Assembly: GCA_903925685.1 (NCBI GenBank)
Contig: CAIYGI010000239.1
Span: forward strand, 1-33,078
Length of the DNA stretch: 33,078 bases
Source: an uncultured bacterium
GTDB taxonomy: Bacteria; Verrucomicrobiota; Kiritimatiellia; CAIKKV01; CAIYGI01
Reading direction: 5' to 3'
Positions 1 through 33,078 of the stretch are shown here, one piece after another. Numbering within the stretch: the stretch's first letter is position 1; each line of letters starts with the position of its first letter. The position numbers and the translations under genes were made by a program. The notes under the pieces are model-generated. The model ran no database searches. It was not told where the DNA came from and saw only the letters and a program-made list of their open reading frames with translations.

Positions 1-373
1 GCATCGTGCCCGGCACCCCGTCCCCGATCCAAACCCACCGCGAAACCAGCCACATTCGCCTCGTTGCGCTCATCCTTGCCCGCTCCTCACGCTCGATCCG
101 CCCACTCCGGTGGCGTCACGGCCCTTACGCGCGGATTTGGGACGGACTGGTCGGCTTGCGCGCCCGGCGGATTCCGTTGGTGATCCCGCGCGCCCACGAC
201 TGCATCACCTTCTTTTTCGGATCGCGCGCGGCCTATCGCGCCTATTTCGACGATCATCCCGGCACGTACTACATGACAACCGGCTGGTCCGAACGCAAGG
301 CGTGCTTGACGTGGACCCCGCACCCGGCGCGCCGGCCGCCGATGCAGATGCGGCCTGCGCTACGGGACAATGA
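1..373 (+). pseudogene. DUF1638-family protein, 3' remnant with broken frame
   Basis: Bases ~155-300, read in the frame that starts at base 6, carry the DUF1638 hallmark: a hydrophobic strand followed by PRAHDC, a GSR triplet, AYF, then HPGTYY and a GW pair. The family is common in anaerobes, often near corrinoid methyltransferases; I know of no established reaction. Upstream of ~140 this frame reads as Arg-rich sequence instead of the expected N-terminal half. After the GW pair the plausible reading shifts to the next frame, which ends at the TGA at 371-373. That stop overlaps the convergent prepilin gene by 14 bases, an ordinary arrangement. I infer a real gene end with at least one frame break, from decay or sequence error. 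Its 5' part lies outside the window. Confidence 0.45.
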
Positions 374-800
374 TCTGTATGTATTGGCCGCCAAAATTGG
401 TGAAGGATCCAAGTTTCTCCATCTCGGCCGCCGTTCGCGATGGCCCCAGCACACCGATGCCGCAGGTCATGCCCCAGTTGTAGTCGTAGTCCCAGTAGCC
501 TCCGATCGGCGTGGGCTTGGACCAGTCCATGTTCTTGAGATACGAAACAAGTTCCGGAGGGATAATCTTTTCGTTCACATCGGCCGGGTACGATCCATTA
601 TTGATGATGTATTGGTTGATCGCGCCGTCGATGATCCGCAGGTCATTCATGAACGCGGTGTTCTGCGAGTTTAGCCTGGCCTTTTGAAAACTCGGAATCG
701 CGAGCACGGCAAGAACGGCAATAATGCCTACCACGACCAGGATCTCCACCAGCGTGAAACCCGCGGAAAAAGGAAATCGACTGGTACAACGCTTATTCAT
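360..800 (-). CDS. type II pseudopilin-like prepilin
   Basis: A 146-aa protein with a short basic leader and a prepilin peptidase site after Gly14 (G|FTLVE). A hydrophobic helix at residues ~15-35 follows, with the conserved Glu at position 5 of the mature protein. After cleavage and N-methylation it would assemble into a type II secretion pseudopilus or type IV pilus-like fibre in the inner membrane. The C-terminal half is rich in Tyr, Trp and Gly (a PIGGYWDYDYN stretch), typical of the many small pseudopilins of Verrucomicrobia-type genomes. An upstream TTG at 809 is possible, but the ATG at 798-800 has AAGGA about 9 bases upstream and is preferred. It lies outside the integrated element and is my best hint of the host lineage. 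Confidence 0.85.
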   Translation of the reverse strand: MNKRCTSRFPFSAGFTLVEILVVVGIIAVLAVLAIPSFQKARLNSQNTAFMNDLRIIDGAINQYIINNGSYPADVNEKIIPPELVSYLKNMDWSKPTPIGGYWDYDYNWGMTCGIGVLGPSRTAAEMEKLGSFTNFGGQYIQIIVP

Positions 801-1151
801 CTTAGTCAATCCTTTGCTCCATGGTTGTATTCATTATACCCGCGTCAAGCATTTCCGGCCAGCATTTTCGGCAGGTTTTTGTAACGTTGGAAAGTGAAAT
901 AAGAAATGACACAGTGAACATTCATCATTAAGGCTTTGCCCAGGCAATCCGGACAACGGAACGCAGGCAGGTCCACCGTGCCGGCGCAATTTGCAGCTTT
1001 TTTCACTTGTCCAAAACTTGTCCAAAGTTGTCCAAAAAGGGGACCTCTTGGGTGGTTTGCGGTATGGATGAGTCCGCCGTGTCGACATGCCGCGACTTGC
1101 TAAAAGCGGCATATTTCTTAGGAATAACGTGCATTTTTCGGCCTAAACAAA
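801..1151. other. host-side intergenic stretch, no gene seen
   Basis: About 350 bases between the prepilin start and the attachment site. Short reading frames exist on both strands but none has a ribosome binding site or recognisable sequence. The only structured feature is the three-copy 11-bp repeat at 1006-1038, listed separately. Confidence 0.5.
1006..1038. repeat. three tandem 11-bp repeats, TTGTCCAAAAC type
   Basis: CTTGTCCAAAA at 1006, CTTGTCCAAAG at 1017 and GTTGTCCAAAA at 1027-1028 keep an exact or near 11-base spacing, about one helical turn. Their position ~115 bases from the tRNA fragment makes them candidate arm-type recombinase sites or binding sites for another DNA-bending protein (inference). 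The same 11-base period recurs with other units near 26.5 kb and 31.4-31.8 kb. Confidence 0.7.
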
Positions 1152-1199
1152 TGGCGCCCCCGGCAGGAATCGGACCTGCGACCGCCGGATTAGAAATCC
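1152..1199 (-). other. attachment site: 3' part of tRNA-Arg(UCU)
   Basis: On the minus strand the sequence reads from the anticodon loop (TTTCTAA, anticodon TCT) through the 3' anticodon strand, variable loop and T arm (GCAGG, loop TCCGATT, CCTGC). It continues with the acceptor strand CGGGGGC, a discriminator base and an encoded CCA at 1154-1152. No D arm, 5' acceptor strand or proper 5' anticodon stem precedes it: the bases at 1200 and above do not complete a cloverleaf. This is the truncated copy expected when a tyrosine recombinase integrates into a tRNA 3' end. The integrase gene begins ~110 bases away on the element side, so the element extends to the right and the intact tRNA should lie at its far end. 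Confidence 0.8.
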
Positions 1200-1231
1200 T
1201 AATATTTTCGAGCTTTCCTTAAGGAATATCG

Positions 1232-1260
1232 TTGACTGTGTGCTTTGTGTGTGCTTTACT
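1232..1260 (+). promoter_or_regulatory. possible sigma-70 promoter of the integrase gene
   Basis: TTGACT at 1232-1237 and TTTACT at 1255-1260 are separated by 17 bases, ~45 bases before the integrase ATG. A perfect palindrome TTCCTTAAGGAA at 1215-1226 sits just upstream and could be an operator or recombinase accessory site. Pattern match only. Confidence 0.35.
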
Positions 1261-1306
1261 CAAATTTGTTTGAACACGAGAGTAAGTTACACCAAGAGGG
1301 TGAAAA

Positions 1307-2653
1307 ATGAAACACAGAACCGGACATCTTTACCAGCGGGGCAATCAGTATTGGCTCCAGTACCGCGTCGAAGGCCGGGTGATCCGGCAGAGTCTAAAAA
1401 CAGATGACCTTGAGACGGCAGTGGGAAAACAAAAAACGATCATGCGTCCGTTCATGGCCGCCGATCTGGCCTCTGTTCATGCTGTCATTGAATCGCAACT
1501 GCGAACCGCCGAGACTACCGTTCAAACCGCGCTTGACGATGCCCACCCACCGCTGGCCGTCGATGAGGCCTGGCGTGCGTTCGTAAAATCGCCCAACCGA
1601 CCGGACAGCGGCCCGGTGACGCTGAAGGCCTACGCATTTCAATGGGCCAGTTTTGCCAAATGGTTGACCCAGGAACATAAGGATATCAAACAACTCCGCG
1701 GCGTCACGAAATCCATTGCCGAAGAGTATGCGACGAACTTGACCGGCAAGGGCATTACGCCCAACACCTTCAACAAGCACATCTGCGTTTGCGATCTGGT
1801 TTTCCGGATTCTGAAAGCCAAGGCGCGAATTGTCGAAAATCCCTTTTCGGAGATTCAACGCAAACGTCTGAGGACGCAACACCATCGGGAACTTTCCACG
1901 GATGAATTGAAACTGGTTTGCCAATCCGCGACTGGCGAACTCCGTTCAATGTTGGCCATGGGTTTGTACCTGGGCGCGCGGTTGGGCGATGCGGTGAAAA
2001 TGGACTGGGGGTGCATTGACCTGACCAAACGCCTAATCCGCTACACGCCGAACAAAACCGCCCGGCGATCCGGCAAGATTTTGACCGTCCCGCTGCATGC
2101 GGTTTTGATGGACATTTTCGGTGAGACCGCGCCAGCCAAGCGAACGGGATGCGTTCACCCGACCATGGCGGCCTTGTACGCGCGCAGGGGCGCCTACGCG
2201 GTGACGGACATTGTACGGAAACATTTTGAAAAATGCGGGATCACAACCACGCGCGAAGGGCTCGGGGTTTACAAAGTCGCCGTCGCCAGTTTCCATTCGC
2301 TGCGGCATTCGGCCGTTTCGCTGCTCAGGGAGGCCGGCGCGCCGTTGTCGGTCACCATGGCGATTGTCGGACATTCAACACTTGCCATGCACGATACCTA
2401 CTCGCACGCCGGCGAGGCCGCGCTAAAACAGGCCGTCGCCGCACTTCCGACCGTTATCGGCGAAAGCAAGCCAGTGGTTGCCCTGCCCCCACCCCAGGCC
2501 GACATCCGACCGCAGGTCCAGGTCCTGGCCGAAACGTTGAACGGCAAGACGTGGCGGGCAGTGCGCGAAAAAATGATTGCTCTGAGCGTGGCGCCGTCGG
2601 CGGTGATGGCAGAGGACAAGAAGCAGGCGCTCTTGCTTCCCGCGAAGGTTTGA
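1307..2653 (+). CDS. tyrosine recombinase (integrase) of the element
   Basis: 448 aa. It would catalyse site-specific integration and excision at the adjacent tRNA-Arg site. An N-terminal arm-binding region (~1-60) and a SAM-like core-binding domain (~85-185) precede the catalytic domain (~195-380). The catalytic residues are visible: Arg225 in GARLGD, a Lys near 250, HSLRH (His330, Arg333), His356 in GHST and the nucleophile Tyr365 in DTYSHAG. The ~75-residue tail after the catalytic tyrosine is longer than usual and Pro/Ala-rich in part. The ATG follows AGAGGGTG with good spacing. The gene points into the element from the tRNA fragment, as usual for tRNA-targeting islands and prophages. It lacks the extra helix that marks integron IntI proteins as far as I can judge. 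Confidence 0.93.
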   Translation: MKHRTGHLYQRGNQYWLQYRVEGRVIRQSLKTDDLETAVGKQKTIMRPFMAADLASVHAVIESQLRTAETTVQTALDDAHPPLAVDEAWRAFVKSPNRPDSGPVTLKAYAFQWASFAKWLTQEHKDIKQLRGVTKSIAEEYATNLTGKGITPNTFNKHICVCDLVFRILKAKARIVENPFSEIQRKRLRTQHHRELSTDELKLVCQSATGELRSMLAMGLYLGARLGDAVKMDWGCIDLTKRLIRYTPNKTARRSGKILTVPLHAVLMDIFGETAPAKRTGCVHPTMAALYARRGAYAVTDIVRKHFEKCGITTTREGLGVYKVAVASFHSLRHSAVSLLREAGAPLSVTMAIVGHSTLAMHDTYSHAGEAALKQAVAALPTVIGESKPVVALPPPQADIRPQVQVLAETLNGKTWRAVREKMIALSVAPSAVMAEDKKQALLLPAKV

Positions 2654-2802
2654 GCGCTTACCGGCGTGAGGCCGGCGGTTGTCGGAAGTCAGGGGGTGGA
2701 GCTAAGTGCCTATTTCGGGGGCTGACCCTTTGGACCCCACGCTTGTTGGAATTGCTCGCCGGTGGCCGAGTCGCGGCCGTCAGCGAGTGAACGGATGATA
2801 TG

Positions 2803-3651
2803 CTACTGTAGAAAGTCGATACGCACATTCCGGTCATACAAATAATAGGAAACGTGGTCTATGGAGCCACGCTTCATATGGAGTTTGATGCCGTAGTTCT
2901 CCTGTATCTGCGGTGGACGGCCAGTAAGCATCGGGTCCTGGCCATACCCGCGTAGTGTGATCTCTTCAGCAGATGAGGCGACTACGCGCATTCGTTTTGG
3001 TGCAACCTGGATGTTGTCCCCCCATTGGGGATGCACCTCGCTCAAGTTGTATAGTGTGACTATGTAACTGTTGTCATTTTCCGGGTCTGCCTTCACCTCG
3101 ATTGCGCGCATGCAGCCTCTATTGTCGCCTTCGGTCCGAACGTCCTCGTTGTACCTGTTGTGATTTGAAGACTTAAAATAGACCGAGGACAAAATGGTGA
3201 CTACTGATTTTTTTTGTTCCGCGGCGGGTTCTGTGTGGTTGGGGATTGGGTGTGACTTTGTTTTTCGCGTCGCGTTCCCGATTACTATCTCACGGCCACA
3301 TCCTGGGCATGCGGCGCATGTTCCTGCCCGGCTTGGCGGGGCTTGGACTCTTTGTCCGCAGGTTGGGCATGACGACATGATGTAGGCTATCGTTTTCGCC
3401 AGTGCGGTGGTGTCGAATTCAATATAGCATGTGAATGTGGGTGGGGTGATGGTTCCGTGACGAATCTGGACCCGGTCGAAGGCCTCTCCGCGAGTTTCTG
3501 CAATCAACCGCAAAAACTCGTACAGTTCATCAGTAGAACCTGCTTCTAACGTTCCCTTATAGATTCCTTGGGAATCGATTGCCCCCTGCATATCGACATT
3601 CGTGGCGGCGTAGTAGTTGATTTTTTGTGACAGGTCTTTTAGTGTTTTCAT
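2803..3651 (-). CDS. unknown protein with central zinc ribbon
   Basis: 282 aa, not recognised. A four-cysteine zinc ribbon lies in the middle (Cys95, Cys98, Cys115, Cys118; CPTC and CPGC pairs). It is flanked by an N-terminal region rich in charged and aromatic residues and a C-terminal half that looks like mixed alpha/beta. There is no signal peptide or membrane helix. The start ATG has only a weak AAGG upstream. It is the last gene of the leftward cargo group and converges on the integrase. The ~230-base gap separating it from the next upstream gene may hold its own promoter. It could be a nucleic-acid-binding accessory protein, but that is inference from the zinc ribbon alone. Confidence 0.65.
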   Translation of the reverse strand: MKTLKDLSQKINYYAATNVDMQGAIDSQGIYKGTLEAGSTDELYEFLRLIAETRGEAFDRVQIRHGTITPPTFTCYIEFDTTALAKTIAYIMSSCPTCGQRVQAPPSRAGTCAACPGCGREIVIGNATRKTKSHPIPNHTEPAAEQKKSVVTILSSVYFKSSNHNRYNEDVRTEGDNRGCMRAIEVKADPENDNSYIVTLYNLSEVHPQWGDNIQVAPKRMRVVASSAEEITLRGYGQDPMLTGRPPQIQENYGIKLHMKRGSIDHVSYYLYDRNVRIDFLQ

Positions 3652-3883
3652 GTTGGAACCTTTCGACGGTTGGTACAGTTTGGTGGTTTTGTTTGCGGTT
3701 GCGTCGTCATGGTTTATGTTTTCAGGTCAATGCTTTATTTCGATGGCACAACTGACCGGCCTTCCTAACCTCTAAATACTTGATTGATCCTGAACGTCTT
3801 TGCACTGTTTGTGACGGAAAATTTCCCTTCAAAATGGCGGTTTGTCGAACTCATGGGAAAGGGCCGGATAGACACCAATCTTC

Positions 3884-4297
3884 CTACTGTTCGGGCACCA
3901 TTCTTTGATGTGTGTCTCTCGGCAATATAACCTGTTCGTCACTTTCAAGAAACGCATCTACATCAGTCTGGGTGTTTTTCGCCTCTGGGTGGACTTTCAA
4001 GATCAGGGATATTAGTTCCGTTGCGTCTTTCTTGATCGGGTGTTCGGTCGCATTGAATATCAGTCGTTCCGGGTCACACATTTCCAAGGCCCTCTGCGCG
4101 AGACCAAGTGCGAGTGTGAAATGACCTTGGAGCGTTTGACTATATGCGAGTTCAAACATGACGACTGGCTCGTATGGTTCCCCTTCTACCATTTGCCGTT
4201 GGAGTTTCCGGAGTATGTTTACAGCTTCCCGGACGGAATGCGGGGCTCCATTTTCCAGTAGGTCTCGTACCCTTACTAATGCGGAATCGGCGTCCAT
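3884..4297 (-). CDS. unknown helical, TPR-like small protein
   Basis: 137 aa. The sequence suggests paired amphipathic helices, with a stretch near residues 45-70 (VMFELAYS...GHFTLALGLAQRAL) resembling a tetratricopeptide repeat. Such proteins usually mediate protein contacts. I chose the ATG at 4295-4297 because AAGGAAGG lies 7 bases upstream. A TTG 21 bases further upstream would add seven residues but has no ribosome binding site. No family is recognised. It belongs to the leftward cargo group but is separated from its neighbours by 120-230 bases. Confidence 0.6.
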   Translation of the reverse strand: MDADSALVRVRDLLENGAPHSVREAVNILRKLQRQMVEGEPYEPVVMFELAYSQTLQGHFTLALGLAQRALEMCDPERLIFNATEHPIKKDATELISLILKVHPEAKNTQTDVDAFLESDEQVILPRDTHQRMVPEQ

Positions 4298-4419
4298 TGT
4301 GGCGTCCTTCCTTGGCAAGTTTCGCGGGTTGTTTATAACCTAGATTTAAACTTATGTTTTGATCGGTCCAGATGAGGTTTAGTTTCGCCTTTGTGGTGAG
4401 TGGGTTGGTGCTTGGTGAT

Positions 4420-5073
4420 TCATGTCGGCATTTCGTGGCCTGCGCTGTCGGCTTGAGCTTTAACTTTTGCGGCGTCTCGGACGGCAGCTAGGGCGGCTGA
4501 GACGTAGGCGGCATTTCCGGTTTCGATGGCGGCCTTGGCGATGGTGTCTTGGTCGGCTCCGCTAGTCTTGGCGGCGGCGAAGTTATTTTCCGTTCGGTCG
4601 GCTTCCTTTGCAGCGGCCTCGTAGACGGATGCGAAGACGGCGGCGTCACAAACGGCGTCGTATTTGGCGAAGGCTGCCTTAGCGGTGATGAAGCCCTGGT
4701 CGTTTGCGGCGGTATCGTAAGCGGCGGCTGTGGGGTACCCAGCGTCGCGGGCAGCTGAGGCGTAGGCGTCGTCAAAGGACTCAGCGTCATAGACGTTGGC
4801 CCGGTCATCGATATAGTCAGATGCGTATTTGGCGGCGAATATTGGTTTGGCGGCCTCGTAGGCGGCGGTTGCTTCAGCGACGGCGGCAGCAAGGGCGTTA
4901 TTGCGATTAACTAGAGTGGATGTGCTAACTGTGCGATTTAAGATGATGAGACTTGCGGCGCTGGCATCTTTGTGCGCTTTATCTGCGGCTTTTGTGGCTT
5001 TGGCGTAGGCGGCGCACCTAGCGGCGTAAAATGTAATACTAGCTCTTAGTTCGCCGTCCGGAGTGTTTGGCAT
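4420..5073 (-). CDS. alanine-rich repetitive helical protein
   Basis: 217 aa, strongly enriched in Ala with regularly spaced Tyr, Asp and Lys (AAYDTAAND, YAKATKAADKAHKD types). The pattern suggests one long or several bundled alpha helices. GAAAGGGA precedes the ATG by about 5 bases, and the gene starts only 23 bases after the radical SAM gene stops, so it is probably co-transcribed with that gene. Its low complexity prevents family assignment; the antisense frames are open only because of the GCN codon bias. It could be a structural scaffold or a substrate of the radical SAM enzyme, but nothing in the sequence proves either. Confidence 0.6.
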   Translation of the reverse strand: MPNTPDGELRASITFYAARCAAYAKATKAADKAHKDASAASLIILNRTVSTSTLVNRNNALAAAVAEATAAYEAAKPIFAAKYASDYIDDRANVYDAESFDDAYASAARDAGYPTAAAYDTAANDQGFITAKAAFAKYDAVCDAAVFASVYEAAAKEADRTENNFAAAKTSGADQDTIAKAAIETGNAAYVSAALAAVRDAAKVKAQADSAGHEMPT

Positions 5074-5096
5074 GGTGTCCCTTTCGCTTTATTTGT

Positions 5097-5909
5097 TTAT
5101 TCGTCGAGGCCGGCGGCGGTCGGGCGGTGGAGGCCGATGATGGCTTTGATGCTGTCCTTCCATTTGATCTTGGGGTCGTGGCGGTGGCGGGCGTAGAGGG
5201 CGCGGATGGCGGCGTCGGTCTGGGTCGCCATGAGGGCCTCGCCGCGGCGGACGGCTTCGGGGTCGCGGGGGCAGTTCAAGGGGAGGATGTTCCGGAGGCG
5301 GTTGATCTTGCCGAGCCAGATTGAATCAGTGACGAACATGCTGACGGCGGCGATCAGGGCGTCCGGGTCGCCGTCCAGCATGGGTTCGCCGGACACGCTG
5401 GTGCTGTAGTCCTCCAGAAAGGCAGTCTTGAGGCTGTCGAGGCGGTCTTGATAGGCCGGGGCGCCGGGTTCCCAGTAGGACAGAACGGCGTCATCAGTTG
5501 AACCGATCGAGAAGCGGAAAACGATCTGCGCGTGGTACGGTTTAAGTTCGTCGCAGAGCCGGGTGATACATGCTACGCGGGGTTTGGAAACGATCAGAAG
5601 GTCGTTGCCGGCGGCGAGCATCCGCGTCAGAACCGTCAGGCACTCGTCAAGGTTCTGGTCCGTGATGTCGTGAGCGGTCGGGAACATGATCCGGCCCGGG
5701 CGACGGGTGAAACTGCGGTCGACGTCGTGCTGGCGGAGGCGTGGTTTGCTCCATGACGCCGCAGTGGCCCGCTTGAAGCGGATGGCCATGGTCTTCGCGT
5801 AGCAATACCGGCAGTCGTGCTCGCAACCGTCCTGCAGGTTGACGTTGCTGGCGGCCCACTCCTGGGTGCCAGTAGGTGGTCGGTTTGTCAGGATTGCGGC
5901 TGATTTCAT
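5097..5909 (-). CDS. radical SAM protein paired with TcmP
   Basis: About 270 aa. The motif CEHDCRYC (Cys29, Cys33, Cys36; CxxxCxxC) is the 4Fe-4S site of radical SAM enzymes, followed by YA as in the SplB/ThiH-like group. These enzymes cleave S-adenosylmethionine to start radical chemistry; the substrate here is unknown. I place the start at the ATG 5907-5909, 23 bases after the TcmP stop. An in-frame GTG at 5975 would overlap TcmP but begins inside a tandem DNA repeat and yields a low-complexity leader. No good ribosome binding site precedes the ATG, so translational coupling to TcmP is likely. TcmP genes normally sit beside a three-Cys protein of the Gp37/Gp68 type, whose cysteine spacing differs. 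Here the partner has the canonical spacing. Confidence 0.8.
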   Translation of the reverse strand: MKSAAILTNRPPTGTQEWAASNVNLQDGCEHDCRYCYAKTMAIRFKRATAASWSKPRLRQHDVDRSFTRRPGRIMFPTAHDITDQNLDECLTVLTRMLAAGNDLLIVSKPRVACITRLCDELKPYHAQIVFRFSIGSTDDAVLSYWEPGAPAYQDRLDSLKTAFLEDYSTSVSGEPMLDGDPDALIAAVSMFVTDSIWLGKINRLRNILPLNCPRDPEAVRRGEALMATQTDAAIRALYARHRHDPKIKWKDSIKAIIGLHRPTAAGLDE

Positions 5910-5932
5910 GGGCGTAGTATATGAACTAATGT

Positions 5933-7144
5933 TTACGGCTGCAACACTGGCCACTTTGGTGGCCACTTTGGCCACTTTGGCGGTATCGGGTTGACGATGA
6001 TTTTCCCCTTGTTGTAATCCATGGAATGGGACGGTTTACCGGTCGGCGTTTTTGGCGGGTCCCGCATGAGTTTGAACACACTGCCTTCCTTTTCCTTGAT
6101 GGCCGCCTTGTACTCCCCAATTGTGTGGGCGATGCCGTGTTTTCTGATGAGGCAAATCAAAAGGTCACGTAGGTTCATGGGAAGGCGGAGTTCGGCAATT
6201 ACCTTTTCTTGGATTGTCAAACCGCCGAGTGCTTCGAGGGCTGTTGCGTCGAACAGGTATAGTTGCCCACCCCTTTCCTGTTCAAGCAGTTTCCGCCATG
6301 CGGCGTTCATCTCGTTTACCATCAGAAAAAGGCCGTCGTGATAGTCAGTGGCGAACACGAGCCGGTATTTCGGCATGTGGTGCGACCGTTCTTTGATCGG
6401 GATGTTGACCACGTATTTGAAATGGGTGCCCAGTCGTTCGATGTAACCGGCAATGAATTGCTCCTCGGCCTGGTGGAAATCGATGGTGCGGGTCTGAAAG
6501 TCGGCAAGGATTGTCTGCCAGTAGTTGCCGTCGGCAACCTCGTCCATCCTGACCGGCGTATTCTTGCCGTCCGTGTCGAAGTCAAGGTCGTCGGCCCATT
6601 CCGGTATTTTCCGGGTAAGTTTGAGAAGGCGGCACCCCTCGCGCAGGAAACCGGTTGTATTCAGGTTGATCAATATCTCGAGGGACTGGAAACCGACCGC
6701 TTTCAGGCGTGCGAAGTGGCTGAAGTTGAGGCTCTTGATGCCGTAGGGGTCCACGTAGAAAAAGTAGTTTCGATCACGGTCCACGCGCCCGGACAGGAAC
6801 CCGAGAACGAATTGTTCGTAGTCGCCTTCGATGACCTGGCAATTGGAGGCAGCGGCGAGATTGGCTCGGAGTTCGGCAGCGTACTTTTGTTCGATGAAGA
6901 TCGCTTTGACGTCTGGCGCCGGGCTTCGCGCGCGCATGGCATCAACATGTTTGGCAATGATTATTGGGGATCCTGGTTGGCCGTCGTCGAACCGACCCTT
7001 GCCGGCAAAGCAGTCTGCTATTCGGGTTGGCCGGCCGGATGTGGTAATCTTGGCCAGATATGGGGCAAGGTAGTGGTCGAGGATTTGATCCTTCAATTTG
7101 GACCATTCGCGCTTTTCAGCGAAGAAGTTTTGTTTTACGGCCAT
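5933..7144 (-). CDS. tcmP: three-Cys-motif partner protein TcmP
   Basis: 403 aa. The N-terminal part has the TcmP signature: Asp44 in a DCFAGKG loop, a GQPGSP turn (residues ~55-60) and FYVDPYG (~129-135). These fit a Rossmann-like, methyltransferase-type fold. The family is known only as the near-constant neighbour of three-Cys radical SAM-like proteins in sporadic genomic islands; its biochemical role is not established. A clear TAGGAGAG lies six bases before the ATG, so this is the first gene of the leftward operon. The last residues (PPKWPKWPPKWP) are encoded by a tandem GGCCACTTT repeat and look like a recent repeat-derived extension. Confidence 0.85.
   Translation of the reverse strand: MAVKQNFFAEKREWSKLKDQILDHYLAPYLAKITTSGRPTRIADCFAGKGRFDDGQPGSPIIIAKHVDAMRARSPAPDVKAIFIEQKYAAELRANLAAASNCQVIEGDYEQFVLGFLSGRVDRDRNYFFYVDPYGIKSLNFSHFARLKAVGFQSLEILINLNTTGFLREGCRLLKLTRKIPEWADDLDFDTDGKNTPVRMDEVADGNYWQTILADFQTRTIDFHQAEEQFIAGYIERLGTHFKYVVNIPIKERSHHMPKYRLVFATDYHDGLFLMVNEMNAAWRKLLEQERGGQLYLFDATALEALGGLTIQEKVIAELRLPMNLRDLLICLIRKHGIAHTIGEYKAAIKEKEGSVFKLMRDPPKTPTGKPSHSMDYNKGKIIVNPIPPKWPKWPPKWPVLQP
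5949..5978. repeat. GGCCACTTT tandem repeat at a gene junction
   Basis: Three copies of GGCCACTTT start at 5949, 5961 and 5970 (spacing 12 and 9). They encode the Pro-Lys-Trp tail of TcmP and lie just before the radical SAM start. In-frame copy-number change would lengthen or shorten the TcmP tail. Confidence 0.7.
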
Positions 7145-7182
7145 TGATGCTCTCCTAAGATCGCCCTTGTTTCTGGCGCTTG

Positions 7183-7211
7183 AATATGCAATAGTCCGCG
7201 CCGGGTTGCAA
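7183..7211 (-). promoter_or_regulatory. possible promoter of the leftward TcmP operon
   Basis: On the minus strand TTGCAA (7211-7206) and CATATT (7188-7183) are 17 bases apart and lie ~40 bases before the tcmP ATG, in the 92-base divergent gap shared with the ten-gene operon. The HTH protein encoded at the other side of the gap is an obvious candidate regulator of both directions (inference). Confidence 0.35.
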
Positions 7212-7236
7212 CACTGTAGATTGATGAGGCGACGAT

Positions 7237-7437
7237 ATGAAACCTGAACCGTGGGTGTCGTTGGAGGAGATCGCGGAGCATCTGAAAGTCAGTACGGACT
7301 CGATTCATCGTTGGATTCGGGCGAAAAAGATCCCTGTACATCGTGTAGGACGGCAATGGCGGTTCAAGGTGACCCAGGTGGATCTGTGGGTTGAAGAAGG
7401 CAAGGTCGCCGGGAGCCCGATCGCACCGGGGAAGTGA
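7237..7437 (+). CDS. excisionase/MerR-type HTH DNA-binding protein
   Basis: 66 aa, almost entirely a small winged helix-turn-helix of the excisionase (HTH_17) family. Helix, turn and recognition helix lie at ~8-30 (SLEEIAEHLKVSTDSIHRWI), and the wing ends in VGRQWRFK. Such proteins bind DNA either as transcription regulators or as recombination directionality factors. It is the first gene of the ten-gene operon and lies far from the integrase, so I favour a regulator of the operon and the divergent TcmP promoter. GAGG lies about 8 bases before the ATG. The next gene starts four bases after its stop. Confidence 0.85.
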   Translation: MKPEPWVSLEEIAEHLKVSTDSIHRWIRAKKIPVHRVGRQWRFKVTQVDLWVEEGKVAGSPIAPGK

Positions 7438-7441
7438 CAAG

Positions 7442-7981
7442 ATGGCCAATTACACGACAGATTGCAGGCATATCCGGCTTGTGACAGAACGGACGGTGGA
7501 GCATTTTCTCCAGCGTCTCTTTCTTCGCGACGTGCCGGTCCGCGGTCTGTGCCTTGTCTCGCCGTTTATCAACACGATGGAGGGGTCACGGTTCACGTTG
7601 ACGCACCTTTCGGAGAAAATCCGGCGCGAACGCATCCCCACCTACGTCGTTACCCGTACCCCCGTCGAACCCTGGCAGGAAGAGGCAATGGTTATTCTTG
7701 CCAAGAACGAATGGGTCGAAGTCCGTTACAACAACTCGGTTCACGCGAAAGTCTATGTGACGGCGGCCACGCCGGAGTCTGAGTCCTTTGCCCTCTTTGG
7801 GTCCGGGAATCTCACCGGCCGCTCTATCGAGACGAATCTTGAGGTCGGCATGCTCATCGTGGCCCAGGGGCAAGGGCGCCCCTTGGTAGAAGAGCTTTAC
7901 TACTGGGCGAACAACCGGTTGCGGATTTTGGAGGAGAGCAAACTGCATCAGCCCATAAGGGCGAAAAGGAGAAAGTTATGA
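7442..7981 (+). CDS. phospholipase D-like nuclease, single HKD domain
   Basis: 179 aa. A PLD-superfamily core is visible: HAKVYV (His101, Lys103) followed by FGSGNLT (Ser121, Asn123), the HxK(x)nGSxN pattern of single-domain PLD nucleases. Two such subunits normally form one active site. Related small PLD proteins act as DNases in DISARM (DrmC) and in type IIS-like nucleases (BfiI). It is the only canonical nuclease motif I can see in the operon and is thus the best effector candidate. An upstream in-frame start would overlap the HTH gene; the ATG at 7442 is chosen because it follows that stop and a GGGGAAG. Its stop overlaps the next start (ATGA). Confidence 0.85.
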   Translation: MANYTTDCRHIRLVTERTVEHFLQRLFLRDVPVRGLCLVSPFINTMEGSRFTLTHLSEKIRRERIPTYVVTRTPVEPWQEEAMVILAKNEWVEVRYNNSVHAKVYVTAATPESESFALFGSGNLTGRSIETNLEVGMLIVAQGQGRPLVEELYYWANNRLRILEESKLHQPIRAKRRKL

Positions 7982-9141
7982 GTAACACATTCAAGGACTG
8001 GTTTTGTCTGAACGGGCGCGAGACGTTTACGATTGACCCGAAGGTCAATCCCACAGACGCGCGGTTCTACTTTGGTCGGGATCCGTTGCGCGACCGCATG
8101 AAGAAACAGATCAGCCGGGCATTCATTGATCCGCAGGTTCCGAAAATGATGATTTACGGCGCTTACGGCTCAGGCAAGACGCAGACGCTTCACTATCTCG
8201 CCTACGAACTGGTCAACACCACTCCCAAAGCCTGCAAGGGAAAGCCCCACGTTGTACATCTGGACATCGAAGTCCAGAGCAAGTCCATGGCCGAGCAGTG
8301 GCACCTTCAGATGATGGAAGGCCTTGGCATGGCGACCGTACAGGGTTGGCTTCAATCCCTGTTTGCCAAGTCGTCCAATTTCGAGCAGGACATCGACAAA
8401 CTCGCCGGCGACCCCAATCTTGCCATGGCTTTCAAACAACTGCGCGGTGGTGGTGACCTTGCCTTCAACGCATGGCGCTGGCTGACAGGGGCAAAACTTT
8501 CCCCCAAAGAACTCGTTGAGATCAAAGTCACCCGGAGTCTCGCGGATGTGGGTGTCGGCGACATGGTCGCCGCGCTCCAGGCGATTGGTAACCTGGCCCG
8601 GATTGTTGGTATTTGCCTGGTCTTTTTCATCGATGAAATGGACGAGTTGAAGAACATAAAGCAGGGCGATGCGGCCGAGTCGTGGCACATGTTCACGAGA
8701 AAACTGGCGGACAGTTCGAACTCCTCCGTTGGATTTGTACTCGGTTTCACTGCGGTGACTGTGGATGAAGCGCCGAAGATGTTGATACGGGAAGATATTA
8801 TTTCCCGCATTTCTCGTGCGAACCTCTTGGAACTTGAGACACTCTCCGCGCCCGCCAACGTCAAGGCCTTTGTCGAAGAGATGCTCGCGCATTTGATTGA
8901 CCAGAAGGCGGCCGATAAACTCATCAAAGCCGAAAAGTTGCCGGCGGCGGTCTCGACGTATCCCTTCTCGGCATCGGCGTTCGATTTGCTCTGCGACTAC
9001 GCGTGCCAGGACGCGATCAAGTCCACGCCCCGAAACATCATCCGCACAATCAACGAGTGCGCCATCGCCGCGTGGGACGGCCAGAAGATGATTATCGAAG
9101 ACGACATCGTGAACGAGATTGCGCCCATTGTATTTGGTTAA
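7978..9141 (+). CDS. ORC/Cdc6-like AAA ATPase
   Basis: 387 aa P-loop ATPase. Walker A is GAYGSGKT (residues 61-68). Walker B is CLVFFIDEMDE (~213-223), with a sensor-like region after it (GFVLGFTAV, DIISRISR). The C-terminal part (~320-387, TPRNIIRTINECAI) resembles the winged-helix or lid region of ORC/Cdc6 and BrxC/BrxD-type ATP-binding proteins. Proteins of this type bind DNA or recruit other complexes in an ATP-dependent way. It overlaps the PLD gene by four bases and is followed 17 bases later by a second ATPase, so the two ATPases are probably made together. Confidence 0.85.
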   Translation: MSNTFKDWFCLNGRETFTIDPKVNPTDARFYFGRDPLRDRMKKQISRAFIDPQVPKMMIYGAYGSGKTQTLHYLAYELVNTTPKACKGKPHVVHLDIEVQSKSMAEQWHLQMMEGLGMATVQGWLQSLFAKSSNFEQDIDKLAGDPNLAMAFKQLRGGGDLAFNAWRWLTGAKLSPKELVEIKVTRSLADVGVGDMVAALQAIGNLARIVGICLVFFIDEMDELKNIKQGDAAESWHMFTRKLADSSNSSVGFVLGFTAVTVDEAPKMLIREDIISRISRANLLELETLSAPANVKAFVEEMLAHLIDQKAADKLIKAEKLPAAVSTYPFSASAFDLLCDYACQDAIKSTPRNIIRTINECAIAAWDGQKMIIEDDIVNEIAPIVFG

Positions 9142-9158
9142 GAGAGGTAGAGTGCCCT

Positions 9159-10538
9159 GTGAAGAAATTCACAACACGTTCCCGAGTCTTCAAATCTTCG
9201 CCGGCCGAGTTCGGAATGCACGGCCGGTCGGCAGAAAGTTGGGTTTACCTTGGCCGGCTTGCCGAAGCGGGACCGCTTACGGACGTGCGTTTTGACACCG
9301 GTTTGGCACACGTCATCGGGCTTTTCGGCAAGCGCGGCTCCGGCAAGTCTTACACCCTGGGAACGCTGTTGGAAGGACTCTGCACGCGGGAAACTGAAAC
9401 GACCATCAGTGCCAACCCGAGAACTCATGCCGTTCTGTTGTTCGATACCCTTGGTATTTTCCAATGGGTCAACATTGCGCTTAGCGAGCAGAGCAAGAAA
9501 GAGACGATCCAGAATCAATTCGCGGCTCGCCGCGGCTGGAGCATCAAGTCAGAACCGCTCGACGTTGCGATCTGGATCCCCAAAGGGAGCGCATCCGACA
9601 ACACCCCCTCCACTCACAAGGAGTTCACCATCCGCTGTTCCGACTTCGCGGCGGAGGACTGGGGCTACCTGCTTGGTCTGAACATCTATCAGGACCGCAT
9701 GGGCCAACTTCTAAACGACGCCTTCATCAAGGTCACCACGGAAGGCTGGCACGACGGGACCAACTTCCGCAAGGGGACTGAGTCCTACTCCCTTTCGGCC
9801 CTGATCAAGTGTGTGGAGGCGGACCGTGATTTGACCGCGACCTATGCAACCGAAACCCGGCGCGCGTTGCGGCAGCAACTCTGTACCTACGAGCGGAACC
9901 CGATTTTTGCCGACGACGGCACTTCCCTGCAAGACCTATTGAAGCCGGGTTGCATGAGCGTCATTGTGATGAACAAGATGTCGGACGAGTTGCGGTTAAT
10001 CGTCGTCGCCGCCTTTCTCCGGCGACTCATCGCGTCGCGCATCCGCGCATCGGAAACGGAGAAGCACCTGAAGTTGCTGGACAACCTGTCGCCGGCTGAA
10101 CAGTCGAAACTGAAGGCGACCCTGAAGGAAGCCGTCCCCCCGACCTGGGTAGCGATCGACGAGGCACAGAACATCCTGCCATCCGAACGCGCCACGTCCG
10201 CAACCGACGTGATCGTAAAGTACGTGCGGGAAGGTCGGAACTACGGGCTTTCCTTCGTTGTCGCCACCCAACAGCCCACGTCCATTGACCCGCGCATCCT
10301 GGCGCAAGTGGACACCCTCATTGCCCACAAACTCACCGTGCAGGGCGACCTTGACTACGTGAAACGGAACATGAAGTCCAACATGCCCGACGAGGTGAAA
10401 TACGCCAATGTCGCCCTTTCGCTCGACGAGATTCTGCGCGGGTTGGACATCGGCCAAGCCTTGATTTCCAATACCGAAACAGACCGCGCCTTCATGCTGG
10501 ACATCCGTCCCAGGGTCAGCGTCCACGGAGGGTTTTGA
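9159..10538 (+). CDS. HerA/FtsK-like translocase ATPase
   Basis: 459 aa from the GTG at 9159, which has AGAGAGGTAGAG upstream. A longer in-frame reading begins inside the previous gene and is not believable. Walker A is GKRGSGKS (~57-64), a strand ending in FDTLG follows, and Walker B is VAIDEAQN (~331-338) with ATQQP soon after. The C-terminal arginine-containing region resembles HerA (DUF87) hexamers. HerA-type motors pump or translocate along double-stranded DNA and often pair with nucleases in defence islands. Together with the PLD nuclease two genes upstream it could form a translocating nuclease complex (inference). Confidence 0.87.
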   Translation: MKKFTTRSRVFKSSPAEFGMHGRSAESWVYLGRLAEAGPLTDVRFDTGLAHVIGLFGKRGSGKSYTLGTLLEGLCTRETETTISANPRTHAVLLFDTLGIFQWVNIALSEQSKKETIQNQFAARRGWSIKSEPLDVAIWIPKGSASDNTPSTHKEFTIRCSDFAAEDWGYLLGLNIYQDRMGQLLNDAFIKVTTEGWHDGTNFRKGTESYSLSALIKCVEADRDLTATYATETRRALRQQLCTYERNPIFADDGTSLQDLLKPGCMSVIVMNKMSDELRLIVVAAFLRRLIASRIRASETEKHLKLLDNLSPAEQSKLKATLKEAVPPTWVAIDEAQNILPSERATSATDVIVKYVREGRNYGLSFVVATQQPTSIDPRILAQVDTLIAHKLTVQGDLDYVKRNMKSNMPDEVKYANVALSLDEILRGLDIGQALISNTETDRAFMLDIRPRVSVHGGF

Positions 10539-10540
10539 TC

Positions 10541-11803
10541 GTGGCCGTCAAGATTCGGATTCTATCGTCTGCCAAACGAACCTTGCAACGGGTTGGTTTT
10601 CTGAAGTTGCTTTGTGCGCAAACAGCCCGGACTGAGACCAGTAACCTTGCTGCCGTCGGAAAGCAGTTCGTTCAGAAAGTAATGACCCGCGTCCGTGTGT
10701 CCCCTCCGTTCAGTGATACGCTGAAGGATTATGTTCGCTGTCGGTTGGGCGACAAGGTTTACCACGACATCCGGAAAAGCGTGTTGAACGGGCAAGGCCA
10801 TTCTGCCCCGGTAGGACTGGAGTTTCAGGATCTGTATCTTGCGGACGAGAAGATGCCATCGACAACCGGCAAACTGGTTGAAGAAGATTGGCGCCGTTAC
10901 CCATATTTGGGAACAGGTTTAGACCTTATCAAGGGCGGCACCTATTCGGTCATGACTCGCGCCCTGGTTCTTCTGGCCGTCACGCCGAAGGAAGAAATCG
11001 CGGCCTTTGAGCAGTACGATGCCAAGAACAACCCCCTGCTGCTTTCTCCCGAACAAGCCGCCGTCTTGCTCTACTGCTTTATAGACAACGACGCCGAGAT
11101 TATCTATCGGCTGTTCCACACCCTGGTTGCCCTCGATACCGAGAGTTTTGACGAACGCATCGCGGGCGATTTCCTGCCGCAGATCATTCGTGAATCAGCC
11201 AATTCCTTTCGCAACGCCTCCCTTCCCATCGAAGACCGGGAGCGGCTTGGATTTCTTGAGAAGGTTGCGGGGAACATTGCCGAATGGAAGGGCAAACCCT
11301 ACACCGGTAGCGGGTCGCGCGAGGAGTTCATCCGCGTGCGGATCGAACCGTACTGCGACTTGGGCTTATTCGAGAAACCGGACCGCCACCGCTTCGTCTA
11401 CAAGGTCACGCCCGGTCTTCGCAAACTCATGACCAACTGGTACGGCCTTGACGCCACCGACGATTTCCTCGAAACCCGATTTTTCACAACGGTCGGCGGC
11501 CTGAACAAGTTGAAAGTCCGCGAGGCGACGGACGAGGAGGCCAAAGCCGCACTTCTCGAAGCCGGCAAAACCCTAAAAAGCACACTGGGCTACAGCCCGA
11601 TAACAGACGTGGGGCTTCTCGCCGGGATTCGCCTGCTCTTTCAGCAGAAGCGGATTCTGGAGTTGACTCGTACGCGCACCCTTCTCCGTGCCTGGCAGAA
11701 GGAGGCCCCGACGGTAGTACGCTTCACCGTGGACCGCATGGGCGCGCTAGCCTATGTGAAGTTCATAACGGGGCCCCCTTCAGGCATGGGAAAGAGCGCA
11801 TGA
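10541..11803 (+). CDS. unknown operon protein, winged-helix-like
   Basis: 420 aa, not recognised. It reads as a soluble, mostly helical protein without Cys clusters or membrane segments. The region around residues 265-315 (REEFIRVRIEPYCDLGLFEK...HRFVYKVTPGL) has the helix-helix-beta-hairpin rhythm of a winged helix with a wing-like DRHRFVYKVT. The GTG at 10541 is preferred to a TTG six bases earlier because GGAGGG lies about 8 bases before it. Its stop overlaps the methylase start (ATGA), so the two proteins are translationally coupled. It may be a DNA-binding or specificity subunit, but this is inference from position. Confidence 0.75.
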   Translation: MAVKIRILSSAKRTLQRVGFLKLLCAQTARTETSNLAAVGKQFVQKVMTRVRVSPPFSDTLKDYVRCRLGDKVYHDIRKSVLNGQGHSAPVGLEFQDLYLADEKMPSTTGKLVEEDWRRYPYLGTGLDLIKGGTYSVMTRALVLLAVTPKEEIAAFEQYDAKNNPLLLSPEQAAVLLYCFIDNDAEIIYRLFHTLVALDTESFDERIAGDFLPQIIRESANSFRNASLPIEDRERLGFLEKVAGNIAEWKGKPYTGSGSREEFIRVRIEPYCDLGLFEKPDRHRFVYKVTPGLRKLMTNWYGLDATDDFLETRFFTTVGGLNKLKVREATDEEAKAALLEAGKTLKSTLGYSPITDVGLLAGIRLLFQQKRILELTRTRTLLRAWQKEAPTVVRFTVDRMGALAYVKFITGPPSGMGKSA

Positions 11804-14800
11804 AGACGGTGCTTTCGGACATTTTCGGCCGGACTCTCGCCCCGTTGGCTGATGAAACCCACGCCTGCTTGCGGCTTGACCAACTCAGTCCGGTCGAGGA
11901 CCAACAGACCCTCAAGGCTCCCACGGGTACGGCGCTCATACTCGGAATCGATGACACCAAACGGGAGCCCGTTGCCCTGTTCTGCATCGCCGCGCCGACG
12001 CTCTCGCCGGATTATCCCGGCCTACTCGCCATGATTGTCCGGCGCGCCCAAGCGTATAAGGCACCGTACTTCATCACCTGGACCCTTCGGGATGCCGTTT
12101 TGTGGAAGACCCCCAAGCCCGGCACTCCGGCTCAGAAGTCTCATTTGGAGAAGATTCGGGACTACGAAGACAACTACGCGATCGCCCAGGACGGTTGCAA
12201 CCAAGTCTTCGACGAATCCCTCCGCCTTCGCATTCTCGAAAGAGGTCGGATGATACTGGCCGACGTGGAATGCCTGTTCAAGAATCAGGCCCTCGAACTG
12301 GTGCGAATTGACGCCACGTATTTCGTTCAGAGTCTGCTGGACTCCGTCCATGCCCTGTTGCCGATGGTCACGGACTCCCTCCACATGCGGTTTGAAACCG
12401 ACTTGGACCTCCGGGCGAAGTTCAACGCCTGGGCCATCACGCAAGGCATTGCCGGCGACTACAAGGACCGCGACTACGCCCTCGCCATCGCCCGGCAGAT
12501 CATCTACCGGCTACTCGGCAAGATTCTGTTTTACCAAGGTTTGCGCCGCGCCGCCCGCCAACTTCCGGTCCTGAAACTCGACGACGTTGACCCTTCCCAG
12601 GTTCTCCCGATCCTGCGCCGCGCCTTTGCCGAAGCCCTGAAGGTGGACTACCACGCCGTCTTTTCAGAAGACCTTCCCGACACGCTCTCTTGGCCCGGCG
12701 AGGCCGCCAAACGGCTCGCCGCCCTGATTCACGACTTCAACACCCGCGACTTCTCCAGTCTGCCGCAGGACGTTGTGGGCACCGTCTTTGAACGTCTCAT
12801 CCCGCCCGAGGACCGCCACCTACTGGGCCAGTACTTTACCAACGAACCCCTCTGCGACCTGGGCATCGCCTTCTGCGTGCAGTCCCCGTCGGACGTGGTG
12901 GCCGATCTGACGTGCGGCACCGGCACCTTCCTCATTCGCTCCTACGACCGCAAGCGGTGGTTGGGCAACCACGATCACGCGGCCTTGCTTTCGCAGTTGT
13001 GGGGCATTGACATCGCGCCGTTCCCGGCGGAACTGGCCGTCATCAATCTCTTCCGGCAGAACCTTACCGCCGCCGGGAACTTTCCCCGTATTGCTTGCCG
13101 CGACGTACTCACCATCAAACCCGGCGACACGCTTCCATTCCCGCCGCCCAAAATGGACATTGAACACCCCGAGCAGATTCAAGAGCCGGTCCCGCTGTTC
13201 GATGCCATTGTCGGCAACTTCCCCTACGTTAGCGCCGACCAGATCGGCCAGAAGGACCCCGGCTATCTCGACTTCATCCGCCGTACAATGATCGAAGGAT
13301 GGCTGGAGAAGTACCCCGCCCTGTTCTGTTACGCCAACAAGACCGAGCAGAAGTCATTCGAGATCAACATCGCCGCCGGTATGCACAAGGCCGTTGACCG
13401 GGACCGCTTGGAACTCCGCACGTCCACCTACGCCGACCTGTACGTTTACCTGTTCTTCCATGCCGCCCGGTTCCTCAAACCCGGCGGGCGCATGGGCATC
13501 ATCACGTCGAACGCCTGGCTCGACGTGAACTTCGGCTACGCCCTGGAACGGTTCTTCTGCGACCAGTTCAAGATCGTCGCAATTCTGGAAAGCCGCTGTG
13601 AACCCTGGTTTACGGAAGCCTCTGTCAACACCGTCTATACCATCATCGAACGTTGCGAGGACCAGAAAGAACGCGACAGCCATCTGGTTAAGTTCGTTAA
13701 AGTGAAGAAACGACTCGCCGACCTGATTCCGGGCGACCCCCAGATCGAAGCCGTGGAACGTTGGAAGCGGCATCTTCGTCTGGCGGATAAGATAGAAGCG
13801 ACCGGACGGAAGGATGCCAAGACCGTTCCGCTCGGTGTCTTAACCGAAGAAAACAACGACTTTCGAATCCGCGTCTGCCGTCAAGGCGAGTTGCGGGCGG
13901 ACTTGGGGCGTGAACAGAAGACCGTGAAATGGGGCAAGTACCTGCGCGCACCTGACGTTTTCTTTGACCTGATCGAACGGAGGTCCCTCTGCCTGCTTGC
14001 TCAAATTGCCCAAGTGCGGCGCGGAAGTTTGACTGGCATCAACGAGTTCTACCACATCTTGCCCGACCGGGCGAAGGAACTGGGTATTGAACCTGAGTTT
14101 CTGAAACCGTTGCTGAAATCGCCTGGCGAGTCCGGCTTCATCCCGATTGACAAGAAGCAACTCGCCCTTCGCCTGTTCGTCTGCCGGTTGACGAAAGCGG
14201 AACTCAAGAAGCAGGGTAAGACTGGGGCACTGAAATACATCGAATGGGGCGAGAAACAGGTTTTTCAATCCGGAGCACAACGCGGGTTGACATGGCCGCA
14301 CGGCGCGGAAGTGAAGGTCCGCGCCCCCGGCTGGTATGCCATCCCGGACCACCGATCGAAGCCGGCCCACGTCTTCTTTGCTTGCGCGTTCGGCGAACGA
14401 CACATGCACCGGTTCTGCTCAACACCTGTGATCGCAGACAAACGCCTTTATTTCCTCACTGCCGAGAATGGGATCGGCGACACGTTGCTTGCGGCCATCA
14501 TGAACTCTTTCGTGACGGCTCTTAGCGCCGAGCTTATGGGCCGTCTCACAATGGGCGACGGTGTTCTTGAACTCACCGTGGAGGAGGCCAACGACTATCT
14601 CCTTGTTCCCGACCTGCGGGTGGTCTCGGCCGCACACAAGAAGGCAATCACTTCCGCCTTTGACATGCTCTGCCAACGTGAGATCGGCAACGTTTTCGAC
14701 GAGGTGAAGCAGAAGGACCGGCAGGCGCTCGACTCGGCGATCCTGACGGCCATCGGCCTTGACCCCAAGAAGTACCTGAAGCCGATCTACGAGGCTCTCT

Positions 14801-15318
14801 GCGAACTGGTCCGGGAGCGGATCAACCTGGGCGAACAACGCTGCAAGACCCGTAAGACCAAGGCCCGCAAGAGCAAGGCGGAGAACGAGAGTTTCACGGA
14901 AGTCCTGGACGAGCAGCTTCCCTCCGGCCCCAAGCGTTTCCCCGATGACCTGTTTTCCTCCGATGCCGCGAAAGGTGAAATGATCGAAGTCCCGTTGCCG
15001 GAAACCCCGCTGCGACTCGACCTCGTGTTAACCCATGCAACGCTGTACGAAGGCAGCAAACCTTTTCGCGAGGCCCGGTTCCCCGCCGAGGGGAAGTTCA
15101 TCCTTTACTGCCAGCAGGCCGGGCAGGTCGTCGCGCGCATTCCATTGAAGATCGTGGAAGTCACCCGGACGATTGCCAACTACGAGAATTATCTGCGCGA
15201 CTTGCGGAAGACTCTTTACGACGCCTACTACCGGCGGACCCTTGACGTGGCGGTCGCGGGACGCCTCACCCAGGCGGCCTTTGACCGGTTCAAGTTGCCG
15301 AAGATATCGAGCGAATAA
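11800..15318 (+). CDS. large N6-adenine DNA methyltransferase (type IIG/PglX-like architecture)
   Basis: 1172 aa. An N-terminal domain (~40-110) resembles the fold at the start of type IIG and HsdR proteins, including ITWTLRDAVLWKT where those have a TNG..W-type strand. The usual E-x-K is replaced by CIA, so nuclease activity looks lost. The methylase core has GQYFTN (~343-348, motif X), DLTCGTG (369-375, SAM binding) and the catalytic motif IV as NFPY (473-476) in place of NPPY. A target-recognition region follows (~700-950). The C-terminal ~110 residues (1059-1172) are homologous to the end of the next gene product. Expected role: methylation of a host DNA site for self marking. It is coupled to both neighbours by overlapping start/stop codons. 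Confidence 0.9.
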   Translation: MKTVLSDIFGRTLAPLADETHACLRLDQLSPVEDQQTLKAPTGTALILGIDDTKREPVALFCIAAPTLSPDYPGLLAMIVRRAQAYKAPYFITWTLRDAVLWKTPKPGTPAQKSHLEKIRDYEDNYAIAQDGCNQVFDESLRLRILERGRMILADVECLFKNQALELVRIDATYFVQSLLDSVHALLPMVTDSLHMRFETDLDLRAKFNAWAITQGIAGDYKDRDYALAIARQIIYRLLGKILFYQGLRRAARQLPVLKLDDVDPSQVLPILRRAFAEALKVDYHAVFSEDLPDTLSWPGEAAKRLAALIHDFNTRDFSSLPQDVVGTVFERLIPPEDRHLLGQYFTNEPLCDLGIAFCVQSPSDVVADLTCGTGTFLIRSYDRKRWLGNHDHAALLSQLWGIDIAPFPAELAVINLFRQNLTAAGNFPRIACRDVLTIKPGDTLPFPPPKMDIEHPEQIQEPVPLFDAIVGNFPYVSADQIGQKDPGYLDFIRRTMIEGWLEKYPALFCYANKTEQKSFEINIAAGMHKAVDRDRLELRTSTYADLYVYLFFHAARFLKPGGRMGIITSNAWLDVNFGYALERFFCDQFKIVAILESRCEPWFTEASVNTVYTIIERCEDQKERDSHLVKFVKVKKRLADLIPGDPQIEAVERWKRHLRLADKIEATGRKDAKTVPLGVLTEENNDFRIRVCRQGELRADLGREQKTVKWGKYLRAPDVFFDLIERRSLCLLAQIAQVRRGSLTGINEFYHILPDRAKELGIEPEFLKPLLKSPGESGFIPIDKKQLALRLFVCRLTKAELKKQGKTGALKYIEWGEKQVFQSGAQRGLTWPHGAEVKVRAPGWYAIPDHRSKPAHVFFACAFGERHMHRFCSTPVIADKRLYFLTAENGIGDTLLAAIMNSFVTALSAELMGRLTMGDGVLELTVEEANDYLLVPDLRVVSAAHKKAITSAFDMLCQREIGNVFDEVKQKDRQALDSAILTAIGLDPKKYLKPIYEALCELVRERINLGEQRCKTRKTKARKSKAENESFTEVLDEQLPSGPKRFPDDLFSSDAAKGEMIEVPLPETPLRLDLVLTHATLYEGSKPFREARFPAEGKFILYCQQAGQVVARIPLKIVEVTRTIANYENYLRDLRKTLYDAYYRRTLDVAVAGRLTQAAFDRFKLPKISSE

Positions 15319-16274
15319 TGGGTAAGAATATGGCGGACCAGACCATAGGCGAGATCGCGTTGGGGGAGAGCACAAAGCTCATTTTCAACGTGAGTGAGTG
15401 GCGCGGGCGTCAGTTCGCCGGCGTCCGCAAATTCGTCGCGACGCAGAAGTACGAGGGCTGGACCAAGGCCGGCTTGTCCATGCCCCGGAACCTGTTGCGC
15501 GCCTTGTTGGACACCCTCACCGCGCTTGAGCGGTCGCTCCCTCCGAAGGAAGAACACGAGTTCAAGCGCATCCCGAAGGGCGATACCGAGTACGTCAAAG
15601 TGATGACCCTTCCGCCTGACGACGAGGGGTTGCCCCTCGTGGACGTGCGCGAGTATGTGGACAAACCGACCTACCAAGGCCCAACCAAGAGCGGCGTGCG
15701 GTTCCGTTGGAATTTGCTGCCTGATGTGCTTGCATGTCTGCGTGAACAAGCGAAAGTCATCGGCGACAACGAGCGGAGTGAACCGACGCTATTCGGTCCT
15801 GGCGCTTTTGCAGACCCTGAGGAACCGAAACCGGCCCCGTGTGCAGGGGCGCACGAGAACGGCATTTCCGATTTGGTCGGCGAGGCGATCAAGGCATTTC
15901 CGGCCGAATTCCTCGACGGCGCGCATGGCAAGGGGCAGACCCTCAGTTTGCCGGAAGACCCCCTGCGTCTGGAGCAGGACAACGGCGGGCGTTACCCCCT
16001 TAGAACGCAGGAATGCCAGTTCTGCGCGGTGCGCAATCCGGCAGAAGCCAACTTCATCATCTACGCCCAATTGCGTGGGCATTGCGAAGTTGTCCTGCCA
16101 AGCGCCATGATCCAGATCTTCAAGGCGGTCAAGTCATATGAGAACTATGTCCGCAGTGTGCAAACGAGACTTGTGGCAAAAGTCATGAAGAAGGCGGCCC
16201 AGCATTCCGTTGCCGAGTATGAAGCCCGCAAGAAGATGGGCGAAGCCGGTTTGCCGTGGCTTGCTTCTGAATAA
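15318..16274 (+). CDS. tandem PC4-like ssDNA-binding protein with methylase-shared tail
   Basis: 318 aa. Two copies of a PC4/p15-type domain are visible. The first (~10-75) runs KLIFNVSEWRGR...VRKFV...GWTKAGLSMP and the helix that follows. The second (~88-147) is more divergent (VKVMTLP...VDVREYV...PTKSGVRFRWNLLP). PC4-type folds bind single-stranded or distorted DNA. Residues ~205-290 align with the methylase C terminus: LPEDPLRLE against LPETPLRLD, PAEANFIIYAQ against PAEGKFILYCQ, and SYENYVRSV against NYENYLRDL. The gene starts at the last base of the methylase stop (TAATG). I infer that the common tail docks both proteins on the same partner or on each other. Confidence 0.82.
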   Translation: MGKNMADQTIGEIALGESTKLIFNVSEWRGRQFAGVRKFVATQKYEGWTKAGLSMPRNLLRALLDTLTALERSLPPKEEHEFKRIPKGDTEYVKVMTLPPDDEGLPLVDVREYVDKPTYQGPTKSGVRFRWNLLPDVLACLREQAKVIGDNERSEPTLFGPGAFADPEEPKPAPCAGAHENGISDLVGEAIKAFPAEFLDGAHGKGQTLSLPEDPLRLEQDNGGRYPLRTQECQFCAVRNPAEANFIIYAQLRGHCEVVLPSAMIQIFKAVKSYENYVRSVQTRLVAKVMKKAAQHSVAEYEARKKMGEAGLPWLASE

Positions 16275-16288
16275 CTCGGGAGGCGATT

Positions 16289-17461
16289 ATGGCATCAATA
16301 CGGTTCAAGAGATTCACCAAACCCCATGTCCTGAAGGACATCGGACGCGCCTTGCTCGGGCGCTTCTTTGCCAAGTTCAAGGACGACCTGGCCGAGAAGG
16401 AAGTCACCCTGCCGGACCCGGCGCTGGCGGATGAAGAGTATTTCGGGACATTGGCCGACGTTCTACTGTCGCCCGAGGGTCTGCCCGGCACCTTGAATGA
16501 CGCCCTGTATGCCATAGACGAGATGGCGACGGAGGACGGACAGCAACGCCTGGAGGAAGGCGTTGCCGAGGCTCAGTTGCCACTGACTTTCGACGAGAAG
16601 TCAACCCGCGAGGACATTGCCTTGCAGGTCTGGCTTGAATCACCGGAACTGCTCGCGCAGAAACACAACGAACAACGCCTGATTCGCCTTTCTTCCTTCG
16701 AGTATTACAGCAACCCGGCCCCGACCGACCGGAGCGCCACCTTCCAAGCGCCCGACGCCGCCACACTTGACGCCCTTACCGGGGCATTCGATCTGTGGTT
16801 CTCTCGGCACAACCGCGGCCACAAGAACACCAAGATCGAACCCCACGAGATTGACGGCGAGTTCTGGTTCATGATCCGCCACGGGGACACCTACGCCAGG
16901 ACGCCGAAGGTTGAAGGGTCGCGGAGCGAAGTCTTGCACTATCGCCCCGAAAAAGATGACGTGGTTGTCTACACGCCCGACCTGGACGAAATCCGCATCC
17001 ACGCCGGCACCAAGGGCGAGAAGCAACTCTACCGCGAAAAGTTCGGATTCTACCTGTTCGGGCGGGAGAACTTCTTCTCCGAGTTTAAGACCTACACGTT
17101 GGAACCGTTGCGGTTGGGGAAGGACTCCCTTGACCCGCAAGGCATTGAAGGAATCCGGGAAATTATCCTGCGCGAGGTCGAAATGGGATGGGACGGTCAG
17201 TTCAACGACGGCCTTGTCCGCAAGTCTGACGACGTGTTTGCCAGCGCGGCCGCCTACGAACGGTCTTTCAACCCGATCAACGAGAAGGCAAAACTTCGGC
17301 GCGCCGCGTTCGACGTGTACTTCGGCGACGAGGAGAAGCCCCGCAAGGTGCAGATTCGTCCACCGAACATTCTGAAACTGGGTCGTCACTGCGACGCCCG
17401 CCTCGTCCATCGGTGGCTGTCAAAGCAGAAGTTCCGCACAACGGGGCAGGTTCAGGAGTAA
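16289..17461 (+). CDS. unknown operon protein
   Basis: 390 aa, not recognised. It is soluble and acidic, with a helical N-terminal third and a beta-rich middle (~175-260, FWFMIRHGDTYAR...YRPEKDDVVVYTPDLDEIRIHAG). The C terminus is basic (RPPNILKLGRHCDARLVHRWLSKQKF). GGGAGG lies seven bases before the ATG. The stop is followed 14 bases later by the protease gene. Position between the PC4-like protein and the protease suggests a subunit or a protease substrate, with no sequence proof. Confidence 0.75.
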   Translation: MASIRFKRFTKPHVLKDIGRALLGRFFAKFKDDLAEKEVTLPDPALADEEYFGTLADVLLSPEGLPGTLNDALYAIDEMATEDGQQRLEEGVAEAQLPLTFDEKSTREDIALQVWLESPELLAQKHNEQRLIRLSSFEYYSNPAPTDRSATFQAPDAATLDALTGAFDLWFSRHNRGHKNTKIEPHEIDGEFWFMIRHGDTYARTPKVEGSRSEVLHYRPEKDDVVVYTPDLDEIRIHAGTKGEKQLYREKFGFYLFGRENFFSEFKTYTLEPLRLGKDSLDPQGIEGIREIILREVEMGWDGQFNDGLVRKSDDVFASAAAYERSFNPINEKAKLRRAAFDVYFGDEEKPRKVQIRPPNILKLGRHCDARLVHRWLSKQKFRTTGQVQE

Positions 17462-17475
17462 GGAGGCCGCGCCCC

Positions 17476-18210
17476 ATGAAGACCATTGCCGATTTGTGCC
17501 ATGCCGCCCGGCCGGTCTGTTTCGACAACAAGGTTGAGGATTATGACTACAGTCTTCAGGGAACCGCTTTCCTGGTTCGATTCCATGGCGAGTTGTTCGC
17601 GGTCACGGCAGAGCACGTCTTGAAAAATTACCGACCTGACCGGGTGTTGATTCCCTACGAAGTCGGTTCGGAACACTTCCTGCCGTTCGACGACGCCTTC
17701 CGTTTCCACACGCAGGAGACCGAGGACACCGACCACTGTGACCTCGCCGTCTTCTCAGTTGCCGAACGCAAGCTCGACAAGGCGTTGTTTGACGAAGGCA
17801 AAGTCTACAATCTGGACGCCGAACGCCGGTTTCCGGTGCCTGACGGCATGAAGTTGGTCATCCACGGTTTCCCCGATCCCATCAATGAAGTGGACTACGA
17901 TGCCCGCCATCTTGCCATGCGACGACTGAGCATAACGGCCAACGCAAGGGGATTGTCACGTTTCCTTGGCATGAAGGAATTGGACTTCGACACCGACGCC
18001 AAGATGTCTACGTTCAGCGGCATGAGTGGTTCGCCAGTATTCGCCATCTGCCCGATAAACCCCCAGCAAAGCGCGACAATGCTCGACGGCATGCTGCTTC
18101 GCGCCACCCCAGAGAGTCGCCACGGGTTCTACCTGGACGCAACCGTCATCAGGAACGTCATCGCTGGAGACGTCCGGGAGACCAGGAAGACAAAACGGGA
18201 AGCCCCATGA
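17476..18210 (+). CDS. trypsin-like serine protease, cytoplasmic
   Basis: 244 aa with a chymotrypsin-fold pattern. GTAFLVRF precedes FAVTAEHVL (His47), DHCDLAVF gives the Asp (Asp89), and FSGMSGSPVF gives the nucleophile (Ser184 in GMSGSP). No signal peptide or transmembrane helix is present, so it should act in the cytoplasm, where trypsin-like enzymes are rare outside conflict systems. In several recently described immune systems such proteases are triggered effectors. An upstream in-frame ATG at 17413 would overlap the preceding gene; the ATG at 17476 has AAGGAGG at 17460-17466. The gene overlaps the last operon gene by four bases. Confidence 0.88.
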   Translation: MKTIADLCHAARPVCFDNKVEDYDYSLQGTAFLVRFHGELFAVTAEHVLKNYRPDRVLIPYEVGSEHFLPFDDAFRFHTQETEDTDHCDLAVFSVAERKLDKALFDEGKVYNLDAERRFPVPDGMKLVIHGFPDPINEVDYDARHLAMRRLSITANARGLSRFLGMKELDFDTDAKMSTFSGMSGSPVFAICPINPQQSATMLDGMLLRATPESRHGFYLDATVIRNVIAGDVRETRKTKREAP

Positions 18211-19547
18211 CTACCTGCCGCCTGTGGCAAATATTGGAGAGCATACCCGGTCCGGCGGCGGTCGCGGCGGTCTGGAAAGCCAATCTCGGGGCGGATTTCG
18301 ACACCTTCCGTGCGACATTCCTTCGCCAACTACGCACGCCGGCCAAGTCCTACCCGTGCCATCGCGAATGCGGTTGCGCCCATGAGATCGTGAGACACAA
18401 AGGCGGTTCGATTGTGGCCGTCTGCCGCTGCGAACCATCGCACTGCGACGACATCCGCCTGACCGACGCTGACGTTGCCATCCTGGAGTTGAACTGGCCG
18501 AAATTCGGCCGCGCCATCGCCCAGGCTTTCAGGTTTACACGGCGGGAAGCGGAAGTCGGGATCCCCCATACAATCCAGATTGCCGCCTACGGCGACGAGG
18601 CGTTTCCGGTGATTCTTACGATCCAACACGACCGCGCCGCCTTCCGCCAGACGGTTACGGCGCTCGCGGCACACTTGCGCGCCCGGTTCATCCTCGTCGC
18701 GCCGACGGCTGGTTTCATGGATGCGACCTCTCGCCAGATTCTCGCCAACCTGAATGGTGACTTCTTGCCGCTGGACACGACAGTCCGCATCACCGAAACG
18801 GGATCTCTCACGACCGTCAAAACAATTGCCGAACTACTTGGCCGCCAAGAAGTCCGTGTGCCTGCCGCGACTGGTCCCCGCTACGCCCTCGTCAAGGGCA
18901 TGAAATCCTGGGGCCTGGTTTTCGACGGCGCCTCGGCGCCCGTGAAACACGAGAAGGGGATCCTCTACGTGGCCTATCTTCTCCATAATCCGCCGATAGA
19001 ACCAATCCACGCCCTCGACCTTGCGGTCAAGGTCCCGGAAATATACCGCAAGCAACTCGGAATCACGGCAACGACCGACGCCGTCACCGGTGAGGCCGCC
19101 CCTCTGCACCGCCATGCCCGTATTCAGGAGCGCAGTCTCGGACTCGAAGCCCTGGAATCTGCAAAGGCCGTCTGGAAGGAACAACAGAAATGGGAGGCTG
19201 TGCTCGACGACGATAAGACGACCGAGCCGGAGCGGGCCGAGGCGTTGCGCTACCTGGAAGAGATCGCGACCTTTCAACGTCGTTACGCAGAACACAGCAA
19301 GAGCAACGCTGAAAATCTTGTTCGTGCGGTGCGTCGAGCGATCACGCGCTTCCATGACAACCTATCGAAGACGCTGGACAAGGACGGCAACCCGCACCCT
19401 GTCTTGACCGGATTCGCCAATCATCTAAACCAGTACCTTCTCATCCCATCGGCACGTTTTTCGGGAGGACCTTCGGTCCGCACACGAGCCCGTGTTGCCG
19501 GGTGTTTTACCTACGAACCGCCGCCCGGTGTTACCTGGGCCGGCTGA
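18207..19547 (+). CDS. unknown Cys-rich protein ending the operon
   Basis: 446 aa, not assigned to a named family. A Cys cluster at residues 51-80 (C51, C55, C57, C73, C75, C80, plus His and Asp) probably binds zinc; the CRCEPSHCDDI stretch is distinctive. A beta-rich middle follows (~105-290). A charged helical region (~300-400) rich in Glu, Arg and Lys may form a coiled coil. The start overlaps the protease stop (ATGA), and a strong terminator lies 24 bases after the stop, so this is the final gene of the unit. It may sense a ligand or damaged nucleic acid, but that is speculation. Confidence 0.75.
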   Translation: MTTCRLWQILESIPGPAAVAAVWKANLGADFDTFRATFLRQLRTPAKSYPCHRECGCAHEIVRHKGGSIVAVCRCEPSHCDDIRLTDADVAILELNWPKFGRAIAQAFRFTRREAEVGIPHTIQIAAYGDEAFPVILTIQHDRAAFRQTVTALAAHLRARFILVAPTAGFMDATSRQILANLNGDFLPLDTTVRITETGSLTTVKTIAELLGRQEVRVPAATGPRYALVKGMKSWGLVFDGASAPVKHEKGILYVAYLLHNPPIEPIHALDLAVKVPEIYRKQLGITATTDAVTGEAAPLHRHARIQERSLGLEALESAKAVWKEQQKWEAVLDDDKTTEPERAEALRYLEEIATFQRRYAEHSKSNAENLVRAVRRAITRFHDNLSKTLDKDGNPHPVLTGFANHLNQYLLIPSARFSGGPSVRTRARVAGCFTYEPPPGVTWAG

Positions 19548-19554
19548 GTTTCGA

Positions 19555-19575
19555 CTGACTCCTGACCCCTGACCC
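19555..19575. repeat. heptamer repeat CTGACCC, three copies
   Basis: CTGACTC, CTGACCC, CTGACCC in exact 7-base register. The last copy runs into the left arm of the terminator. One of six degenerate heptamer arrays in gene gaps of this window. Confidence 0.7.
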
Positions 19576-19608
19576 CGTGAAGGCCCCCTTCGCGGGGTCC
19601 TTTTTTTT
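19571..19608 (+). terminator. strong intrinsic terminator of the ten-gene operon
   Basis: GACCCCGTGAAGG (19571-19583), loop CCC, CCTTCGCGGGGTC (19587-19599): 13 pairs with one G-T wobble, followed by C and eight T. It ends the operon and separates it from the replication module. Confidence 0.93.
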
Positions 19609-19702
19609 GTCGTGACACGGTTTGTCACGGCGGTGCCCTGCCTTGTCACCCCATGGGGTTTGAAGACACGAAAAATTCTAACCGAATTGGAGGTGACGGA
19701 AA

Positions 19703-19873
19703 ATGAAGTTCAAAGAGCAGAAGATTGAGCGGAAGCACACTCGATTGCCGAAGCGCGATCCGCGTTTCCAGCAACTCCTGTCGCTGGCCCGCGAGGGCGA
19801 GGCGACAGCAATCCACGATTTGTGGGCTGAATTCCAATTCGACTTTAAATGGGACGGTGGTGGTCTTGAGTGA
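19703..19873 (+). CDS. small basic protein of unknown function
   Basis: 56 aa, starting MKFKEQKIERKHTRLPKR and ending in an aromatic, acidic tail (WAEFQFDFKWDGGGLE). GGAGGTG lies about 7 bases upstream of the ATG, an excellent ribosome binding site, which is the main reason to believe this short gene. The basic N-terminal half could bind nucleic acid. It opens the rightward replication module just after the operon terminator. No family is recognised. Confidence 0.6.
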   Translation: MKFKEQKIERKHTRLPKRDPRFQQLLSLAREGEATAIHDLWAEFQFDFKWDGGGLE

Positions 19874-19928
19874 CCCGCCGGGCGCTGACTTTTGAAATGG
19901 ACAGCAAAACAACGGAAGAAAAACAAAA

Positions 19929-20234
19929 ATGAAAATGGAAGCATCACAGAGTTTGCAACTAGCGCAACTGGCGGTCGCCAGTTTGTCGGCACACGAGCGG
20001 ACGGAATTCATGCGGGTACTGACCGGAGCGCCGGTGGCGGTGGAGCCGGACAAGATTCTGCGGCCAAGGGGCGCAGCGGTCCGGCTGGGCGTCACGCCCC
20101 GGACGGTTTTCAACCTGCTCAAGGCGGGGGCGCTGACGCGCATCACGTTGCCGGGACGGCAACGTGGGGTTGGCGTCCGCGAGAGTGAGATTGTGGCGAT
20201 CGTGGAAGGTAAGGCGGTGAACAGTAAACAGTAA
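19929..20234 (+). CDS. HTH DNA-binding protein, excisionase/AlpA-like
   Basis: 101 aa. A helical N-terminal half is followed by a winged helix-turn-helix at ~45-85 (RPRGAAVRLGVTPRTVFNLLKAGALTRITLPG). This pattern is typical of phage AlpA/MerR-type regulators and excisionases. It may be the early regulator of the replication module or the directionality factor for the integrase. The last residues (VNSKQ) and the stop are encoded by the first units of an AGTAAAC heptamer array, so the C terminus has been shaped by repeat insertion. Confidence 0.8.
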   Translation: MKMEASQSLQLAQLAVASLSAHERTEFMRVLTGAPVAVEPDKILRPRGAAVRLGVTPRTVFNLLKAGALTRITLPGRQRGVGVRESEIVAIVEGKAVNSKQ

Positions 20235-20271
20235 ACGGTAGGTAGTAAACAGTAGGCAGTAAACAGTGAAC
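20216..20271. repeat. eight tandem heptamers, AGTAAAC type
   Basis: Units in strict 7-base register: GGTGAAC, AGTAAAC, AGTAAAC, GGTAGGT, AGTAAAC, AGTAGGC, AGTAAAC, AGTGAAC. The array covers the 3' end of the HTH gene and most of the gap to the SSB-like gene. Confidence 0.85.
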
Positions 20272-20293
20272 AAACGAAAGGTAGGATGAGCAA

Positions 20294-20890
20294 ATGGCAG
20301 TATTACAAGACAATGCGGGAGCGGGTAGGCAGTGGCATCTGTTCGAGTTGGGTGAGGCGCCGGTCGCGCCGAAGGGCACGTTCAAGGCGAAGGTGATCGA
20401 CATCCGGGACGAGTTCGGAGTCGAGCGCCGGAAGTTCGATGATCCGAGTCAAACGGAAAAGGTGGACCTGACGGCTTTCCTGTTTGGCTTCCGGGACCGG
20501 GCGGGGCAGCCGCACAGGATCGACACGCGGCCGATGAAGATCAGCGGGAACGAAAAGAGCAACCTCTTCTCGTTTCTCAAGGGACTGACGGGGGCGTCGC
20601 CCAGGATGGGCTGGGATTACATGGAACTGAAGGGTTCCGAATGCCTGGTCACGATCGAGCATGTCCTGAGCAAGGACGGATTGAAGACCTACGCGCAGAT
20701 CGCGGCGGTTTCGCCGTTGCCGGATGGGTTTGCCGACGTGCCCCCACCCCAGGCACAGGCGGCAGTGCCGGCAGCGGCGCGGTCGGGGGTTCCGGCAGGG
20801 CGTGGGACAGCGCGGGCGGTGGCAATGGCGGCACCGGCGCCGGTGGCAGTGGAAGCGCAACCGGCGGCGGATGATCCGCTGCCGTTCTGA
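20294..20890 (+). CDS. phage-type single-stranded DNA-binding protein
   Basis: 198 aa. A compact beta-rich N-terminal domain (~25-145) is joined by a long Ala/Pro-rich linker to the acidic tail DDPLPF. That tail matches the C-terminal peptide with which SSB proteins recruit replication and repair partners (DDDIPF in E. coli). The core does not obviously match EcSSB, so this is probably a phage SSB analogue with its own OB-like fold. AAAGGTAGGA precedes the ATG. It stands directly before a RecB-type nuclease and a DNA polymerase, matching a replication or recombination role. Confidence 0.75.
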   Translation: MAVLQDNAGAGRQWHLFELGEAPVAPKGTFKAKVIDIRDEFGVERRKFDDPSQTEKVDLTAFLFGFRDRAGQPHRIDTRPMKISGNEKSNLFSFLKGLTGASPRMGWDYMELKGSECLVTIEHVLSKDGLKTYAQIAAVSPLPDGFADVPPPQAQAAVPAAARSGVPAGRGTARAVAMAAPAPVAVEAQPAADDPLPF

Positions 20891-20963
20891 TCCAAACAAC
20901 CATTCAAGGCGGGGTCTGCGGCGCCACATCACACCGCCGCGGACTCCGCCGGAGGAAACGTCG

Positions 20964-21761
20964 ATGGCGGTATTGACAGCGAAGACTTCTGAAAGCGCGC
21001 ACTGGTACGCGCGCGATGGGCAGCCGTGCCATGCACAGGCGGCACGGGACGGCGGGGAGCGCAAAACGACGATTCGCGACGCAAAGCGTCTGGGTCTGTT
21101 GCCCTCGGTGACCAGTATCCTGGGGATCCTGGCGAAACCGGGTTTAGATACATGGAAACTCAAGAAGGTGGCGGAGGCGGCTCTGGCGAATCCGAAGCAG
21201 GAGCAGGAGAGCGCGGACTACTGGATCGCGCGTGTGATCGAGGCCAGCAAGGCGGAAACGGTTTCGGCTTCGGATTTGGGGAGTCGGATTCACGATGCTT
21301 TGGACGCTGCGTTTACGGGCGCCAATCTCTACACCGAGATGTTGCCCTATGTGCAGCCTGTCATTGATTGGGTGAACGAGACCAGCATTGAGATTACGGC
21401 GCATGAGGTTGTGTTGACGAATCTGGGGGAGGGTTACGCGGGGCGCGTGGATGCGTTGTTCCGCTTCGGGCAGGCTGGAATCGGGATCCTGGATTACAAG
21501 ACGCGCAAGACGGAGGCCGGGAAGGCGGTGACGCCTTATGACGGCCAGGGGATGCAGTTGGCGGCGTATGCCGCCGCGCACTATGGCGCAGAGGCGTTGC
21601 CGAGGGTACTGGCGGCGAACGTGTTTATCTCAACGACGGAGCCGGGGCGGATGGTGGTCTGCAAGCATGATCGTCTCGACGAGTTGTACCTGGACTTTCT
21701 GGCGGCGGCACGGTTGTGGCGCGCGGTTAAGGGGTATGACCCAAGAAACGCTGAAGTATGA
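20964..21761 (+). CDS. RecB/Cas4-like PD-(D/E)xK nuclease
   Basis: 265 aa. The catalytic pattern of RecB-family nucleases is present: His110 (GSRIH), Asp163 (AGRVDALF), Asp177-Tyr-Lys179 (GILDYKT) and the downstream QLAAYAAA motif (Gln198). Phage members act as 5'-3' exonucleases or processing nucleases in recombination and replication. The start is the ATG at 20964 because GGAGGAAACG lies six bases upstream; a longer in-frame reading extends back into the SSB-like gene and is Arg-rich shadow sequence. The gene lies between the SSB-like protein and the polymerase. No Cys cluster for an iron-sulphur centre is visible, unlike true Cas4. Confidence 0.83.
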   Translation: MAVLTAKTSESAHWYARDGQPCHAQAARDGGERKTTIRDAKRLGLLPSVTSILGILAKPGLDTWKLKKVAEAALANPKQEQESADYWIARVIEASKAETVSASDLGSRIHDALDAAFTGANLYTEMLPYVQPVIDWVNETSIEITAHEVVLTNLGEGYAGRVDALFRFGQAGIGILDYKTRKTEAGKAVTPYDGQGMQLAAYAAAHYGAEALPRVLAANVFISTTEPGRMVVCKHDRLDELYLDFLAAARLWRAVKGYDPRNAEV

Positions 21762-21778
21762 ACGATGAACGATGAACG
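21758..21778. repeat. heptamer repeat ATGAACG, three copies
   Basis: ATGAACG at 21758, 21765 and 21772, exact 7-base register, spanning the stop of the nuclease gene and the gap before the polymerase. Confidence 0.75.
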
Positions 21779-21846
21779 TGTGCAGACGGGTGATTGCGAA
21801 ACATGACGCCTTGCATCCATGCGAAGTCGACGCGGTGGGATAAATA

Positions 21847-23598
21847 ATGACGCACTTGCTCGCCATCGACTTTGAAACCGCCTGGGACAAGGGGTCTTAC
21901 AGCGTTAAGGACCTTGGCAACTGGTTGTATTGCCAGGACAAGCGGTTCGCGGTGCTTAGCGTGGCCATCCATGACGGTGAGCGGGGTGTGGCCGCGAAGC
22001 CGGAGGCGTTTGACTGGGCGGTACTTCACGGCGCGACGCTGGTTGCGCACAACGCACCCTTTGACCGAGCGGTGTTTGACCGGCTGCAGGAGTTGGGCAT
22101 TGTCCCGGCCGGCGTGCGGCCGGCTCGCTGGGTGTGTTCGGCGTCGGCCTGCGCCTACCATGGCCTTCCGCGCGACCTGGCGGGGGCCTGCAAAGAACTG
22201 TTGGGTGTGACGTTGGACAAGACTACCCGTCTTGACCTCGGGCAGGGCGGTTTGTTCGCGCAGGCGGGCTCGGCGGCGCTGGAGGCGTACGCGACTCGCG
22301 ACGCGGAGTTGGCGGGGCGGTTGTTCGCGCGGCTGTGCAAGAGCTGGCCGGCAGCCGAAATGGAGGCGGCGGAAATCACCGATGACATGGGGCGGCACGG
22401 GGTGCGGATCGATACTGCGACGCTGGCCAAGGCGCAATGCGACCTTCACTCCGATCTTGAGGGTTTGCGCAAAGCGATTCCGTTCGATCCTCCTCTTTCG
22501 ATTCCCGCGTTGCGGGAATGGTGTTCGTCAAAGGGTTTTTCGCCACCGCGTTCAACGGCGAAAAACGCCGATCCTGATGATCTTGGCGAAGTAAATGAGC
22601 CCGAGGTGGGCGTGATGGTGCGGCACATGCAGCGGTATCGCCGGCTGAACCGCACGCTGGCGGTGCTGGAGGCCATCCGGAAGCGGATCGCGCCGGATGG
22701 TCGGTTGCGGTACCAGTTGAAATATTTCGGCGCGGGCCAGACCGGGCGCTGGTCCGGTAGTGGTGGCTTGAACATGCAGAACTTCAACCGCGGTGACGCC
22801 GAAGGCGTCGACCTGCGGGGTTTGATCGTGCCGGACCCCGGGCATGTCTTCGTGATTGCGGACTATGCCCAGATCGAGGCGCGGGTGCTGCTCTGGCTGG
22901 CACGCGAGATGGACATGTTGCAGTGGCTCCAATGGGGCATGGATCTCTACGAAGCGGCGGCGCGGCGGATGTTGGGATATCGCGACCCGCGTCCGCTCAA
23001 GCAGGTCGATCCCGGCCTGCGGCAACTGGCGAAGGGCATGACGCTGGGGTTGGGGTTCGGGATGGGCGCCGGGCGGTTTGTGTCCTCTGCCAAGACCTTG
23101 GCCGGCGTGGAGATCACCTTCGAAAAGGCGAAGGAGTCGGTCACGCGCTACCGCAACGCCAACCGGCGGGTGGTCGATCTTTGGGATCGCCTGGCGGACG
23201 CCTTCGCCGGTCATGCCGGCGAGGCGGTCTACCGCATGCCGCTCCCTTCCGGCCGCATTATCCGGTACTGGGGGCCGCGTTCGGTCAACGACACGTTGAT
23301 GGCGGCGGACGTGAAGGGCGGCGACCTGCGCATGGTGCACCGGGGGACGTTGGCCGAGAACATGGTGCAGGCGACGGCCCGGGACATCCTCGCGGCGGCC
23401 TGGTTGCGGTGTGTCGAGGCCGGGCTGACGCCAGTATTGAGTTGCCACGATGAGTTGGTTTTCGAGGTGTCTGTCGGCGACGCGCAAGCGGCGGTGGTCG
23501 AGGTTGAGCGGTTGATGCTGATGCCGCCGGGGTGGGAATACGTGGATTTGTTGCCCCTGGCGGTGGAGGTCAAGGTGGCGGAGAGGTACGGGAAATAA
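21847..23598 (+). CDS. family A DNA polymerase with 3'-5' exonuclease
   Basis: 583 aa, the compact phage form. The exonuclease domain has AIDFETA (Asp8, Glu10), AHNAPFDRAVF (Asp73) and AYATRDAE (Tyr148, Asp152). The polymerase domain has motif A IADYAQIEAR (Asp339), the finger helix RQLAKGMTLGLGFGMG (~392-407) and motif C CHDELVF (His534, Asp535, Glu536). All catalytic residues are intact, so it should be an active replicative polymerase with proofreading. No 5' nuclease domain is present. A weak GGTGGG precedes the ATG. It is the core of the element's own replication machinery, followed by ParB-like, primase and helicase genes. Confidence 0.95.
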   Translation: MTHLLAIDFETAWDKGSYSVKDLGNWLYCQDKRFAVLSVAIHDGERGVAAKPEAFDWAVLHGATLVAHNAPFDRAVFDRLQELGIVPAGVRPARWVCSASACAYHGLPRDLAGACKELLGVTLDKTTRLDLGQGGLFAQAGSAALEAYATRDAELAGRLFARLCKSWPAAEMEAAEITDDMGRHGVRIDTATLAKAQCDLHSDLEGLRKAIPFDPPLSIPALREWCSSKGFSPPRSTAKNADPDDLGEVNEPEVGVMVRHMQRYRRLNRTLAVLEAIRKRIAPDGRLRYQLKYFGAGQTGRWSGSGGLNMQNFNRGDAEGVDLRGLIVPDPGHVFVIADYAQIEARVLLWLAREMDMLQWLQWGMDLYEAAARRMLGYRDPRPLKQVDPGLRQLAKGMTLGLGFGMGAGRFVSSAKTLAGVEITFEKAKESVTRYRNANRRVVDLWDRLADAFAGHAGEAVYRMPLPSGRIIRYWGPRSVNDTLMAADVKGGDLRMVHRGTLAENMVQATARDILAAAWLRCVEAGLTPVLSCHDELVFEVSVGDAQAAVVEVERLMLMPPGWEYVDLLPLAVEVKVAERYGK

Positions 23599-23632
23599 AC
23601 GATGAACGCGGAACGATGAACGATGAAGGGGA
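23598..23632. repeat. heptamer repeat AACGATG, about five units
   Basis: AACGATG, AACGCGG, AACGATG, AACGATG, AAGGGGA from 23598 in 7-base register. The last unit supplies the ribosome binding site (GAAGGGGA) of the ParB-like gene, so the repeat may tune its translation. Confidence 0.75.
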
Positions 23633-23635
23633 AAC

Positions 23636-24448
23636 ATGAAAACAGATGCCAGTGAGAAGAAAGTAGAACCTGCAATTGTGTCGCGACTGGTGCCGATGGA
23701 TGCCATTTGTCCGGACGGCGATTTCATGGTCCGCGCAACGATCGACACCGACACCGCTGCGGCCTACGCGGAGGCCATGAAGGAGGGCGCCAAGTTTCCG
23801 CCGGTTGATCTTTTCGATTTGCCGTCCGGAGACCTGGTGATTGCCGATGGATGGCACAGGTACAAGGCGGCGGCGACGGTCGGGTTTATCGAATTGCCGG
23901 CCAATGTCCACGCCGGGACCCGTGAAGAGGCACTGATCTTCGCGCTCAAGGCCAATCAGCAGCATGGTCTGCGGCGGACGAACGCCGACAAGCGCCGGGC
24001 CGTTGAGGTGGCGCTGGGATTGACGCCGGCGGCGTCGAGCCGCGCGATTGCCGACCTCTGCGGGGTTGGCGACGATCTTGTCCAGGCCGTCCGGCAGGTG
24101 CCGGAATCCGGCACCTGCCCACCTACGCGGTTGGGACGGGACGGGAAGCAATACCCGGCGAAGCGCCTTTCCAGTGCATCCGAGAACGCACGCGAAGACT
24201 CCGCCAAGGACGGGGCCGAGGAATCCGACAGCGATCGGGAGGCGCCGGATGCCGCAAAGGACCGCGCGCGGGAGGAGTGGCAGGACTGGAGCGCGTTTGA
24301 GGATGCGGCGAAGGCCGCGCGGGACGCGATAGAGATGATGGAGAGCGCACATATCGCCGCGAAGCGCCGGGAGATGGCGCACGCGGTGTGCGGGAAGCTG
24401 GCCGCCCGCTGTAAGGCGCTGGCGGCGCGTTACTCAGATGATGACTGA
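23636..24448 (+). CDS. ParB/Spo0J-like N-terminal domain protein
   Basis: 270 aa. The ParB-like N-terminal domain is recognisable from DGWHRYKAA (~72-80), the GxHR-type phosphate-binding box, followed by REEALIFALKANQQHGL (~95-115). An HTH-like segment follows (SRAIADLCGVGDDLVQAVRQ). The C-terminal third is highly charged and probably disordered, then helical. Such phage ParB-like proteins act in partition, regulation or as CTP-dependent clamps; a ParA partner is not present in the window. The gene is tightly placed between polymerase and primase genes. The RBS GAAGGGGAAAC lies within the preceding heptamer array. Confidence 0.82.
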   Translation: MKTDASEKKVEPAIVSRLVPMDAICPDGDFMVRATIDTDTAAAYAEAMKEGAKFPPVDLFDLPSGDLVIADGWHRYKAAATVGFIELPANVHAGTREEALIFALKANQQHGLRRTNADKRRAVEVALGLTPAASSRAIADLCGVGDDLVQAVRQVPESGTCPPTRLGRDGKQYPAKRLSSASENAREDSAKDGAEESDSDREAPDAAKDRAREEWQDWSAFEDAAKAARDAIEMMESAHIAAKRREMAHAVCGKLAARCKALAARYSDDD

Positions 24449-24474
24449 CACGGACGGTACACCGGGTCTTCACC

Positions 24475-25359
24475 ATGATTCTACGCCCTTACGATAACGA
24501 GACGGCGCGATTGTTGGCGAATCCGCCAACGCCTGGGCAGAACCGTCACGAGTGGTTGTTCCGCGTCCAGGCGCGTCTTATACGCGCGGGGGTGGCCCCG
24601 GCGGCGGTCACGGCACACATGGAGGCTTTCTGTTCCGCGGCCGGCTGGGGCGACCGGGCAAAAGAGGTCTCCGCCAATACCGAGAAGATCGTGGCGACAG
24701 CCGGCAATCCCCCACCCGCGCCCGAGGCGCGGACTCCGCGCTGGCCGGAGGCCTGCGAGGAGGAGCGGCGGCGGCGGTACGCCACACCGCCGATGTTCAG
24801 CGGTCAGCCGCTGGTTGTCGAGCCCGGCGCGGTGCTGCGCGGGTTGTACCGCGGCGATGTCGAGACCTGGGTTTGTGCGGCGAAGTCGGTGTTCAGCGCG
24901 TCCACCTGGCGACTGGCGGACCTTTTGCCGGTTGCCGGCCAGTTCGAGTTCATCGTCGCCAACCCGATGCGCGCGGAAATGGGCGCGACGGCGCTCGGAA
25001 AGCCCTCGGGGCGGTCCAAGAGCAACGCATGCACGGAGCGCGACCGGCGCTACCTCGTCGTCGAGTTCGATACCGGCGACATGTTGCGCGACCAGATCGC
25101 GGTGCTTTCCTCGCTTCATGCCTCGGCGGCGCCGCTGGCGCTGGCGGTGTTTTCGGGCGGGAAGTCTATTCACGGTTGGTTCAACGTGTCCGGTCTCTCG
25201 CCATACCGGCGGCGGGTCTGGTTCGCGCTGGCGGCGTACCTGGGCGCCGATGTCTCGCTCTGGGATACCTCAAAACTAGTCCGGATGCCGGGCGGGCACC
25301 GGCGCGGATCCGGGGCCACGCACGATATTCTTTACTGGGAGCCTGAACATGCAGTTTGA
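24475..25359 (+). CDS. archaeo-eukaryotic-type (AEP) DNA primase
   Basis: 294 aa. A helical N-terminal region (~1-75) resembles the helical lead domain of plasmid and phage primases. The C-terminal half carries AEP-like motifs: LVVEFDTG (Glu197, Asp199; motif I, h-D/E-h-D), FSGGKSIHGWF (Ser231-Ile-His233; motif II sxH) and a TSKLVRMPGG segment (~265-274) corresponding to the motif III region. AEP primases make the RNA or DNA primers for the element's polymerase. It overlaps the following helicase gene by 11 bases, matching the common primase-helicase pairing. The ribosome binding site is weak. DnaG-type motifs are absent. Confidence 0.75.
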   Translation: MILRPYDNETARLLANPPTPGQNRHEWLFRVQARLIRAGVAPAAVTAHMEAFCSAAGWGDRAKEVSANTEKIVATAGNPPPAPEARTPRWPEACEEERRRRYATPPMFSGQPLVVEPGAVLRGLYRGDVETWVCAAKSVFSASTWRLADLLPVAGQFEFIVANPMRAEMGATALGKPSGRSKSNACTERDRRYLVVEFDTGDMLRDQIAVLSSLHASAAPLALAVFSGGKSIHGWFNVSGLSPYRRRVWFALAAYLGADVSLWDTSKLVRMPGGHRRGSGATHDILYWEPEHAV

Positions 25360-26491
25360 TGGCAATACCTTCTTCGATGGTCTGCTGCCGGCGGAATTGT
25401 CGGCCTGGGTCGGCGTTAACATGCCCCCACCGCCGGCGGCGGTTCCGCTGCCGGCCTTGCGGCGGCCGGTGGCCGGCGCGGATGACCCGAATGAATTGAT
25501 CCGCTATCGGTTTCTGTGCCGGGGCGGTACTGCCTTGTTGGTCGGGCCAACCGGCGCGGGCAAATCCTCGCTCGCCATGCAGATGGCGCTCTGCTTCGCC
25601 AGCGGCCGGCCGTGTCTCGGGTTGGAACCGGCGCGGCCGCTTTCCGTCGTCATCATCCAGGCAGAGAACGACGAGGGGGACCTGGCCGAGATGCGGGACG
25701 GCGTACTCGCCGGACTGCAATGGACTGCAGAAGATGCCCTGGCAGCGCAAGGGCGCGTCCACGTGGCCACAGTGGACGATAAGACCGGACCGGCCTTTGC
25801 GGCCGTGCTGGGGGCGCTTTGTGCTGAGTTCACTCCCGATATGGTCTTTATGGACCCGGCCTTCGCCTATCTTGGCGGTGACGCCCTGGCTCAGAAAGAA
25901 GTCTCCCCTTTCCTCCGCAATCAGATTCTGCCGGTCGTCCATCAGTTCAACATCGGGCTCTTCATCGTCCACCATGCCAACAAACCACCCGCCGGCGGTC
26001 AGCAGAAGGCCCATTACCTGCCGGGTGACTTTGCCTACCTGGGGGCTGGGTCGGCGGAGTGGGCCAACGTCTGCCGCGCGGTGCTGGCGTTGCGGGCGAC
26101 CGAAGACGCGCGCGTCTTTGAGTTGCGCGCCGCCAAGCGTGGGTTTCGGCTGCGTTGGCACGAGGGCAACCTGCCCGAGGGCGATCCCACCACCATGCGA
26201 TATGTGGCCTACAACCGGGAGCAAGGCGTTATCTGCTGGCATGAGGCGGATGCCGACCAGGTCCCGCGGGAGAAGCGCGACCGGGGACAGGATATTGTGG
26301 ACGCGATCCACGAGGGTGCGACCACCCACACGGCTCTCTGTAAAAAGCTCGGTCTGAAGAAAGCCACGGCGTCGGATTGGTTGGCCAAGTTGAAGTTGCG
26401 GAAGGTCATCGTTGAGACCTCCGAAGGCGACCTGCGTTTGACCGGAAAAATACCGGCACGGGCAGCCGTTTCCGGGGAGGAAAAAACATGA
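25349..26491 (+). CDS. RepA-like hexameric replicative helicase
   Basis: 380 aa. A RecA-type ATPase core has Walker A GPTGAGKS (66-73), a strand IIQAEND (~102-108) carrying the catalytic glutamate region, and Walker B MVFMDP (Asp169). LFIVHHANKP with a nearby His is typical of the RepA/AAA_25 helicases of plasmids and phages. The C terminus (~315-365) looks like a winged helix (THTALCKKLGLKKATASDWLAKLKL) that could bind DNA. It follows the primase with an 11-base overlap and GGGAG upstream of its ATG. The iteron and palindrome cluster that begins nine bases after its stop is a plausible origin. Confidence 0.87.
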   Translation: MQFDGNTFFDGLLPAELSAWVGVNMPPPPAAVPLPALRRPVAGADDPNELIRYRFLCRGGTALLVGPTGAGKSSLAMQMALCFASGRPCLGLEPARPLSVVIIQAENDEGDLAEMRDGVLAGLQWTAEDALAAQGRVHVATVDDKTGPAFAAVLGALCAEFTPDMVFMDPAFAYLGGDALAQKEVSPFLRNQILPVVHQFNIGLFIVHHANKPPAGGQQKAHYLPGDFAYLGAGSAEWANVCRAVLALRATEDARVFELRAAKRGFRLRWHEGNLPEGDPTTMRYVAYNREQGVICWHEADADQVPREKRDRGQDIVDAIHEGATTHTALCKKLGLKKATASDWLAKLKLRKVIVETSEGDLRLTGKIPARAAVSGEEKT

Positions 26492-26499
26492 TACGCGAT

Positions 26500-26640
26500 C
26501 CGAACAAAACCCGAACAAAACCCGAACAAACCCGAACAGTTCTGCCGGTTGTTCGGCCCCTATGTATGAGTACATACATAAGGGGTCCGCGCCAAGAGGC
26601 GCTATCCGAACAACCGTCCGAACAGAACGCGCGGACGGAC
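26500..26640. repeat. CCGAACA iterons and palindrome, candidate origin or operator
   Basis: CCGAACA occurs directly at 26500, 26511, 26522 and 26532 (spacing 11, 11, 10). It occurs inverted at 26550-26556 and twice more directly near 26600-26620. Between the arrays lies the perfect inverted repeat TATGTATG/CATACATA (26561-26580), extended outward by CCCCT/AGGGG with one bulged A. The cluster fills the gap between helicase and resolvase genes. Direct repeats plus a palindrome fit a replication origin or a cooperative repressor site; the sequence cannot decide. Confidence 0.7.
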
Positions 26641-26657
26641 GAACAGGAAAACAGAAA

Positions 26658-27113
26658 ATGAGCATGACCATTCTCGCGCTTGACCTCGCAACGAAAACCG
26701 GGTGGGCGGTTGCCCATGACGGCAAGATCATCGAGTCGGGTGTCCAGGACTTCGCGCTCCGGCGTGGGGAGTCGCATGGGCTGATGTTCCTGCGTGCCCG
26801 GCGCTGGTGCCTGGACGTTGGCAAGACGGTCGGTGCCGGGTTGCTGGCTTACGAGCAAGCGCATTACCGGGGCGGCGCGGCCACGGAGGTCTGCGTTGGT
26901 CTGGTGACTCATGCCATGGGGGCGGCCGCAGAACTCGGGATCGAGTCCATGCCGATCCACACGGCCACGCTCAAGAAGTGGGCGGTCGGTTCCGGCACGG
27001 CCAAGAAGTCCGAAATGATCGCCGCGGCCATGGCCAAGTCTGGACGTACCCCAAGGGATGATAACGAGGCGGACGCCATCCTGTTGGCGCTGTATGCCTC
27101 CGAGCAGGTCTAG
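26658..27113 (+). CDS. RuvC-like Holliday junction resolvase
   Basis: 151 aa, RNase H fold of the RuvC family. Catalytic carboxylates are visible as Asp9 (LALDLATKTGWA), Glu66 (LLAYEQAH) and the DDNEADA motif (Asp135 and Asp139). A VGSGTAKKSEMI segment matches the Lys-rich loop of RuvC. It would resolve recombination or replication intermediates of the element. The ATG at 26658 is selected because GGAAAACAG lies just upstream; a longer in-frame reading runs back through the palindrome and is unlikely. Confidence 0.87.
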   Translation: MSMTILALDLATKTGWAVAHDGKIIESGVQDFALRRGESHGLMFLRARRWCLDVGKTVGAGLLAYEQAHYRGGAATEVCVGLVTHAMGAAAELGIESMPIHTATLKKWAVGSGTAKKSEMIAAAMAKSGRTPRDDNEADAILLALYASEQV

Positions 27114-27156
27114 TTTAACCAGGCGCTGATCAAGGCGCCGGAAGGAGTAAAGAAAA

Positions 27157-27681
27157 ATGCAGTGTCACCGTTGCCGGCATAACGCGGATGTACAGGGTGG
27201 GCGGTTCAAGGGCGTGCCGTTCGAGGAGACGCCGTGCGCCAGGTGCCGACTGCGGCATGATTCCAGTCACGTCCTACCCTTTAAGCCCGAGGTCGTCGCC
27301 GGCGAGATGGGGACCGTTCGCCAAGACGAAGATGGTAAATACCCGGCGTGGGTGATGGCCGAGTGCGTCAGGGGGCTTTTGGGGTTGACGCCGGAAATGC
27401 GGGATGCCGTGTGTTGGCGCGGGGCTGGGTTCACGCTGGCGGAGATCGCTACGAAGCAGGGGGTAAGTGTCACGCTCGTCGACAAAAGGCTGCGGCGGGC
27501 AGGTGAACAGTGGCCGGCGGTCAAGGCGTTGTTTGCGCGAAGGGCGTTGTTATCGGCGCGGCGTCAACGCCGGAAGCAAGGGGAAACAGGGGCGTTGGAC
27601 GTTGGTGCAATGCGTAAAGTGGCGTTTTCTGGCGGTTTTGGCATGGGTGCAATTGGTGACACTGCGGATGCAAATGTTTGA
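27157..27681 (+). CDS. zinc-ribbon and sigma-like HTH protein
   Basis: 174 aa. The N terminus has a four-Cys zinc ribbon (Cys3, Cys6, Cys27, Cys30). A helix-turn-helix lies at ~92-113 (FTLAEIATKQGVSVTLVDKRL), resembling the region 4 helix-turn-helix of sigma factors, and a basic tail follows (RRALLSARRQRRK). GGAAGGAG precedes the ATG. It is the last rightward gene of the replication module. Small Zn/HTH proteins at this place in phages often control later gene expression, so a transcription regulator is likely. Confidence 0.75.
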   Translation: MQCHRCRHNADVQGGRFKGVPFEETPCARCRLRHDSSHVLPFKPEVVAGEMGTVRQDEDGKYPAWVMAECVRGLLGLTPEMRDAVCWRGAGFTLAEIATKQGVSVTLVDKRLRRAGEQWPAVKALFARRALLSARRQRRKQGETGALDVGAMRKVAFSGGFGMGAIGDTADANV

Positions 27682-27867
27682 GTTTGCGGGGGTTTCCGCG
27701 TGCGGCGGCGGTTATCGTACAAGGAAAAGCAGCGCGGGGGCCCCCACGGCAGGCGTTTTCGGGCACCGCGCCGGCAGGGAGCCGCGCGCGAGGGGAGTGG
27801 CAACGTTCCATCCCAACCTCGGCGGACTTGCGAGCCGCAGGTTGTGGTGGTTGGGCATGTCATTGTC

Positions 27868-28182
27868 CTACGCGAACGCTCGTTGCATGGCGAATCTAGT
27901 GATCTGGACTGCAATGTAAGTCGCGAGGAGCCCTGACCCAAGCGCTATGATGTACATGAGGGACGCGACTGTTTCTCCCCAAACACCGCTGAGCTTCTCG
28001 ACTACTCTGAGGGAACCACGCCGGAACGCCAGAAGCCCGAAGAACCAACTGGTGCCGACCAAGAGACCAATGGTGAATCCAATCACCTTTCCGAATATGC
28101 CTATCTTTCCGCCTTCGATAAAGCCACCGACCACCGGTGCGATTGACGCCATCAGAAATATCAACGGCCATAGCGGAAGCAT
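27868..28182 (-). CDS. small integral membrane protein
   Basis: 104 aa with three or four hydrophobic segments (~4-24, ~30-50, a weaker ~70-85, ~83-98) joined by short charged loops (RRGSLRVVEKLSG in the middle). AGGGAAA lies a few bases before the ATG. It is convergent to the replication module and not related to a family I recognise. Possible roles include holin-like pores, superinfection exclusion or a toxin; none is proven. Base composition here is less GC-rich than in the flanking gaps. Confidence 0.65.
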   Translation of the reverse strand: MLPLWPLIFLMASIAPVVGGFIEGGKIGIFGKVIGFTIGLLVGTSWFFGLLAFRRGSLRVVEKLSGVWGETVASLMYIIALGSGLLATYIAVQITRFAMQRAFA

Positions 28183-28562
28183 GTTCGTTTCCCTGTTCGA
28201 TCTGGTGCCAACGTAATCGCCGTCAAGCTTAGCGAGCTTGAGAAGCCGTCAAGTTATGATATGCGTCAGGCTTTCATCACCATGCCGGGAGCGTATGCCG
28301 ATTTGGGCGGCGGGTCAAGGGCTGCAAGTCCTTGGCGGGGTCCTGGGGCGCAGCGCCCAGGCGCCGGGTGTCGGGGTCGCGTAGACCATGACCCGCGCGG
28401 CGCGCCTTCCGGGCGGGTGGGTGGGTTCCGGTTCGCGCTGCGCGGTCCCCTGCCCCCTTTACCGGAGCGCCGGGTCTGCGGGTATTTGGTGAACCTGCTC
28501 GCCGGTGTCCGGGCTGGGGGGTTGGCCAGAGGTCGGAGGTCAGAGGTCGGAGGTCGGACAAT
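28183..28562. other. gene-free gap with hairpins
   Basis: About 380 GC-rich bases. Seen: an inverted repeat TCAAGCT/AGCTTGA near 28225-28243 lying between two GCCGTCAAG copies, a strong hairpin in CCTGGGGCGCAGCGCCCAGG near 28342-28361, and a heptamer array at 28531-28558. No reading frame has a ribosome binding site. Confidence 0.5.
28531..28558. repeat. heptamer repeat GGTCGGA, four copies
   Basis: GGTCGGA, GGTCAGA, GGTCGGA, GGTCGGA in exact 7-base register, ending five bases before the stop of the phosphoribosyltransferase gene. Confidence 0.8.
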
Positions 28563-29099
28563 TCAAAAGATGAAATGGCTGCGGGGGTTGTGGGCGGCGT
28601 CGGCGAAGACTAGGCCGGTGCCGAAATGCAAGGCTTCGTAACATGCCTGCATGGTGTTTCCGCTTGTCGCTACGTTGTCGACAATGAAGGTCGGGAGCGC
28701 GTCTACCCATGAACTGGTCTTGCGGGTGATGTGGTGGGCGCTGGGCGGGGTGCGGCCTTGGGCGGCGCGGTGGCGCTGGCACTGGCTTTCTACCGGCGCG
28801 GTTCTGGTCAGGATGTCGCGTACCTGGGCGCCGGTGGTCTTGGCGGCTATCAGTTTGCATAGTCGCAAGTTGGCGCGGGTGTCGCCGGTGTGGCTGGGCA
28901 CGGGGATCAGGTTGCAGGGTTGCCAGAGCATGGCGGCGATTTCTTTGGCGGCGGTCTCAAGCATGCCGGTTGGACAGTCCAAGGATTTGATGGCGTAGGC
29001 GATGCGGCGGGTTTCGGCTTCGTCCGGCGTCAAGGCGCGGGTGCGGGGGCTTACGTATAGGCGGGCGGCGCGGATTTCGATCTGTGTTTGGTGTGGCAT
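28563..29099 (-). CDS. ComF-like phosphoribosyltransferase domain protein
   Basis: 178 aa. The type I phosphoribosyltransferase signature is visible: the PRPP loop FIVDNVATSGNT (~138-149; normally VDDVxTTG), and LIPVPSHTG (~64-72) near the start of the fold as in ComF/GntX. These enzymes bind phosphoribosyl pyrophosphate. ComF relatives act in DNA uptake or nucleotide metabolism, and phage copies are uncharacterised. No clear ribosome binding site precedes the ATG. It is the last gene of the leftward group that begins with RadC. The second Asp of the PRPP loop is Asn here, which may alter metal binding. Confidence 0.75.
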   Translation of the reverse strand: MPHQTQIEIRAARLYVSPRTRALTPDEAETRRIAYAIKSLDCPTGMLETAAKEIAAMLWQPCNLIPVPSHTGDTRANLRLCKLIAAKTTGAQVRDILTRTAPVESQCQRHRAAQGRTPPSAHHITRKTSSWVDALPTFIVDNVATSGNTMQACYEALHFGTGLVFADAAHNPRSHFIF

Positions 29100-29199
29100 G
29101 GTGTGAGGGGGTCGTTGAAGGCGTTGAAGTCGTTACACGTTGAAGGCGTTCGGGAAGAAGACTCCGCCGGTTTTCCCGCCGGCGGTCGGGGTTGGTGGT

Positions 29200-29385
29200 T
29201 TAGAGTCCGCAAGCGTCCGCGCAAGAGTCCTCGTAAGCGCGGTCACCGCATTCCCTGTCTTCGTGGCTGCTGTGGTCTTCCTGTTCGGGTGGTTTTCCAG
29301 CGGCGCGCATACGCGCATGGAAAGCGGCCGCGCGGGCGGCGCGGCGCGCTGCTCGGGCGCGGTAGGCTTCGGGTGTGTGGTTCAT
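29200..29385 (-). CDS. small Arg/Ala-rich protein, unknown
   Basis: 61 aa. The first half is an amphipathic Arg/Ala helix (EAYRARAARRAARAAAF), the second half acidic with three Cys. The ATG at 29383-29385 has GAGGT about 9 bases upstream, better than an earlier in-frame ATG. It lies between the two other small leftward genes. The composition may simply reflect GC-rich DNA, so the call is tentative. Confidence 0.45.
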   Translation of the reverse strand: MNHTPEAYRARAARRAARAAAFHARMRAAGKPPEQEDHSSHEDRECGDRAYEDSCADACGL

Positions 29386-29404
29386 GGTGTGAATACCTCG
29401 TTTC

Positions 29405-29439
29405 ACGTTCAACGTTGCACGTTTAACGGTTCAGGGTTC
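29405..29439. repeat. heptamer repeat ACGTTCA, five units
   Basis: ACGTTCA, ACGTTGC, ACGTTTA, ACGGTTC, AGGGTTC in 7-base register. It lies between two small leftward genes and overlaps the 3' end of the one at 29431. Confidence 0.7.
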
Positions 29440-29574
29440 GGTGTGTAGTTTTTCCATGGCGCGGGTTAGCAGGGCGTCTTGTTCGGTGTCGGCGTCCGCC
29501 GTGGGTTCGTGGGCGGTGTTCCAGATTTCTTCTTCGTCTATTTCCATCATGTGCTGTACCTGGGCCAGTGTCAT
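29431..29574 (-). CDS. small acidic protein, unknown
   Basis: 47 aa, acidic and helical (MTLAQVQHMMEIDEEEIW at the start, LLTRAMEKLHTEP at the end). A longer in-frame reading runs antisense through the radC 3' end and is not believed. The ribosome binding site (AGCAGAGAAA) is poor. It follows radC by 49 bases on the same strand. Its codon pattern looks coding but the evidence is thin. Confidence 0.4.
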   Translation of the reverse strand: MTLAQVQHMMEIDEEEIWNTAHEPTADADTEQDALLTRAMEKLHTEP

Positions 29575-29623
29575 TTTCTCTGCTCGCTTTCTCGTTTTGG
29601 TTCGGGTTTGGGTTCGTTCTCGT

Positions 29624-30223
29624 TCACGCTGCAAAGTCCACAAGGCCGGTTTCGCGGAGGCTGTAAAAGCCTTTGTTGCCTGCGCTGGGTCTGCCAATGA
29701 TGACGTGGTCCAAAACTTTGATGTCTAGGATTTTTCCGGCTTCTATCAGTTGGCGGGTGATGCGGATGTCTTCGGCGCTGGGCGCTGGGTCGCCACTGGG
29801 GTGGTTGTGTGCCAATATGACGGCCTTGGCCATGCCAACGATTGCACCTCGAAAGACTTCGCGAGGGGCCACAAGGGAGGCATCCAGAACGCCAAGCGAG
29901 ATTAAGCGCTTGTCGTTGACGGTGTTCTTGGCGGTCAAGTCGATGACAACGAATGCTTCTTGCGCCAGTTGGCCGAGGTCGGCACAAAGGGCGGCGACGT
30001 TTTCCGGCGTCTGGCATTTGATCGGGTCGCCGTTTGCGTTTGTCGGGTTTTCCCGGACCATTGGCAGGTCAACGCGCATTGACCAGCAAGCGGGCCGTCG
30101 GGGTGCGCTGCGGCGGGGTTTGATTTCCGCCGTTGAAAAGCCTTTGAGTTGCATTTGAGAAACCTGCTCTCCGAGCATTGTCTGAGCCTCTTTCATTCCG
30201 TTCGTGCTGTTGTTCAGTTCCAT
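29624..30223 (-). CDS. radC: RadC/JAMM-domain protein
   Basis: 199 aa. The metal-binding JAMM motif is AHNHPSGDPAPSAED (His139, His141, Asp145), with the conserved FVVIDLTAKN and GVLDASLVAPREVF stretches before it (~91-126). RadC proteins are frequent on mobile elements; a DNA repair role was proposed early but is not settled. The N-terminal HhH domain of chromosomal RadC is absent and replaced by a basic 55-residue region. The ATG at 30221-30223 has GGGAGGG upstream; longer in-frame readings run into a large inverted repeat and are rejected. It begins a leftward transcription unit. Confidence 0.9.
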   Translation of the reverse strand: MELNNSTNGMKEAQTMLGEQVSQMQLKGFSTAEIKPRRSAPRRPACWSMRVDLPMVRENPTNANGDPIKCQTPENVAALCADLGQLAQEAFVVIDLTAKNTVNDKRLISLGVLDASLVAPREVFRGAIVGMAKAVILAHNHPSGDPAPSAEDIRITRQLIEAGKILDIKVLDHVIIGRPSAGNKGFYSLRETGLVDFAA

Positions 30224-30250
30224 TTTCTTACCCTCCCCTTTCTTGTTTTG

Positions 30251-30324
30251 TTCAACCTGCCCCCCTTCGCACCGCCTCGCCTCACCCGGTTTTGGTGAGG
30301 CGGTGCGGAGGGGGACGGGTTGAA
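30251..30324. repeat. large inverted repeat in the radC leader
   Basis: TTCAACC...CCCCC...GCACCGCCTC on the left pairs with its complement on the right over ~30 positions (few mismatches, one wobble). A 5-base tandem GCCTC duplication in the left arm and a 7-base loop CGGTTTT complete it. It lies ~28 bases upstream of the radC ATG. As RNA it would be a stable leader hairpin; there is no T tract, so it is not an ordinary terminator. Confidence 0.8.
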
Positions 30325-30569
30325 TTGGGGAGGGGAAGGAAATGGAGCGGTGGGTTGCCGGGGCAATGCGGGCCTTGGCGATAGCTGCGGACGGCGTGAC
30401 AAAGCGGTGTATGCCCGCCGCGGTTCGGGGGCGAGCTTGCACCCCGAATTGGCGCGCTGGCCGGCCTTGCCGCATTGCCCTGGCAACCCAGAACAACAGC
30501 ACGAGCGGAATGGTCAAGCCGCGCGCAGCGCTACCGGCAAGGGGCGGTGATCGGCGCGGTATTCCCGCG

Positions 30570-31200
30570 ACGGCACTGCCGTGCATTGGCGCGTTGGGGA
30601 TGGGGGACCCCGACGCAAGATCTTGGCGCGTTAGCGCATTGGTTCACGATGCTCTGGGTTTTCGGCGCGTGAGCCAGTCCGGTGCGCCGAGCCTGGCGTG
30701 TTCGGAATGGATTGCGCGCCGGGTTCGTGCGCATAACCGGCACTGCGGTTCTGCGCAGGAACGGAGATTCTCTTGGCGCGCGGCGTGGAGTGGCGTTTTG
30801 CCTGTAAGCCGGCGGCGCGTGTAGCTGACGCGCCGATGAGCGCGTACACGCGCGAGCTTGCGGCTTCCAGGCAACACGCCACCGCTGGTACTGCGGCGGC
30901 TTGCTCGACGCGTTGGCGCGCCTGGTTCGTGCGCATGAACAGCACTGGGTTCAGGTGCATGAACGGGATTGATTTGGCGCGTGGTGGGGAGCGGCGTTCT
31001 GGCCGCCGTTGTCGGGGCCGGTAGTCCGGAGCCCGATGAGCGCGCTTGCGCACGAGCCTGCAACCGCGGCCATAACGATGCTCGCCGCGTTAACGCGCGG
31101 TGTTACCCACCTGGATCAGTAGCGCAAAGTCATTCTGACATGGAGTGGATTGATCTGGTTTGGTCGCGGTGGGGCGCGGGGAGCCCGACGCGGAAGGGTG
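30570..31200. repeat. quasi-tandem repeat of about 190-200 bp
   Basis: A motif TTGGCGCG followed by a GTGGGGAG-type run and later GCCCGA/CGCCGATGAGCGCG recurs near 30585, 30773, 30974 and 31160. Copies two and three align over ~100 bases or more with clear divergence. Short hairpins with a GCACTG core precede copies one to three: ACGGCACTGCCGT at 30570, AACCG[GCACTG]CGGTT at 30735, and TGAAC..GCACTG..GTTCA at 30936. Their stems differ while staying mostly complementary. Confidence 0.6.
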
Positions 31201-31451
31201 GCCAACCTTGGCCTCCTGGAGCGACGGGATTCACGCGCAACGCCGGGACCGCCGGTCTTGGCGACGGGCGGGGACCGGGTTTTGCGCGAGTAGCTTGCGG
31301 AACGCGCAAAACCCGGTCTTCGCACGGCGCGGGTTGGATTGGCCGGCCGCAGGCCCCTGACTCAAAGATTTGAATTTGGACGGGTTGAAAACCCACCGAA
31401 CTTCGTGTCAAGGAAAAGCGTCGAATTATCCAAAAACATCCGGAACTCGGC

Positions 31452-31755
31452 TGTCAACTTTGTGTCAACTTGCTGTCAAGTACCGTAACGATAAAACCCC
31501 GGTTTATATGGGGAATACGGCGATTTGCTGTCAAGCAAGTGTCAAGTAAATGTCAACTATCCGTCCACTTTTCGACGGGGGAATTATCCGAAAATTATCC
31601 AAAAACATTCGGCGGAAACTGCAACACCGGAAACACCGGACGCGAAATCGACTGTTGCGAATCCGTTGCGAATTCGTTGCGAAGGCGGAAAAGAACGAAA
31701 AGTTAGAAAAGGCCTGAAAAACCGGTGGTTTCTGTTGCGAAACCGTTGCGAATTG
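31452..31755. repeat. five arrays of 11-bp phased direct repeats
   Basis: TGTCAAc at 31452, 31463, 31474; TGTCAAg at 31529, 31540, 31551; ATTATCC at 31583, 31594 with a degenerate ACATTCG at 31605; GTTGCGA at 31654, 31665, 31676; GTTGCGA at 31734, 31745. All internal spacings are exactly 11 bases. The first two triplets are 55 bases apart, thus in the same 11-base phase. ATTATCC also occurs at 31425. The block is clearly AT-richer than both flanks. Confidence 0.85.
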
Positions 31756-31826
31756 ACCAGAAAAGCGGAAAGCTTTGCGCATGAAAGTGGTGTTGGCGGC
31801 GGCGCGCAGCGCCGCGTTTTCGGCGC

Positions 31827-33078: not shown

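Follow-up and report, generated by a model that had tools for sequence, protein, structure and literature searches.

The N6-adenine DNA methyltransferase P0004 (MTase) and the protein encoded directly after it, P0005, end in one homologous, previously unnamed domain. Both genes lie in our window (the whole stretch of DNA analysed, 33,078 nucleotides; Table 1). The tail, as we call this domain, defines a family that is missing from the copy of Pfam that we searched, and it is reused on three heads within one operon. BLASTP aligned MTase residues 1045-1172 with P0005 residues 192-318 at 28% identity (E 5e-12; the 129 aligned columns hold 3 gaps), and in an all-versus-all BLASTP of 14 window proteins this was the sole pair with an E value below 0.8. 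When its own genome was searched in six frames, P0005 matched itself and the MTase tail alone (E 4.8e-9). Comparison of MTase-tail and PC4-tail profiles with hhalign was likewise significant (probability 99.7%, E 3.3e-27, 137 columns).

The window pair is only 28% identical, which might point to chance or compositional similarity. This reading, to which we give practically no weight, is refuted by the shuffled controls: the pair scored 127 by Smith-Waterman (Z 22), whereas 1000 shuffles averaged 26.9 (sd 4.5) and never exceeded 48, and six other pairs reached Z values of 32-58, in addition to the profile E value. A first-pass annotation of this DNA had already proposed, by eye, a shared C-terminal domain aligned with few gaps and encoded by adjacent genes coupled through TAATG. 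The homology it claimed is real, the motifs it quoted were found where it placed them in both proteins, its gaps are indeed few, and the overlap of the MTase stop and P0005 start is present at 15316-15320. The extent that it gave (MTase 1059-1145, P0005 about 205-290) is homologous but too short, as the real span covers MTase residues 1033-1172 and P0005 residues 180-318.

Table 1 Features of the window operon and of the two tail-bearing proteins.
Feature	Position	Strand	Basis or remark
PLD-like nuclease P0014	7391..7981	+	PLDc_2 8.2e-7; start uncertain, homology from residue ~23-26
AAA ATPase P0001	7978..9141	+	Pfam AAA 24.5 bits, cut-off 21.2
HerA-like translocase P0002	9159..10538	+	DUF87 2e-10; start from homologues, listed ORF from 9003
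Conserved protein P0003	10535..11803	+	Present in 5/5 operons
N6-adenine DNA methyltransferase P0004 (MTase), 1172 aa	11800..15318	+	Pfam Eco57I 6.9e-11, N6_Mtase 3.9e-9
Tail domain of MTase, residues 1033-1172	14896..15315	+	BLASTP 5e-12, HMM, hhalign 3.3e-27, model pLDDT 91.7
P0005, tandem PC4/PUR protein + tail, 318 aa	15318..16274	+	Start overlaps MTase stop
PC4 repeat 1 of P0005, residues about 8-72	15339..15533	+	Pfam PC4 7.4e-8; model
PC4 repeat 2 of P0005, residues about 80-150	15555..15767	+	hhalign repeat 1 vs 2, 3.7e-11; model
Linker of P0005	15768..15854	+	pLDDT mostly under 50
Tail domain of P0005, residues 180-318	15855..16271	+	Same sequence evidence as MTase tail; element order in P0005 model

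The predicted structures of the two tails agree in the order of their elements. Modelled alone (pLDDT 91.7, pTM 0.83), the MTase tail opens with two helices, the second of them short, followed by four strands; a further helix and a strand lead to a long helix (93-122) and a final helix. The P0005 model (pLDDT 73.8, pTM 0.49) consists of two beta4-alpha units, a low-confidence linker, and a tail in which fewer strands were called and confidence was lower; the two tails were compared by their order of elements. We considered whether the tail could be a third, diverged PC4 repeat and rejected this, since hhalign gave probabilities of 0.1 and 0.2% against the two repeats and the model has a helix where a strand would be expected. 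None of the 12 tail members described below had a Pfam match stronger than E 0.012, and no PDB sequence matched better than E 0.11; Foldseek against PDB and BFVD produced no hit that reached E 0.001, and VIA-align gave no clear structural match (best Z 3.7). The absence of a fold match does not prove a new fold. A literature search returned no description of the domain or the operon, which is weak evidence of novelty given the thin coverage of subscription papers.

We identified four further operons of this type in Verrucomicrobia, Rhodopirellula, and Acidobacteria metagenome-assembled genomes (MAGs; L051, L052, and L053, from a scan of genome contigs for the HerA pair) and on one IMG/VR contig (L043, from a tail scan of viral contigs). 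The genes for the PLD, AAA, HerA, P0003, and MTase proteins kept the same order in all five operons (tblastn), a sample that is small and made up of related members. Every MTase carries the tail, and a tandem-PC4-plus-tail protein is present in 4/5 operons. In L051, the PC4 protein was not found, transposase-like ORFs lie downstream, and the MAG has no second tail (either absence may reflect incompleteness). Two of the five operons (L043 and L052) encode a third tail protein, in which the tail stands between HARE-HTH (Pfam, 1.3e-10 and 1.6e-9) and Mrr_N domains (2.1e-14 and 1.8e-13). A STAND-like ATPase of ~525 aa follows the MTase in 4/5 operons; none was detected in the window by tblastn, and a search of its own genome, run without a positive control, was also empty. 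Scans of genome contigs with P0005 and of viral contigs with P0004 returned nothing, and further viral-contig scans yielded no contigs beyond those already known.

In total, 12 tails were found (5 MTase, 5 PC4, and 2 HARE) in the five operons and L005, an 8.2-kb viral contig with a PC4-protein tail that has lost its N-terminal part to the contig edge. Outside the window, counts over whole genomes or records were one in the L051 MAG, three in the L052 MAG, two in the L053 MAG, three on the L043 contig, and one on L005 (L047 and L071 duplicate the L043 contig and do not add to the counts). In L053, one tail was flagged for a TGA; since the tail has 135 aa and the match covers 136 codons, this is probably the natural stop of the gene. 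A six-frame search of the collected loci placed the tail on no operon protein other than the MTase, PC4, and HARE types. Fourteen columns are invariant in all 12 tails, including a Y-E-x-Y-x-R motif on the long helix, and conservation of the MTase tail (50-58%) is close to that of the MTase core (50-62%).

The MTase tails group apart from the others rather than with the tails of their own operons. In an IQ-TREE phylogeny (LG+G4) of the 12 sequences, the five MTase tails split from the PC4 and HARE tails (ultrafast bootstrap 100), and FastTree recovered the same split (support 1.0); the finer branching is uncertain (support 49-79). A tree constrained to operon groups was rejected (delta lnL 127, AU p 1e-4), as was one that joined the window pair, at a cost of 115 lnL units (p near 0). 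Given this grouping, the duplication of the tail predates the divergence of these operons, which supports the ancient domain duplication suggested in the first-pass annotation.

The three heads that bear the tail are all DNA-related by family or fold. The MTase exceeded the Pfam cut-offs for both N6_Mtase (36.7 bits, cut-off 20.4) and Eco57I (43 bits, cut-off 25.3), and its motif IV reads by eye as NFPY in four of the operons and NFPF in L053. At its N-terminus (window 11800-12130), the stretch APYFxTWTLRD recalls what we take to be an HsdR-N-type fold with no evident E-x-K, and this region is possibly an inactive nuclease domain. P0005 had been labelled PC4-like, which is right as far as it goes (Pfam PC4 on its head, 32.2 bits, above the gathering score of 25); the label is incomplete, the protein being a tandem PC4/PUR. 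In the model, its two head repeats form an intrachain pair that matches PURA I-II (Z 15.9, rmsd 2.8, 137 residues aligned), so that the head is predicted by fold to bind single-stranded DNA. P0005 thus resembles PC4 and PUR-alpha proteins of the ssDNA type in having two beta4-alpha repeats paired within the chain, and differs from them in adding the tail shared with the methylase and in sitting in an MTase/HerA operon. A tandem PC4/PUR protein of this kind could be an ssDNA sensor in restriction. For HARE-HTH, a role in reading modified DNA has been proposed, with debate over adenine versus cytosine (PMC11037411).

A tandem-PC4 protein was also seen elsewhere, in genome G229 (L039). It shares both repeats with P0005 (28% identity over P0005 residues 6-159) but is a 191-aa ORF without the tail and in another operon. 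This ORF (L039 8396-8971) follows an HsdR-like protein and a small metallopeptidase-like ORF and precedes an HATPase-like protein, and the locus is a possible further PC4-containing restriction locus.

The tail is rare in the genomes searched. A 3-row profile matched 2/288 genomes of the class (that of the window and one weak match, 0.0014), and a 6-row profile matched 1/387 genomes of the phylum (again that of the window). With a 12-row profile, 5/297 genomes matched in the phylum of the Acidobacteria MAG (that MAG, and others at 1.1e-19, 4.2e-10, 1.9e-7, and 0.0097). The 1.1e-19 match is a 132-aa tail ORF standing alone beside an IS21-helper-like ORF (L066 5760-6158). The next two matches (at L067 9440-9580 and L068 9367-9507) hold the C-terminal third of the tail only, after an in-frame TAA common to both genomes and between dGTPase-like and rpiB-like genes; these may be the remains of an old copy or a small ORF in its own right. 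Because these three copies lie outside it, the tail is not strictly confined to the operon, and it may have a use elsewhere. Among plasmids, the match to MTase relatives stops at residue 1009 or earlier in 10/10 cases, and tblastn gave no match for the MTase tail alone, for P0005, or for P0003; the PC4 tail had no tblastn match in phages.

What could one domain do on an N6-adenine methylase (a writer), a tandem PC4/PUR head, and a HARE-HTH/Mrr_N protein (a possible reader of modified DNA)? We lean towards the view that it is a docking adaptor that fixes different DNA heads to the core of HerA, AAA, P0003, and PLD proteins. Three observations argue for protein docking: the charge of the tails is near neutral or acidic, their invariant residues are common to all head types, and the tail is kept without other tail proteins (L051) or the STAND ATPase (the window). 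The last of these also indicates that the STAND ATPase is not a required partner. The third, DNA-reader-type tail protein in two operons favours a common dock, and the tail is thus probably a plug onto one machine, with the invariant core as the likely dock. We infer that the tail binds protein rather than DNA, that the core is its partner, and that the role is in defence. Each tail would seat its head at a common site or ring of the core, which comprises the HerA translocase (DUF87, 41.6 bits, cut-off 23.2; a HerA/FtsK-type ATPase), the AAA ATPase, P0003 (no Pfam or PDB sequence match), and the PLD-like nuclease. The latter is the sole evident nuclease of the operon and shows, by eye, HxK and GSxN, which we take to be PLD motifs. 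Writing, ssDNA sensing, and modification reading would then be joined on one DNA-translocating and DNA-cutting machine, and the assembled machine would restrict foreign DNA.

Paralogous domains often pair, and the tails could instead join the MTase, PC4, and HARE proteins as homo- or hetero-oligomers through their helices, without a dock on the core. The MTase and P0005 genes adjoin and overlap, and the modelled long helix and the helix after it would be able to pair. An obligate MTase-PC4 pair is at odds with the L051 MAG, where the MTase tail stands alone (unless a gene was missed), although homodimers would be possible there; overall we regard pairing as unlikely. The first-pass annotation had offered both docking on one partner and a heterodimer, and its likening of the tails to a swapped specificity interface does not appear to be borne out. 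That the tail itself binds nucleic acid, as a second DNA contact for each head, would fit carriers that are all DNA-related. This is harder to reconcile with net charges of -6 to +3 across the 12 tails, which are not strongly basic, and with the lack of a matched DNA-binding fold (weak evidence), and we consider it quite improbable.

Near the window operon are genes for an integrase (1307-2653), for PolA and an exonuclease, and for a ParB-like protein, and integrase-like and ParB-like ORFs lie downstream of L043. Given the integrase and phage-like replication genes, defence is not the sole possible role; the operon might serve the replication, transcription, or packaging of a mobile element, with the tails assembling that machine. 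We judge this rather unlikely, because the set of MTase, HerA, PLD, and HARE/Mrr_N recalls restriction systems and the flanking genes vary from operon to operon, as expected of cargo.

A separate module follows in the window (16289-19547), formed by P0006, P0007 (a trypsin-like protease), and P0008. The P0006 family occurs in 20/288 genomes of the class, with a distant second copy in the genome of the window (C178), and P0008 was matched in 6/13 loci carrying P0006. We rejected P0006-P0008 as part of the core in view of the occurrence of P0006 across the class, of a locus (L029) with P0006 and P0008 but without PC4 or MTase, and of their being matched in none of the four other operons, as far as those loci reach. 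The two window modules also stand side by side on the viral contig L005 (1-8242), where the PC4 tail, P0006 (88%), and a relative of P0008 (63%, 206 residues) lie amid phage-like genes.

It is possible, and we put this forward tentatively, that the operon is an undescribed defence system in which one plug-in domain carries interchangeable heads onto a HerA/AAA/PLD motor-nuclease, with sensors added via the plug. If docking is true, defence complexes would have a simple way of acquiring new DNA sensors, and any tail-bearing protein would be predicted to belong to such a complex.

Among named systems, the PLD protein is distantly similar to DrmC of DISARM (25.7 bits, 7.4e-6) but below the NCBIfam cut-off of 133, and DrmA and DrmB had no match among the matches listed. 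MADS, the methylation-associated defence system, shows a distant likeness in its MTase and ATPase (PADLOC mad2 6.2e-24, mad8 1.5e-19); MAD2 reached 40.1 bits against an NCBIfam cut-off of 720, and other mad proteins were unmatched among the matches listed. For BREX, there was no PglZ among the operon-protein matches (for P0004, among the best 25 of 33 PADLOC families), and Pfam BrxC_BrxD on P0001 scored 14.6 bits, under its cut-off of 22.2. The best plasmid HerA match to the window (24.8%, 6e-28) belongs to a Haloplanus locus that, by its annotation, resembles BREX-Related Capture (BRC) systems; the same plasmid (L050 4353-14124) has a BREX ATPase, HerA, GNAT, and queuosine genes nearby. The papers on HerA/FtsK capture and BRC (PMC10853773, PMC12839542) describe a HerA-like translocase, an Orc/Cdc6-like AAA protein, a STAND-like NTPase, a nuclease, and DNA-binding proteins, which have counterparts here (the Orc/Cdc6-like AAA protein a possible one, the STAND-like NTPase in most operons). 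In HerA/FtsK capture systems, the Orc/Cdc6 AAA carries an inserted inactive REase and is accompanied by an active one; here, the Orc1/cdc6 model TIGR02928 gave E 0.0029, below its cut-off, and the curated HerA model was likewise not reached at its cut-off. The operon proteins differ from those systems in lacking PglZ, DUF4007, GNAT, and TGT matches and in having the N6-adenine MTase, the PLD protein, the tandem PC4, and the shared tail as their own; the term 'PC4' is absent from the main texts of both papers. The operon looks like a restriction-type relative of the HerA capture systems, and we place it outside any named system.
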